Origin: an uncultured Balneolaceae bacterium
GTDB taxonomy: Bacteria; Bacteroidota; Rhodothermia; Balneolales; Balneolaceae
NCBI GenBank assembly: GCA_937125285.1
Contig: CAKZLH010000256.1
Location: 1-64,000 of the forward strand
DNA length: 64,000 nucleotides
Direction of reading: 5' to 3'
Below, piece by piece: positions 1-64,000 of this stretch. Each line of letters opens with the position of its first letter. Within the stretch, counting starts at the first letter, position 1. Under the pieces are notes generated by a model. The model saw only the letters and a program-made list of their open reading frames with translations, did not search any database and had not been told where the DNA came from. Position numbers and translations under genes: made by a program.

Positions 1-30
1 GCAGCACCTATAGTTTGTAAAAATTGATTT

Positions 31-624
31 CTATTTAAGCCCATTTCTTTGATATAAATGATGGTGATTAATGTAATGAATAGTAGTGTGATCTAACAGA
101 GAAGTAACTGGTTCGCCTCCCAATAACGCCTTCCGTACTTTGGTAGATGAAACGTCTATCACAGAATGTTTCACCAAGGTGACCTTGTCTTTCAAGTAAT
201 TTGGTATGGAGAATTCCTGATCCCTTTCAGCTACCAATAAATCGACAAATGAAAGTATTTCATCATATGACTTCCATGTATGAAAACCTTCTACACTGTC
301 CATACCTAAACAAAAATAGAGTTTTTCCAATGCATAGGTATTCAATATGTGTTTAATGGTGTTAATAGTGTAATTAGGCATTGGTAATTCTTCTTCAATT
401 AAAGAAATATGTACACCATCGATTTCCCTGTATGCTAGTTCGACCATCTTTTTCCTATGTTCGTAACTAGCGTCTAAATCAGTTTTGTGAGGTGGTGATG
501 GATTAACTAAAATCCATAACTCATCAATATACCCACTTGCTATAAAAGACTTCGCTATCGCTATATGCCCTTTGTGTATAGGATCGAAACTGCCCCCAAA
601 TAAACCTACACGTTTTTCATTCAT
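31..624 (-). CDS. nadD: Nicotinate-nucleotide adenylyltransferase
   Basis: GLFGGSFDPIHKGHIAIAKS nucleotidyltransferase motif and SSTKVRKAL motif. The ORF runs to 678, but the likely start is MNEKRVGLFGG at 624. Confidence 0.93.
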   Translation of the reverse strand: MNEKRVGLFGGSFDPIHKGHIAIAKSFIASGYIDELWILVNPSPPHKTDLDASYEHRKKMVELAYREIDGVHISLIEEELPMPNYTINTIKHILNTYALEKLYFCLGMDSVEGFHTWKSYDEILSFVDLLVAERDQEFSIPNYLKDKVTLVKHSVIDVSSTKVRKALLGGEPVTSLLDHTTIHYINHHHLYQRNGLK

Positions 625-1447
625 CTCCTTCAGATGATAACTGAGCTTGAGCCGTTGACAGTCTAAGGATTTGTTCATTCGCCTCTAAGAAATACTGCTC
701 TGCATCTGAACGATAGTTAGATTGTGGAAAGAGCTGTAAAAACTTCTCGTAATTATCTACAGCTAATTGATACCTTTCGATTTGTTTCGACTGAATACTT
801 TGTTCAGCATATGCAACATAGGTTTCTATGATTTTAAGTAGACTTTGCTCTGCCCACACCGACTCAGGAAATTGATCAATAGTTAGGTCAAAATAGATGG
901 CAGCGGCTTTATACCGCAAGGTACGTAAGTAGAATTGACCAGATTCATAGTTCTTACGAGCTAACTTGTTTCTAAGTTCATCTATTTTCTGTGCACTTTC
1001 AGAGACGAATTCAGAATTGGGATAATTGGTGTTGAACAATTGAAATAATTCAATCGCACGCATAGTAGGCGTTTGATCTAAGCGATATCTAGGAGATTGC
1101 TGATAATAACTCAGTGCACGATTAAACTCTACCTCTTCCCTACGTTCATCTTGTGGGTAATAACTTATAAAACGTTCGTATTCTGATGCTGCAAGTAGAT
1201 ATTGTCTGTTTTGAAAATAGCTATCGGCAAGTAGGTATTGTGCTTCTTTAGCATAGGTTGTTCCCCTACCCATACGGGTTACTAAATCAAATCCATAGGC
1301 TGCATCTGAGTACTCACCTTTTTCGTAAAATGCCATTGATTTCTCATAAGCTGAATCAATGGGTTCACCCGGTTTAATAAGTTCTTTATTAGCGCATGAA
1401 TAGGTAAAACTACCTATGAAGATTAAGAAAATGATTCGTTTTAGCAT
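617..1447 (-). CDS. bamD: Outer membrane assembly lipoprotein BamD/YfiO-like (TPR)
   Basis: Signal peptide plus lipobox-like Cys (GSFTYSCA), then TPR repeats (AAYGFDLVTRMGRGTTYAKEAQYLLADSYF). Confidence 0.85.
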   Translation of the reverse strand: MLKRIIFLIFIGSFTYSCANKELIKPGEPIDSAYEKSMAFYEKGEYSDAAYGFDLVTRMGRGTTYAKEAQYLLADSYFQNRQYLLAASEYERFISYYPQDERREEVEFNRALSYYQQSPRYRLDQTPTMRAIELFQLFNTNYPNSEFVSESAQKIDELRNKLARKNYESGQFYLRTLRYKAAAIYFDLTIDQFPESVWAEQSLLKIIETYVAYAEQSIQSKQIERYQLAVDNYEKFLQLFPQSNYRSDAEQYFLEANEQILRLSTAQAQLSSEGDE

Positions 1448-1449
1448 GT

Positions 1450-2427
1450 TTATTTTATTCTTGATCGCAAATAGTCTATCAATCTCGATAACTCTGTTCT
1501 GTAAATGGATTCTTCAAATTCCCCAATAATATCGTATATCTGACGATATTTATTGTCTATTAATTCACTGGTTTCTTCAATAATCCCATATTTTTCCATC
1601 ATCGAAATTATTGTATGTACCTGTTCATCCGTTAATTCGTCATGATTATACACTTCAAGCATGTGATTTCTTTCTTTAACTGTGCATTCCATGAACGTCC
1701 GCAACCAAAGATACGTTTTTTTACCTTCCCGAATATCCCCTGCTTTCTTCTTGCCAAAATCCTCAGGTTCAGCGATAATATCCAAAAGATCATCCTGAAT
1801 TTGAAAGGCCACTCCCATTAAGTTACCCAGGCGAGTCATCCTCTCCTTAAGGTCGGATCGGCCGCCTACAATAGCACCCATAGCAAGAGCTCCTGCCAGT
1901 AATGCACCTGTTTTACCTTCAATCATTTCAAAATAATCTTCTACACTTACCTCTGAACGCTCCATGAATTCCATATCCAAGGCTTGTCCATCGCATACTT
2001 TTATAGTTGAATCAACAAAGGTTTGCAGCAATTCCGCAAATTGTTCTTTCTCAAGCTTTGATGACTCTCTATAGCTTAACAGTTGTTTAAAAGCATAGGC
2101 ATACATTACATCACCACTCAATATGGCGATATTAGAATCCCATTTTTTGTGAACACAGGCAATCCCTCTTCTGGTATCTGCTTCATCCATAATATCATCA
2201 TGTACCAATGTGAAATTATGCAATATTTCAACAGATAAAGCAGACGGAAGGGCTAAAGTATGATTACCTGAAACCATACCGCAGGACAATAGGGTTAGAT
2301 AGGGCCGAATTCTCTTACCTCCCATCGCCATTGTGTATCGAAAAGGTTCATACAGAGTATCGGGTAAAACAGGCAAGTCTAGAGATTTAATGGCCTGCTC
2401 TATTTCATTTAACCATTCTTTATTCAT
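1450..2427 (-). CDS. Polyprenyl synthetase (farnesyl/geranylgeranyl diphosphate synthase family)
   Basis: Asp-rich motifs LVHDDIMDEADTRRG and FQIQDDLLD. Confidence 0.93.
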   Translation of the reverse strand: MNKEWLNEIEQAIKSLDLPVLPDTLYEPFRYTMAMGGKRIRPYLTLLSCGMVSGNHTLALPSALSVEILHNFTLVHDDIMDEADTRRGIACVHKKWDSNIAILSGDVMYAYAFKQLLSYRESSKLEKEQFAELLQTFVDSTIKVCDGQALDMEFMERSEVSVEDYFEMIEGKTGALLAGALAMGAIVGGRSDLKERMTRLGNLMGVAFQIQDDLLDIIAEPEDFGKKKAGDIREGKKTYLWLRTFMECTVKERNHMLEVYNHDELTDEQVHTIISMMEKYGIIEETSELIDNKYRQIYDIIGEFEESIYRTELSRLIDYLRSRIK

Positions 2428-3497
2428 GAATCTTCCGATATTATACAGTGACTACCTAATAAATTCCAATGAGTGACCCCAAGGAGTGTCATTAGCATTT
2501 TAGTTTCTTTTATCCACAGATCGTACCACCTGAACAAACCATCTAAACCTTCATGTGTGATAATTGGTACAACTGGTTGAGCGACGGCCACAAAATGAGC
2601 CCCAAGACATCGTGCTTTTATCATATGTGTAGCATGTCGGATGCCTCCAGAAGCAATAATCTGAAACTCTCGCTCCCATGCCAAAGACTGTAGACTTTCT
2701 AGACAATATCGGGTCGAATTACCCCATTCATTTAAACGAGCATACATATCTGATTCATATTGATTAACATAATCAGATGAACCATATTTAGCATCGGCGT
2801 TCATTAATCGTGCATGCTCTACTTTGGACCATGAGGTTCCACCAACTCCGGCCACATCTATGACAGAAACGCCTACATTTAAAAGTTTTTTTGCAGCCCC
2901 TGCATCTATACCTGCACCTGTTTCTTTAACAATTATAGGGATTCCAACCTTCGAAGCTAAATGTTCAATACCAGACAAAACCCCCTGAAAATCCCTATCT
3001 CCCTCTAGTTGAACAAGCTCTTGCAAGGGATTTAGATGAACAATAACAGCATCTGCTTCAATACTTTCTGTCATTCTTCTAATTTTATCATTAGGTAAAT
3101 TTCCAATCAATTGCACGCCACCAATATTTGCAGCTATAAATGCATTGGGAGCTTTTTTTCTAACGATAGTAAAACTACTCTCAAGTGTGGAATCTTCTAG
3201 CATGGCACGCTGACTGCCCACTCCAAAAGGCAGATCTAGCGTTTCACAAAACTCGGCTATAACCGCATTCATTTGAGTCGCCCTATCATAGCCCCCCGTC
3301 ATAGATGAGATAAATAACGGAAAAGGGAATGTCCTTCCCAATAACTGAGCACTTGTATCAATATTATTAATTGAACACTCAGGTAATGCATTATGTCGCA
3401 ATTGAATACCATCCAAACCTGTGGTACGGAGATATTGACTGTTCTGTGACGTAGTCAAGTCAACATGATCTTTTTTTCGGGTTGAAATGGAACTCAT
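2424..3497 (-). CDS. fni: Type 2 isopentenyl-diphosphate delta-isomerase
   Basis: RKKDHVDL, SSMTGG, GVGSQRAML and IVKETGAGI; FMN-dependent IDI-2 signature. Confidence 0.92.
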   Translation of the reverse strand: MSSISTRKKDHVDLTTSQNSQYLRTTGLDGIQLRHNALPECSINNIDTSAQLLGRTFPFPLFISSMTGGYDRATQMNAVIAEFCETLDLPFGVGSQRAMLEDSTLESSFTIVRKKAPNAFIAANIGGVQLIGNLPNDKIRRMTESIEADAVIVHLNPLQELVQLEGDRDFQGVLSGIEHLASKVGIPIIVKETGAGIDAGAAKKLLNVGVSVIDVAGVGGTSWSKVEHARLMNADAKYGSSDYVNQYESDMYARLNEWGNSTRYCLESLQSLAWEREFQIIASGGIRHATHMIKARCLGAHFVAVAQPVVPIITHEGLDGLFRWYDLWIKETKMLMTLLGVTHWNLLGSHCIISEDS

Positions 3498-3563
3498 ACT
3501 GTAAGGTAGTAAAGTTATGTTGTGATAAAAACAAAGGGTTTGTCTTTTCTGTTATCACCCAAA

Positions 3564-4298
3564 CTAAACCATATATGAACCTGAATTTACGTGAAAAGTT
3601 TGACCTGTAGCATGCTTAAACTCTCCACTAGCTATTCGGTAAACAAGTGTGGCTATATCTTCAGGAGGCACTATCTCATTTAATGCAAGACCTTGAGTTA
3701 GATATTCTTCCCCATAAGTTTGAATAGATTCAATGGCCATATCGGTATGAACAAAACCAGGAGCTACACTAAAGGCGGTGATGCCTTTTTTACCATAATT
3801 ACGGGCTACACTTTTGATAAATGCTAGCATGCCTGCTTTAGAGGCCGCATAAGCAGCAAACTCCTGAGTATCCCCCCTCTGTGCGGCTCGTGAAGATATA
3901 TTTATAAGTATTCCCGGAATATCATGCTCTGCCCAATATTGAATGGCTTTTTTGGCGATATAACTACTAGCGGTTAAGTTCACTTCAATCGTTTTTCTCC
4001 ATTTATCTAGCCAATCAGTTTCATCCGACTCAATCGGGCTCTCCAAAAAAATAGCGGCATTATTTATCACTACAGAAGGAAGATGTTTACTAGTAATTAG
4101 TGGATTCATCCATGAATCAATAGCCTCAGGTACTTCAAATAGATCTAAAATTGTGTGGTGATAGGCTTGATTATGCCTCCACTCATTAATCATTTTAGTA
4201 GACGCCCCATGAACGGTCCAATTTTCTTGTAAAAATCGTTGTGTAATTGCATAACCAATTCCTCTTGAAGTGCCGGTTAATAGTATGGAGGACTGCAT
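3564..4298 (-). CDS. Short-chain dehydrogenase/reductase (SDR)
   Basis: TGTSRGIGYAI, NNAAIF, YAASKAGM and PGFVHTDM motifs. Confidence 0.9.
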   Translation of the reverse strand: MQSSILLTGTSRGIGYAITQRFLQENWTVHGASTKMINEWRHNQAYHHTILDLFEVPEAIDSWMNPLITSKHLPSVVINNAAIFLESPIESDETDWLDKWRKTIEVNLTASSYIAKKAIQYWAEHDIPGILINISSRAAQRGDTQEFAAYAASKAGMLAFIKSVARNYGKKGITAFSVAPGFVHTDMAIESIQTYGEEYLTQGLALNEIVPPEDIATLVYRIASGEFKHATGQTFHVNSGSYMV

Positions 4299-4307
4299 AG
4301 TTATATC

Positions 4308-4814
4308 TTATGATTTAGCAGAATGAATGGGGACAAAAGAGCAAGCTTCACCATACATAATCTTTTTTGCTACGCCCATTAACTTTTGGGTGGCATAGGC
4401 AAACGTGGCAGCTGGAATTGAATGATCAGAGCACCCTTTAATGAGCACATATTTATCTTGATAAACAGACCAATCAAAACGATCCATCTCTGTTTTATAT
4501 AAACTCGATAGTACCGTTTCTTTATCACTAAAATGAATGCTAATACAGTGTGGGGTTGCAGCTTCAACCAGTAACATATATGCCCATGAGGTTATTAAGG
4601 CCTGCTTGTTAACTTGTATAACTAGATGCGCATTTTGGTATTGTTCCCATGAATGCTCTAGAATATGATGCCTAAATTCGTTCTCTTTCACAAGCATGCC
4701 CTGAAATAACCAATCGGTTATATCTAAACTAAGTACCGATTCTTGATTTCTGAACAACTTTGATAAATCGAGTGAAACCAACTTTTCATTTTCTTGAACT
4801 TTATTCTTAATCAT
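4308..4814 (-). CDS. DUF2480-like protein in the suf operon
   Basis: Recognised by overall pattern (KGCSDHSIP, MYGEACSFVPI). Start MIKNKV at 4814 gives an ATGA overlap with the upstream gene. Confidence 0.7.
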   Translation of the reverse strand: MIKNKVQENEKLVSLDLSKLFRNQESVLSLDITDWLFQGMLVKENEFRHHILEHSWEQYQNAHLVIQVNKQALITSWAYMLLVEAATPHCISIHFSDKETVLSSLYKTEMDRFDWSVYQDKYVLIKGCSDHSIPAATFAYATQKLMGVAKKIMYGEACSFVPIHSAKS

Positions 4815-5155
4815 AACGAGAAACTCTCCCCGCAAGAGCAAGTTCTACTCGCATTAGGATTTTGAAAATGAAAACCTTTCCCATCAAGACCATCAGAATA
4901 ATCTAACTCTGTACCAGCTAACATTAAAAAGCTCCTCATATCGACATGTAATTTGAAATCAGGATAGTCATATACATGGTCCATCTCGTTATTTGTTACT
5001 TCATCGGGTCTAACTAGGTCTAAATCATACGTTAATCCACTACACCCACCACTGACAACTGATATTTTGAGAACGTCTTTTAAGCCATCACTAGTAGACG
5101 CTTTTATCTCACAAATTCTCTGGTAAGCTTTCTCACTAATGGTTATTTCGGACAT
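4811..5155 (-). CDS. A-type Fe-S carrier (SufA/IscA/ErpA/HesB family)
   Basis: GGCSGLTYDLDL and C-terminal SRTCSCGESFSL (CxC). Confidence 0.92.
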   Translation of the reverse strand: MSEITISEKAYQRICEIKASTSDGLKDVLKISVVSGGCSGLTYDLDLVRPDEVTNNEMDHVYDYPDFKLHVDMRSFLMLAGTELDYSDGLDGKGFHFQNPNASRTCSCGESFSL

Positions 5156-5158
5156 GAT

Positions 5159-5710
5159 TTAGACAGAAATGACTTGAATCTCAGGATCAATTCGTTTAAC
5201 CATACTTTCAATAGCATATAATGTACCAGTAGTAGCTGTTGGACAGGTACCACAAGCACCTTGATAATGCACCTTTAATCGGTTTTCCTCTAAACTTAAT
5301 ACCTTTAAGCCACCACCATCGGCAAGTAAATAGGGTCGAACTTGCTCATCTAACATTCGATTAATTTCGCTTAATCTTGGATCATCGGATTCCATTGCTT
5401 CTTTACTCACATGAACTTCCTCATCGTTTTCAAGGTGATCTTGAGCTTCTGCTTCTCTGATGGGTGGCGCTAACTTCCTCAGTAACTCAGACCAAACGGC
5501 CCCACCATCTTGTGTAACCGTGATATATTTATCCACATAATAAACATTGATCACATGATCTATTTCAAACAAAGATGAAGCTAATGCATCCTCTTTTGCT
5601 GATTCAGCATCTTCATAAGATCTTGTCACACCATTAGTCAAGGGTTCCGCCAGTACAAATCGCATAGCGTCTGGGTTTGGTGTGCGTTCTATCTCTTTAA
5701 TTTTTGCCAT
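5159..5710 (-). CDS. Nfu-type Fe-S scaffold (Nfu_N plus NifU C-terminal domain)
   Basis: RTPNPDAMRFVL N-domain; LLADGGGLKVLS and GACGTCPTATTGTLYAIE (CxxC). Confidence 0.93.
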   Translation of the reverse strand: MAKIKEIERTPNPDAMRFVLAEPLTNGVTRSYEDAESAKEDALASSLFEIDHVINVYYVDKYITVTQDGGAVWSELLRKLAPPIREAEAQDHLENDEEVHVSKEAMESDDPRLSEINRMLDEQVRPYLLADGGGLKVLSLEENRLKVHYQGACGTCPTATTGTLYAIESMVKRIDPEIQVISV

Positions 5711-5722
5711 AGTTCTAAAGAT

Positions 5723-6946
5723 TTAAGTAAAAAAAGATTGTGTTTCTTTAACTGCAGACACTAAAGTATCAATATCTTGTTCATTATTGTAAAAAGAAAG
5801 GGATGCTCTAATGGTTCCAGGAATAGAATAGTACTCCATTATAGGTTGTGTACAGTGGTGCCCCGTACGAACAGCTACTCCATATTTATCCATAATCGTA
5901 CCGGCATCTGTAGGATGAATATCCTCTAGTAGAAATGAGATTACAGATGTTTTATTTGTTGAAGTTCCAATAAATTGAAGTCCATCTATTTTCGAAAGCT
6001 CATGATTTGCATATTCTAAGAGTTCTTGCTCTCTTGCAGCTATATTGCTAAATCCTATGCTAGTCAAAAAATTTAAAGCCTCTCCAAAACCAATACCAGC
6101 AGCAATAGGTGGGGTTCCAGCTTCAAATTTATGTGGAAGATCGTTAAAGGTAGTTCCTGAAAAACTAACCCTATCAATCATATCTCCTCCTCCCCTATAT
6201 GGTGGCATATCAACTAGTAATTCGCGTTTACCGTATAGAATCCCAAATCCTGTAGGTCCACACATTTTATGAGCTGAGAAAGCGTAAAAATCAGCATTCA
6301 GAGCTTGTATATCTACAGGCATATGAGGCACCGCCTGTGCCCCATCAATTAAAACAGCTGCATCGAATTTTTTCGCTAGCTTACAACATTCCAAAATTGG
6401 ATTAACGGTACCAAGGGTGTTAGACACATGAACTAAAGCAACCATTTTGGTACGCTCATTTAGAAGTGAAGCATACTCTTCTAAATTAAGAACTCCCCTT
6501 TCATCCATGGAGATTACCTTAATGACCGCTCCTGTCTTTTGAGCAATCAATTGCCAAGGAACAATATTAGCATGATGCTCCATCTGGCTAAGAATAATCT
6601 CATCACCTTCTTTTAGGTTTTTATGTCCCCAAGAATCTGCTACAAGGTTAATGGAATCGGTAGTACCTGTGGTGAAAATGATTTCTTCGATAAATCGTGC
6701 ATTTATTAAATCACGCACCTTTTCTCGTGTACGCTCATATTCATCCGTTGCTGTCTGAGATAGATAATGTACCCCTCGGTGTATATTCGCATGCTCCTTG
6801 GAGTGATAGTTATTTATTCTATCAATAACGGATTGTGGCATCTGACTAGACGCTCCATTATCAAGATAGACCAAAGGCTTTCCATGTACCTGCTGATGGA
6901 GAACAGGAAACTGAGCTCTTATTTTATCCCATTCAATAGCCTGCAT
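5723..6946 (-). CDS. sufS: Cysteine desulfurase SufS
   Basis: VYLDNGASSQMP, AFSAHKMCGPTGFGILYG (PLP Lys) and RTGHHCTQPIM (catalytic Cys loop). Confidence 0.96.
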   Translation of the reverse strand: MQAIEWDKIRAQFPVLHQQVHGKPLVYLDNGASSQMPQSVIDRINNYHSKEHANIHRGVHYLSQTATDEYERTREKVRDLINARFIEEIIFTTGTTDSINLVADSWGHKNLKEGDEIILSQMEHHANIVPWQLIAQKTGAVIKVISMDERGVLNLEEYASLLNERTKMVALVHVSNTLGTVNPILECCKLAKKFDAAVLIDGAQAVPHMPVDIQALNADFYAFSAHKMCGPTGFGILYGKRELLVDMPPYRGGGDMIDRVSFSGTTFNDLPHKFEAGTPPIAAGIGFGEALNFLTSIGFSNIAAREQELLEYANHELSKIDGLQFIGTSTNKTSVISFLLEDIHPTDAGTIMDKYGVAVRTGHHCTQPIMEYYSIPGTIRASLSFYNNEQDIDTLVSAVKETQSFFT

Positions 6947-6983
6947 GTTATAATTGATTAAATGATAATGAACAGCTTTACAA

Positions 6984-8279
6984 CTAGTCTCTATTCGTAT
7001 AGGCTATTACTTCTCTTAGTAACAGTTCCTCTACTGACTTAACGGCCATACTTTCGACCGATTCAAGGGCAAATGCGTACACCAATAATTCACGGCTTTT
7101 TTGCTCCGTTAGACCTCTACTCTGCAGATAGAATACCTCTTCATCCTGAAGCTGTCCAATTGTAGCACCATGAGAGCAGCGAACATCATCTGCAAATATC
7201 TCTAACTGAGGCTTGGTATTCACTTTGGCATCATCAGATATCAAGAGGTTTCTATTCTCTTGAAAGGAATCAATCTTTTGTGCGTCTTTCGCTACAAAAA
7301 TTTTGCCATTGAATATTGAATGTGCTTGATCATTCACAACCACCTTATGTAGCTGATGGGAATTACCGTACGAATAACGATGATCCATTATGGAATGTGT
7401 GTCGGCTATTTGATCACCATCAATAAGCACTAATCCATCTACCGTGAAATCAACTTCAGCGGCATTCTGAATGACCCTTGGTTCATTTCTAAAGAGTTTA
7501 GCACCTAGACAAATAGTATAGGAATGATATTCAGCATGGGCGTCTAACATGGCAATAGGTCGTGAAATATGAGTCGCCTGCTTTGAATCTCTTTGAATTC
7601 TAGCATGATGAACATGTGCTCCACTGTACAACCTAAATTCATTGACTGGAATATTTAGGTATTGGTTTTGAGCCAATCCAATATGCTCTTCAATAATCGT
7701 AGCTTTAGAGTACATTTCACCCACGAATAGTACTCTAGGAGTTGCGAAGTACGCAAATTCCATATTCGTGAATATATTCAATATGTGAATAGGTTGTTCG
7801 ATTTCAACCTCTTTGGGCACATATATGAATGTTCCATCATTGAAGCTCAAGTCATTTAATGGAACAAATACATCATCCGTGTAATTGGTAATCTTAGCCA
7901 AATACTCTTTTACTTTAGGATGATTTTCATTGTTCGTAATCGTATCTACAATCACTCCATCTGGTAAATCTTCAATGGAAGAGTGCTCTTGGCTATAATG
8001 TCCATTGATAAATACTAAGCGTGACTTTTTTGCTTCCGGTAAATGATATTCATCTAAGTTAAGGGCCGTATCTAACAGACCTTTCATAATCGGTTTGAAA
8101 TAGCCACTGCTAATGGATTTTAGATCGGTAAACCGCCATTCTTCATCTTTTTTTGTTGGAAAAGGCCTTATTTCGAGTAATTTTTTTGCCTCCTCCCTAA
8201 GAGTTTCAAAGTATTTTGTCTCAGCCGAACTAGTATCTACAAAACTCTGTAATGATTGCCTATCTGCTACATTAACCAT
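6984..8279 (-). CDS. sufD: Fe-S cluster assembly protein SufD
   Basis: C-terminal SufBD core (CSHGATIGQLQDEEVFYLQSRGL), between sufC and sufS. Confidence 0.95.
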   Translation of the reverse strand: MVNVADRQSLQSFVDTSSAETKYFETLREEAKKLLEIRPFPTKKDEEWRFTDLKSISSGYFKPIMKGLLDTALNLDEYHLPEAKKSRLVFINGHYSQEHSSIEDLPDGVIVDTITNNENHPKVKEYLAKITNYTDDVFVPLNDLSFNDGTFIYVPKEVEIEQPIHILNIFTNMEFAYFATPRVLFVGEMYSKATIIEEHIGLAQNQYLNIPVNEFRLYSGAHVHHARIQRDSKQATHISRPIAMLDAHAEYHSYTICLGAKLFRNEPRVIQNAAEVDFTVDGLVLIDGDQIADTHSIMDHRYSYGNSHQLHKVVVNDQAHSIFNGKIFVAKDAQKIDSFQENRNLLISDDAKVNTKPQLEIFADDVRCSHGATIGQLQDEEVFYLQSRGLTEQKSRELLVYAFALESVESMAVKSVEELLLREVIAYTNRD

Positions 8280-8292
8280 TCAAGTCCCTCCT

Positions 8293-9048
8293 TTATGCTA
8301 GTTCTTTTTGCATTTGGTCATAACCATTTGCCTCTAATTCTTCAGCAAGTGATATATCGCCAGACTTGACTATTTTACCATTCATCATTACATGCACAAA
8401 ATCAGGTTTGATATAATTTAATAGTCTCTGGTAGTGAGTAATCATAACAATCGCGTTTTCTTGACTGGCAATTTTGTTCACCCCGTCAGAAACAATTTTT
8501 AACGCGTCTATGTCTAAACCCGAATCCGTTTCATCCAAGAAGGATAATCGAGGATTAAGTACCGCCATTTGAAAAATTTCATTCTTTTTCTTTTCTCCGC
8601 CAGAAAAACCTGTATTGATTGATCGGTTCAAGAATTCATCCTTCATCTCAATAACATCGAGTTTTGAAACCAGATAGTCTTCAAACTCCAATGGATCCAA
8701 CTCTGCTCGCTCATTGGCACGTGCTATCGTATTATAGGCTTCTCTCAGTAAGGTTTTATTGGTAATTCCCGGTACTTCAACTGGATATTGGAAGGCTAAA
8801 AATAGTCCTAAGTGAGCACGCTCATCTGCATCCATTTCGGTAATATCTTCTCCCTCGAAAAGTATACTGCCTTCGGTTACTTCGTATTCCGGATGCCCAG
8901 ACACTACCTTAGAAAGTGTACTTTTACCACTTCCATTAGGACCCATAATGGCATGAATCTCGCCTTTATTAACAGTAAGGTTAACGCCTTTTAATATTTC
9001 TAGTTCTTCGCCTTCAACAACGGCATGTAGGTTTTTAATTTCTAACAC
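8293..9048 (-). CDS. sufC: Fe-S cluster assembly ATPase SufC
   Basis: Walker [35 protein letters not shown]. Confidence 0.97.
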
Positions 9049-9088
9049 GTTCTTGTCTTTTTTTAGATTAATGTTTTAATGGGTAGTA

Positions 9089-10534
9089 TTAGCCTACACT
9101 ACCTTCTAGTTTGATGTCTAGTAATTTGTTCGCCTCAACAGCAAACTCTAATGGAAGTTCTTTTAATACATCCTTTACAAATCCATTGATAATCATAGAA
9201 ATAGCGTCTTGTTCGCTTATTCCACGTTGCATTAGGTAGAATATCTGCTCTTCTCCGACCCGAGAAGTGGTTGCCTCATGTTCTACACTACTACTAGCGT
9301 TCTCACTAGAGATATAAGGAAAAGTATGTGCTCCACAAGTCTGTCCTATAAGCATTGAGTCACAAACTGAATAGTTTTTAGAGCCGGTAGCCTTTTTCCC
9401 AATTTTTACTTCCCCTCTGTAACTATTATTTGACTCTCCCGCCGAGATACCCTTTGAAATAATAGTACTTCTGGTATTCTTGCCCAAGTGAATCATTTTA
9501 GTTCCCGTATCTGCCTGTTGCTTTTTTGTAGTTACTGCAACAGAATAAAATTCGCCAATAGAATGATCTCCTTGAAGGATTACAGATGGATATTTTAAGG
9601 TGACAGCTGAACCTGTTTCTAATTGGGTCCATGAAATTTTACTATGCGCACCCTTACAAATACCTCTTTTTGTTACAAAATTAAAAATACCGCCTTTACC
9701 CTCTTCATCGCCAGAGTACCAGTTCTGAATGGTAGAATATTTAATATCTGCCCGATCTAGGGCAACAAGCTCAACCACAGCAGCATGCAGCTGGTTTTCA
9801 TCATACATTGGAGCAGTACACCCTTCTAGGTAGCTTACACTTGCACCTTCTTCAGCCACAATGAGTGTACGTTCAAATTGACCGGATTCCATATTGTTAA
9901 TTCTAAAATAGGTAGATAGCTCCATCGGACATTTAGTGTCCTTTGGTATGTAACAAAATGATCCATCAGAAAAGACGGCCGAATTTAGTGCTGCATAGAA
10001 ATTATCTCTAGCAGGCACTACTGAACCCATATATTTTTTTACGAGTTCTGGATGTTCTTTAATAGCCTCAGACATGGAACAAAAGATAACACCCGCCTCA
10101 GCTAGTTTTTCTTTGAATGAGGTGAATATGGAAACACTGTCAAAAACTGCATCTACAGCAACACCTGCTAACATTTTTTGTTCTTCGAGTGGTATCCCCA
10201 ATTTCTCATAGGTTTCACGAATATTAGGATCTACTTCGTCGAGACTGTCTAAAGTTGGACGTTTTTTAGGAGCAGAATAGTAGAGTAAATTCTCGAAATC
10301 TGGTTTTTTATACGTCGCATTAAACCATTCGGGCTCTTCCATTTCTTTCCAAGCTCTATAGGATTTCAAACGAAATTCAAGCATCCATTCGGGCTCTTCT
10401 TTTCTTTGAGAGAGCTCCTTGATAATCTCTTCGTTTAGCCCTTTTGGAAAGTCTTCGTATTCTACATCGGTGGTGAAACCATACTTATACTCTTCACCAA
10501 TCATGGACTCTAATGCCTTCGTCTCTTCACTCAT
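9089..10534 (-). CDS. sufB: Fe-S cluster assembly protein SufB
   Basis: [42 protein letters not shown]. Confidence 0.97.
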
Positions 10535-10610
10535 TCTATAGATGTTTTGATGTTAGTATTTACTGTGCTAAACCTTAGCAATTACGCTTCCGTTCAATTA
10601 TTTAAATGCG

Positions 10611-10631
10611 TATTTAGAACAGTTCTAAATA
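10611..10631. promoter_or_regulatory. 21-bp perfect palindrome upstream of sufB (candidate operator)
   Basis: TATTTAGAACAGTTCTAAATA; arms TATTTAGAAC/GTTCTAAATA around a single central base. Confidence 0.5.
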
Positions 10632-10635
10632 TAAG

Positions 10636-10653
10636 AAATTAGAGACCTAATTT
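10636..10653. repeat. Inverted repeat AAATTAG-agac-CTAATTT
   Basis: 7-bp perfect arms with a 4-nt loop; possible weak terminator after manA or part of the sufB upstream region. Confidence 0.35.
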
Positions 10654-10692
10654 TCAGAAATACTTACGATTTATATCTATTAAGAAGATCTG

Positions 10693-11676
10693 CTAATTAA
10701 TGGGAGTTGGAATGGTTACTTCTAGTATGATGGATGCTCCTATCGGGTTAAAGGATAATTCTCTAATAGCAGCAGGAACCAGTACGGTGTCACCTTTCAC
10801 TATCTTGGGCAACTCTGGTACATCATGTATTTCTACAGCCCCTTCTATACACATCAATACGGTACAAGATTTTGAAGTAAATTCGCGCTTAATAGCCTTT
10901 TCCAAGCAAATCCTTTTGGTAACAAAATATTCAGACTGACCAATGATACACTCTGATTCACCTGTATTATACCTTGTTAGGTAGGATTCCGGTAGAGTGA
11001 AATCTATCGCTTCTAAAGCTAGATCATTATGTAACTCCCTAGTATTTCCATGAACATCTTTACGATTAAAATCATGAATTCGATAGGTGACATCTGAGCT
11101 TTGTTGAATCTCAGCTATTAACAAACCTTTTCCTATGGTGTGAATTCGCCCAGCCGGTATGAAAAGTACATCATGTTTTTTTACTGGCTCCCTATTTAAA
11201 ACATCAACTAAGGTATCGTCATCAACATGACTTTGGTATTGTTCAGGAGTAAGCTGTTGGTTGAAACCTACGATTAAGGAAGCATCTTCATCCGCATCCA
11301 CTATATACCACATCTCCGTCTTGCCTAAGCTATTATGCCGTTTTAAGGCAAGTTCATCATTGGGATGAACTTGAATAGATAAATCCTCTTGTGCATCTAT
11401 AAATTTAAATAATAGTGGAAAATCTACACCATGAGCATCATATACGTGTTCTCCTATAAGTTCTTGCTTGTACTCTCTTATAAGTTCTGGTAATGATGTG
11501 CCAGCAAGAGCACCATTAGCAACCACTGAATGGTTAGCTGGGACTGCTGAAAGCTCCCAGGATTCGCCATCATATAAACTCATGGATTCTTTACCTAAGA
11601 TACTAGAGAGTTTAGTGCCGCCCCACAATTTTTCCTTTATGATGGGGGTAAACTTAAGCGGGTATAATTTTTCCAT
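10693..11676 (-). CDS. manA: Mannose-6-phosphate isomerase, class I (cupin)
   Basis: PIIKEKLWGGTKL, LFKFIDAQEDLSIQVHPND, GRIHTIGKG. Confidence 0.92.
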   Translation of the reverse strand: MEKLYPLKFTPIIKEKLWGGTKLSSILGKESMSLYDGESWELSAVPANHSVVANGALAGTSLPELIREYKQELIGEHVYDAHGVDFPLLFKFIDAQEDLSIQVHPNDELALKRHNSLGKTEMWYIVDADEDASLIVGFNQQLTPEQYQSHVDDDTLVDVLNREPVKKHDVLFIPAGRIHTIGKGLLIAEIQQSSDVTYRIHDFNRKDVHGNTRELHNDLALEAIDFTLPESYLTRYNTGESECIIGQSEYFVTKRICLEKAIKREFTSKSCTVLMCIEGAVEIHDVPELPKIVKGDTVLVPAAIRELSFNPIGASIILEVTIPTPIN

Positions 11677-11681
11677 ATAGA

Positions 11682-12665
11682 TTACGACATTAAGATTCCT
11701 AAATAAGCGGTGTGAATAATATCTGATTCAGAACACCCTCGTGAGAGATCGAGCATGGGTTTGTTTAGACCTTGAAGTATAGGGCCCATAGCCGATGCAT
11801 TGGCTAATCGTTGAACGAGTTTGTACCCAATATTTCCAGACTCTAGGTTAGGAAAAATAAATACATTTGCGTCACCAGCTACAGAACTATCTGGGGCCTT
11901 TCGCTTTGCAACTGATTGGTCCCATGCCGCATCAAATTGCAACTCTCCATCAATGGCATATCGATTATATTTCTTTTTGTATATGGTTAATGCGCTTCTA
12001 ATTTTCTCTACTCGTTCATGCTCTGCACTACCTCTTGTAGAGAAAGAAAGCAGTGCTATTTTAGGCACAATTCCTGTCAAAGATTCAAAATTTTTGGCCG
12101 AGTCGAATGCAATATTGGCTAGTTGGGCGTCGGTTGGCTCAGGTATTACGGCACAATCTGCAAAACTTAGAAGTTTATCGTCATTTAGCTCCATGATAAA
12201 ACTACTTGATATAGTTTCGGACTCTGGATGTAAACCAATAGAATGGATAGCCGCTCTGATTACATCTCCAGTGGTAGCGACCGAACCAGCAACGCAAGTG
12301 TCCACCAAATTTGTTGCCAAATAACAAGCTCCAAAGTATAACGGATCTTTAAGGGCCTTTTCGACCATTTCCAAGGTCCAACCTTTAGTTTTCCTCTTAC
12401 TAAATAAATGCTCAGCTAGCGCGGGTAGTTTAGAATCGGTTTCGGGATCTAACCAGTGAACCCTAGGATGTTGAAAAGTGGGCTGAGCTTTGTCATTTAA
12501 CACTAGAAAAACATCGGCTATTTCATTTTGAGCAAGAAACTTGGCAGCTTTAATAATTCGTTCGTCTGAGGACCTTGGAAAAAGTACTTTTCCTTGTTTT
12601 TGGAAGGCTTTATGCTCTAGTAGTTCAGTAAACTTCATACTTTGAGAGTCGAAAATAGTTTGCAA
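11682..12665 (-). CDS. pta: Phosphate acetyltransferase (short, catalytic domain only)
   Basis: FPRSSDERIIKAAKFLA, CVAGSVATTGDVIRAAI, LNKPMLDLSRGCS; typical PTA_PTB domain. Confidence 0.92.
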   Translation of the reverse strand: MQTIFDSQSMKFTELLEHKAFQKQGKVLFPRSSDERIIKAAKFLAQNEIADVFLVLNDKAQPTFQHPRVHWLDPETDSKLPALAEHLFSKRKTKGWTLEMVEKALKDPLYFGACYLATNLVDTCVAGSVATTGDVIRAAIHSIGLHPESETISSSFIMELNDDKLLSFADCAVIPEPTDAQLANIAFDSAKNFESLTGIVPKIALLSFSTRGSAEHERVEKIRSALTIYKKKYNRYAIDGELQFDAAWDQSVAKRKAPDSSVAGDANVFIFPNLESGNIGYKLVQRLANASAMGPILQGLNKPMLDLSRGCSESDIIHTAYLGILMS

Positions 12666-14372
12666 TTACCAATTCGTATCATGATTACCAAAAAATAGTA
12701 TGTTTTGAGGTTCATTATGTAATCTTCTTGAAGTATAATCCACATTACGTTGTAGATGATTTATGATCATATTAGTAGACTTAGAACCCTTTTTTAATGC
12801 ATCTGCCAAATAATAGCTAAAGATACTATGATACTTTTGCGCTAAACCTTGTTTTGTGTAAAGCTGGGATTGGCTACGTCCATCTGAAGAAAATATCATA
12901 CTAAAGCTTAAGTTTGAATTTACTAGTTGATCATTTATCTGGAGAATTGCTTGATAAAATTGCTCAGGTGTGCCGGAAGCATAATCGTAATTAACATCTG
13001 CAATTAAAATCAGACTACTATAGCCCAATGTTACTACCTGATCTACAATGGATTCAAAATCAAAATAGTGCTCACTATCACCTAATAAATATGTAAGGTT
13101 ATTATTCTTACCTATTGAAGCATAACCATTTAAATATAGTATAATTTGTTTCTCTTCACTTGAAATTTTTTCTAGAAGTGACCAACTTTCAAAGTATTGA
13201 TCAGGATTACTTTGATTGATAACTCTAGCTAGGTTGGTATAACCTAAGCCCAATGTATTGATAAAATATTCTTCTAATAATTTTCCATCTCTCTCGGCAT
13301 AACGCTTATTTTGTAGTCCACCACCATAAAACTCATTTGCAATAATAATTGCATTACTTGGCACCGTTCTGTTCTCTAATGGTGTAGGGATATCCCTCTC
13401 AACATCTACATTTCCAAAAGGGATATTAGGCAATGTCACAATGGAAAGTTCATCAATATAATTAGTTGGCCGCCAAATCGGGCGAACATCACTTTTTGAT
13501 AGATACGTCTCGGTTATACCATATTGTACCTTATACCAATCTTCTAATTCACCTAAATACAATAATTCACTGCCTCTCGCCAAATCAGTGAGTATTGAAT
13601 TGTTGGAATTATTGGGTTGTTGACGCAATGGACTAATATTTGATTCTACAACTACAAACCGTTCAAATATGTCGGTAATAGTTAATGGATAGATATAGGT
13701 ACTGTCATTAAAGTCTAATTCAATTCGAATATTTTGCTGCTCATCAAATGTGAAATCATTTGGGTTTAGTTCTTCCAAGAGATTGATTTGGTATGAATTC
13801 CCATCAAAATTGACCTCATTTCGAATAGCAACCGCTTCATTGCGACTATAAATGGTATAAGTCGGATTAATGAGAGGTCTACGAGAAGCTAATAGGGTAT
13901 CTGTGAGCTCAATTGTGCCTGTTCTTTTTAATAAACGCTCTTCTCCAGTAGCTAATGAAGTACCCATTTCTCTATCCCCAATCATTCCTAAAGCCAAGCT
14001 TAAACCAGCTGTCCCCAAAAACATGTACTGCTCGAAGCTACCATTAGAAAATTTTTGTGAAGTTAAGTAAGATAAATACGCACCAGAAGCTCCAAGGACT
14101 AAACCTAAAAAAGAAGGTCTATATCGCTGCAGGTACCTTCCCATTTTAATCTTTTGAGCGTATTCGTAGGTATTGGTATCCCATACCTGAAATCCGACAA
14201 TTGGTTTTTCTGGGGTAGGTGTTTCAGAAACTTTCAAGAATTGATTATTGGCTACCAACTCGAATTCTGTTCGGTCAATGGCCGTATTGTCTTCTATAAT
14301 CCATTTTGAACTACTGCATCCTAAGGATATCAAAAGTACTAAAATTGGTATGTAACGGGGATTTATGCCCAT
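12666..14372 (-). CDS. Lipoprotein with bacterial SH3-like region and degenerate caspase-like (peptidase C14) domain
   Basis: Lipobox LISLGC; SH3b-like VVVESNISPLRQQPNN...LGELEDWYKVQYG; caspase-like AIIIANEFYGGGLQNKRYAERDGKLLEEYFINTLGLG with the expected His/Cys motifs replaced. Confidence 0.6.
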   Translation of the reverse strand: MGINPRYIPILVLLISLGCSSSKWIIEDNTAIDRTEFELVANNQFLKVSETPTPEKPIVGFQVWDTNTYEYAQKIKMGRYLQRYRPSFLGLVLGASGAYLSYLTSQKFSNGSFEQYMFLGTAGLSLALGMIGDREMGTSLATGEERLLKRTGTIELTDTLLASRRPLINPTYTIYSRNEAVAIRNEVNFDGNSYQINLLEELNPNDFTFDEQQNIRIELDFNDSTYIYPLTITDIFERFVVVESNISPLRQQPNNSNNSILTDLARGSELLYLGELEDWYKVQYGITETYLSKSDVRPIWRPTNYIDELSIVTLPNIPFGNVDVERDIPTPLENRTVPSNAIIIANEFYGGGLQNKRYAERDGKLLEEYFINTLGLGYTNLARVINQSNPDQYFESWSLLEKISSEEKQIILYLNGYASIGKNNNLTYLLGDSEHYFDFESIVDQVVTLGYSSLILIADVNYDYASGTPEQFYQAILQINDQLVNSNLSFSMIFSSDGRSQSQLYTKQGLAQKYHSIFSYYLADALKKGSKSTNMIINHLQRNVDYTSRRLHNEPQNILFFGNHDTNW

Positions 14373-15580
14373 GGAGTCTGCTTCGAAGCAATGGCTATTT
14401 TAGCAGCATCAATGGCAATCACTAGCTCCTCATTGGTTGGAACTACGTATATCTCAACTCTAGAATTTTCAGTGTGAATAGGGCCGAATCCGACGATTTC
14501 ATCATTTTTTTTCTCGTCAATTTCTAACCCAAGGTATTCTAGATCTTGGATGATCTTTTTTCTAATGATGGGTGAATTCTCGCCAATACCTCCAGTGAAC
14601 AATAATGCATCAGCTCCATTCAGTGCTGCTACATAGGATCCAATGTATTTCTTTGCTCTATAACAAAACACATCAACAGCCTCGTTACACCTTCTATCTC
14701 CTTGCTCTGCCTCTTCTAATAAATCCCTCATATCTCCAGCATAACCACTTAAACCAAGTAATCCACTGTGCTTATTTAACAAGGCATGAACATTGGCAAG
14801 TGACAATTCCTCTTTTTCAATCAGAAAAAATAAAATAGACGGGTCAATATCACCACTCCGAGTTCCCATGACTAAACCCTCTAATGGAGTAAATCCCATA
14901 GAGGTATCATAGGATTTCCCGTCTTTAATCGCATTTATAGACCCCCCATTACCCAAATGACAACTGATTATCTTCGATCCATTTTTTTTCCGGTTTAATC
15001 GATTAAAGTACTCCCGACTTACGAAATAATGGGAAGTACCATGAAATCCATACCTCCTAATTTTGTATCTCCGGTAAAGCCGATTGGGTATCGCATACAA
15101 ATAAGCATGCTGAGGTATGGAGTGGTGAAATGCAGTATCAAATACCGCTACATGTGGAATATTGGGTAATAACTTTTTGGCTGCACGTATACCGTGTAAA
15201 TTGGGCGGATTATGTAATGGTGCAATATCAAAGGCTTGCTCTATAGCAGACTCTACATCCTCATCAATCAAAACCGAATCTTTAAACAATTCACCGCCAT
15301 GCACCACCCTATGCCCAACAGCTTCAATTTCATCTATGGAATGAAGATTGGGGTTATCTGCTTGCATAAGTAATTCCATAATCTTACCTAATGCAGCAGA
15401 GTGATTTTCAATAGCTATGGATTTTTTTAATGGTTTTTCGTCTAAAAACTCATGCCGGATAATCGAGGTTACCGCCCCTATTCTTTCTACCAAACCCTTA
15501 CAAAGAGTGGTTCTATTTTTAGTATCAATAAGCTGATATTTGATAGAGGAACTACCGCAATTAATCACTAAAATTTTCAT
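14363..15580 (-). CDS. ackA: Acetate kinase
   Basis: VINCGSSSIKYQL, AVGHRVVHGG, FDTAFHHSIP, GTRSGDIDPS. Confidence 0.97.
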   Translation of the reverse strand: MKILVINCGSSSIKYQLIDTKNRTTLCKGLVERIGAVTSIIRHEFLDEKPLKKSIAIENHSAALGKIMELLMQADNPNLHSIDEIEAVGHRVVHGGELFKDSVLIDEDVESAIEQAFDIAPLHNPPNLHGIRAAKKLLPNIPHVAVFDTAFHHSIPQHAYLYAIPNRLYRRYKIRRYGFHGTSHYFVSREYFNRLNRKKNGSKIISCHLGNGGSINAIKDGKSYDTSMGFTPLEGLVMGTRSGDIDPSILFFLIEKEELSLANVHALLNKHSGLLGLSGYAGDMRDLLEEAEQGDRRCNEAVDVFCYRAKKYIGSYVAALNGADALLFTGGIGENSPIIRKKIIQDLEYLGLEIDEKKNDEIVGFGPIHTENSRVEIYVVPTNEELVIAIDAAKIAIASKQTPWA

Positions 15581-15582
15581 TT

Positions 15583-16032
15583 TTACGCTTTAATTATCCA
15601 TTCGGGTAAGATGCTATTCGAAATCAACAGGTCATGAGCCATCTTCATTAGTCTTACTTGCTCTGGCCATTTGATAAAATCTTCAACAGAATCTATCGTT
15701 ATCCATTCATAGTTTGTGTGTTCATTATTGAGTTGCAGAGAAACTGTTGACTCAATTTCTGCGGCAAATGCAGGAATAAGATGTATAGTATTGGACTCAT
15801 GTTCAAAAAATGTATTTATCGACGGTATAGTCCAAAATGATACGGGAGTGCTTCCGGTTTCTTCCTTTATTTCTCGTAAAGCGGCCTGGGTGTAACTTTC
15901 GTTTTCTTTAAGCTTACCTCCCACCATTCGCCATTGGCCTGAGTAAATTTTATTCTTCGCTCGCTTGAGAACTAAAAATTCTATTGTATGGTCTTTCTTG
16001 CGGTAAAGATAAGCATCTATTAAACGTTTCAT
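15583..16032 (-). CDS. NUDIX hydrolase
   Basis: NUDIX box GGKLKENESYTQAALREIKEETG. Confidence 0.93.
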   Translation of the reverse strand: MKRLIDAYLYRKKDHTIEFLVLKRAKNKIYSGQWRMVGGKLKENESYTQAALREIKEETGSTPVSFWTIPSINTFFEHESNTIHLIPAFAAEIESTVSLQLNNEHTNYEWITIDSVEDFIKWPEQVRLMKMAHDLLISNSILPEWIIKA

Positions 16033-16079
16033 ATATGGTATAAAAGTCTTTTAAGCAAGATAGGCTACCCAACTGAATG

Positions 16080-16562
16080 TTATTCAACTTCTATTTTTTG
16101 TATTTCAAGCTCTAGTGTTCCAGCAGGAACTTGTACCGTAACTACATCTCCTACTTCCTTACCTAAGAGAGCCGCGCCAATAGGACTATCAACTGAAATT
16201 TTACCTTTAGAAAAATCTGCTTCGTTGGGAGAAACCAAAGTATATTTCATCGTTTTTTTCATCTTGATATTCAGAATGGTAACCGTTGTAAGTACACGTA
16301 CTTTGGTTAAATCTAAATCCTTAGCGTCTAAGATTCGGGCATTTGCTAAAATATCTTCCAATTGTGTAATTCGAGTTTCAAGATGTCCCTGTGCTTCTTT
16401 AGCAGCATCGTATTCAGCATTTTCACTAAGATCACCTTTTGCTCTCGCTTCAGCGATATCCTCAGCAATCTCTCTACGACCTCTTGTTTTTAAATCTCTA
16501 AGCTCTTGATCCAACTTATCATATCCTTCTTGGCTTAGGTATTGTATTTTGCTCATAATCAT
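16080..16562 (-). CDS. greA: Transcription elongation factor GreA
   Basis: YLSQEGYDKLDQELRDLK, EARAKGDLSENAEYDAAKEAQG; SPIGAALLGKEVGD. Confidence 0.96.
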   Translation of the reverse strand: MIMSKIQYLSQEGYDKLDQELRDLKTRGRREIAEDIAEARAKGDLSENAEYDAAKEAQGHLETRITQLEDILANARILDAKDLDLTKVRVLTTVTILNIKMKKTMKYTLVSPNEADFSKGKISVDSPIGAALLGKEVGDVVTVQVPAGTLELEIQKIEVE

Positions 16563-16627
16563 CGATTAATTTAAATAGTTCTTCATCAAATTAGCATGAA
16601 GCACATAAATTACGGGTATTATATGTG

Positions 16628-17893
16628 TTATTCTACTTTTGCTAATGGTTCTTCTTTTGAATTGTATGGTAAAGACGATCTAGGAAGTACATGGCTAGCT
16701 AATATCAGGGCTAACATAGATAGTATGGCACCTATCAAAAAGGGAGCACCGGGTAAGTAAATGACATCTGAAGTACTAAAATAACTAAATGATTGAGTCA
16801 TTAAAGGAGGGCCAATTATGGCGGCAAAGCTAATGATACTCGTAAGTACACCCTGTAATTCTCCTTGCATGTTCGAAGGTACTTGATTAGATACAATACT
16901 TTGTAATGAAGGTCCAGCAAATCCACTAAGCGAATATGGCAGGACCATAACAAGCATCCAAAAACCGTTAGTTGCCCACGCAAAACCAATAAAACCAATC
17001 ATATAGGCAACTATTCCAAAATATACAGCGACTTGAGTTCCAATTTTAGGTATGACTACTCTAGTCAATCCTCCTTGAACGACCGCAACACAAATGCCTA
17101 CAACACCTAGAGACAGCCCAACCATTGCTTCATCCCAATTAAATTTGAACATAGTAAAGTAGGTCCATGTACTTTGGGTGGCATGATGAGATAGATACAA
17201 AATAAAAAACACCATAAATAGTCCACTAGCTTTCGATAACTTTTTTATCTGCTTAAACGCACCAAGTGGATTAGCTCTATTCCATTCGAATAGCCTTCTT
17301 TGATCTTCAGGAAGTGATTCAGGCAAAATAAAGTATCCATAACATACATTGATTATACTCAATAAAGCAGCCGCTATAAATGGTACTCGAGAACCATATT
17401 CACCAAGTAGCCCCCCCAATACAGGGCCTATTATAAAACCAAGACCAAATGCAGCACCCAATAAACCAAAATTTTGGGCTTTTTTTTCGGGAGTACTAAT
17501 ATCGGCAATATAGGCACTTGCCGTCGTCATGGTAGCACCTGTAATACCCGATAGAAAACGTGCCAAAAACAACCAACTAAGGGTTGGTGCCCATGCTAGC
17601 AATAGATAGTTCAGGCCATAGGCAAGAAGCGAACTCAGTAAGAGTGGTCTTCTACCAAAGCGATCACTTAAAGCACCAATTATAGGGGCAAAAATAAATT
17701 GGGTTCCCGCATAAATAAACATGAGCAAGCCACCAAATTCAGCCGCATTACTTATGGTTTCACCCGTGAGCTCCATAATTAAATTTGGGACTACAGGTAT
17801 TATAATACCTAGTCCAATAACATCAATAAGTACGGTAATAAAAATAAAGACTAGAGAAGCACGCTCAATTTTTGGCTTCATAATGACTTCCAT
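16628..17893 (-). CDS. MFS transporter, TetA-like
   Basis: 12-TM pattern; GALSDRFGRRPLLL, FLSGITGATMTTASAYIADIS. Confidence 0.88.
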   Translation of the reverse strand: MEVIMKPKIERASLVFIFITVLIDVIGLGIIIPVVPNLIMELTGETISNAAEFGGLLMFIYAGTQFIFAPIIGALSDRFGRRPLLLSSLLAYGLNYLLLAWAPTLSWLFLARFLSGITGATMTTASAYIADISTPEKKAQNFGLLGAAFGLGFIIGPVLGGLLGEYGSRVPFIAAALLSIINVCYGYFILPESLPEDQRRLFEWNRANPLGAFKQIKKLSKASGLFMVFFILYLSHHATQSTWTYFTMFKFNWDEAMVGLSLGVVGICVAVVQGGLTRVVIPKIGTQVAVYFGIVAYMIGFIGFAWATNGFWMLVMVLPYSLSGFAGPSLQSIVSNQVPSNMQGELQGVLTSIISFAAIIGPPLMTQSFSYFSTSDVIYLPGAPFLIGAILSMLALILASHVLPRSSLPYNSKEEPLAKVE

Positions 17894-18207
17894 TGTTCAT
17901 ACAGCTCTCTCAAGGTAATCCAACGATACATACCTGAGTTATGACCATCTGACCAGTGAATTTGAAGAGCGTGATTACCAATTTGATTAGCCTTACGTAT
18001 GGTCAAAACATAGTGTCCTTCAAAATTAAATGCTTCAGGGTTGAAAATTTGCATTTTGTCATGCCCACCTCTACACATAACACATGGACAATTTTTACGT
18101 AACCCATAAAACGGATACCGATACTCCAATTGATCGGACCAGATTATTTCTAGGTACTGATCGTCATTATTTATAACTATTTTGGAAGGAACCGACATAG
18201 TAACCAT
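17878..18207 (-). CDS. DUF971 (gamma-butyrobetaine hydroxylase-like N-terminal) domain protein
   Basis: LRKNCPCVMCRGG ... QIHWSDGHNSGMYRWITLRELY. Confidence 0.85.
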   Translation of the reverse strand: MVTMSVPSKIVINNDDQYLEIIWSDQLEYRYPFYGLRKNCPCVMCRGGHDKMQIFNPEAFNFEGHYVLTIRKANQIGNHALQIHWSDGHNSGMYRWITLRELYEQWKSL

Positions 18208-18240
18208 TCATTTAATTTCATACTTGAATATACTCATTAT

Positions 18241-18969
18241 ATGCTACTTGTTTATGTAATTTCGATTCCTTTTGTAATAGCAGGCTACCTATTCGGGTTA
18301 AAAAAGCTAAAAATCTATCTACTCACCTTCCGAATCATACTTATTTGGTTAACGATTGTGACCTCACTTTATATTTTAGCCTTAATTTTTTACAAGATTA
18401 ATGTATTGAGTGAAGAGATCGCAGGAATCTTGATGGCTTTATTTTATGGGATTGTTTCCGGAATAATTCTTGGAAAGTTTCATTCGCAACTAACCTTTAA
18501 AAGAACTACTGGATACCCCCTATACATATATAGAGAATTCTTGGTTGATGGCACCCCATTGGCTGTTGGTAGCACATTAATATTTGCTGGCTTACTTCGC
18601 CTATTTTGGGATTTGAATCTACTTATTACACCCATACAACTATATTCAGGAGTTTCTTTACTAGCCTTAGGTTTACTGTTCTACTCTTTAAGTTTAGTTC
18701 CTAATTTAAAAACTCAATGTATACTCATCATTGATGAAGCTATATCTTGGAATCGCGTAACAAGTTATGAATGGATAAACGACCATGAAGTTATACTACA
18801 CTTGGATAATGCTTCAAAAACTACGTTATCTAGGTCTTATATTCGTGTCCAAGTTAATGAGGGAAATAGGGTGAAAGTAGATCGAATTTTGACTTCAAAA
18901 ATTGACACAAATTATATGGTGTCAGAGGAAAAAAGTGATGGGAATGAATCGGAGGAAGAAACAAGGTGA
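18241..18969 (+). CDS. Hypothetical multi-pass membrane protein
   Basis: Long ORF with several hydrophobic segments; no family recognised. Confidence 0.6.
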   Translation: MLLVYVISIPFVIAGYLFGLKKLKIYLLTFRIILIWLTIVTSLYILALIFYKINVLSEEIAGILMALFYGIVSGIILGKFHSQLTFKRTTGYPLYIYREFLVDGTPLAVGSTLIFAGLLRLFWDLNLLITPIQLYSGVSLLALGLLFYSLSLVPNLKTQCILIIDEAISWNRVTSYEWINDHEVILHLDNASKTTLSRSYIRVQVNEGNRVKVDRILTSKIDTNYMVSEEKSDGNESEEETR

Positions 18970-19038
18970 ATATATTTTTCATCTTCGAAGTGTAGTTGCT
19001 ACCTTGAAGGGTAATTAATAATTAAAAAACTTACTATT

Positions 19039-19470
19039 TTGTCCACTATTAAGGAAGGCGATACCGTCTCAGTACATTACACAGGAACTCTAACTACCGG
19101 AGAAGTTTTTGACAGCTCTAAGAACCGTGAACCACTCACGTTTACATTAGGTCAGGGCCAATTAATTGCCGGCTTTGAGAAAGCGGTTATAGGTCTATCT
19201 GAAGGCGACTCAACTACAGCTAATATACCCGCTAAGGAGGCTTATGGAGAGGTAAATCCTGAAATGATTGTAGATGTTCCTAAAAATCAATTACCAACTG
19301 AAATTGAAGCCAAAGTGGGTTTGCAGTTACAACTAAATCAACCAAATGGTCAAGCCATACCTGTACAGATTACTGAAGTTAAGGAGGAGATCATCACCAT
19401 TGATGCTAATCATCCCCTAGCAGGAAAAGATCTAAATTTTGATATAGAAGTAATTGAGATAAACCCATAA
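19039..19470 (+). CDS. FKBP-type peptidyl-prolyl isomerase, SlyD-like (TTG start)
   Basis: VSVHYTGTLTTGEVFDSS, IAGFEKAVIGLSEGD, NHPLAGKDLNFDIEV. Confidence 0.93.
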   Translation: MSTIKEGDTVSVHYTGTLTTGEVFDSSKNREPLTFTLGQGQLIAGFEKAVIGLSEGDSTTANIPAKEAYGEVNPEMIVDVPKNQLPTEIEAKVGLQLQLNQPNGQAIPVQITEVKEEIITIDANHPLAGKDLNFDIEVIEINP

Positions 19471-19534
19471 ATTACTACTCCTTTTAAAATTCACCTAAGT
19501 AGGCTATTCTAGATCAGGAATTAGGGTTAACTAT

Positions 19535-20026
19535 TTACATGGAGACTTTATTCTCTTGTTTAGGATCCAAGTCATATAAAGAAGAAACCGTTGCTTGTAC
19601 GGTTTTATACCATTCATTTCCAAATTTATCATTGATGGTATAAAAATCAGAGAAATCTGGTTTTCTTAGATTCATCTTCCACTCTTGGGTTTTGGATTTA
19701 AAGCTTGGATCTATATGAAGTAATTCATGATAGAGTAGCATTTCTTTGGTTTGATTATCTAACATATCCCACAACTCACCTGAAATTTCTATTAAATAAT
19801 CATTCCCAGAATAGTATTTCACCTCCCTTGAGGCCTTAATGCATTTAGCAGCTCTTTGTTTAGAAATATTTGGGTACACTAAAAAGTACCCAATTTCAGC
19901 CGGACCAAATTCAAGCTTATGAGTATCAATTACTTTTTTTGCAATAGCTTCAACCTCTGGGGATTCCATGAGTTGTTTATCGCTGTTAATGGTCTCTTCA
20001 GGGGCTAAAAAATCGTTGGTTGGCAT
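19535..20026 (-). CDS. Putative metallopeptidase (phage-metallopeptidase-like, HExxH)
   Basis: EISGELWDMLDNQTKEMLLYHELLHIDP contains HELLH. Confidence 0.6.
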   Translation of the reverse strand: MPTNDFLAPEETINSDKQLMESPEVEAIAKKVIDTHKLEFGPAEIGYFLVYPNISKQRAAKCIKASREVKYYSGNDYLIEISGELWDMLDNQTKEMLLYHELLHIDPSFKSKTQEWKMNLRKPDFSDFYTINDKFGNEWYKTVQATVSSLYDLDPKQENKVSM

Positions 20027-20105
20027 ATGATATTAAACTCTAATCGTTCTATATTTTAAAATTGTATTTTCTCAATGTATAAAGCGACCAATAATACCCT
20101 AAAAC

Positions 20106-20573
20106 TTGACCAAGTTCCAACTCAATTACACTATTCGATTCTTATTACTTTACCCTGCATTAGCATGGTTATTTGTGAACTCTTTTCAGGGATTTACCCG
20201 TTTAATCCTACACATCTATGCCAATGAAGAAATCATATGGAACGGATACAGTGAACTAGAGAGGATGGACTGGGTAGCTATATTGTACTTAGTACATTTT
20301 AGCACAACACTTCTTTGCTCTTTGGTTATCAAGACAGTAGAACAATCTACTAATACATCACTTTTCGGTTTTGCTATCCTTTCAACCTTATCTGCCGTCT
20401 ATAGTGTTATTACTAATATTCCTAGTGATTATAGTGCTCAGTTGTTATTTAGCAGTTGGTCCATAGCTTGGCAAAATGAACTCATTCCATACGGTATTGA
20501 AATAATCATAACTTGGATGGCCGTTTATTCTAGCTTCAAAATTCTTAAGCACATGAAAAAAACGTCTGCATAA
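20106..20573 (+). CDS. Hypothetical membrane protein
   Basis: ORF with about four hydrophobic helices; no family recognised. Confidence 0.5.
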   Translation: MTKFQLNYTIRFLLLYPALAWLFVNSFQGFTRLILHIYANEEIIWNGYSELERMDWVAILYLVHFSTTLLCSLVIKTVEQSTNTSLFGFAILSTLSAVYSVITNIPSDYSAQLLFSSWSIAWQNELIPYGIEIIITWMAVYSSFKILKHMKKTSA

Positions 20574-20613
20574 TATATGATTGACCCTAAAGATTAACTT
20601 CTTTAGTGCCTGC

Positions 20614-21816
20614 TTACTCTTTGATAGATGGGAAATCTTCAAAGCCTAATAATTCAGCAACTTTTTGTCCGATTTCGGTATTATCCCACCAACCTGAGAA
20701 TTCAACTGCATGCGGACCATAAGCCATTAAAGGTATAGGGGTTCCCGTATGCCCGCTAGTAGTCCATGCAATATCCATAATGGAACCTTCTGAATTTGCT
20801 CCATTAAACGTCATACCACCCGTCTCGTGATCTGCTGTAACAATAACTAATGTACCAGGGTTATTTTCCGCATAAGAAATAGCGGCCCCTATGGCATCAT
20901 CAAAATCTTTAACCTCTCGTAACACATAAGGTGTATCATTTCCGTGACCACCCCAATCAATTTGTGAACCTTCTACCATTAGAAAGAAACCATTCTCTCT
21001 CTTATCAAGCATTTGTAATGCTTTTGAAGTCATTTCAGATAGTGTAGGGGTTCTATTTTCACTAGGCATCCCTCCATCCGAGAAAAGACCAACCATTTTA
21101 TCAGATTCAGTAGCCAACATTTCATCACGTGTAAACACTACAGAATATCCTTGTTCATCAAATACAGGAAGAAGATTTACATTGTCTTCTCGGCTACTAC
21201 CTGTACTATCCATAGGTACGAAATATTCATATCCACCACCCAACATAACGTCTACATTTGCATATACCATTTGTTCTGCAATTTGGGAATACTTAGAACG
21301 GGAATCTATATGACTCACAAAACTCGCTGGAGTAGCGTGTGTTATACCCGAGGTAGAAATGATACCTGTACCCATACCCTTTTGTTGAGCAAATTCTAGA
21401 AGAGTAACACAGTCATTACCATTTTCATCTTGAGCAATAACCCCGTTATTAGTTTTAATCCCGCAGGAGTAGGCCGTAGCACCAGCTGCAGAATCTGTAA
21501 TTAAATTGTTAGCAGCATAGGTTTTTATAATACCCGTAACTGGGAACCTCTGAACGTGGAGTTTACCACCTGGTCCCACTTCATTTAATTGGCCACTATA
21601 TAATTGTGCTACGCCTGTACCATCACCAATCATGAAGATGACTTTATTTATGGCTCTATCCGCCACAAGATTAAGTCTTTCCCCTTTTATTTCATTTGCA
21701 CTAGATACGTCTAATGTTTCAGTTTTAAGACCCGTATCGTAACCAGAGTCACCTTGATCGCCGCAGCTAATACTTATAGAAGTAACAAACAACAATAGGA
21801 TTGTGAATTTTTTCAT
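20614..21816 (-). CDS. Alkaline phosphatase (PhoA family) lipoprotein
   Basis: IFMIGDGTGVAQLYSG, TDSAAGATAYSCGIKT, IVTADHETGG; lipobox-like SISCG. Confidence 0.94.
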   Translation of the reverse strand: MKKFTILLLFVTSISISCGDQGDSGYDTGLKTETLDVSSANEIKGERLNLVADRAINKVIFMIGDGTGVAQLYSGQLNEVGPGGKLHVQRFPVTGIIKTYAANNLITDSAAGATAYSCGIKTNNGVIAQDENGNDCVTLLEFAQQKGMGTGIISTSGITHATPASFVSHIDSRSKYSQIAEQMVYANVDVMLGGGYEYFVPMDSTGSSREDNVNLLPVFDEQGYSVVFTRDEMLATESDKMVGLFSDGGMPSENRTPTLSEMTSKALQMLDKRENGFFLMVEGSQIDWGGHGNDTPYVLREVKDFDDAIGAAISYAENNPGTLVIVTADHETGGMTFNGANSEGSIMDIAWTTSGHTGTPIPLMAYGPHAVEFSGWWDNTEIGQKVAELLGFEDFPSIKE

Positions 21817-21879
21817 AGTCGTGTATGTATGATGAATTAGGATGATTATAAATTCGTAGTTACTATTAACAATCGCTAA

Positions 21880-23604
21880 CTATTCTTTGTTAAATCTTGG
21901 TAACATACTCTTTATAATACCCCAAACTCCCTTTGCTGGTTTAGGTGCATTTTTTGCCCGTTCTGATGCTTGATTAAGTGTTTTTATTTCAACTTTTGGA
22001 GAAAACTTCTTAGAATTTTTCGGGCTTTGCTTTGATTTAGAAGGCTTTTTATGCTGCGATTTTGATTTATTCTTAGATTTTTTTTGGTCTTTTTTTAATG
22101 TGACCGTGACCGATGGTTTAGAGCCCTTAGTTGTTTTCGAAGCCTGCTTAGACCCATTGTACTCCTTAGACTCCATTGTCTGCTCAATCTTCTCATCCTC
22201 ATCTTTTGGAACTTCAGGCACTTTGACTTCACCATCAATCTTCAAAAATATTTCTAAAACTCCACCCTCTCTTCTATTAAACTGTACATGTTCAGCTTTT
22301 GTAAAATCAGGAGTAAGAGTGGATTGAGTTTTCTGAACTTCAGCACCATCTTGCTCATGGCTTCCACCTTCTTGATTAGCCGATTGTTTCTTACTTTTTG
22401 TTATTACAACCAATTTAGAATCTTCAGAAGGTGTTTTGCCTTTTTTTGTTTTCTTGGCTGCCTGTTGGTCATTTTCAAAAAGAGTCTCAATGCTGCCTTT
22501 TTTTACGGTAATAACGTTTAAACTATTACCCACTTTCTTTTCAATAGCTTCAAAGTATTTTTGATCTTGCCTATTTACCAGAGTGACGGCCGTACCACTT
22601 TTGTCGTATCTCCCCGTTCTACCAATTCGATGGATGTAATCCTCCACAGCTCTCGGTACATCATAGTTGATGATCATTGAAACATCCTGAATGTCAATAC
22701 CTCTCGCCAATACGTCTGTTGCTACAATTACAGAAATCTGTCCATTCTTAAAGGACTGAAGGGCTTTATTTCTCTCACTTTGATCTCGGTCTCCATGGAT
22801 GGCAACCGATTCAACATCAATTTTTTTAAGTGCATTTACAAGTTGGTCTGCACCTTTTTTGGTGGCTGTAAAAATGATGCAAGATTTCCATGCATGCTGA
22901 CTAAAATAACGTTGAATGAATCGAATCTTTTCCCTTCCATCAAGAATAAATGCTTTCTGATCAACTGAATTAGAAGTCATTGAAACAGCGATTTCAACCT
23001 TTTTAGGGTTGTTCATAATTTTATTTGCCAAACTGTGAATGTCTTTTGGCATAGTGGCGGAGAATAGTAGATTCTGTCGGTTCTTAGGTAATTTATCTAT
23101 GATATGCTGAACATCGGGAAGAAATCCCATATCTAACATACGATCAGCTTCATCCAGAATTAGAAATTCAATACCTGAAAAATCTATATCAGAAACCTTC
23201 ATCTGATCGATTAATCGCCCAGGTGTTGCTACTAAAATATCAACACCTGCTTTAATAGCCGATGCTTGTTTACCGAAATCTTCTCCTCCGATAATAGTCG
23301 CAGAACTAGTACCCGTATGATATCCTAATGCAAATATTTGTTCGTCTATTTGTTGAGCAAGTTCTCGAGTTGGGGATAGTATTAACGTCCGGATATGGTC
23401 TTTCTTTTCTCTGAGCATTAATTCCAAAACGGGAATTACAAATGCCCCTGTCTTACCTGTTCCTGTCTGAGCAGCTCCTAAAACATCATGTCCCTCTAAT
23501 AAAAGCGGGATACATTGTTCCTGTATAGGCGTAGGCTCTTGAAATCCTACATCGTTTAAACCTGCTTGTAATAGTTCGTGTAGATTAAAATCTTTAAATA
23601 ACAA
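21880..23604 (-). CDS. DEAD-box ATP-dependent RNA helicase with Lys/Ser-rich C-terminal tail
   Basis: AQTGTGKT, DEAD (LILDEADRMLDMGF), SATMP, HRIGRTGR; tail KKSKNKSKSQHKKPSKSKQ. Confidence 0.95.
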   Translation of the reverse strand: MLFKDFNLHELLQAGLNDVGFQEPTPIQEQCIPLLLEGHDVLGAAQTGTGKTGAFVIPVLELMLREKKDHIRTLILSPTRELAQQIDEQIFALGYHTGTSSATIIGGEDFGKQASAIKAGVDILVATPGRLIDQMKVSDIDFSGIEFLILDEADRMLDMGFLPDVQHIIDKLPKNRQNLLFSATMPKDIHSLANKIMNNPKKVEIAVSMTSNSVDQKAFILDGREKIRFIQRYFSQHAWKSCIIFTATKKGADQLVNALKKIDVESVAIHGDRDQSERNKALQSFKNGQISVIVATDVLARGIDIQDVSMIINYDVPRAVEDYIHRIGRTGRYDKSGTAVTLVNRQDQKYFEAIEKKVGNSLNVITVKKGSIETLFENDQQAAKKTKKGKTPSEDSKLVVITKSKKQSANQEGGSHEQDGAEVQKTQSTLTPDFTKAEHVQFNRREGGVLEIFLKIDGEVKVPEVPKDEDEKIEQTMESKEYNGSKQASKTTKGSKPSVTVTLKKDQKKSKNKSKSQHKKPSKSKQSPKNSKKFSPKVEIKTLNQASERAKNAPKPAKGVWGIIKSMLPRFNKE

Positions 23605-23737
23605 TGGTAGTATAAATAGTCTTTTGGTTTCTCGTAATATACATACAATATGTGAAAAGTGTTTTAGTGTATGATTTATTCTATCTTACTATGATAATTG
23701 AATCTTTTTTTAAATCATCTTAATCAAATATTTATAT

Positions 23738-24457
23738 ATGTTACCTGAAAAGACATCTAAAATAGGCGTTATTGGACTATTAACCATCGCCTCAATATCT
23801 CTTGCTTGTACATCAGAGAGTTCTACTTATCCTGAAAAAGCATCCCTCAACTCACTAGTAGATAGTGTGAGTTACGCCATTGGTTATCAAAATGGAAATC
23901 AACTATCTGCCCAAGGATTTGGAAATGTTGACTTAGATAATTTTATCGCGGGTTTTCAATCTGGTCAAAACAGTACTGAGAATGAAATGGCAGATGTTAA
24001 TATTCAGGAACTTTTTGGCCGATTCGGTCAGTATCTCATGGATCAAATGAAGGTCGAAAATCTAGAAGAGCAAAAAGCATTTTTAGCCGAAAATAGATCC
24101 AAAGAAGGAGTTATGGAAACAGCTTCAGGCTTACAATATAAAGTTCTAGAAGAAGGTACTGGGGATTCTCCTACTCCTGAAAATACGGTGGTGGTTCAGT
24201 ACGAAGGTACTCTCATTGATGGTACCCGCTTCGATGGTACATATGATGAATTAGGAAACCCAGGCGAACCCGCTGAATTTGTGTTGGGAGGAGTAATACC
24301 AGGCTGGACAGAGGGTTTACAATTAATGAAAGAAGGTGCTGTTTACATGTTTTACATACCATCAGAATTAGCGTATGGTGAAAATCCAAGACCTGGTGGC
24401 GCGATTCAGCCAAATGACATGCTTATCTTCAAAATTGAATTAACTGAAGTTAAATAA
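23738..24457 (+). CDS. FKBP-type peptidyl-prolyl isomerase (Mip/FkpA-like lipoprotein)
   Basis: Lipobox SLAC; DSVSYAIGYQNGNQL N-domain; VVVQYEGTLIDGTRFDGTY, IPGWTEGLQLM, IPSELAYGE. Confidence 0.93.
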   Translation: MLPEKTSKIGVIGLLTIASISLACTSESSTYPEKASLNSLVDSVSYAIGYQNGNQLSAQGFGNVDLDNFIAGFQSGQNSTENEMADVNIQELFGRFGQYLMDQMKVENLEEQKAFLAENRSKEGVMETASGLQYKVLEEGTGDSPTPENTVVVQYEGTLIDGTRFDGTYDELGNPGEPAEFVLGGVIPGWTEGLQLMKEGAVYMFYIPSELAYGENPRPGGAIQPNDMLIFKIELTEVK

Positions 24458-24458
24458 G

Positions 24459-26198
24459 CTAGCTAGAAATTTTTTTCATTAGGCCGGTTCTACGACTAGT
24501 ATTTGTAGAAACGGCCTTTTTTATTTGCTCTAGTGTTGCTAGTAGAGTAACTGATTTCTTTGCTCTCGTAATGGCTGTATAGAGCAACTCACGCGTGTGC
24601 AATGGAGAATCCTCAGGATTTAAAACCACCAGCACGTGATCAAACTCAGATCCTTGAGATTTATGAATTGTGAGCGCAAATGCAAGATCATAACGTGGTA
24701 ATCTACTGACCAATATCTCCTCTTTTTCTCCATCTAGTTTTGCAATCATATCTGGAGTAATAGAACTGCATACTCCCATATCGCCATTAAAAAGATTGGT
24801 ATTGGGATCATTGACTTGAACAATCACAGGACGCCCCAGATACCAAGCAGATGTTCTACTCGGAGCTTTTTGTTTACTCGCACTTTGATCCATTATACGA
24901 TTAATAGTATGACATCCGAATGGACCCACTTTATAAGGGCTAAGGACCTTATAACTATCCTTCAAATCACTATCCTCAAGTAAAGCTAGCGAATACTCTA
25001 GGTCATTTTTAGCCCATGAACTCAGTAAAGGCAAATGCATGTCTAAGTCTGATTTAGAATCAATCCACTCCAGGTCAGCTTTTGAAGAGTCCAAGAGTAA
25101 TTGCTCCACTAAGTCGGTCTCCCCTTTTTTTATGGCATCAGCTAATTCAGGGATGTGACTTGCTTCATTCTGCCTGTACACTCTATTTAACTCAAAAACT
25201 TGATACGGTGAAGAATCCTTCTCTACCTCAGATGAAATCGCACATAAATCTCCAAGCAAATTACCCGCTTCAACAGACTCTAATTGGTGATGATCGCCTA
25301 ACAGCACCAACTGTGTACGATGATCTAATGCTGTTAATACATGATAAAACAAATCAATGTCAATCATAGAAGCTTCATCAATGATAATGAGATCGGCCGA
25401 AAGTTTATTTTTTTTCGTACGTCGGAATGTGCCATCCCATTGAGCATGAAGCATTCGATGAATGGTCATAGGACTACCATACACTTCAATCAAATCGCTC
25501 GCTATAGATTGTTGCATTCGTTTTGCAGCCTTACCTGTAGGAGCTGCCAAAACAATACTTTTATTCGGAAACCAATGTTGGTAAACCCTTAAAATTTTTT
25601 CCAGAGTAAATGTTTTACCCGTACCTGGTCCACCTGTTACTATACTAAAGCGTGAATTAAGAATCTGAAACAACACTTTTAACTTAGCGTCGTCTAATTC
25701 GGCAAAATTATTGATTACCCAATCATTATACTCTGAAAATGAAATGGGTAATTCGTTTTCTGAAAGGAAGCTTGAATTGGTATGACGATTTTGATTCAGC
25801 CAATCGGCTATATACTGCTCATAAACCCAATATCGATGCATATAGAGGCGATCTTCCTCTAAAATAAATGGCCTAAAGTCTCCCTTTATGGGAAGTGCCT
25901 CCAATGTTTGACGTATGAAATCATGGGTCCATTCTTCTCCCTTTAATCGCATATATAACGCATGAAGTATTGAACTGGGCTCAATTAAATCATTCACGGT
26001 AGTACAAACATAACCCATTCGATGAAACTGATACCATTGCAAAAGTAAAAAGCGCTGCACATAACCCTGTTCAGATACCGCATGATTTGCACCAAATTCA
26101 TCATATAAGTACGAATTAAACGCCTTATAAGACTGATATTCAGCGTTCGATACAGATTGCTTAGTTAACCAATCACCAATGATATCTGAAGCACTCAT
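24459..26198 (-). CDS. recD: Exodeoxyribonuclease V subunit alpha RecD
   Basis: GGPGTGKTFTLEKIL, AAPTGKAAKRM, DEASMIDIDLF, ALTIHKSQGSEFD; adjacent recB. Confidence 0.93.
   Translation of the reverse strand: MSASDIIGDWLTKQSVSNAEYQSYKAFNSYLYDEFGANHAVSEQGYVQRFLLLQWYQFHRMGYVCTTVNDLIEPSSILHALYMRLKGEEWTHDFIRQTLEALPIKGDFRPFILEEDRLYMHRYWVYEQYIADWLNQNRHTNSSFLSENELPISFSEYNDWVINNFAELDDAKLKVLFQILNSRFSIVTGGPGTGKTFTLEKILRVYQHWFPNKSIVLAAPTGKAAKRMQQSIASDLIEVYGSPMTIHRMLHAQWDGTFRRTKKNKLSADLIIIDEASMIDIDLFYHVLTALDHRTQLVLLGDHHQLESVEAGNLLGDLCAISSEVEKDSSPYQVFELNRVYRQNEASHIPELADAIKKGETDLVEQLLLDSSKADLEWIDSKSDLDMHLPLLSSWAKNDLEYSLALLEDSDLKDSYKVLSPYKVGPFGCHTINRIMDQSASKQKAPSRTSAWYLGRPVIVQVNDPNTNLFNGDMGVCSSITPDMIAKLDGEKEEILVSRLPRYDLAFALTIHKSQGSEFDHVLVVLNPEDSPLHTRELLYTAITRAKKSVTLLATLEQIKKAVSTNTSRRTGLMKKISS
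24481..24525 (+). terminator. Rho-independent terminator-like hairpin for the upstream FKBP gene, inside the 3' end of recD
   Basis: AGGCCGGTTCTAC-loop-GTAGAAACGGCCT (12 of 13 positions complementary) followed by TTTTTATTT. Confidence 0.7.
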
Positions 26199-29100
26199 TA
26201 TACCCCCTCCTTTGGAAGTAATTCGGCCATTAGGTCGGATATTGTTTGGATATTTGGGCGATGATGATATTTGCCATTCATAGGATTTTCATTGTGTAAT
26301 CCACGTACAAATACATAGATATATCCACCGAAATGTCGATCGTAATCATATCCACTCATGTAAGTGCTAAGGTACTTGTGCAAGGCTAGGCTATAAAGAT
26401 GCCCTTGGATATCAAAACTCAAATCTAACATTGCCTTATTCAATTGTTCTGGCGCATAGGCATTCTCACCCTTAAGAGTGTTGGTCTTATAATCTAGCAC
26501 AAAAAATTTCCCATCATGTTCGAACACTAAATCAATAAAACCCTTAAGAAATCCCTTGGGAAGTGATTGATTATTGGAGCTTTTGCCATCTATTTCATTA
26601 CCCCCTCCCCTAATTAAGGAATATAGGGTCTCGGGTTGAAGGGAATCTGATGGAATGAGAAACGGTTTCTCCACAATTATTTGCCTTTTAGCTAGTTCTT
26701 TTAAGCAACAAGATTGAATTAATTCGGTATTCATCGTTGCATGTACCCATGAGTAGATATGCTCTGAATGAGCTTCATTCAACCCGAAATTGCTAGACTC
26801 TTGAAGTACCCATTCTCTATAATTGAACGGTCCAAGAACCCATTGCTCCAACAACTGCTCCATCAATCTATGGAAAAAACTTCCAATTTCTGCCCCCTTG
26901 GGCATAGTTGCAATACTTGTTCTATCCTTATAATCATCTGATTGTTGATCTTCTCGATCATCATCCTTTACATGTATGGATTTTGAAAATATTGAAGAAT
27001 CGATTGCCGTAGACTGGTGATTTTTTAAACTCGAATAGGAATGGATTCGGCGATAATTTTGAAGTGATTCGGGGGTTTGCAGCTCATTCAATTTCAAGTC
27101 AACGGATGCTGCTACATGATTTGGCGAATGTAGTTCGGTCTTAATAGCCGGCAGCTCAGAACTTGACCATGCTTTAAAAGGGGCATTTAATTCGTCTAAT
27201 GTACCCGATATGTGTGATGCCAATGTGTCGGCATGCTTATCAGAACTGGATTTAGGAGCTGTTCTTGGGGATCTCATTTTTGATTCAATTAAAGACCCTA
27301 AGAGCTCTTTATCCATGCATGTTGCGAGGAGCCCCGAACTCCACCCACTCATTCCCGTATGATTGTAGAGGAAACAGAGTGATTCGGCTCTGGTAATGGA
27401 CACGTAAGCTAGACGAATCCTGTTGGCTATCTCTTCGCGCATCATCGGGACAATGGTGGTTGCATGCAATTTTTTAGAGCTAGCCACCAGACGTATATCA
27501 TAGTATTGATTGCCATCCATCCGATATTTAATAATTTTGTTGGTGATGGTTGGGGTTTTACCAGCCGCCTCGAATGGGCAAAATACGATAGGAAATTGTA
27601 AGCCCTTACTACGATGAGTGGTGATGATGTTTACCATCTGCTCATCGGTGTTGAGTCGAATGATTTCTTCATCTTCTTCTATGCGATGCTCAGAATTTTG
27701 AGATTCAAAAAAGTGGATCAGTCCATTCAATCCTAAGCCTTTAGACTTTTGTTGGCGTTGTATAATCTCTAAAAGATGATCAATATTGGTTACAATTCGC
27801 TCAAAGTCAGTATTTAGTGGCCATTGGTCATAAAGCTTCAAGTGCTCAAATAAATCTCTAAGGACCCATGCTACATCTTTTTTCTGAATATCTTCCGATG
27901 CCTTGTAGATAGCATCCAATAGGTTTGTCCAAAATACACCGTCGGTTTGTTTTGTCCTCAATTGTTCGGCTGTAAAACCACCCAACGGATGAGCTAATAC
28001 ATAATTGATAACTTTTTCCTGATTTGGGTTCTGTAAGACACCTAGCCAAGTACGTATATACTCTGATTCTTTAGTTTGATATATCGATTCTTGAGAATTG
28101 ATGATAGCCGGTATGCCGTTTCTCGACAGCAATTTATGTATATCAAATGCTTGAAAATTGGTATGAACAAGTATCGCAATGTCCGAGGGTTGTATCTTTT
28201 TCATAGCGATACCCTGTGGCCCCTTAGTGGAGAGATACAAAGAATTATTTAGTAAATAGTTAACCCTTTTCCCTAAATCATCCATTATGGAGGCACTTGT
28301 CTGTTCGGATGTTTGGGATGGAATAGGTATCCATTGAATGGGATTTAAGCGCTTAGTTCCCTCTTCGTTTAGCCATATATGATTATTGTACTTAGCATAT
28401 TCCTGAGATTCTTTGTCCGATTTTTCAGAGGGATGATGACTATTTTGATAATCAATGGGCAACCAAAAGGGTAGCTTGGAAGATTCAGATGAGAAAAATT
28501 GGTTGGTGAAGGCTAATAATTCAGGGTTAGAACGATAATTATAGGAAAGCTTATAATGATGATCTTTGTTCACCCATTCTTTCGCCTCTAAATAGGTATG
28601 AATATCGGCTCCACGAAAACCATAAATTGCTTGCTTGGGATCACCAATCAAATACAAGGTGCCCTCAGAAAAACCTTCAAATAATTTCTTAAATATGGCA
28701 AATTGATAGGTATCCGTGTCTTGAAATTCATCAATTAGAGCCACTGGAAATGCATTTCGAAGGATTGATAAAAACTCTACATCTGCCTGATTAATCACCT
28801 TAGATACAATCCGAATCAAATCGTTATAATCAAGCGTAGCTCTCTTCTTCTTCTCTTGACTGAAACGCTCTCTAAGTTCTTGAATCCAAAGTTCGGTAAG
28901 TGAGTGAAAGAGTTCCTCTTGCACTTCATCCTCTTCCCAATAGCTCGCGGGAAATTCAGTTTCAACATAAGGGGCAAAGGATTCTAAGGAAGTTGGAATA
29001 TTGCGTGCGTTTGAATAATCCTCAAATGCATGAATTAAAGCACTTCTAGGATGAATTGGAAGCTCATCATAGAGGATCTTTCCATATTTAGTATAAAAGT

Positions 29101-29671
29101 CTTCTGGACTCTTAATGCCCTTACCCGTTTGTAGTATGGTATTCTGAAATAATCGTTGTACCTGTGAATCGGATGGTGCAAAAAAATCACGCCACGACGA
29201 TCGAAGCAAATCCATAATCAATGATTCTGGATTGGTTAGGAGCTCAAAATCCGGACTTACACCAAACTGAAAAGGATAATCTCGAAGTAATTTTTGGCAA
29301 AATCCGTGTATAGTGGATATATGAGATTCATCAAACTCTAAAACCGCATGTTGCAAACGAGTAATCACCTTCTCATTTGACGCATACTTCTGAGTAACAT
29401 ATTCTAAAAATTCATCATTTGAAGGTTCTATATCGGGGGAATCTTGAAGCCTTTCCAAAACTTCGCGGCAACGTGACTGTATTCTCTCTCGTAATTCAAC
29501 CGTAGCAGCATCTGTGAAGGTTAACACCAATAGTTCACGAATATCATGATTGGTTTCTGCAATTAAGCGTACAAATAACGAACTGATATTATAGGTCTTA
29601 CCCGTCCCAGCATTGGCCTCAACCAAGTGGATTCCCTTAAGACTCGCATGCTTTACATCAAAGTCCTGCAT
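26198..29671 (-). CDS. recB: Exodeoxyribonuclease V subunit beta RecB
   Basis: EANAGTGKTYNISSLFVRL, IGDPKQAIYGFRGADI, THRSKGLQFPIVFCPF; nuclease motif GFIDLVFEHDGKFFVLDYKTN. Confidence 0.95.
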   Translation of the reverse strand: MQDFDVKHASLKGIHLVEANAGTGKTYNISSLFVRLIAETNHDIRELLVLTFTDAATVELRERIQSRCREVLERLQDSPDIEPSNDEFLEYVTQKYASNEKVITRLQHAVLEFDESHISTIHGFCQKLLRDYPFQFGVSPDFELLTNPESLIMDLLRSSWRDFFAPSDSQVQRLFQNTILQTGKGIKSPEDFYTKYGKILYDELPIHPRSALIHAFEDYSNARNIPTSLESFAPYVETEFPASYWEEDEVQEELFHSLTELWIQELRERFSQEKKKRATLDYNDLIRIVSKVINQADVEFLSILRNAFPVALIDEFQDTDTYQFAIFKKLFEGFSEGTLYLIGDPKQAIYGFRGADIHTYLEAKEWVNKDHHYKLSYNYRSNPELLAFTNQFFSSESSKLPFWLPIDYQNSHHPSEKSDKESQEYAKYNNHIWLNEEGTKRLNPIQWIPIPSQTSEQTSASIMDDLGKRVNYLLNNSLYLSTKGPQGIAMKKIQPSDIAILVHTNFQAFDIHKLLSRNGIPAIINSQESIYQTKESEYIRTWLGVLQNPNQEKVINYVLAHPLGGFTAEQLRTKQTDGVFWTNLLDAIYKASEDIQKKDVAWVLRDLFEHLKLYDQWPLNTDFERIVTNIDHLLEIIQRQQKSKGLGLNGLIHFFESQNSEHRIEEDEEIIRLNTDEQMVNIITTHRSKGLQFPIVFCPFEAAGKTPTITNKIIKYRMDGNQYYDIRLVASSKKLHATTIVPMMREEIANRIRLAYVSITRAESLCFLYNHTGMSGWSSGLLATCMDKELLGSLIESKMRSPRTAPKSSSDKHADTLASHISGTLDELNAPFKAWSSSELPAIKTELHSPNHVAASVDLKLNELQTPESLQNYRRIHSYSSLKNHQSTAIDSSIFSKSIHVKDDDREDQQSDDYKDRTSIATMPKGAEIGSFFHRLMEQLLEQWVLGPFNYREWVLQESSNFGLNEAHSEHIYSWVHATMNTELIQSCCLKELAKRQIIVEKPFLIPSDSLQPETLYSLIRGGGNEIDGKSSNNQSLPKGFLKGFIDLVFEHDGKFFVLDYKTNTLKGENAYAPEQLNKAMLDLSFDIQGHLYSLALHKYLSTYMSGYDYDRHFGGYIYVFVRGLHNENPMNGKYHHRPNIQTISDLMAELLPKEGV

Positions 29672-32600
29672 TAGCTAAGGCCTTTAAAGGGTTTATCATT
29701 GCTAATTTCATTCCATTCATCCCAAAACTCATAGCTTTTTGTAACAAATAAGTCATCTTCAACAGGAGCATGTTCCCCCCAAATCATACTGTTCCAAATA
29801 TCTTCTGATTCACTGGGTAAAGGCGACTCATAGGTCTTAGGAAACCATTCCGCTTTGGCCTTAGCCCATGCTTTACTTTCATCAAAAACTTTTTTTCTCT
29901 TGTCGTATCCACCGGTGATAAAAGCAAAGGAACTGTTGGGTAAAAAATGAAGCGATTCTACAGATTCAACGCCCTGTTTATAACCTTTAACGATCCTTTT
30001 CAAAATCTCAACCGCTTGATCACTCTGTTCTATGGAAAGCGTACAAACTCGAGGCGAATTAGATGTTAAATAATAGTAATTCGCTTTATTTGCTTTATTA
30101 GATACGGCATTGAAAAGGAATTTTATCCAATATTCAATGGCATATTTAGTACTCATTGAGCCCAATCGGAAATCTTGAATCGATTGATCTTGGCCAAGTT
30201 GTAAATTTCCAAAAAGTTTAGAATCATCGAGTGTTATTTCGGTTTGAACCATACCAACCTGTCGCTGTGAAGGAATCACTAAGTCATAAAAAGAGTGTAT
30301 TTCGGCATATAATTCATCAAACTTTGACTGATATACCCCCAAAGGTGGGATAATTTTTTTAGACTCTAGATACATTTGGCATTCACTTTTGGAATAATCT
30401 TGCTCTATAGAATCCCATATAGAGTTTTTCACCAAATACCTATCCAAATGGTTTAGCTCATACTGCTCAAAATCCATTAATTCACGTGATTCATAGGCTG
30501 GCTTAATACTGAGCTGTCTTTCCAAAAGAAATTTTGCTGGATGCTGATAAAAGCGAATCAAATCAACTAGGTCTATTGAATCAAACCTCTTGCTCTCATT
30601 GCTTATGCCTTCATAAAATTGATCCGTTACAAAACTCTGGTTCCTATTTTGATCCAATAATTTAGTGGTAAGCTGTTGGTAATAATGCTTGTGAAATGAA
30701 ATCTTATCCGTATCGGAATGGAAATAATCTTGTGAAAATCCATGCAATCGATGATCGAATACCATGAGTTTTGGCGATATGGCTGCAGAAGGTGAATCGC
30801 TGCTTACGGTGTGATTCCGATAAAATTCCTGATGTAAATAACGCAGTTGAGTGATTAAGGGTGAAGGGTTCTTAACCTTATTAGTATGCACATCTGATCC
30901 CTCGTAGCTGAGAAAGTAACGTTGATTGGTAAGTGCTAGACGTTCAATAAACAAGCGATGTAAATCCTTTTTTCTCTCACGTTCGCCTGAAATAGGATGT
31001 CGATGAATAAGATCAAAAATAGGCCTTGTTTGATTTCCTGGAAACACTTGTTCATTAAGACCCAACATAGCCACGTAATTGAAAGGAATAAGACGATTTG
31101 GAATATGTTCACTAACTAAAATACCAAAGCCATAAGTAGAGGCATGATTATCCTTTTCTACGGCTACTTGACGAAACCATTTCAAAAATAGATCTTGGCT
31201 TATCGACACATCCGTATATGAGAGTTCTAGTTTTAAATGATCTAACCATTGTATTTCTCTATCAAATACCCATCCCTCCTCGTTGCGAATAGTTTCAAAG
31301 TTTTCAATAAAAATCTTTTGAATCCAGTCAATCCATTCAATGGTTGACCTATTTGTGTGTAAACCTATAGAAAGTAATCTTAATCGGTCAAAGAGAAGTT
31401 GAAGCTTTGATAGTACCTCAAGGTGGTCATTCTTACGAATCAAATGAGAAGGACTGGGTGAAATAATGTCTTGGAACTCTTTTTCATTAAATAAGAAGCC
31501 TCTCCACCATGACAATAATCCTTCTTTAAAACTAAAAGGATGATTTTCTTCAAGACCAAAGTGAATGTTTGTCTCGGTAATCCAATGTTTAATCTGTTTT
31601 AGGTCTTCGTCTGATATATCATTTACCCTAGCAATATTTGGATCATTTAACACATCAACCAACTGATTCATTTTAAAATCACCACTCACCAACTCCAGAA
31701 TCATAATCAGGCTACTTCTAAGCGATTGAGCCTGATTTAATGGTAAATAAACAGGTAGTCGTGGTTCTTGTCCAAATACGTGAGTTATGATAGGTGCGTA
31801 GGTTAATAAGTCAGGAACCGATATTCCAATAGTGTCTAATGCTATATCGGGATTTTGCTTTATGAATGACAGTATATCATCTTTTAGCACCTCTACCTCT
31901 CTTTTCGGTGAGTGACAACTATGTATAGTGCCCTCTAAGTCTAATATTCTTTCAAGTGTGAATACAGGATCTTCGGATACTTGAGGTGTTTGGGAACTTT
32001 GGAGATTTTCACTCAGTCTCAAAAGTCCTTCGGAACTCCGACAACTCTGCTGCCATTTTAGACTCAGATTTTTTAAAAATGGACTATAGGTATTTCCCCT
32101 ACTCAGGCTGAACGAAGTAAAACTACTATAGTTAACTAAATGCACATCACAAACGGCCGACAAACCCTCCAAGCTCTTTAACAGTACCTCTCCCCAATCT
32201 CGTTCTCCTAACACAAATAATTGATTAGGTAATTGATTCTTCAAGCTTTCTATTTCAGCACTTTGAAGTAGTTCAAACCATCTAATGTAGATACTACTTC
32301 TTGAAATATGATTTCTCGATTCAGCTATTAGACTATCGGTAATAGATTTCCATAGTCGCATCTGGAGTTCAAGGTGACTGTCGGTAATACCGTCGTGAGG
32401 ATATTTGGAATCATGAATTCCCTTCTCCCAACCCAAAATCATTTGAGGTCGAACATTCAAATACTGATCATAAACATCGGCATATTGCTGAGCCAAGGCA
32501 AAGCGCTGCATTTCATCCTCAAGTCCCTCATATACTTCCATAAAAAGGGGATCCTTCTCCAGAAGTTCAAAAATCCTAAAACTTAATGCATTCAGATCAG

Positions 32601-32856
32601 TAGGTAATTTTTTAGGTACTTCCGGGTCTGTAGAGCGATAAAGCTTCCATATCAATTCAACAGGAAACACATAATTCAGATGTGCCGAGCTACCCTTTTG
32701 TAATGCAACTTCACGCTCGACCCATTCTTGGAATTCACGGTTGGGAACCACTACCCATGGGGCCTCTAAAGGAGATGTATTTTTTTGAAGCTGTTGGCTC
32801 AAATACCCAATCAGTTCTGTAGGATTTTGAGCTTCAAAGTAATGGATCATAGACAA
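29671..32856 (-). CDS. recC: Exodeoxyribonuclease V subunit gamma RecC
   Basis: APWVVVPNREFQEWVEREVA; VAMLGLNEQVFPGNQTRPIFDLI; HRLFIERLALTNQRYFLSYEG; adjacent recB. Confidence 0.93.
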   Translation of the reverse strand: MSMIHYFEAQNPTELIGYLSQQLQKNTSPLEAPWVVVPNREFQEWVEREVALQKGSSAHLNYVFPVELIWKLYRSTDPEVPKKLPTDLNALSFRIFELLEKDPLFMEVYEGLEDEMQRFALAQQYADVYDQYLNVRPQMILGWEKGIHDSKYPHDGITDSHLELQMRLWKSITDSLIAESRNHISRSSIYIRWFELLQSAEIESLKNQLPNQLFVLGERDWGEVLLKSLEGLSAVCDVHLVNYSSFTSFSLSRGNTYSPFLKNLSLKWQQSCRSSEGLLRLSENLQSSQTPQVSEDPVFTLERILDLEGTIHSCHSPKREVEVLKDDILSFIKQNPDIALDTIGISVPDLLTYAPIITHVFGQEPRLPVYLPLNQAQSLRSSLIMILELVSGDFKMNQLVDVLNDPNIARVNDISDEDLKQIKHWITETNIHFGLEENHPFSFKEGLLSWWRGFLFNEKEFQDIISPSPSHLIRKNDHLEVLSKLQLLFDRLRLLSIGLHTNRSTIEWIDWIQKIFIENFETIRNEEGWVFDREIQWLDHLKLELSYTDVSISQDLFLKWFRQVAVEKDNHASTYGFGILVSEHIPNRLIPFNYVAMLGLNEQVFPGNQTRPIFDLIHRHPISGERERKKDLHRLFIERLALTNQRYFLSYEGSDVHTNKVKNPSPLITQLRYLHQEFYRNHTVSSDSPSAAISPKLMVFDHRLHGFSQDYFHSDTDKISFHKHYYQQLTTKLLDQNRNQSFVTDQFYEGISNESKRFDSIDLVDLIRFYQHPAKFLLERQLSIKPAYESRELMDFEQYELNHLDRYLVKNSIWDSIEQDYSKSECQMYLESKKIIPPLGVYQSKFDELYAEIHSFYDLVIPSQRQVGMVQTEITLDDSKLFGNLQLGQDQSIQDFRLGSMSTKYAIEYWIKFLFNAVSNKANKANYYYLTSNSPRVCTLSIEQSDQAVEILKRIVKGYKQGVESVESLHFLPNSSFAFITGGYDKRKKVFDESKAWAKAKAEWFPKTYESPLPSESEDIWNSMIWGEHAPVEDDLFVTKSYEFWDEWNEISNDKPFKGLS

Positions 32857-32946
32857 AGAAAAACAAAAGGTGTTTTAAATAGTGAATTACCGTAATTTGA
32901 TTAAGAAATATTTTATACTTCATTATATAATAAAATATACTTTTGT

Positions 32947-33315
32947 ATGCAATTTTATAGTAGAAAAATTATTAAACCTCAAGATCTCAATAATTATGGC
33001 ACCTTATTTGGTGGAGCCGTATTAAGTTGGATTGACGAGGAGGCCGCTGTATTTGTTGCCTGCCAGTTAGGTAAAAAAAATATCGTTACAAAATACATGT
33101 CCGAAATCAATTTTGTTCATTCAGGTGAATTAGGTGATGTGATCGAGATTGGTATGGAAACTGTTAAATTTGGCACTAGTTCCATTACAGTTCGCTGCGA
33201 AGTTCGTACAAAATTCAGCAAAAAAACCATTGTGACCATCGAAAAAATAGTATTTGTTCATGTAGATGAGAATGGACGTCCAAAAGCCCATGGGGTTACC
33301 GAAGCCGTTGAATAA
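32947..33315 (+). CDS. Acyl-CoA thioesterase (hotdog fold, YciA-like)
   Basis: DLNNYGTLFGGAVLSWIDEEAAVFV; SEINFVHSGELGDVIEI. Confidence 0.88.
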   Translation: MQFYSRKIIKPQDLNNYGTLFGGAVLSWIDEEAAVFVACQLGKKNIVTKYMSEINFVHSGELGDVIEIGMETVKFGTSSITVRCEVRTKFSKKTIVTIEKIVFVHVDENGRPKAHGVTEAVE

Positions 33316-33839
33316 TGAGGTACTGTAAAGAAAGTGAAATTCTGGATACCGATTTTATTTACTCACTTTTAGGACGCCCTTACAAAGACCCCAATCGTCT
33401 GCTGAGTGTTTCTGGTTCGGGCGGATATTTTATAGAAGATATTCAACTCGAAGATTCGACTTTGGCACCCATACCTGATGATGCCAAAGCCAACATTCAA
33501 CGTTACGATAAAGGACTTTTAATTGCCTTTAATAAGAGTAACAGACTTTATGGTCTCGCGGTGTTTTGGGAAGAAATTAATAAAATACAATTAAGCCAAG
33601 GTCCCGTTCATCTTCAACCCAAGTTCCCACTACCTCTGTGGTGGTTATTACGATTTGGTGTAGCTCCAGAAAAAGCAAAACATTTTGGTTTATTTGGGGA
33701 GTATAAACAAGAGCCTTTGACATTGCGGATTACCTTTGGAGGACATCAGATATCTCTATTTGCCAATGGTTTTTCCTTTGATGAAAAAGCATCTTATTTT
33801 AGAGCTCTATCAGATAAAACTGTGGTCATAATTCAATAG
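33315..33839 (+). CDS. Hypothetical protein
   Basis: ORF overlapping the thioesterase stop (TAATG); no family recognised. Confidence 0.55.
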   Translation: MRYCKESEILDTDFIYSLLGRPYKDPNRLLSVSGSGGYFIEDIQLEDSTLAPIPDDAKANIQRYDKGLLIAFNKSNRLYGLAVFWEEINKIQLSQGPVHLQPKFPLPLWWLLRFGVAPEKAKHFGLFGEYKQEPLTLRITFGGHQISLFANGFSFDEKASYFRALSDKTVVIIQ

Positions 33840-33878
33840 GTATCCAATAGATTACTAATGCAATCAGAATAAATAAAG

Positions 33879-34901
33879 GTGAAAATGAAGGTTCTTGTTA
33901 CAGGTGGTGCGGGCTACATTGGTAGTCATACATGTATAGAGTTGTTAGACCACGGTCATGAGGTAATAGTGATCGATAATTTGTCGAACTCCCATCCACG
34001 TTCATTAGAGCGAGTTCAAAGCATCACACAAAAAGAGCTCGTTTTTTACGAGAAGGATTTACTGGATCAAGAAGCACTTAACCAAATCTTTCAAACTCAT
34101 GCTATTGATGCCGTCATTCATTTCGCTGGATATAAGGCTGTTGGTGAGTCCGTTGAACAACCTCTAATGTATTATCAGAATAACATTCAATCGACGCTTA
34201 TACTCTGCGAGACCATGCAGAGGTATGGAGTAGATCACTTGGTTTTTAGTTCATCAGCTACCGTATACGGGATGGATACAAAAAGCCCTATACCAGAAAA
34301 TGCTCCACTTTCGGCTACCAATCCCTATGGAAGAACCAAATTATTTATTGAAGAAATACTTCGAGATTGGGCACTAACCATACCTGAAAGCTCGATCACA
34401 CTCCTCCGTTATTTCAACCCCGTAGGTGCCCATTCATCGGGTTTGATAGGTGAAGACCCTCAAGGTATACCAAACAATTTAATGCCCTATGTCACCCAAG
34501 TAGCCTCGGGTAGAAGAGCGATTCTATCTGTGTTCGGCAATGACTATGATACCCTCGATGGAACGGGCGTGCGAGATTACATCCATGTGGTAGATTTGGC
34601 TTTAGGTCATGTAAAAGCCCTTGAACATTCCTTTAAAAGTACAGGCTGTAACGCCTATAATTTAGGTACAGGGAATGGAACCAGTGTCTTGGAGTTAGTC
34701 AAAGCTTTTGAACAAGCCACAGGACAGAACGTTCCCTATCAAATAACGGACCGAAGGCCGGGTGATGTAGCCACCTGCTTTGCCAATCCAGAAAAGGCCA
34801 AATTAGAGTTATCATGGGAAGCTACTAGGGATATTGTCCAAATGTGTAAAGACAGTTGGAACTGGCAAGCTAAGCACCCAATGGGTTATCAAACTTCCTA
34901 G
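33879..34901 (+). CDS. galE: UDP-glucose 4-epimerase
   Basis: VTGGAGYIGSHTCIELLDHGHEVIVIDNLSNS; NPYGRTKLFIEE; YFNPVGAHSSG; RDYIHVVDLA. Confidence 0.96.
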   Translation: MKMKVLVTGGAGYIGSHTCIELLDHGHEVIVIDNLSNSHPRSLERVQSITQKELVFYEKDLLDQEALNQIFQTHAIDAVIHFAGYKAVGESVEQPLMYYQNNIQSTLILCETMQRYGVDHLVFSSSATVYGMDTKSPIPENAPLSATNPYGRTKLFIEEILRDWALTIPESSITLLRYFNPVGAHSSGLIGEDPQGIPNNLMPYVTQVASGRRAILSVFGNDYDTLDGTGVRDYIHVVDLALGHVKALEHSFKSTGCNAYNLGTGNGTSVLELVKAFEQATGQNVPYQITDRRPGDVATCFANPEKAKLELSWEATRDIVQMCKDSWNWQAKHPMGYQTS

Positions 34902-34949
34902 ATTTAGTCTTGTGATTTATACAAAAATGCTCTTACTTTTAAGTCCATT

Positions 34950-35031
34950 GCCAAAGTGGCGGAATTGGTAGACGCGCACGACTCAAAATCGTGTTCCTTC
35001 GGGAGTGTGGGTTCGATTCCCACCTTTGGTA
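34950..35031 (+). tRNA. tRNA-Leu, anticodon CAA
   Basis: Acceptor GCCAAAG/CTTTGGT; anticodon stem-loop CACGA-CTCAAAA-TCGTG; long variable arm; T-loop GGTTCGATTCC. CCA is not encoded. Confidence 0.95.
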
Positions 35032-35055
35032 CACAACCATATAATGGAGTTCAGC

Positions 35056-35262
35056 ATGAAAAAAAACATGGGAAATATAGACAGAATTATTCGCTCAGCA
35101 CTTGCAGTGGTTGTAGGTGTCTTGTATTTCAATGGAACTTTAGGTGGTACACTGGGTATAGTCTTATTGGTTTTTGCAACCATATTTCTACTCACCAGTT
35201 TTATTAGCTTCTGCCCTCTTTACACAGTGTTTGGGATAAAAACCTGCGCAACTGAAAAATAG
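35056..35262 (+). CDS. DUF2892 (YgaP-like) small membrane protein
   Basis: MGNIDRIIRSALAVVVGVLYF ... CPLYTVFGIKTC; start at internal ATG 35056. Confidence 0.85.
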   Translation: MKKNMGNIDRIIRSALAVVVGVLYFNGTLGGTLGIVLLVFATIFLLTSFISFCPLYTVFGIKTCATEK

Positions 35263-35264
35263 TT

Positions 35265-35921
35265 TTAGCGTTTCCTTAGAACGGTGCATCCATCTCTGAC
35301 CGGTAGGAGTAGCTGATCTACACGTTCATCTTCTGCTAGTATTTTATTAAACCGATCCAAAGACATAGACTTTGAATCACTTGGATTCAATACATTAGCA
35401 TTCCAGAGAACATTATCGACGACCATAATCCCACCTTTTTTCAAATGTGTAAGAGTATGTTGATAGTAATGCTCATAGTACAATTTATCGGCATCTAAAT
35501 AGATAAAATCATACACCTTGTGGAGCTTGGTTACATATTCTCGAGCATTGGCTTTGATTAACATTATCTTGTCGTCAAAACCAAATTGACTGAAATGAGA
35601 CTCAGCAATTTTTTGATATCGTAAATTCATTTCTACAGTCTCAATACATCCTCCTTCTGGTAGTACTTCAGCCATTTTTATGGCCGTGTAACCCGTGAAG
35701 GTTCCAATCTCTAAAATCTCTCTCGATCCCGATATTTGAATAAGTAATTGCAATAGATTCCCAACCAAAGGTCCACTAAGCATGTCTATATAATCTAATT
35801 CATTATCAGATTGCCGAATAAGCTCTTGTATGGTTTCACTTTCAGGATAAGAATGTTCTTCGGCGTACCGCTCAACTTCGACGTCTGAAATACTGCGGTA
35901 TGGGATTGGTCTATTTTTCAC
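35265..35921 (-). CDS. SAM-dependent O-methyltransferase (caffeoyl-CoA O-methyltransferase-like)
   Basis: ILEIGTFTGYTAIKMAEVLPEGG; FIYLDADKLYYEHYY; GGIMVVDNVLWNANV. Confidence 0.92.
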   Translation of the reverse strand: MKNRPIPYRSISDVEVERYAEEHSYPESETIQELIRQSDNELDYIDMLSGPLVGNLLQLLIQISGSREILEIGTFTGYTAIKMAEVLPEGGCIETVEMNLRYQKIAESHFSQFGFDDKIMLIKANAREYVTKLHKVYDFIYLDADKLYYEHYYQHTLTHLKKGGIMVVDNVLWNANVLNPSDSKSMSLDRFNKILAEDERVDQLLLPVRDGCTVLRKR

Positions 35922-35927
35922 TAATTT

Positions 35928-36581
35928 GTGCTAGGTTTTTTTCAAATATACGTTAATAAAGCTTTTTTTGTGCATTTTATACCTGCAAGAGAACATCCCC
36001 TTTATCTGTGGTTTTTTTACCAAGTCACTCGGTTTTTGTTTGGATTACGATTTAAACAGGTTGTTATACATGGTGATTATCTTCCCAATCGCAGGAGTAG
36101 TACTATATTTTACTGCAATCACAATTATTGGTGGGACCCACTCATTCCCCATTATCTAAATACCCGTTTGTTTAAGCAGAAAGCAAGAGGAATGATGGAT
36201 TTAAGGCAGGTTCAAAAATATTCCTTCTTCCCAAAAATAGGTGTGTTTTCAGTGGACTTAGAACATCATAGAAATACCATTACCAGTTTGAGATACGCCG
36301 TTGAACATTTAAAAACACCTAATGCCGCTCTTTATTTATTTCCAGAGGGAACCATTGTTCCCGTAGACTCAAAACCTCTGAACTTCAAACCAGGCCTAGC
36401 GTGGATTCAAAAACAGTCCCTTCATTCCGAAACAATCCCGATAGCTATATACATTGATTACTCTAAGAGTTCTAAACCTGACCTTCACATTCAGATTGGA
36501 AAGAGATTAACCGAGAAGCAGGACATGGAGCTGCAATTACGCGAGCTCTTGGAGCATCTTAAACATAAAGTGCATACATAA
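35928..36581 (+). CDS. 1-acyl-glycerol-3-phosphate acyltransferase family (PlsC-like)
   Basis: IFYCNHNYWWDP (NHxxxxD) and LYLFPEGTIVP. Confidence 0.85.
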   Translation: MLGFFQIYVNKAFFVHFIPAREHPLYLWFFYQVTRFLFGLRFKQVVIHGDYLPNRRSSTIFYCNHNYWWDPLIPHYLNTRLFKQKARGMMDLRQVQKYSFFPKIGVFSVDLEHHRNTITSLRYAVEHLKTPNAALYLFPEGTIVPVDSKPLNFKPGLAWIQKQSLHSETIPIAIYIDYSKSSKPDLHIQIGKRLTEKQDMELQLRELLEHLKHKVHT

Positions 36582-36600
36582 TTGTAGGGACTACTATCCC

Positions 36601-37707
36601 TTACCATGTCTTGGGATACAGAAACCTAGATTTTTGAACCCAATGAGCTTTTTTACTCAAATAGCGTAATCTCATATGCACCATCCACCAGTATTTGGAA
36701 TTTGCGATGCGATCAGGTTTAATATACTCTGAGATACCTCTTTGTATTCTTCGGGTTGAACCCGTCACGAACGAAGCCTCACTGTAGTATCTTTGATAAA
36801 AAGGACCATCATCAATGACCTTATCGGAACGTACAATCAGTTCTAATCCTTCACCGGTACACTTGAGTGTCTTGGCCGCATTCAAACCGAACCTATTCTC
36901 TGAATAATCTGATAATTCGATATGATCAATGGTAAAATCTTGCATACCCTTCTCTAAGGGTAGTAACCATGCATTTTTTTGCACTCCTTCATGAGTATTC
37001 ATAAGGTAGTAAACCAAGGTATAATCGGTAAAATGAACTCTCCCCCAATACCAATCATCAAAACTTTCCTTGAGCGGTTCAGATCCAATATTGTGATCAT
37101 GATAGCCTAGACCATTAAAGGCTAGGGTATACATATCGGATCGACCGTCAATATTTAGGTTACCCATAACACCTGCTCTAGGCAGTATTAAATTCCATGA
37201 ATGTTTAAAGGACTCTGGAATCTCATGCGAGATTTTCGCTGCAAAGTTAGCAGCTGGAGAATGGTCTGTTGTATCCTGAACAAATTTCAAACGTCCACGG
37301 AGTTGAAATCCTGAATCGAGCATTTGATTCAGGATAATTTCGTATTCAACTTTATCATCCAAAATTCGTCGTTCAAAAATGTTGCTACCTAACGAAATGG
37401 AAAAATCTTCGGTTTGAACTGCTAAACGGTCTGCCGCGTATTCTAAGAAACTATAATACTCTGCCCTTTCATGATTGTAGATAGATACACTAATTGCAGG
37501 AAAATTATGAGCCGTGCCATGTCCTTCAAATGATGGGCTTTTCTGAGCTTGAATATAGGCCGGCGAGAAAGGATTCCCATCATAGAAGATTATGACGAAC
37601 GACCATTTTTTGTCGGCACTTAGAGCATCAAAATACCACCATTCATAACTACCTATATCTGGTTTTTTGTGAGGAAGCTCGGCATTTAAATCAGAACGAA
37701 TATACAT
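36601..37707 (-). CDS. CrtC-like / lipocalin-like (carotenoid hydratase superfamily) protein
   Basis: DIGSYEWWYFDALSADKKWSFVIIFYDGNPFSP; DDWYWGRVHFTDYTLVYYLMNTHEG. Confidence 0.7.
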   Translation of the reverse strand: MYIRSDLNAELPHKKPDIGSYEWWYFDALSADKKWSFVIIFYDGNPFSPAYIQAQKSPSFEGHGTAHNFPAISVSIYNHERAEYYSFLEYAADRLAVQTEDFSISLGSNIFERRILDDKVEYEIILNQMLDSGFQLRGRLKFVQDTTDHSPAANFAAKISHEIPESFKHSWNLILPRAGVMGNLNIDGRSDMYTLAFNGLGYHDHNIGSEPLKESFDDWYWGRVHFTDYTLVYYLMNTHEGVQKNAWLLPLEKGMQDFTIDHIELSDYSENRFGLNAAKTLKCTGEGLELIVRSDKVIDDGPFYQRYYSEASFVTGSTRRIQRGISEYIKPDRIANSKYWWMVHMRLRYLSKKAHWVQKSRFLYPKTW

Positions 37708-37757
37708 CTAGGATATCTGGTGTATGAGGTTTATATAGAGTTCGTTACCTTCTAGTT

Positions 37758-38954
37758 ATGATGACAATTATATCAGATTGGATCTTATTAGCAGCAGGTT
37801 TTGCATTTGCATTCCAAGTTTTTACGCTTTTCAATTACCTTAGAAACCGTTACTACATTACTGCCATTCCCAAGGAAAATCAAAAAAAAGATACACCAAT
37901 TACTCAAGCTACCATTAGTGTATGCATCCCCGCCCGTAACGAGGCCAATAACATCGTTAAAACCATAGACTCTCTTCTGAAGCAAACCCACCCCCCATTT
38001 GAAATACTTGTCTTAGACGATCAATCCACGGATGAAACCTACCAACTGGTAGAAGCGATTGCTAAAGTAAATCCATCCGTCAAACTTTTTAAGGGTATGG
38101 AAAAACCCTCAGATTGGCTTGGAAAAAATTGGGCCTGCCACCAACTTTCCGAAAAAGCAAATGGCACTATTTTGATCTTTCAAGATGCCGATGTTTGGAT
38201 GTCTGGTCAAGCCATAGAAAGGATAGCCACCCAATTTGATACCTATGACGCTGTAACCGTTTGGCCTCACCAAATTTTAGGTAGTTTTTTTGAACGATTG
38301 GTCTTACCAGGAGTCTATTATGCTTTGCTCACCTTATTTCCAGCAGCCTATTTAAATCAAAAACCCAAATGGCTGCCAGCAAGTATCTATCCCAGATTTA
38401 AACATTTATTTGCCGCAGCGAATGGTCAACTTATTGGCATAAAAAAAGCAGTATACCAGAAACTTGGAGGACATAAGTCTGTAAAAATGGAAGTAGTCGA
38501 AGACATGGCTTTGGCCAAACTAATTAAAACACATGACTACTTAGTTGGAATGTTTCATGGTGCAGATACCGTGTACTGCCGCATGTACCACAATGCTCGC
38601 GAGGTATGGGAAGGTTTTTCTAAGAATTTTATGGCCGGCTTTCCAAATACATTCAGTTTCGTAGCCATGGCATTCGTGCATGTACTAAGTTTCATATTTC
38701 CAGTAGTTCTCTTGTTTATCCCCTCATTTCGGCTTCAGTCGGATAATTCTGAACTAATTCTCTACTTCGCTTTAATTTCTGTAGCCATTTTCACCTTCAT
38801 CCGAATCCATTTAGGCATAATTTTTAAATGGAAAATAGTCTATAGTTTTATACACTTTGGTACGGTTTTGTGGTTTCAAATTTTAGGAATTACGTTATTA
38901 TGGAATAAAATAATTGGGAAAAAGAGTCATTGGAAAGGCAGAGAAATCTCATAA
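37758..38954 (+). CDS. Family 2 glycosyltransferase (CrtQ/CruC-like)
   Basis: SVCIPARNEANNIVKTIDSLLKQTHPPFEILVLDDQSTD; DWLGKNWACHQL; FQDADVWMS; C-terminal TM region and HWKGREI. Confidence 0.85.
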   Translation: MMTIISDWILLAAGFAFAFQVFTLFNYLRNRYYITAIPKENQKKDTPITQATISVCIPARNEANNIVKTIDSLLKQTHPPFEILVLDDQSTDETYQLVEAIAKVNPSVKLFKGMEKPSDWLGKNWACHQLSEKANGTILIFQDADVWMSGQAIERIATQFDTYDAVTVWPHQILGSFFERLVLPGVYYALLTLFPAAYLNQKPKWLPASIYPRFKHLFAAANGQLIGIKKAVYQKLGGHKSVKMEVVEDMALAKLIKTHDYLVGMFHGADTVYCRMYHNAREVWEGFSKNFMAGFPNTFSFVAMAFVHVLSFIFPVVLLFIPSFRLQSDNSELILYFALISVAIFTFIRIHLGIIFKWKIVYSFIHFGTVLWFQILGITLLWNKIIGKKSHWKGREIS

Positions 38955-38963
38955 ATACTACAA

Positions 38964-39881
38964 ATGAACGTTGAAATTGAAGCATTTTTGAAATTTTTAC
39001 GGGTTGAAAAAAATGCCTCTAACCATACCCTTCAATCCTATCAAACGGATTTATTACAGTTTAATGAATTCGTAAAAGAACACTTTGATACAGCTGAAGT
39101 ACAGATACAGTACATCGACCGATTACTTATTCGTCTATGGTTAGGAGAGCTAAGTGAGCATCAAAGAGCACAAAGTACTGTAGCTAGAAAGGTAGCCTCT
39201 CTTCGATCTTTTTTTAAGTATGCGTATAAGAAAGATTGGATCGCAAAAAATCCTGCTCATCTACTTGTCATTCCCAGAAAAGAAAAGCATCTCCCAAAGA
39301 CCGTTCCTCAACCCGATATAATGAGAATGTTAGATGACAACCTTTCAGAGGAAGATTCACAAATCTCATATCAAGACCGTGTTATTTTAGAACTTTTTTA
39401 TAGTTCAGGATTACGTGTTAGTGAACTTTGTGCCTTAAATCCTGAACATCTCAATTTATCTCAATCATGGATTAGGGTGTTAGGTAAAGGCAATAAAGAA
39501 CGGGTGGTTCCAATTGCAAGATCTGTTCGAGACCTTCTAGGAGAACATGTAAATGAGTCCAAATATAAACGTCAGTTATTGAAAACAAAGAGTGGCGATA
39601 ATCCCCTATTTTTTGCACCTTCAGGTAAGAGAATTTATTCAAGACATGTGTATAGAATCGTAAATAAAGCTCTTATGAAGTATTCTGAAGTCACCCAAAA
39701 AAGTCCACACGTTCTTCGACACAGTTTTGCAACACACATGTTAGATAATGGCGCAGACATACGCATGATTAAAGAGTTTTTAGGACACTCCAGTCTAGCT
39801 TCCACCCAGGTTTATACACATACCAGTGTCGAACGCTTAAAGAATATTTATGAACAAGCACATCCTCGTGCGAAATCCTAA
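38964..39881 (+). CDS. Tyrosine recombinase XerC/XerD family
   Basis: LELFYSSGLRVSELCAL; LGKGNKERVVPI; PHVLRHSFATHML; LGHSSLASTQVYTHTS. Confidence 0.93.
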   Translation: MNVEIEAFLKFLRVEKNASNHTLQSYQTDLLQFNEFVKEHFDTAEVQIQYIDRLLIRLWLGELSEHQRAQSTVARKVASLRSFFKYAYKKDWIAKNPAHLLVIPRKEKHLPKTVPQPDIMRMLDDNLSEEDSQISYQDRVILELFYSSGLRVSELCALNPEHLNLSQSWIRVLGKGNKERVVPIARSVRDLLGEHVNESKYKRQLLKTKSGDNPLFFAPSGKRIYSRHVYRIVNKALMKYSEVTQKSPHVLRHSFATHMLDNGADIRMIKEFLGHSSLASTQVYTHTSVERLKNIYEQAHPRAKS

Positions 39882-39899
39882 CCAATAACGGAGAGTACT

Positions 39900-40196
39900 A
39901 TGAAAAAGAACATCACATCCCGACATTTTGAAGCAAGTGATCAACTAAAGGATTTTGCTCATGAACAAATGGATAAATTAACCCACATTTTTGACCGTAT
40001 TACTTCATGTTCTCTCATAATGGAAGAACATCCAGATCATGATAACTCTCAGGGTGCCGAATTAGTCGTTCAAATTCCACAAAAAATTCTAACGGCTACC
40101 AGCAATAAAGAGACCTATGAAAAGGCCATCCATGATGCTGTAGAAAATATGAAACGACAATTAAGGCGATATAAAGAAAAAAAATTAAGCCACTAA
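39900..40196 (+). CDS. hpf: Ribosome hibernation-promoting factor (short HPF/YfiA family)
   Basis: KNITSRHFEASDQLKDFAHEQMDKL; AIHDAVENMKRQLRRYKEKK. Confidence 0.92.
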   Translation: MKKNITSRHFEASDQLKDFAHEQMDKLTHIFDRITSCSLIMEEHPDHDNSQGAELVVQIPQKILTATSNKETYEKAIHDAVENMKRQLRRYKEKKLSH

Positions 40197-40212
40197 ACTA
40201 ACGCATAGCCCA

Positions 40213-41244
40213 ATGCCCTTCTCTACACATTCACCCATACCGATAAATGATAAGTTGTCGGTTCAGGAATTGATTAATAAGCTCAGAAAACGAGTTAACA
40301 TCAATCTAATTGCTTGTGCGGCCGAAGGGCAATGCTCAAATAAATATATCAGTGAAGCAGAGCTAAACCGACCCGGTTTGGCTCTCACTGGTTACCTAAA
40401 GGTATTTTCATCTCAAAGAGTCCAAATTATTGGCAATACAGAGACCGAGTTTTTACGCCAATTACCAGAAGATAAGCAACTAAAAGCCTTCAGCAACATC
40501 ACCAAATTTGACATTCCGGTTATTTTCTTAACCAATGGTAACATGTTACCTGAACCCTTACTGAAACAAGCTCAAGAAGCAGGTATCCCCATTTTCTCCA
40601 CCCCTTATGAGACCACCCGCTTCATGTTGTTGCTGAAGGATTTTTTAGATGACCAATTTGCGTTACAAACTATGGTGCATGGTGCCATGGTGGATGTATA
40701 TGGGATTGGAATTTTAATTGTGGGGAAATCCGGTATTGGTAAAAGTGAAGTAGCATTGGACTTGGTAGAGAGAGGTCACCGATTGGTTGCAGACGATGTG
40801 GTTATGATTACTAAGAAAGGTAGTGTTCTGATGGCATCGGCAACTACCATGAGTAAGCACTTCATGGAAATTAGAGGGCTAGGTATTGTCGATGTAATGT
40901 CCATGTTCGGTATTCGATCCGTTAGATATCAAAAGAGATTAGAAATAGTCACAGAATTAACCCTGTGGGATGATGCAAAAGAAATTAATAGAACGGGCTT
41001 AGATCACGATCAAGTAAGCATTTTGGATAATGAAATTCCCTATATCCAACTACCCATAACTCCAGGAAAAAACATTACAGTGATTGCTGAAGTTATTGCC
41101 ATGAATCACTTATTAAAGCACTATGGATATGATGCGGCAGAAGCTTTTCAAGAACGTATCAAATCCAGTATTGCTGAAAAAACAAAAGGTATGAATCCCA
41201 GTATGAAACGAGCCATCGAATACTTTGAGGGAGACGTTGAGTAA
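40213..41244 (+). CDS. hprK: HPr kinase/phosphorylase-like protein
   Basis: Walker A GIGILIVGKSGIGKSEVALDLVERGHRLVADDVV; MEIRGLGIVDV. Confidence 0.95.
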   Translation: MPFSTHSPIPINDKLSVQELINKLRKRVNINLIACAAEGQCSNKYISEAELNRPGLALTGYLKVFSSQRVQIIGNTETEFLRQLPEDKQLKAFSNITKFDIPVIFLTNGNMLPEPLLKQAQEAGIPIFSTPYETTRFMLLLKDFLDDQFALQTMVHGAMVDVYGIGILIVGKSGIGKSEVALDLVERGHRLVADDVVMITKKGSVLMASATTMSKHFMEIRGLGIVDVMSMFGIRSVRYQKRLEIVTELTLWDDAKEINRTGLDHDQVSILDNEIPYIQLPITPGKNITVIAEVIAMNHLLKHYGYDAAEAFQERIKSSIAEKTKGMNPSMKRAIEYFEGDVE

Positions 41245-41385
41245 AAAGGAGTCACAGCCAATCTTAGATTTTTCATTTCTAATTGGAATAGCAACAGCGT
41301 CAAATAGCCTCACGACTCTGAGCACAAGATCCTAAATTGTAACTATATCATATATTGAGTAATTTGTTAAGATAATTAGGTCTAT

Positions 41386-42357
41386 ATGCAAATACATAAT
41401 CATTACTTTTACGATAGCGAAAAGTGCGAATTTGTGCCCATTGAATACAATCTGTATCAACAAATTGCCTATAACCTTTCTATTTGGATTTTGACAGGTA
41501 TTACCCTTGCGGGTATTGGGTTAATGGTTTTGAGTATCTACATTGGTACACCATCCGAATTGGCCCTCAAATCAGAGAATGAAGCACTCATTCAACAATT
41601 AGAAGTCACCCAAGAAAAGCTTCTAGATTTAGATCAAACTCTAGCGACTATTTCAGAAAGAGATAATGCCATTTATCGATCAATTATGGGCCTAGAGACA
41701 CTTGATGAGGAAGAAAGTCTACTAGGTGTTGGTGGTTCAAACCAGTATCAAAATTTTGAAGTTTACAGCGAAAATGCCGCTAGTATACTCGAATGGACGA
41801 GTTCCAAATTAGATGAGATAGAGCGTAGAATCAATGTACAAGATGTTAGTCTTGAAGAAGTTAAAGAAAAGTATAATTCTCATAAAGAAGCTCTCTCACA
41901 TATCCCCGCAATCAAACCTGGTAATGGTATTTTACTGAGTGGTTTTGGAATGCGTGAACATCCTATTTTAGGATATGTAAGGCCTCATGATGGACTTGAT
42001 TTTAGAGCTGATATAGGTTCTCCAGTATATGCAACAGGTGATGGAACCATAAAACTAGCCAAGCGCTATGGGAATTTTGGGAAAACGGTCATCATTGATC
42101 ATGGTTTTGGTTATGAAACTCTTTATGCCCATCTTAGTGATTATGAGGAAGGCATTAAGGTAGGTACTAAAGTAAAGCGAGGCCAAGTAATTGCCAAGTC
42201 TGGAAATTCGGGACTAACCGAGGGACCGCACATCCACTATGAAGTACATTTAAATGGTCAAGCAGTTGATCCTCTACTTTATCTCTTTGCGGATATTTCT
42301 CCCGAGGAATATATCATGTTCAAAGAAATTGCTGAAACCAGCCAAAAGTCATTCTAG
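41386..42357 (+). CDS. M23 family metallopeptidase with N-terminal TM and coiled coil
   Basis: GFGMREHPILGYVRPHDGLDFRADIGSPVYATGDG; VIIDHGFGYETLYAHLS; GPHIHYEVHLNGQAVDP. Confidence 0.94.
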   Translation: MQIHNHYFYDSEKCEFVPIEYNLYQQIAYNLSIWILTGITLAGIGLMVLSIYIGTPSELALKSENEALIQQLEVTQEKLLDLDQTLATISERDNAIYRSIMGLETLDEEESLLGVGGSNQYQNFEVYSENAASILEWTSSKLDEIERRINVQDVSLEEVKEKYNSHKEALSHIPAIKPGNGILLSGFGMREHPILGYVRPHDGLDFRADIGSPVYATGDGTIKLAKRYGNFGKTVIIDHGFGYETLYAHLSDYEEGIKVGTKVKRGQVIAKSGNSGLTEGPHIHYEVHLNGQAVDPLLYLFADISPEEYIMFKEIAETSQKSF

Positions 42358-42376
42358 TTAATCTACCTATTTAAAT

Positions 42377-43783
42377 ATGTCTAATTTATTCAAAGTCAAA
42401 GGTTTATACCTTTGTATTTACTTAGTACTCCTTGGTTCCGCCCCTATACTAAAAGCCCAAAATACCAACAGTGATACATTTCTTAGTAACCTAACCGAAA
42501 CTAATATTTCAAATGTTATAAATCTTGCACTGGATTCTGATTTAGGCTTTAATCGCCTCACTCATCTTGGTGATTATTATGGTCCTCGCTTGAGTGGTAG
42601 CAAGCAACTAGAAGACGCCATTGATTGGGCAGTAACCGAAATGACTAACGATGGTTTTGACCGTGTCTGGAAACAAGATGTAATGGTTCCACATTGGGTC
42701 AGAGGTAATGAATTCGCCAGAATCTCTAGTCCAATATCTCGCAACCTACCTATGCTTGGTTTAGGTGGCAGTATAGGAACGAATGGAGAAGTTTTAGCGG
42801 GTGAAATCGTTGTGGTGCATTCGTTTGAAGAACTAGAAGCACGCAAAAACGAGGTTCAGGGCAACATAGTATTATTCAATGTCCCGTTTACCACTTACGG
42901 ACAAACTGTGTCGTATCGAGTGAATGGAGCTATTGAAGCTGCAAAACAAGGTGCAATAGCTAGTATCATAGCTTCAGTGGCCTCTTATTCGATACAAACT
43001 CCACATACCGGAGTGATGTATTATGAGGAGGGCATTCCAAAAATTCCTCATGCTGCTATTACTGTTGAAGATGCCAATTTAATCGATCGTTTCATTCAAC
43101 GCGGCGAAACTGTTCAGTTTGAATTATATATGGAAGCAGAAACCAAAGAAGATGCATTATCTCATAATGTAATAGCGGAATACCAAGGAACGGAACTACC
43201 CGATGAAATTATAGTTTTAGGTGGTCATATCGACTCTTGGGATGTGGGTCAAGGAGTTATGGATGATGGAGGTGGGTGTATAGCTGCTTGGGAAGCGGTT
43301 CGTCTACTCATTGAGAATGGAATAAGACCTAAAAGAACTATTAGAGTTGTATTGTGGACCAACGAAGAAAATGGACTTAGAGGTGCTAATGAATATGCAC
43401 GATGGGTTCAGGAAGACGAAAAAAGCTTGGAAAAACACGTTATTGCAATGGAGTCGGATGCGGGAGTGTTTGACCCTTTAGGTTTTGGCTTTTCGGGTAC
43501 GGATACAGCCTATGATCAACTTACTGAAATAGCTCAATTACTCGAATCAATAGAAGCCAATGAGCTAAGAAAAGGTGGAGGTGGTGCCGATATTGGGCCA
43601 TTGATGAATAAAGGAGTACCTGGAATGGGACTAAATGTGGATGGTGAAAAGTATTTTTGGTTTCACCATACCGACGGTGATACCATTGAAAAGCTCAATC
43701 ACGAAGATTTTAATGAGTGTGTTGCAACCATGGCAGCTTACGCTTTAGGGATTGCGGATGCACAAGTCACATTAGATAGATAA
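42377..43783 (+). CDS. M28 family peptidase (carboxypeptidase Q-like), secreted
   Basis: Signal peptide; VLGGHIDSWDVGQGVMDDGGG; WTNEENGLRGANEYA. Confidence 0.9.
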   Translation: MSNLFKVKGLYLCIYLVLLGSAPILKAQNTNSDTFLSNLTETNISNVINLALDSDLGFNRLTHLGDYYGPRLSGSKQLEDAIDWAVTEMTNDGFDRVWKQDVMVPHWVRGNEFARISSPISRNLPMLGLGGSIGTNGEVLAGEIVVVHSFEELEARKNEVQGNIVLFNVPFTTYGQTVSYRVNGAIEAAKQGAIASIIASVASYSIQTPHTGVMYYEEGIPKIPHAAITVEDANLIDRFIQRGETVQFELYMEAETKEDALSHNVIAEYQGTELPDEIIVLGGHIDSWDVGQGVMDDGGGCIAAWEAVRLLIENGIRPKRTIRVVLWTNEENGLRGANEYARWVQEDEKSLEKHVIAMESDAGVFDPLGFGFSGTDTAYDQLTEIAQLLESIEANELRKGGGGADIGPLMNKGVPGMGLNVDGEKYFWFHHTDGDTIEKLNHEDFNECVATMAAYALGIADAQVTLDR

Positions 43784-43809
43784 ACTAGACACAATCTTTG
43801 GTATTGGTA

Positions 43810-44382
43810 TCACCCTTGTTCACGTAGATACCTCTCCCAAATTCTTCGGCCATTTTTTGTGGATTTCAACATCCATTCAACCTGAAGTTGTAATTTTTCT
43901 TTGTCACTTAGACACCAAGATTTGGCGGCTTTTTTGCGCAATTTGGCACTAAGAGTATGTAAACAGATAGCGGCACTAACCGACAAATTATAACTTTCTA
44001 CAAATCCAACCATAGGGATTTTAACAAAGCCATCGCATTGAGCTATCACTTCTTCACTTACCCCATCTAGTTCTGTTCCAAAGACCAAAGCCGTTTTATC
44101 ATCTACTTCTAAATCTGAGATTTCCCTACTGTTATAGTGTGGAGAGGTGGCGATAATGGTATATCCCTGATTGTGCAATTGGTCGAAACACTCCTTCACA
44201 TTGGAGTCATGCGTTGAATACTTACGCAGAGTTAACCATTTATGAGCGCCTAATGAAATGGGAGAACTAGACTCAAAGCGATTTGTATTCTCGATAATAT
44301 GCACATCCTGAACACCAAATCCTTCACAACTACGCAAAACAGCATTGGCATTATGAGCCTTATGAATATCTTCCAATACCAC
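43810..44382 (-). CDS. TrmH family RNA methyltransferase (SpoU); annotated GTG start probably truncates the N-terminus
   Basis: VLEDIHKAHNANAVLRSCEGFGVQDVHIIE; VFGTELDGVSEEV; IPMVGFVESYNLSVSAAICL. In-frame upstream residues RILEVLTARTRHLTV look homologous but have no canonical start. Confidence 0.85.
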   Translation of the reverse strand: MVLEDIHKAHNANAVLRSCEGFGVQDVHIIENTNRFESSSPISLGAHKWLTLRKYSTHDSNVKECFDQLHNQGYTIIATSPHYNSREISDLEVDDKTALVFGTELDGVSEEVIAQCDGFVKIPMVGFVESYNLSVSAAICLHTLSAKLRKKAAKSWCLSDKEKLQLQVEWMLKSTKNGRRIWERYLREQG

Positions 44383-44535
44383 GGTTAAATGCCTTGTTCT
44401 GGCAGTAAGGACTTCCAGAATGCGATCTACCCTATCCTGGTTAATAAACCTTGATAGATAGTCTATATCCTCACGTAATTGATGGGTACTTCTCTCGAGT
44501 ATAGTGTTTTGGTATGTGTACGCTTCAGAAATGAC

Positions 44536-45405
44536 CTACAGTGATTTTAAGTATAAAAGAGCGTTTTCAACGTTCCTTAGTGGATCATCGGTTCGTTCGT
44601 CCTCCACAAATAGAAAATCAACACCCGATGATTCATTCAACTCGAATATATCTTCAAATGGTATAATTCCTGAACCTACGGTTGTTTGTTCGAGTTCACT
44701 GTTGGCATCTTTTACGTGATACGACATAAATCTACCAGGATACTCTTTCACAAAGGCAAGTGCATCAACCCCTGCCCTAGTAATCCAATACAAATCGGCT
44801 TGAAAGGATACACTCTCCGGATTTGTTTGTTCTATTAAAATACGCATAGGCACGCGACCATCTTCGGTAGTTTCAAACTCAAAATCATGATTATGATACC
44901 CGAAACGAATACCCTCTTCTTGGCATTGAGCCCCAATTGCATTTAAGTTTTCTGCAATTGCATCGTAATTATCCCTCATATTCTGATCTAAATAAGGAAT
45001 TACAATATGTCCCGTACCCATAGCTTTTGCTGCTGAAATAAACACATTGCTTTTATCAGCAGTAAAATAAGATGTATGCACGGAGGCTACTTTCATTCCC
45101 GCGCCCGTAACTATTCTATTAAAATCCTCAGGCGTGTAGCGTCCAAAAAATAATCCGTCTTCACCTAAGCCATAGGCTTCGATATGCTCATAACCCATCG
45201 AAGCAATGGCTTGAATGGTTCCCTCTAAATCTTCATTTAACTCGTTGCGTAGTGAATAAATCTGTAATCCTAAAGGGGTATTTAGCTGCTTAGACGTTTT
45301 TTCCGTAGTAGTTGCACAACCGGATAATAATATAGGAGCACCCGCTACACCAACACCAAGAATCCCCATATGTTTTAAAAATTCTTTCCTACTCGAGTTC
45401 ATCAT
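44536..45405 (-). CDS. Sugar phosphate isomerase/epimerase (TIM barrel, xylose isomerase-like), exported
   Basis: SSRKEFLKHMGILGVGVAGAPILLSGC export/lipobox; GLQIYSLRNELNED; FGYHNHDFEFE. Confidence 0.9.
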   Translation of the reverse strand: MMNSSRKEFLKHMGILGVGVAGAPILLSGCATTTEKTSKQLNTPLGLQIYSLRNELNEDLEGTIQAIASMGYEHIEAYGLGEDGLFFGRYTPEDFNRIVTGAGMKVASVHTSYFTADKSNVFISAAKAMGTGHIVIPYLDQNMRDNYDAIAENLNAIGAQCQEEGIRFGYHNHDFEFETTEDGRVPMRILIEQTNPESVSFQADLYWITRAGVDALAFVKEYPGRFMSYHVKDANSELEQTTVGSGIIPFEDIFELNESSGVDFLFVEDERTDDPLRNVENALLYLKSL

Positions 45406-45563
45406 TTGAATGGTATCATTTAGTTAGTCTTGTATTCAATAAGGTATTCGGCTAAAAGTGCGAGTTTATTCCATTTAATACAAAAGAAAATATTCTCCAC
45501 CTATTATCATGTTTGAGAAAGGCTTTAAATGGCAGTGCTAATTTTTTATGCCTATCTTTGAAT

Positions 45564-46913
45564 ATGCATTTGGAAGAAAAGACAGTAGCGTTTGAAACAC
45601 TAGGTTGTAAGTTGAATTTCTCTGAAACATCTTCGATGAGAAGAGAATTTATACAGGCTGGTTATCTTGAAAAAAACTTTGATGATGTTGCAGATATTTA
45701 CATCATTAATACCTGCTCCGTTACGCTAGATGCCAACAGTACATGTAGAAAAACTGTTCGCAGAGCACGCAAAACCAACCCTAATGCATTTATTGCCGTT
45801 GTTGGGTGCTATGCTCAATTAAAACCGGATGAAATCGCCCAGATCGAAGGGGTTGATGTTGTTTTAGGAGCTAAGGAAAAGTTTGAACTGCTTCATCTTT
45901 TTGATGATTTCATAAAACAAGAAAAGACCCTCATTCACCGCTCAGATATCAATGAAGCCGCCGAATTTCATCATGCTTTTTCGTCGGATGATCGAACTCG
46001 GGCATTTTTAAAAGTTCAAGATGGCTGTAACTATAAGTGCTCTTTTTGCACCATACCATTGGCACGAGGGATTAGCCGAAGCCCTTCCATTGAGTCTGTT
46101 ATTTTACACGCACAAAAATTGATTGACGAGGGATTCAAAGAAATCATATTAACAGGTGTAAATACGGGTGATTTTGGATTTGGACGAGAAGACAATTTCT
46201 TTGATTTGCTAAATGAGCTACATGTCCTTCCGGGAATACAGCGACTAAGAGTATCCTCTATAGAACCCAATTTACTGTCCACAGATATCATTGATTTGGT
46301 TGCGGATTCGGAGACTCTTCAACCTCATTTTCATATGCCTCTTCAATCTGGATCAGATGCCATTTTAAAGTTAATGAGAAGACGTTATGATGCTAGTTTA
46401 TATGCCTCTAGAGTAGCCTATATTAAATCGAAAATACCCGATGCGTGTATTGGTGTGGACGTCATTACGGGGCATCCAGGGGAAACCGAATCGTACTTTC
46501 TAGAATCAGTTTCCTTCATAGAATCCTTAGATGTCTCCTATTTACACGTATTTACTTATTCCGAAAGACCAGATACCCACGCTCTAGCATTAAGTCCTAT
46601 CATCGAGAAAAGCGAACGAAAAAATCGTACCCATCATTATCGAATGCTTTCTGGTAAAAAACGTAGATCTTTCGACTTATCCCACCTGAATAGTACGAGA
46701 GAAGTTTTATTTGAAAGTACCCCCAAAAATGATCTACTTCTAGGTTGGACAGATAATTATATTCGTGTTGCCATTCCATATACCCAAGGGCTAGAAAATC
46801 GAATAGTGCCTTTGAAACTATCAAACTACACCTCTGATGGTTACTACTTAGAGCAGATTTCTTCTGAAATAATAGAGGAATTGTGTACTATTGATTCCTT
46901 AATTAATCTGTAA
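45564..46913 (+). CDS. mtaB: tRNA (t6A37)-methylthiotransferase MtaB
   Basis: VAFETLGCKLNFSETSSMRREF; VQDGCNYKCSFCTIPLARG (radical SAM CxxxCxxC). Likely start at 45564 (MHLEEKTVAFETLG). Confidence 0.92.
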   Translation: MHLEEKTVAFETLGCKLNFSETSSMRREFIQAGYLEKNFDDVADIYIINTCSVTLDANSTCRKTVRRARKTNPNAFIAVVGCYAQLKPDEIAQIEGVDVVLGAKEKFELLHLFDDFIKQEKTLIHRSDINEAAEFHHAFSSDDRTRAFLKVQDGCNYKCSFCTIPLARGISRSPSIESVILHAQKLIDEGFKEIILTGVNTGDFGFGREDNFFDLLNELHVLPGIQRLRVSSIEPNLLSTDIIDLVADSETLQPHFHMPLQSGSDAILKLMRRRYDASLYASRVAYIKSKIPDACIGVDVITGHPGETESYFLESVSFIESLDVSYLHVFTYSERPDTHALALSPIIEKSERKNRTHHYRMLSGKKRRSFDLSHLNSTREVLFESTPKNDLLLGWTDNYIRVAIPYTQGLENRIVPLKLSNYTSDGYYLEQISSEIIEELCTIDSLINL

Positions 46914-46942
46914 GAAGATTCCTTCTAGTCTTTCTAATATAT

Positions 46943-47527
46943 ATGAAAACTCCATCCAAAGAACTTATAGACCAGTTAGAACAGTACTTAGGTGAACAAG
47001 CTGAATATTTAGCCCCCCTGCCTATTCAAAGCTTGGAAAACTCTTTTTTAAGTGATGGTGGACAACCAAAGCAAGAGGCTGAATTAATTATCATCGCGAC
47101 CAAATCGGATAATTTCATTACAGAAATTACCCGTTCAGATGACTCAAATGAAGGGCTAAGCATGCTGCAAAAGCTACTTATTGCACTAAATAAAGACCTC
47201 GAAAATGTTCATGTTCATATTACCAATCATCCTTTGTCTAAAGATAAGCAGTTATATGTATCAGAGGATGATTTAAACGCTGTTAGGAAGGTAATTGAAA
47301 CCATTAATAGCCCTTGGATACTTATTCTAGATGAGTCTTTGGGCCGTCTGTTAGTGCATCAATTGGGTGATCAAGAAGTTGGTATAAGCCAACTCAATAT
47401 GGGTGATGTGTACTCCATTTTAGGTCTAAAAAGTATCTTTACACACAGTATTTCACTCCTGCTTAAACAAACTCATCACAAACGAGCAACCTGGACGCAT
47501 GTTCAACCCTTGTTAGTTGATTCGTAA
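46943..47527 (+). CDS. Hypothetical protein, possible degenerate uracil-DNA-glycosylase-like fold
   Basis: GLSMLQKLLIALNKDLENVHVHITN and SISLLLKQTHHKRATWTHVQPLL resemble UDG family 4 segments, but the catalytic motif is absent. Confidence 0.5.
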   Translation: MKTPSKELIDQLEQYLGEQAEYLAPLPIQSLENSFLSDGGQPKQEAELIIIATKSDNFITEITRSDDSNEGLSMLQKLLIALNKDLENVHVHITNHPLSKDKQLYVSEDDLNAVRKVIETINSPWILILDESLGRLLVHQLGDQEVGISQLNMGDVYSILGLKSIFTHSISLLLKQTHHKRATWTHVQPLLVDS

Positions 47528-47634
47528 AGGTTAAGCTTGTCCCAATGTGGATAAGTTTGCGGAAAGAATGTTAAAAAGTTCACCTTCAGGTAGGTGTAAT
47601 TTTCACTAAATTAGATGTAAATAAACGATTAGAC

Positions 47635-49140
47635 GTGGACAATATCAGCGATACATTACAAGGTAGAATTCCTCCTCAAGCTGTCGAAATTGAGCAAGCC
47701 GTACTTGGCGCTATGCTTATTGAACATGGTGCAGCCACCATAGCATTGCAGATGCTAAAAGCTGATGACTTCTATAAACAAGCGCATCAACATATCTACC
47801 AAACCCTCTCCAATTTATATGAGCGAGATAATCCCCTTGATTTATTAACCGTAGAGAATGAGCTCAAAGATCAAAACTTATTAGATCAGGTTGGAGGTGC
47901 CGGATATTTGTCCGACTTAACTCGCATGGTTAGTTCGTCGGCCAATATCGAATATCACGCACAGATTATTACTGAAAAGGCCATCAAGAGAAATTTAATT
48001 GTCAATTGTACCGATGTCATCAAAGAATCATACGATAGCAGTACTGATGCCTATGATGTGCTAGACGATGCCGAGCAAAGAATTTTTGATCTAGCCAATC
48101 AAAAAAGTAAGAGTAGTGCTCAACCCGTTGCCGACGTTCTCAAGGATACCCTTGCCTATTTAGAAGACATGAGAGGTAAGAAATATGGTATCACGGGGGT
48201 TCCATCGGGTTTACAGGTAGACCAAATGACTGCCGGTTGGCAAAAGGGTGACCTGATCATCATAGCTGCGCGACCATCTATGGGAAAAACTGCTTTTGTA
48301 TTAACTGCAGCGCGAAATGCCGCTATGCATCTGGATGAAAATCTCAAAACCTCGGTGGCTATCTTCTCTTTGGAGATGTCTAATCAGTCGCTCGTTCAAC
48401 GTCTACTTACCATGGAAGCGAGAGTACGTGCAGATGAAGCTAGAAAAGGAACGCTTAACGATGATCATTTTAAAGATTTAATTGAGGCAGCGGGTCGACT
48501 TTTTTCCTCCAAAATTTACATCGACGATACCCCAGCTATTACCTTGATGGAGCTCAGAACCAAAGCCAGAAGACTTAAATCGGAACATGATATAGGTATA
48601 ATTATCGTCGATTATCTTCAGCTCATGCAAGGTTCAACCCGAGATAGCGGCAATAGAGAACAAGAAATTGCTTCGATTTCTAGAGGTTTAAAGTCGTTAG
48701 CCAAAGAATTGGATGTGCCCGTGATAGCCCTTTCCCAATTGTCTCGGGCAGTGGAACAACGTGGTGGTGACAAACGTCCCCAACTAAGTGACCTTAGAGA
48801 ATCGGGATCCATCGAGCAAGATGCCGATGTGGTTATCTTTTTATATCGTCCAGAATATTACGGTATTACAACTACAGCTGAAGGACAGTCCACCGCCGGT
48901 CTTGCTGAAGTAATCATAGGCAAGCAACGTAATGGCCCTGTAGGGTCTAAAATGCTCTACTTCGTCAAGGATTACGCAAGGTTTGAAAATTTAACGGTCA
49001 ATGATCCACAGGATAATTTTACCCCATTAGGCGAGCCTCAAATACCTCCCCCTTTAACGGCTCCATCGGAGGCTATGGAAGCAGGTTCGGCAATCTTGCC
49101 AAATAATCCTATACCTGACGATGAGGATGCTCCTTTTTAG
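47635..49140 (+). CDS. dnaB: Replicative DNA helicase DnaB (GTG start)
   Basis: PPQAVEIEQAVLGAML; IIAARPSMGKTAFVL; VDYLQLMQG; DLRESGSIEQDADVV. Confidence 0.97.
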   Translation: MDNISDTLQGRIPPQAVEIEQAVLGAMLIEHGAATIALQMLKADDFYKQAHQHIYQTLSNLYERDNPLDLLTVENELKDQNLLDQVGGAGYLSDLTRMVSSSANIEYHAQIITEKAIKRNLIVNCTDVIKESYDSSTDAYDVLDDAEQRIFDLANQKSKSSAQPVADVLKDTLAYLEDMRGKKYGITGVPSGLQVDQMTAGWQKGDLIIIAARPSMGKTAFVLTAARNAAMHLDENLKTSVAIFSLEMSNQSLVQRLLTMEARVRADEARKGTLNDDHFKDLIEAAGRLFSSKIYIDDTPAITLMELRTKARRLKSEHDIGIIIVDYLQLMQGSTRDSGNREQEIASISRGLKSLAKELDVPVIALSQLSRAVEQRGGDKRPQLSDLRESGSIEQDADVVIFLYRPEYYGITTTAEGQSTAGLAEVIIGKQRNGPVGSKMLYFVKDYARFENLTVNDPQDNFTPLGEPQIPPPLTAPSEAMEAGSAILPNNPIPDDEDAPF

Positions 49141-50248
49141 AATTGAGCATTTCTTCAAATAAAGCATCAAATTCACGGTATCGAACCGACCAGTCTAAAT
49201 GCTCATTAACCTTCTTTAATGTATTTTTCGGCAATGGTTTAGACTTTTTAGTTAATAAATTTTTTAGCATGTAAAAGAGCTGATCTTCATCGTTATATAA
49301 TATGCCCGAATGAAGTAACGGCTCGTGTAGAGTTTCAGGAATTAACTCAGGATAATGCAAGGTATTAGGCACTAATGGATGGCAACCACAATAAATAGCC
49401 TCCATGATGGACACACAAAAAAATTCATAACTAGCCGTCGAAACTACTATATCGCCAGCATGAAGCAACTGACTGTAACTCTCTTTGTCATCGACATAAC
49501 CAAAATGTCTAATCTGCTTACCAAAACGCTGCCATGCTTTCGTAAACTCTTCTGGCTTACCGTGTTTACTATCTCCTGCCAATATCAGATCAAAAGCGAT
49601 ATCTATATCATTCAAGCGGTTTAATACACGAAAAAACATGGCTGGATTACGATCAAACTGCCAACGTTGATTCCAAACAATTACGGGTCGATCATTATTA
49701 CTTCTGGTATCTGGATGTTGATCAAAATACGACAGATCTAGACCTGGATAGAGTACAACACTTTTTTTACGTATTTCCTCTACCGTTATATAGTGTTTGT
49801 CTCCAGGAAAATGGTCCAAAAATATAGGCAGTGCTTCTAAGAGATCTTCTAGATGAAATTGAGAGGAGAAAATCAATTTATCCGCCACTAGCATACTTAA
49901 ATAATTAATATAGCAGTAGGTCATGTCGCGCTGTTCTCCTTCCGGAATTGGGCGAGTAAATTGATTATCATGCATGTACATTATCTTTGGAACATGCGCG
50001 AATCGAGGATTAGTCAGGGCTATAAATGCGGGCAAATTCATCATACTACTACTCAGTAATAGATCGATGTCCTCGGGAATACCTTTGGTCATTTCGGCTA
50101 GACTAACCGAATCACCATGCATCCTCCATTTCCAACCTTTATAATTGAGCTTAATAGGGATAATTTGATGTTTAGAATGCCTCGCTAAACCACGCAAAAA
50201 AGCTTTATGTGATCCGCTATAATAGGGTTCAACCGCTAGAATATTCAT
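49109..50248 (-). CDS. DUF3524/GT4-type glycosyltransferase, tRNA-queuosine alpha-mannosyltransferase-like
   Basis: MNILAVEPYYSGSHKAFLRGLARHSKHQIIPIKLNYKGWKWRMHG; STASYEFFCVSIMEAIYCGCHPLVPNTLHYPELIP. Confidence 0.8.
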   Translation of the reverse strand: MNILAVEPYYSGSHKAFLRGLARHSKHQIIPIKLNYKGWKWRMHGDSVSLAEMTKGIPEDIDLLLSSSMMNLPAFIALTNPRFAHVPKIMYMHDNQFTRPIPEGEQRDMTYCYINYLSMLVADKLIFSSQFHLEDLLEALPIFLDHFPGDKHYITVEEIRKKSVVLYPGLDLSYFDQHPDTRSNNDRPVIVWNQRWQFDRNPAMFFRVLNRLNDIDIAFDLILAGDSKHGKPEEFTKAWQRFGKQIRHFGYVDDKESYSQLLHAGDIVVSTASYEFFCVSIMEAIYCGCHPLVPNTLHYPELIPETLHEPLLHSGILYNDEDQLFYMLKNLLTKKSKPLPKNTLKKVNEHLDWSVRYREFDALFEEMLNSKKEHPHRQV

Positions 50249-52095
50249 TATCTAAACCTCTGCTGAATCTCATTCATAGACATAAATAAAATCGTTGGGT
50301 GCTTTAGCGGATCATAATAGGGTTCCTCACAGGCGAATAATTCGTCTACCAAAGCTTCCATTTCTTCCATTTCTAAGCGATTCCCTTTCTGAATAGCAGC
50401 TTTGGTCGCAAAGGCTAATGCCAAACGCTCTCGTTCATCAAAACTTACCACCTTGTCTAATTCACGATAACTATGCAGAACATCGATAATCATTTTTGAC
50501 TCATCCCCCTTGGTAATATCCGATGGAACTCCATCAATTAAAATACTATTCCCACTCAACAAACTAACCGAGAACCCAATCTTTTGAATGAGCGGCAAAA
50601 TTTCTTTCAAGAGACTAAAATCCGATGCTGAAAGGTCTAATTGCTGAGAAAACAATAATTGCTGAGTACTTGGAAAAGCATCTTCAGCTGCCCGCATAGT
50701 TTTTTCAAACAGTATTCTCTTATGGGCGTAATATTGATCGATCAGACATAATCCCGTTCGAGTTTGAGTCACTATATAGCTATTGTGCAATTGCCAATAA
50801 AAGCCATTTCCAAGCCTTTGCTCATTGTCTTCCACTAAAGATGTGCGGGTATCCTGTGTCCATGGATTACGAGCATATAGTTGTTCTGCAATGGATGTAC
50901 CCTTAGAATGAGGAACTCGTGTATCCGCCGATGGTACAGCCCTACTATTGGAAATCCCCTGCCCTTCATTGAATCCCTTAAATTTCGGGTTGAAAGGATG
51001 TTGTTCCTGAATAAGTGCTTGCATAGATTGGAATGCGTTCGCATCATCGAAAGGTTCTGGCGAAGTTGAAGGAAGCTCAGGCACTCTAAAATGTTCATTC
51101 AGAGCTTTTTTCATCACGGAGAGACATAACTGAATCACCGACCGCTCATCATCAAATTTAATCTCTGATTTGGCCGGGTGTACATTTACATCGATTTTTG
51201 CTGGGTCAATATCAATAAAAACCACAAAAAATGGATACTCATTTGCGTGCGTCCATGTATCATACAAGGATAGTAACACGTGCATCAGATATCTATGTTG
51301 GAATGGTCGACCATTCACGAATAAAAACTGTTCTCCTCGGGATTTTTTACTCAATTTAGGATCCCCAGCAAAACCTTTGATTGCCAAAAGAGAGGTTTTT
51401 TCTTCAAAGGGTATTAAACTAGCCCTATATACTTTTCCAAAAAGTGATGCAATTCGATCGGCTGTTTGCTCTGATTCGAGCCGATACACCAGGTCACCCT
51501 CTGAAATTAAATCGAAAGCAATGGTTGGATGAGAAAGTGCCGCATGCTGAACCGTGCGGAGGATGTGTCTAAATTCAGTGGCATCCGTCTTTAAAAACTG
51601 TCGACGTGCCGGTACATTAAAAAAGAGGTTTTTAACGGTAATTTGAGTACCATTTGCAGTAGCCACTGGGGATTTCTCTTGAACTTCACCTCCATACATC
51701 CGTATTTGCCAACCCGAATCGGCATCATGTAGCTTGGTTTTTGCGACTAACTGAGAGACCGAAGCAATGGATGACATGGCCTCCCCTCTAAAACCCATAG
51801 TCCGAATGGAATACAAGTCCTCAAGGGCGTGAATCTTTGAAGTAGCATGCCTCTGAAAACACCGCTCTAAATCTTCCTCCGACATACCAGACCCATTATC
51901 GGTAACCTGAATGAGTGTTCTACCTGCCTGCTCTATGACTACAGAAATATGATCCGCCCCTGCATCAATGGCATTATCGATTAATTCTTTAACCACCGAA
52001 GCTGGTCTTTGAACAACCTCACCCGCTGCTATTTGATTGATGATAGTATCAGGTAGAAGTTGGATTAATGGGGTTGTAATTGCATCATTGGTCAT
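50248..52095 (-). CDS. mutL: DNA mismatch repair protein MutL
   Basis: IQLLPDTIINQIAAGEVVQRPASVVKELIDNAIDAGA; DNGSGM; TMGFRGEAMSSIASVS; LFVNGRPFQ. Confidence 0.97.
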   Translation of the reverse strand: MTNDAITTPLIQLLPDTIINQIAAGEVVQRPASVVKELIDNAIDAGADHISVVIEQAGRTLIQVTDNGSGMSEEDLERCFQRHATSKIHALEDLYSIRTMGFRGEAMSSIASVSQLVAKTKLHDADSGWQIRMYGGEVQEKSPVATANGTQITVKNLFFNVPARRQFLKTDATEFRHILRTVQHAALSHPTIAFDLISEGDLVYRLESEQTADRIASLFGKVYRASLIPFEEKTSLLAIKGFAGDPKLSKKSRGEQFLFVNGRPFQHRYLMHVLLSLYDTWTHANEYPFFVVFIDIDPAKIDVNVHPAKSEIKFDDERSVIQLCLSVMKKALNEHFRVPELPSTSPEPFDDANAFQSMQALIQEQHPFNPKFKGFNEGQGISNSRAVPSADTRVPHSKGTSIAEQLYARNPWTQDTRTSLVEDNEQRLGNGFYWQLHNSYIVTQTRTGLCLIDQYYAHKRILFEKTMRAAEDAFPSTQQLLFSQQLDLSASDFSLLKEILPLIQKIGFSVSLLSGNSILIDGVPSDITKGDESKMIIDVLHSYRELDKVVSFDERERLALAFATKAAIQKGNRLEMEEMEALVDELFACEEPYYDPLKHPTILFMSMNEIQQRFR

Positions 52096-52301
52096 AGAAT
52101 TCCAATCAAATAGACCACAAGTGATAAGAGTATAAATAAGAAAAAGACCCGAGCAAACTGTTTAGGTTGAACTCGATTATGGGTCTGAAATTTAATTCTT
52201 TTTTTTCGTTTTTCTTTCTCATCTTCGTCCGGGTTATAATAACGAAGAGGCAAATCGAATCGTTTGGGTTTTGGTCGGTGACCAAACATAGGTTTCATCA
52301 T
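52092..52301 (-). CDS. Small hypothetical membrane protein upstream of mutL
   Basis: Basic N-terminus plus one C-terminal TM helix; 4-bp overlap with mutL. Confidence 0.6.
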   Translation of the reverse strand: MMKPMFGHRPKPKRFDLPLRYYNPDEDEKEKRKKRIKFQTHNRVQPKQFARVFFLFILLSLVVYLIGIL

Positions 52302-52399
52302 ACCAATCCTCTATTCCTCTAACTCTATTCAAGTGTTGGTTATGTCTCAATGATACCGAATACCCACTCCAATTTCAGCACAAACTGAAAATTACAAAG

Positions 52400-52774
52400 C
52401 TAAACTAGTGCATGTATGTTGGCGAGCAGTTCCTGATTCTTAAATGGCTTTTTAAGCATTTTTATATCTAGTGATGACAGAGGCTCTTTCATGAGTAAAT
52501 CATCTAATCGATCCTGATCAGCGGTTAGAACGATAATGGGAATTCGATTTTTAATTAACTGCTCTGATTCTAATTGAAGCCACTGTATACCTGATCTGTC
52601 GGGAAGATATCGATCACAAATGATTACACTAGGAGTCTGAGATCTAAGATAAAAAGAGGCATCTGAAGTATTTGAAAACGCATCCACTCCAAATCCATCA
52701 ATGGACAATACATCCTCAATTACCTCACGTAAAAGAAAATCATCATCAATGACCATAATTTTTGAATTCATCAT
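52400..52774 (-). CDS. Stand-alone response regulator receiver domain
   Basis: KIMVIDDDFLLREVIEDVL; VIICDRYLPDRSGIQWL; PIIVLTAD; KKPF. Confidence 0.92.
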   Translation of the reverse strand: MMNSKIMVIDDDFLLREVIEDVLSIDGFGVDAFSNTSDASFYLRSQTPSVIICDRYLPDRSGIQWLQLESEQLIKNRIPIIVLTADQDRLDDLLMKEPLSSLDIKMLKKPFKNQELLANIHALV

Positions 52775-53595
52775 AGTCCTAAACCCAGCTCGTGATTTAG
52801 TCCAATTAGGTCGAATCGTAATGAACAGGTTGCCCCTTTCTTATCGTGATTATTTTCCAACTTCAAGCGACCGTTTATTTGCTGAGCCGCTCGGTTAGCA
52901 ATGCTTAATCCCAAACCCGTACCAGGTATATGTTCGGTTTTAGTTCCCCTCGTAAAAGCGCCCATTAAGTCTTCAGGTTCATCACTTCCTAAGCCCATTC
53001 CTTGGTCTATACAGGATAATTGAATAAAACTTGGGGTAGCTTCAACCCGAATAATAATAAGCGTTGGTGCATTTGAAAATTTAATAGCATTATCCAACAT
53101 GTTTTTAAGTATCAGACTCATAAGATGATAATCTGTTTGAAAAACAATTGGGGAAATGGATGAATTTTTTTCAATACGAATATCATGTTCAAAAGTATGA
53201 TGCGACTTATAAAAACTCACCTCTTGCTCTACCCATTGATCCAAATGTTTAGTTAGCCCGGTGTTTTGCTTTGATACCGATTCTAAAGGCTCCATTTCGG
53301 ATAAATGATCTAATATAAATTCCATTCGGTTTGAAAAGGTATTCATACGTCTCAATCGTTTGGTCAACACCTCTCTGTCATTTAAGTCGGATTGAAGAAT
53401 AACATCGATGGTGCTTGAAAGACCTGCGAGCGGAGAACGAAGTTCATGATTAATCATAGAGCTTAAAAATTGCTCTCCTAAAAGGCTTTGATTGATTTTT
53501 TGAAGTAATTCCGTTTGCTCTGAAGTAAGTTCTACATTGGATTGCTTAAAGAGCAGGCGTTCTAACTCAATAATGAACGGGTGTGTTTTATTCAC
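52771..53595 (-). CDS. Sensor histidine kinase lacking an obvious sensor/TM domain
   Basis: SSMINHELRSPLAGLSSTIDVIL (H-box); MLDNAIKFS (N); IDQGMGLG; GTGLGLSIANRAAQQINGRL. Confidence 0.92.
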   Translation of the reverse strand: MNKTHPFIIELERLLFKQSNVELTSEQTELLQKINQSLLGEQFLSSMINHELRSPLAGLSSTIDVILQSDLNDREVLTKRLRRMNTFSNRMEFILDHLSEMEPLESVSKQNTGLTKHLDQWVEQEVSFYKSHHTFEHDIRIEKNSSISPIVFQTDYHLMSLILKNMLDNAIKFSNAPTLIIIRVEATPSFIQLSCIDQGMGLGSDEPEDLMGAFTRGTKTEHIPGTGLGLSIANRAAQQINGRLKLENNHDKKGATCSLRFDLIGLNHELGLGL

Positions 53596-53663
53596 CTTTG
53601 TTACCCTAATCGATTCTTTGTCGGTTGTACGAAACCCTATTGTTAACTATTAAAATGTCACTC

Positions 53664-53699
53664 TAAAATAGGAAATCCACATGTAGATTTCCTATTTTA
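53664..53699. repeat. Perfect 14-bp inverted repeat in a divergent intergenic region
   Basis: TAAAATAGGAAATC-cacatgta-GATTTCCTATTTTA. Confidence 0.8.
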
Positions 53700-53761
53700 T
53701 AGCACAAGAAAAAATCGACACAAAAGTGTCTCCGAGTTAATTATAAATATCCCTTTTCACT

Positions 53762-55999
53762 ATGGAATCCAACAAAGAGAAAATCATCTACACTTACACC
53801 GACGAAGCCCCTGCCCTAGCCACTCACTCGTTCTTACCTATTGTACAAGCCATTACCAGAGCCGCGGAAGTAGAATTGGAATTGAGGGATATTTCTCTAG
53901 CTGCTCGTGTGCTCTCTCAGTTTCCAGAATATCTCGAAGAGCATCAAATAGAGCCTGATGCCTTAGCTGAATTAGGAGAACTGGCGAAGACTCCTGAAGC
54001 AAACATTATTAAGTTACCTAATATAAGTGCCTCCATTCCACAGCTAAAAGCCACTATTAGTGAACTGCAATCGCTCGGTTATGCCCTTCCAAGTTACCCT
54101 GATAATCCATCAAATGAAGAAGAGCAGTCGGTTCGGGCAAAATATGATAAAGTGAAAGGTAGTGCTGTTAACCCCGTGCTTCGAGAGGGCAACTCCGACA
54201 GAAGAGCTCCTATGGCTGTAAAGCAGTATGCCAAAGACAATCCCCACTGGATGGGTGCATGGGATGCAGACTCCAAGACGAAGGTTGCCACCATGAGTGA
54301 TTCCGATTTTGCACACAATGAGAAGTCCGTAACCGTTCTTGAAGATGGTTTTTTTAGAATTGAACATGTTAATGAAGAGATGGAAGTGACGGTGTTAAAG
54401 TCTCGTACTCCCATTGAGAAAGGAGATGTTTTGGACGGAACCTTTATGAGCGTATCAGCTTTAAGACGCTTTTTATTGGAACAAGTAGAACGTGCCAAAC
54501 AGGAAGGTGTGTTGTTTTCTCTTCATATGAAGGCTACCATGATGAAGGTATCCGATCCCATCATTTTTGGTCATGCTGTTGAGTGTTTTATGGCTGATTT
54601 TTTTAATAAGCATCAAGCGTTGCTTAAAAAAATGAACTACAACCCAAACAATGGCTTAGGAGCACTTTTTAGCAGCTTAGACCTTTTAAGTGAGGAGGAA
54701 AAAGCCATTCTAGTTAATGATTTGAACAACTCATTAGAATCTGGTCCTGATCTTGCCATGGTAGATTCAGATAAGGGTATTACAAATCTACATGTACCCA
54801 GTGATATTATTATAGATGCATCAATGCCTGCTATGATTCGAAATTCCGGTAAAATGTGGGATAAAAATGGTGATACCCAAGATACCCTAGCTGTTATCCC
54901 AGATAGTAGCTATGCAACTGTTTATGACGAAGTCATTGAATATTGTAAGAAACACGGTGCATTCGATCCCTCAACTATGGGGAGTGTTCCCAATGTTGGT
55001 TTGATGGCTCAAAAAGCTGAAGAGTATGGCTCACATGATAAAACATTTGAGATTAGCGAGGCAGGAACCGTGCGGATCGTTACTGATAATGGACAGGTAA
55101 TGATGGAGCACCAGGTTGAAAAAGGTGATATTTGGAGAGCCTGTGTGGTTAAAGATGCGGCCATTAAAAATTGGGTTCAACTAGCCGTTAGCCGTTCAAG
55201 AGATTCTCAAACACCTGCTGTTTTTTGGTTAAATGAAGAACGAGCACACGATAGACAACTGATTGAAAAGGTAAACAAATACCTTAAAGAGCACGATATC
55301 TCAGGATTGGATATCTCAATAAAATCACCCAAAGATGCCACCGCATTTAGTTTAAAGAGAATCTCTCAAGGATTAGATACCATATCCGTAACGGGTAATG
55401 TACTACGTGATTATCTAACCGATCTTTTTCCTATCCTCGAATTAGGTACCAGTGCTAAGATGCTTTCAATCGTACCGTTGATGAATGGAGGAGGTCTTTT
55501 TGAGACCGGCGCTGGCGGATCTGCACCAAAACACGTTCAGCAATTTAAAAAAGAAAATTATCTGCGTTGGGATTCTTTAGGTGAATTCCTAGCACTTGCA
55601 GAGTCTCTAGCCCATTTATCTAAAACATTTAATAATAAACGGGCATCCATCCTATCAGAGACTTTGAATGAAGCTAATTCTAAATTTTTAAAGGAAAATA
55701 AATCACCAACCCGGAAAATTGGGGGGTTAGACAATAGAGGTAGTCATTTTTATTTGGCCTTATACTGGATTGAAGCCTTAGCCCATCAATCTAGTGACTC
55801 AGATTTAGCGGCGATGTTTAGAACTATATACGAAGAGTTGATGGCTAAGGAGTCGATTATTAATGATGAATTAATAGCAGTACAAGGACAAAAAAATTCT
55901 ATAGAAGGGTACTATTTTATGGATAAAACCGTTCTTGATACGGCAATGCGACCCAGTGCAAGCTTTAATGCGATACTTGACAAAATTAACATGAACTAG
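53762..55999 (+). CDS. icd: NADP-dependent isocitrate dehydrogenase, monomeric type
   Basis: [75 protein letters not shown]. Confidence 0.97.
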
Positions 56000-56019
56000 G
56001 CTACAAACAGACCATTAAT

Positions 56020-57573
56020 ATGCTCATATCCCACAAAAAAACTCGGTATTTATTCACCCTGTCTTGGATTGGGATATGTGTTTTAATGATGTTTTCAAAC
56101 ATGGGTGTTTATGCCCAGAAGAGTAGCTATCTCCAACTTGCTCAAAGTACGCAACCTAAAGGTTTTGACATAGATTTTGACTGGTTTTATGTTAATACGG
56201 ATTCTGCATTGCTTAATGTATTTGTTCAAATCCCACTTCAACAACTCGCATTTCAGCGTGAAAACATAATTTCAAATGAAGAATTGTTGGATTCAGAGTC
56301 TTTAGAAAAAAATGATTCTAAATATATAACCACTTATGAGATTAATCTAGAGATATATAAAGGTGATTATGAGGATCAAAATACTAGAGAGTTGGTACAG
56401 CGATTATTCATTGTAGATACGGTGATAGTAGATACCTATGAACAGACACTAAATCCATATCTCAACAGCCATCACTTATCGTCAATTCCCCTAGATGTAG
56501 GAACGTATACCCTACATATTACCTACCAGTTTATCAAGGGTTTGGCATCACTCACCGGAGTGAGCCCTAGAAAAGAAAATGATTCGGGTTTTGATTTTCG
56601 ATCCAACAACAGAAGGAAGAAATCAGATACTCACCTTGGTAAATCGTTTTATGCGGCTAGTTCGCTCCAAGAGAATGGTGTATTGTTAAAACCATCTATT
56701 GAGGCCGATCAAATTCCAGTATATTTCCTGGAACAAGCTGATTATGAAACCTATCAATACCTTAGTCAACAGGATAATGAACTAAGTTATTTTACATGGA
56801 TTGGTAGCACTAACCGAGTCAGCTATGGTTCTACTGCAAGCATAGCTGTTCCCTATTATTCGATATCACATTTAAATTCCCTTGATATTGACATCTACGA
56901 TGCTACCATAGATAGTATTCTATGGAACAAAAAAATTACACTCGCTTCACATCCCTTCTACTCACTCAGATCTCATTCAAAAGGTTCCGGTATTTCAAGT
57001 GATGGTCACGATGTGTTAATGCATAATTTTTTGATTATTGAACTACCAACCGAAAAACTTAATAATTCCACCTATCAGCTAAGAGTTAGTACAGACGCTG
57101 AGGCAAATACGCCACAGATTATTAAATTTCACACCTACTGGAAGGATATGCCCACTAGTTTATACCAAATCGATGTGGCTATTGATATGCTTCGTTTCAT
57201 CGTTGGAGATGAAACAATAGATCCTGTACTCAAGCAATCTAATAAAGAAAAATTGGCTTTCTTCAACGGTTTTTGGAATCCAAAAGACCCCATAGCTACT
57301 ACCCCAGAAAATGAACTAATGACAGAGTACTATCGCCGTATTGATTATGCATATAAAACCTTTAGTACTACCAGTGAGCCAGAAGGTTATCAATCAGATC
57401 AAGGGCAATTATACATTAAAATGGGACCTCCACTAGACATAGAACGCAGTTTTCCTACTAACGGGAACGTAAGAGAAATTTGGACCTACCCAAACGGTGA
57501 ATATATTTTCACGGCAAGTTCAGGGTTTGGAGATTTCAAATTGATTTCAACTCCGCAAAAGCTAACTAATTGA
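56020..57573 (+). CDS. GWxTD domain-containing protein
   Basis: Signal peptide; C-terminal KLAFFNGFWNPKDPIATTPENELMTEYYRRIDYAYKTF ... QLYIKMGPPLDIE ... REIWTYPNGEYIF. Confidence 0.8.
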   Translation: MLISHKKTRYLFTLSWIGICVLMMFSNMGVYAQKSSYLQLAQSTQPKGFDIDFDWFYVNTDSALLNVFVQIPLQQLAFQRENIISNEELLDSESLEKNDSKYITTYEINLEIYKGDYEDQNTRELVQRLFIVDTVIVDTYEQTLNPYLNSHHLSSIPLDVGTYTLHITYQFIKGLASLTGVSPRKENDSGFDFRSNNRRKKSDTHLGKSFYAASSLQENGVLLKPSIEADQIPVYFLEQADYETYQYLSQQDNELSYFTWIGSTNRVSYGSTASIAVPYYSISHLNSLDIDIYDATIDSILWNKKITLASHPFYSLRSHSKGSGISSDGHDVLMHNFLIIELPTEKLNNSTYQLRVSTDAEANTPQIIKFHTYWKDMPTSLYQIDVAIDMLRFIVGDETIDPVLKQSNKEKLAFFNGFWNPKDPIATTPENELMTEYYRRIDYAYKTFSTTSEPEGYQSDQGQLYIKMGPPLDIERSFPTNGNVREIWTYPNGEYIFTASSGFGDFKLISTPQKLTN

Positions 57574-58586
57574 GCTTAATACCTAATATTGCAGTCTCTA
57601 TTGGCGATCCTTATGGTATTGGGCCTGAAGTAACTGTCCGTTCTTTACTATCCTTAGATCTCAGCCGTTCAACGCCGATCATCATTTCACCTCATTCCCT
57701 TATTAAGGATAAAATTGCAGACTGCCCTATAGAAGAAATCCGTCAATTACCTTTTAAATATATTTTTCATTGGAACGAGCTTGATCAGCACCACATAAAT
57801 GTATTTGAAGCTGTAGAAGAATGGAGCCAATTCTCTTTTGTACATCAAAAGCAATACACCCCCTCCTCTGCTGGAGGTAAAGTAAGTATGGAATCTATAC
57901 ATACTGCAATTCAGCTATGCTTGGAGAGTGTCTGTGATGCTATGGTAACGGCGCCTATTTCTAAAGAAAGCATTGCAAAGGCTGGTTACAGGGTTCCTGG
58001 CCATACCGAATATTTAATGCAGATCACAAAGTCTAGGGATGTGGTGATGATGTTGAGTGGTAAAGGCCTTAATCTATGTCTATTAAGCACTCATATTCCT
58101 ATATCTGAAGTAGCCAAAAACATTTCAAAGACTCTCATAGAATCCAAAATAGAAATCATTACCCGTCACTTTAACACCTTTGAGCATATAAAACATCCTA
58201 AGATTGCCATCTTAGGGCTTAATCCACATGCAGGAGATGGAGGAATCCTAGGAACCGAAGAAGAACTCATTTATAAGCCACTTATTGATTCACTTACGAA
58301 AAAAAGTATAAGGGTTGAAGGGCCGTATCCTGCGGATGCATTTTTTGGGCGAAGGCTTTTTGAAAACTTTGATGTTGTACTGGCTTCATATCATGATCAA
58401 GGATTAGCCCCTTTTAAACTTTGGACAATGGGTGAAGGAGTAAATATCACCCTTGGGCTGCCCATCATTCGAACCTCACCTGATCATGGTACAGCTTTCG
58501 ATATTGCACATACATGGAAAGCAAATTCGTCCTCTATGTTAGCAGCTTATGAGAAGGCCTTACAGATGAGTCAATTTAAGTCATGA
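57570..58586 (+). CDS. pdxA: 4-hydroxythreonine-4-phosphate dehydrogenase (TTG start overlapping upstream TGA)
   Basis: VSIGDPYGIGPEV; GHTEYLM; LGLNPHAGDGGILG; YHDQGLAPFK; RTSPDHGTAFDIA. Confidence 0.95.
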   Translation: MSLIPNIAVSIGDPYGIGPEVTVRSLLSLDLSRSTPIIISPHSLIKDKIADCPIEEIRQLPFKYIFHWNELDQHHINVFEAVEEWSQFSFVHQKQYTPSSAGGKVSMESIHTAIQLCLESVCDAMVTAPISKESIAKAGYRVPGHTEYLMQITKSRDVVMMLSGKGLNLCLLSTHIPISEVAKNISKTLIESKIEIITRHFNTFEHIKHPKIAILGLNPHAGDGGILGTEEELIYKPLIDSLTKKSIRVEGPYPADAFFGRRLFENFDVVLASYHDQGLAPFKLWTMGEGVNITLGLPIIRTSPDHGTAFDIAHTWKANSSSMLAAYEKALQMSQFKS

Positions 58587-59353
58587 GTTCTATAGATAAG
58601 CCAATTTACAGTGCACTAGCACATTTATACGATCATATAATGAATGATGTAGACTATGCTTATTGGGCAGAATATATAGATGATTTAATGCATCAACATC
58701 ATGACAATCCGCGCTTCATAACAGAGTTATCATGTGGTACGGGCTCACTCAGTATTGAACTTATTCAATTAGGTGATTATCAGTTACAGGCATGCGATGC
58801 TTCTGAAAATATGGTCTCAGTAGCCATTGAAAAATTCAAACAACATTCACTAAGTATCCCTTGCTTTGTTAGTCCTTTCCATGATTTAGGAAAGCTGAGC
58901 CAGCAAGATGTACTGATTAGTGTTTTTGATAGTATCAACTACCTCCTGTCAGAAGATGATATCCTTCTTTTCTTTAAAGAAGCCTACAAAGTATTAAATA
59001 ACAATGGCTTACTAATTTTTGATTTTTCCACACCTAAAAATTCAAAAGAAGCTGTTCAGCATCTCAATGAACTAGAAGGGGAATATAAAGGGCTATATTA
59101 CTACCGCAGCAGTAATTATAATCCGAAATCAAAAATTCACACAAACAAATTTGAAATATCAGATAAGCGTACAGACTCAGAACATATTTTTATAGAAGAC
59201 CATAATCAGCGTGCCTATACCCTACCCGAAATTAAAACCTTATTAGAGGCAAGTGAACTTGAAATTGTACGTTTTTTTGATGCATTTTCTTTCCATGAAG
59301 CGACCACCCATTCAACCCGAATAACTGCCATAGCCAAATGCCAGAAAGCATAA
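58583..59353 (+). CDS. Class I SAM-dependent methyltransferase
   Basis: ITELSCGTGSLSIELIQLGDYQLQACDASENMV. Confidence 0.88.
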   Translation: MSSIDKPIYSALAHLYDHIMNDVDYAYWAEYIDDLMHQHHDNPRFITELSCGTGSLSIELIQLGDYQLQACDASENMVSVAIEKFKQHSLSIPCFVSPFHDLGKLSQQDVLISVFDSINYLLSEDDILLFFKEAYKVLNNNGLLIFDFSTPKNSKEAVQHLNELEGEYKGLYYYRSSNYNPKSKIHTNKFEISDKRTDSEHIFIEDHNQRAYTLPEIKTLLEASELEIVRFFDAFSFHEATTHSTRITAIAKCQKA

Positions 59354-60012
59354 TAACACTGAAAAATGTTTCGCTCAATTATGATCATAGAAGTATTCTA
59401 ATTGATGCTAATTTTGAATTAAAACAACAAGAGTTTGCCTACTTGATTGGCCCTACTGGAGTAGGTAAAAGCAGTATTTTGAAATTGCTTTACAAAGATG
59501 TTGAAGCTCAGGCTGGTGAAATTACAGTAAATGGATTTGATTTATCTGCCCTTAAAGCCAAACAAATACCCAAATTGCGACGTAGCATGGGTATTGTATT
59601 TCAAGATTTTCAATTATTACGAGACAGAAATATTTTTGATAATGTAGCTTTCTCATTACATGTGACGGGTTTTCCAACATCTCAGATACCTAAGAAAGTG
59701 AATGAGGTATTATCCTTAGTTGGGTTAAGTCATCGTTTTAAACAAATGCCAAATGATTTATCTGGTGGCGAGCAACAACGGGTTGTAATTGCAAGAGCCT
59801 TGGTAAATGAACCAAGGTTATTATTAGCGGACGAACCAACCGGAAATTTAGATCCAGAAGCTTCCAAAGAAATTATGGAGTTATTGTTAACCATCAACAA
59901 AAGAGGAACCGCGGTCCTTATGGTTACCCATGATCATGGATTGGTAAAAAAATATCCGCATAGGACCGTGTTACTTAAAGAAGGGAAGATCAAAGATATA
60001 GCGGTTTCGTAA
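59338..60012 (+). CDS. FtsE-like ABC transporter ATP-binding protein
   Basis: GPTGVGKSSILKLLYKD; FQDFQLLRDRNIFDNVAFSL; LSGGEQQRVVIARALVNEPRLLLADEPTGNLD. Confidence 0.88.
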   Translation: MPESIITLKNVSLNYDHRSILIDANFELKQQEFAYLIGPTGVGKSSILKLLYKDVEAQAGEITVNGFDLSALKAKQIPKLRRSMGIVFQDFQLLRDRNIFDNVAFSLHVTGFPTSQIPKKVNEVLSLVGLSHRFKQMPNDLSGGEQQRVVIARALVNEPRLLLADEPTGNLDPEASKEIMELLLTINKRGTAVLMVTHDHGLVKKYPHRTVLLKEGKIKDIAVS

Positions 60013-60027
60013 CTGAGATTTAATCGT

Positions 60028-60981
60028 ATGGCTTTGCTTATAGAACCTCAGAAATGGACACAAATCATACGTTTTCATGCACTTGATTTAGGTTTTGATG
60101 CAATTGGTTTTTCAGAAGCAAGCTACCTGCCAGAGGACGATCGCCGACTTAGTGAATGGATTTCCAAAGGTATGCACGGCAGTATGACATGGATGGAACG
60201 TAATCACGACAAACGAGTAGATCCTCGAAAACTGGTTCCTGGTACTCAAAGTGTAGTTAGCTTATTGGTGAGTTATCATCAAGCGGTCTCTACCAAAATT
60301 AGTTCTGATCAGCCTCAGATTGCTCAATACGCACAAGGAAGGGATTATCATAAGGTAGTAAAGAAGCGTATGAAAAGTCTCTTTTCCCGTATAACAGACG
60401 AAATTCCACAACTACAGGGACGCTACTTTGTCGACTCTGCTCCCGTGCTTGAACGAAGTTGGGCTCAGCGCTCTGGTTTGGGATGGATTGGGAAAAATGG
60501 GAATCTACTTAACAGGACCCATGGTTCATACTTTTTTTTAGCAGAATTACTCATTAATGTTCCATTAGTATACGATACACCGACCACCGATCATTGCGGT
60601 AGCTGCACCCTATGTATCGATGCCTGCCCCACAGATGCCATTATTGAACCCAAAAAAGTAGATGGCTCTAAATGTATTTCCCACTGGAATATCGAGCATA
60701 AAGGAGAGATTCCTGAAAAGTACCATAAAGCTATTGGTAGCTGGATTTTTGGGTGTGACATCTGTCAAATAGTATGTCCTTGGAACCAAAAAGCACTACT
60801 GGGACAATGGCCAGAATTATCGAAAAATACTCGCTTAAACGAAATAGACAGGGATAGTTTTTCAGAAATATCTCTTAGCGACTACGAACACTATTTCAAT
60901 GGCAGCCCAGTAAGAAGAGTCAAACATGAAGGATTTCTAAGAAATGCCCGGATTGTCCAAAAAAATCTCGCTAGCAAATAA
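60028..60981 (+). CDS. queG: Epoxyqueuosine reductase QueG
   Basis: GMHGSMTWMERN; HCGSCTLCIDACPTDAI; GCDICQIVCPWN. Confidence 0.95.
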   Translation: MALLIEPQKWTQIIRFHALDLGFDAIGFSEASYLPEDDRRLSEWISKGMHGSMTWMERNHDKRVDPRKLVPGTQSVVSLLVSYHQAVSTKISSDQPQIAQYAQGRDYHKVVKKRMKSLFSRITDEIPQLQGRYFVDSAPVLERSWAQRSGLGWIGKNGNLLNRTHGSYFFLAELLINVPLVYDTPTTDHCGSCTLCIDACPTDAIIEPKKVDGSKCISHWNIEHKGEIPEKYHKAIGSWIFGCDICQIVCPWNQKALLGQWPELSKNTRLNEIDRDSFSEISLSDYEHYFNGSPVRRVKHEGFLRNARIVQKNLASK

Positions 60982-61014
60982 TCAATATCTATGGAGTTGA
61001 GTTAGTACCATTCA

Positions 61015-61635
61015 CTAATAATCATGAATACTATCTTTCATATACTTATACAGCAATTCCCTTGCTCTAAAAATATGTGCTTTCACGGTTCCTAATGGAA
61101 TATCCATTTCTTCTGAAATCTCCTGATAGCTCTTCTCTTCAATGTGTCGTTTAAGAATGATGAGTCGATATTTTTCCGGCAGTTGATCGATGGCTTCATG
61201 AACTTTATTTTTTCGCTGCCGGCGAATCATTGGCTCATCGGTATGTGTATCTTCGTCCTCAAGCTGTATAGGAGCTTGATCTTCGTCGGACGAGTCTGTA
61301 TTAATAGAAAAGGTATCTAATTTCTTTTTCCGTAGATAATCAATGGTATGATTGGTCGCAATTCGATAAAGCCAAGTTGAGAAGGCATAATCATTCTTAT
61401 AGTTCTTCAAATTCTTGAATGCTTTCATAAAAATATCCTGAACCAAATCCTCGACATAATCTGTTTCACGAATCATCTTTCTTATATGAAAGTAAAGTGG
61501 CTTTTGATATTTATTAGACAATTTAGCGTATGCTTTTTCATCTCCTTTAACCGCTAATTGTACCCACTTATCATCCTCAAGTGAACTTTGGGAGGCATCT
61601 ACCCTATGTTGATATGTAGAATCAGAAGAACTCAT
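61015..61635 (-). CDS. RNA polymerase sigma factor, ECF/sigma-70 family
   Basis: DYVEDLVQDIFMKAFKNL; FSTWLYRIATNHTIDYLRKKK; YQEISEEMDIPLGTVKAHIFRARELL. Confidence 0.95.
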   Translation of the reverse strand: MSSSDSTYQHRVDASQSSLEDDKWVQLAVKGDEKAYAKLSNKYQKPLYFHIRKMIRETDYVEDLVQDIFMKAFKNLKNYKNDYAFSTWLYRIATNHTIDYLRKKKLDTFSINTDSSDEDQAPIQLEDEDTHTDEPMIRRQRKNKVHEAIDQLPEKYRLIILKRHIEEKSYQEISEEMDIPLGTVKAHIFRARELLYKYMKDSIHDY

Positions 61636-61641
61636 ATAAAC

Positions 61642-62550
61642 TCAACTTACTAGTATACCATGTCTAATTCCACCACTAGATACAATGAATTCTTCAGCCT
61701 TGTAATGGTTCAGGATTTCATTTAAGATCAACAGTCCTGTTAAAAAAATATCGGCTCTACCTTCCATGACTTCAGGGTGTAGCTCAATTAATTCTTGGTA
61801 GGTATGTAGTCGAAAAAGGTCGATACTTTTTGCAAGTTGTGATTGAGTGATACGATGATTGTTTACCTTTTCGCTATCATATGGATGTATTTGAGCATCA
61901 ATGGCGGCAAGTGAGGTGGCGGTACCAGAAACAGCAATCAAGCTAGTTTGCTTTGGTATTTTTAAAGCATCTTTAGTTAAATAATCCTGAATGCTCGAAA
62001 CGCACTGTCCAATTTCTTCCTGAAAGGGAGGGTTGTGATGTAGAAATCTTTCGTTATAGCGAACACATCCCATATCCAAAGAAATCCCTTTCTGCCACTG
62101 CATTGAAGTGCCTAATGAAAGCTCGGTACTTCCACCTCCAATATCAATTACCAAGGCATGTGAATTCTGTATAGGGGTTTGACTCAACGCACCTAAATAG
62201 GTGTACTTAGCCTCCTCTTCACCGCTGAGCAAACGAACCACCCACCCTGTTTGCTCATAAATTTGAGCTAAAAACTCCTGTTTATTTTTAGCATCTCGAA
62301 CAGCGGATGTAGCTGTTATTAGGGGTGTTTCACAGGTTGGAAAATCACTAGTCAAAATGGAATTAAATTCCAATAGAACATCCAAGACCCGTTTCATACT
62401 ATCTGCTGATAATCTACCTAACTTGTCGACACCTTTCCCTAATCTCGGTAACCTTTGCAATTCAAATATCACTTCCAAACTATCGGTATTTTGCTTGCAG
62501 ACCAGTAGTAGTACAGAATTAGTGCCAATGTCTATAGAGGAACGTAGCAT
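61642..62550 (-). CDS. Ppx/GppA phosphatase family protein
   Basis: IDIGTNSVLLLV; TSAVRDAKN; VIDIGGGSTELSLG. Confidence 0.94.
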   Translation of the reverse strand: MLRSSIDIGTNSVLLLVCKQNTDSLEVIFELQRLPRLGKGVDKLGRLSADSMKRVLDVLLEFNSILTSDFPTCETPLITATSAVRDAKNKQEFLAQIYEQTGWVVRLLSGEEEAKYTYLGALSQTPIQNSHALVIDIGGGSTELSLGTSMQWQKGISLDMGCVRYNERFLHHNPPFQEEIGQCVSSIQDYLTKDALKIPKQTSLIAVSGTATSLAAIDAQIHPYDSEKVNNHRITQSQLAKSIDLFRLHTYQELIELHPEVMEGRADIFLTGLLILNEILNHYKAEEFIVSSGGIRHGILVS

Positions 62551-62585
62551 AACTTTATGAATGTGACTTTAGACCGAATTCTAAT

Positions 62586-63455
62586 TTATGAAACGATTGG
62601 TTGTAACCAAAGCGCTGCCCACTCTCCCATAGTACGTTCTTGTATGATTTGATACTTCCCAGCTAATACCTTCTCTTTAAAATTATCAATATCAATAGAT
62701 AACAGGCCAGATAACAAAAGTGTGCCCTTAGAATTTAGATAATTCAAAAATTTAGGGGCCATTTCGGTTAATGCAATAGTATTAATGTTAGCTATAATCA
62801 CATCATAAGTCTGACTTATATCGGGATGATCTAAACTACCCTCGACTACTTGTACATTAGTGATATTATTCTTTTCAATGTTTTCAGTGGCATTCTCATA
62901 GCTCCATGGATCTATATCAAAACCAAAAACTTCCCTTGCTCCTAATTTCGAACTTGCTATAGCCAGAATACCTGTTCCTGTACCAGCATCTAAGATGAGA
63001 TCTCCCCGATTCACCACTTCAGGTAACCATTCCAATAACAAACGGGTCGTTTCATGGGTACCCGTACCAAAAGCCATCTTTGGGTCGATATGTAACGGGA
63101 TTAAGTCATGGGGTAGATCTTCGCGGTTCCAGCTAGGATAAACATAAAAAGAGCCAATTCTTTGTGGTTTAATACCCTTTTCCCATTCTTCATTCCAATT
63201 TTTTTCAACCAGTGTATTGGTTTGGACCAATGCTATATCGTTACGAGTAGCTAGAAAATGATCCAGTTCTATTTGTACATTTTCATGAAAATTTTCGGCT
63301 TCTATATATGCCCGTAACTCAGTACTCGTTTCATCAAAACCAGTGAAGCCGAATTCATGAAGTTCTGCAATGACATAGTCCACTTCAATTTCTTGAATGA
63401 AAAAACAGAGTTCAAGATACTCTTTAGGAGAATGATGTATGGTATTCAAGATCAA
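62586..63455 (-). CDS. prmA: Ribosomal protein L11 methyltransferase
   Basis: FGTGTHETTRLLLEWL; LDAGTGTGILAIASSKLGA; NINTIAL. Confidence 0.95.
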   Translation of the reverse strand: MILNTIHHSPKEYLELCFFIQEIEVDYVIAELHEFGFTGFDETSTELRAYIEAENFHENVQIELDHFLATRNDIALVQTNTLVEKNWNEEWEKGIKPQRIGSFYVYPSWNREDLPHDLIPLHIDPKMAFGTGTHETTRLLLEWLPEVVNRGDLILDAGTGTGILAIASSKLGAREVFGFDIDPWSYENATENIEKNNITNVQVVEGSLDHPDISQTYDVIIANINTIALTEMAPKFLNYLNSKGTLLLSGLLSIDIDNFKEKVLAGKYQIIQERTMGEWAALWLQPIVS

Positions 63456-63458
63456 ATG

Positions 63459-64000
63459 TTAAGAATTCTGAAGTAGCTCAACGAGGCGTGCCGCACGAAG
63501 TAGTATAGCTTCGTTATTTGTTGACGCCATAAATTGAATTCCCATAGGCAAGCCATTCGAATGCTGTCCTAAAGGTACATTTATACCACCAATACCAGCC
63601 AGATTTGCCGAAATAGTATAGATATCATTCAAATACATTTGGACAGGATCATCAAGTTTACTTCCGATTTTAAAGGCCGTAGTGGGTGCCGTTGGGCTAA
63701 CGATCACATCGACCTTTTCAAAAGCATTGATGAAATCTTGTTGAATAAGTCGTCGCACTTTCTGAGCTTTTGCATAATAGGCATCATAATACCCTGAGCT
63801 CAGCACATAGGTTCCCAACATAATTCTGCGTTTAACCTCCAGGCCAAAGCCTTGTGTCCGACTCATTTTATACATTTTATTAAGCCCAGAATCCTCTGAT
63901 GAGAGGGACTGTATATCTTCAAGACTTGCTCGATGACCAAAACGGACTCCATCATATCGAGCTAAATTACTTGAAGCTTCTGCAGTAGCTAAAATATAGT
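63459..64000 (-). CDS. gatA: Asp-tRNA(Asn)/Glu-tRNA(Gln) amidotransferase subunit A, partial (runs off window)
   Basis: In-frame translation beyond the listed ORF reads [24 protein letters not shown]...; [40 protein letters not shown]. Confidence 0.93.

Follow-up and report, generated by a model that had tools for sequence, protein, structure and literature searches.

A predicted caspase-fold lipoprotein without the catalytic dyad is conserved across a bacterial order, with or without the acetate genes beside it

Introduction

Why would a lipoprotein that resembles a caspase be encoded between the two genes of the acetate pathway? In the window (the whole 64,000-nucleotide stretch of DNA that we analyzed, from an uncultured Balneolaceae bacterium), the genes ackA, X, and pta follow each other in that order on the minus strand, where X is our name for the lipoprotein gene. 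An earlier note on this DNA had described X as a degenerate caspase and had tied it to acetyl-phosphate metabolism. Our searches of open-access papers found no description of the X family. Here we ask what kind of protein X is, whether the gene is maintained, and whether it belongs with its neighbors.

Results

The gene and its junctions

The open reading frame of X begins with an ATG at position 14372, runs to position 12666 on the minus strand, and encodes 568 amino acids with no internal stop codons (Table 1). The frame is intact, and every motif that the earlier note had quoted from it is present in the translation. As that note had also reported, X overlaps ackA: the overlap (14363 to 14372) is exactly 10 bp, with the sequence ATGGGCATAA. 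The other junction is different. X had been said to abut pta with no spacer, but this rests on a TTG start codon for pta at position 12665. The pta frame can be extended to that TTG, and it also has an in-frame ATG at position 12638. From the ATG, the protein begins with MKFTELLEHKA, and pta from a congener begins with MNFTELLRVKA. Because of this match, the ATG is the likelier start, so the spacer between X and pta is probably about 27 bp, as judged from the sequence and the congener.

The product of pta in the window (11682 to 12665) is short, at about 318 to 327 amino acids, and consists of the PTA_PTB domain alone, without extra N-terminal domains. The gene at 15583 to 16032 was named for its resemblance to a NUDIX gene at another locus (L050), which is identified by Pfam (E = 1.9e-18).

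Table 1. Features of the X locus, in window coordinates
Feature	Position	Strand	Basis
NUDIX-family gene, conserved in the wider neighborhood	15583..16032	-	Resemblance to the L050 NUDIX gene
ackA, acetate kinase, upstream neighbor of X	14363..15580	-	PF00871, E = 4e-150
Gene X, pseudo-caspase lipoprotein, 568 aa	12666..14372	-	Open reading frame, translation, and model
Signal peptide and lipobox LISLGC, residues 1-19, predicted lipidated Cys19	14316..14372	-	Translation and orthologue alignment
N-terminal domain, residues 19-161, in which long beta strands surround a hydrophobic hairpin of helices	13890..14318	-	Model and profile search
Helical hairpin, residues 88-131	13980..14111	-	AlphaFold model
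Probable SH3b domain, residues about 246-302	13467..13637	-	PF08239, orthologue match, and model strands
Caspase (C14) fold domain, residues 338-568	12669..13361	-	Foldseek; PF00656 in orthologues
Tyr417 at the catalytic His position (SGHG -> NGYA)	13122..13124	-	Joint alignment with intact C14 proteins
Asn461 at the catalytic Cys position (DACFSG -> DVNYDY)	12990..12992	-	Joint alignment with intact C14 proteins
pta, phosphate acetyltransferase, whose start is probably the ATG at 12638	11682..12638	-	PF01515, E = 3.9e-103

A predicted lipoprotein with several domains

X has the sequence features of a bacterial lipoprotein, as had been proposed: a signal peptide, a lipobox (LISLGC, residues 14 to 19), and a cysteine at +1. 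All 100 of the orthologues that we aligned have this cysteine (Cys19), and Trp24, which follows it, is also invariant among them.

We modeled X with AlphaFold, using an alignment of 97 rows. The model has a mean pLDDT of 91.0 and a pTM of 0.56, that is, the domains are confident and their packing relative to each other is uncertain. After the signal peptide, the model places long strands at residues 19 to 86, a helical hairpin at 88 to 131, another strand at 133 to 161, a beta domain that extends to about residue 242, a probable SH3b domain at about 246 to 302, and an alpha/beta domain at 338 to 568. The two hydrophobic segments that had been noted in X match the hairpin; the hydropathy of this region is modest (the best 19-residue mean is 1.0 to 2.0) but it is conserved across the family. 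A profile of the X family, with which we looked for the N-terminal domain in the rest of the phylum, did not find it outside the order: the matches from outside begin only at profile position 312 or later, and those that we inspected were other C14 proteins.

The evidence for an SH3b-like region, which had been placed at about residues 238 to 300, is weak but consistent. The window's protein scores 22.5 bits against PF08239 (SH3_3; E = 1.4e-4), below the cut-off of 27, and an orthologue (L070) passes with 27.5 bits. A search of PDB chains with the single sequence of the window's X found nothing up to E = 10; a search with the X profile gave weak matches, all of them to SH3b structures. Together with the modeled strands, these results put a probable domain at about residues 246 to 302.

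The C-terminal domain resembles caspases but the catalytic dyad is gone

When we compared the model of X to the PDB using Foldseek, all 50 of the matches listed were caspases or the paracaspase MALT1. The best match was caspase-9 (2ar9, E = 2.8e-7, probability 1.00), and MALT1 had E = 3.1e-7. The TM-scores, normalized by target length and for single-domain entries among the matches listed, were about 0.6 to 0.7. The window's protein falls short of the cut-off for PF00656 (Peptidase_C14), with 13.7 bits (E = 0.051) where 21.4 bits are needed. We also ran Pfam on single orthologues of X, and several of these exceed the cut-off, including L035 (31.3 bits), G038 (E = 1.1e-12), G071, G025, and others. 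The Foldseek matches, along with the orthologues that pass the Pfam model, argue against the idea that X lacks a caspase fold and bear out the earlier note's caspase-like region at about residues 340 to 565. We therefore predict, with high confidence, that the C-terminal domain of X has the caspase-hemoglobinase fold. The profile of the X family also matches a C14 paralogue with an intact dyad (E = 3e-34) and intact C14 proteins from elsewhere in the phylum (up to 2e-33). The caspase domain of X shares ancestry with active C14 proteases.

To examine the active site, we aligned the C-terminal domains of 97 X proteins with those of six C14 proteins in which the GHG and DACFSG motifs are intact, drawn from the order and the phylum. 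Active caspases and orthocaspases have a histidine in (S/G)HG and a cysteine in DxCxSG; the window's protein has neither (Table 1), so the loss of the dyad that had been suspected is borne out. Instead, X has what defines a pseudo-orthocaspase: a C14 domain in which the His-Cys dyad is substituted.

The loss of the nucleophile is fixed across the family. None of the 97 proteins has cysteine at the catalytic position: 64 have aspartate, 18 have glutamate, 5 have glutamine, 4 have serine, and 6 have other residues (the rarer ones include F, N, I, H, and M). In fact, 91 of the 97 contain no cysteine at all past the lipobox region. Given the missing nucleophile, X is expected to lack proteolytic activity. 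The histidine position is less uniform, with tyrosine in 51 proteins, phenylalanine in 20, histidine in 15, and other residues, such as serine, in 11. The 15 proteins that keep the histidine form a single clade, which requires just one change on the X tree. This histidine may have been inherited from the ancestral site; if so, the family may record a stage partway through the loss of catalysis.

The replacements raise the possibility that X gained a different chemistry, with the acidic residue and the histidine, tyrosine, or phenylalanine opposite it forming a new hydrolase or metal-binding site. Aspartate or glutamate is present at the cysteine position in 82 of 97 orthologues, and the commonest pair is Tyr-Asp (35 proteins), followed by His-Asp in the histidine-keeping group (15 proteins). 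However, both positions vary, as described above, and the pair in the window's protein is Tyr-Asn. We consider this explanation very unlikely.

X is a maintained gene

A scan of contigs with the single X protein identified one near-identical relative, so we gathered the wider family by searching genome by genome. A relative from the metagenome-assembled genome Bacteroidetes bacterium WB4_4_482 is 96% identical. Across the order, 106 of 129 genomes have homologues of X, and these represent four of its five families. The homologues are nearly always single copy and full length, even as identity drops to about 20%. Seven residues are invariant across 97 sequences: C19, W24, R79, Q82, E325, R549, and Q556.

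Could X be a decaying, pseudogene-like remnant that has no function? The catalytic site has been lost, and in the comparison to the nearest relative, dN/dS is higher in the caspase domain (0.23) than in the N-terminal part (0.05). But the overall value for X in this comparison is 0.13, which is far below 1, and for the neighbors it is 0.02 (ackA) and 0.12 (pta). Within the genus, dN/dS for X is 0.06 to 0.19. Furthermore, the reading frame is open in the roughly 100 loci that we examined, and besides the invariant residues, the tail of the caspase domain (residues 513 to 562) is among the most conserved parts of the protein (mean entropy of 1.52 bits). The low dN/dS implies that X is maintained, and on this basis and the open frames we rejected the pseudogene explanation, which is scarcely credible. 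The X family is order-wide, mostly single copy, vertically inherited, and under purifying selection.

X is often near ackA and pta but does not depend on them

The arrangement in the window is not unique to one genome, because ackA-X-pta or ackA-X-EamA-pta, on a single strand, is conserved in parts of four families (f1, f2, f3, and f5). The additional gene encodes an EamA-family transporter; in most genomes it separates X from pta (for example, L035:3123-3977, minus strand) and overlaps or abuts the stop codon of X, and it is missing from that spot in the window. Of about 100 loci, about 41 have ackA immediately upstream of X, many of them with an overlap of 1 to 10 bp, and pta is just downstream of X or one gene further on. 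Adjacency to ackA requires four changes on the X tree, and ackA-X-(EamA)-pta looks like the ancestral arrangement. Because the operon structure is ancestral, X is probably co-transcribed with its neighbors, and the earlier note's placement of X in an operon stands.

Other large clades have lost ackA or have it at a different place, and the order is NUDIX-W-X-EamA-pta, where W is described below. A wider block can be recognized throughout the order: greA, ugd, a gene similar to UDP-sugar epimerases or decarboxylases, NUDIX, W, X, and then suf genes (greA, the sugar genes, and the suf genes were named by reading the sequence rather than by a family scan).

This gene order suggests that X might be a dedicated part of acetate or acetyl-phosphate metabolism, for instance one that senses or regulates AckA-Pta from the membrane side and is translationally coupled to ackA. 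If so, X should occur only with ackA and pta. We searched for ackA and pta in the same genomes as X and counted the combinations in the 84 near-complete genomes from the order. X and ackA were both present in 61, X alone in 15, ackA alone in 6, and neither in 2; for pta, the corresponding counts were 67, 9, 6, and 2. X is present and both enzymes are absent in eight near-complete genomes (G006, G040, G055, G066, G069, G108, G110, and G112). The X tree places them in three clades, the first with G006 (and G008), the second with G040, G055, G066, and G069, and the third with G108, G110, and G112 and their relatives. Draft genomes can miss genes, but this pattern spans whole clades. Conversely, six near-complete genomes from family f4 contain both ackA and pta but not X.

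Thus, X does not require the pathway and the pathway does not require X, and the tie to acetyl-phosphate metabolism that the earlier note had suggested is not supported. An obligatory role for X in the acetate pathway was rejected by the co-occurrence counts: a place next to ackA and pta, even when the overlap of the genes is conserved, did not mean functional dependence. Also, X stays with W and pta in the large clades where ackA has moved or been lost, and X is predicted to be exported, whereas AckA and Pta are cytoplasmic enzymes. Since the adjacency to ackA looks ancestral and persists within parts of four families out of five, X may have a conditional link with acetate metabolism, but we think it quite unlikely that X is dedicated to this pathway.

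In the third clade that lacks ackA and pta, a gene for acetyl-CoA synthetase lies beside X in divergent orientation, and past that gene is an MFS transporter (the synthetase genes are L128:8675-10657 and L129:8953-10941, both on the minus strand). This would fit with a role in acetate metabolism, but it may be a coincidence, or the locus may have exchanged one acetate-activating route for another.

W is a candidate partner of X

W is a secreted protein of about 415 amino acids that has no Pfam match above the cut-off. Its gene lies upstream of ackA or X in most genomes of the order (L050:5729-7024, minus strand; L032:1460-2683, plus strand; L087:7111-8400, minus strand; and equivalents). The model of W is a beta barrel (pLDDT 83.9), and the matches that Foldseek listed for it belong to BamA, TamA, and the SAM complex (E from 1.9e-10). 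W also has a conserved GGxNLRGY stretch, which we take to be reminiscent of the RGF/Y motif of Omp85. Because W has about 415 residues and its strands begin at residue 26, there is no room for POTRA domains. W is predicted, from the model, to be an Omp85-type outer-membrane barrel without POTRA domains.

X might be an accessory lipoprotein of W that assists it when a substrate is inserted or exported. In most loci, W lies upstream of X, no more than a few kilobases away, and in many of the loci where ackA is not adjacent, W ends 9 to 12 bp before X. The two occur together in 72 of the 84 near-complete genomes. Furthermore, lipoproteins are the usual partners of BamA, which is among the proteins that the modeled barrel resembles. 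However, the genus that the window belongs to has X and lacks W, including in a genome that is 98% complete, and family f4 has W without X. We view W as a candidate partner of X, not an obligatory one, and an accessory role for X in assisting W seems rather unlikely.

Discussion

We propose that X is an envelope-anchored, non-proteolytic lipoprotein whose caspase fold serves in binding or as a scaffold, and that it acts outside of acetate activation (probability of roughly 0.6). This proposal draws directly on the predicted fold, the loss of the dyad, the lipobox, the conservation of the family, the gene order, and the dissociation from ackA and pta. From these we infer the rest, namely the membrane topology, which membrane X is in, binding as the mode of action, and what the ligand might be. 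The signal peptide and the lipobox would fix Cys19, which is predicted to be lipidated, in a membrane. The N-terminal domain, found only in this order, would contribute its short hydrophobic hairpin, and the putative SH3b module and the caspase domain would probably face the periplasm. Because the nucleophile has been lost across the family, the caspase domain would work by binding, as a scaffold, receptor, or adaptor surface, rather than by proteolysis. The location of X near W in most genomes provides an envelope context. A more specific combination, in which the caspase fold was repurposed in the envelope, the (H/Y/F)-(D/E) pair forms a new site for a ligand or metal, and X is the periplasmic partner of W from the same operon, is unlikely, and we offer it as speculation.

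How does X compare to known systems? First, lipoproteins of the SlyB/17-kDa-antigen type presumably share with X a lipid anchor that is followed by a short hydrophobic helical hairpin. However, X has no Pfam match to such a family, and it has long beta strands and large C-terminal domains.

Second, the active C14 proteins of the phylum (L103, L104, and L130 to L134) have a C-terminal domain that is homologous to that of X, including the tail after the motifs. They differ in having intact GHG and DACFSG motifs and other N-terminal regions, whereas X lacks both residues (except for the histidine in 15 of 97). Two of them, from genomes in the same family (G065 and G050), are second caspase lipoproteins of 417 amino acids, with intact SGHG and DACFSG (L103:2518-3768, plus strand; L104:2826-4076, minus strand).

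Third, human FLIP(L) is a pseudo-caspase and, like X, a catalytically dead caspase fold that is kept by selection (PMC7586951). By this precedent, X could be an inactive caspase that binds an active C14 protease of its own cell and thereby controls it, and some genomes of the order do carry an intact C14 lipoprotein (those in L103 and L104). But FLIP(L) has active caspases as paralogues within its own cell, whereas X is predicted to be exported and its genus has no detectable C14 partner: a search for PF00656 found no match in the window's genome or in the nine genomes that represent the genus, and in most of the order's genomes it found none besides X. A FLIP-like role is disfavored by the lack of a detected protease in the genus, and we regard it as highly improbable.

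Finally, pseudo-orthocaspases are bacterial C14 p20 homologues in which the His-Cys dyad is substituted (PMC6426788, PMC3501461); SyOC of Synechocystis is an example (PMC7889975). Like X, they have the C14 fold, the histidine is most often replaced by tyrosine, and they are presumed to be non-proteolytic. The common substitutions named in a survey are Tyr-Ser, Tyr-Ala, Phe-Ser, Gln-Cys, and His-Ala (YS, YA, FS, QC, and HA; PMC6426788). In contrast, the cysteine of X is mostly replaced by an acidic residue, and no acidic replacement is among the pairs named there. X also differs in being a predicted exported lipoprotein with a probable SH3b domain and an N-terminal domain specific to its order. 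Pseudo-orthocaspases were reported to be rare outside of the Alphaproteobacteria and Cyanobacteria and were discussed in connection with photosynthesis, and just 10 of 1,078 Bacteroidetes sequences in the survey were pseudo-variants (PMC6426788); by comparison, the dead form of X is fixed across an order. Overall, X belongs with the pseudo-orthocaspases, and what sets it apart is that it is fixed order-wide, is predicted to be anchored in the envelope, and has an unusual acidic replacement. A dead caspase can thus be the settled, mostly single-copy state across an order of another phylum, which makes the X family a tractable system for studying what the bacterial caspase fold does without catalysis.
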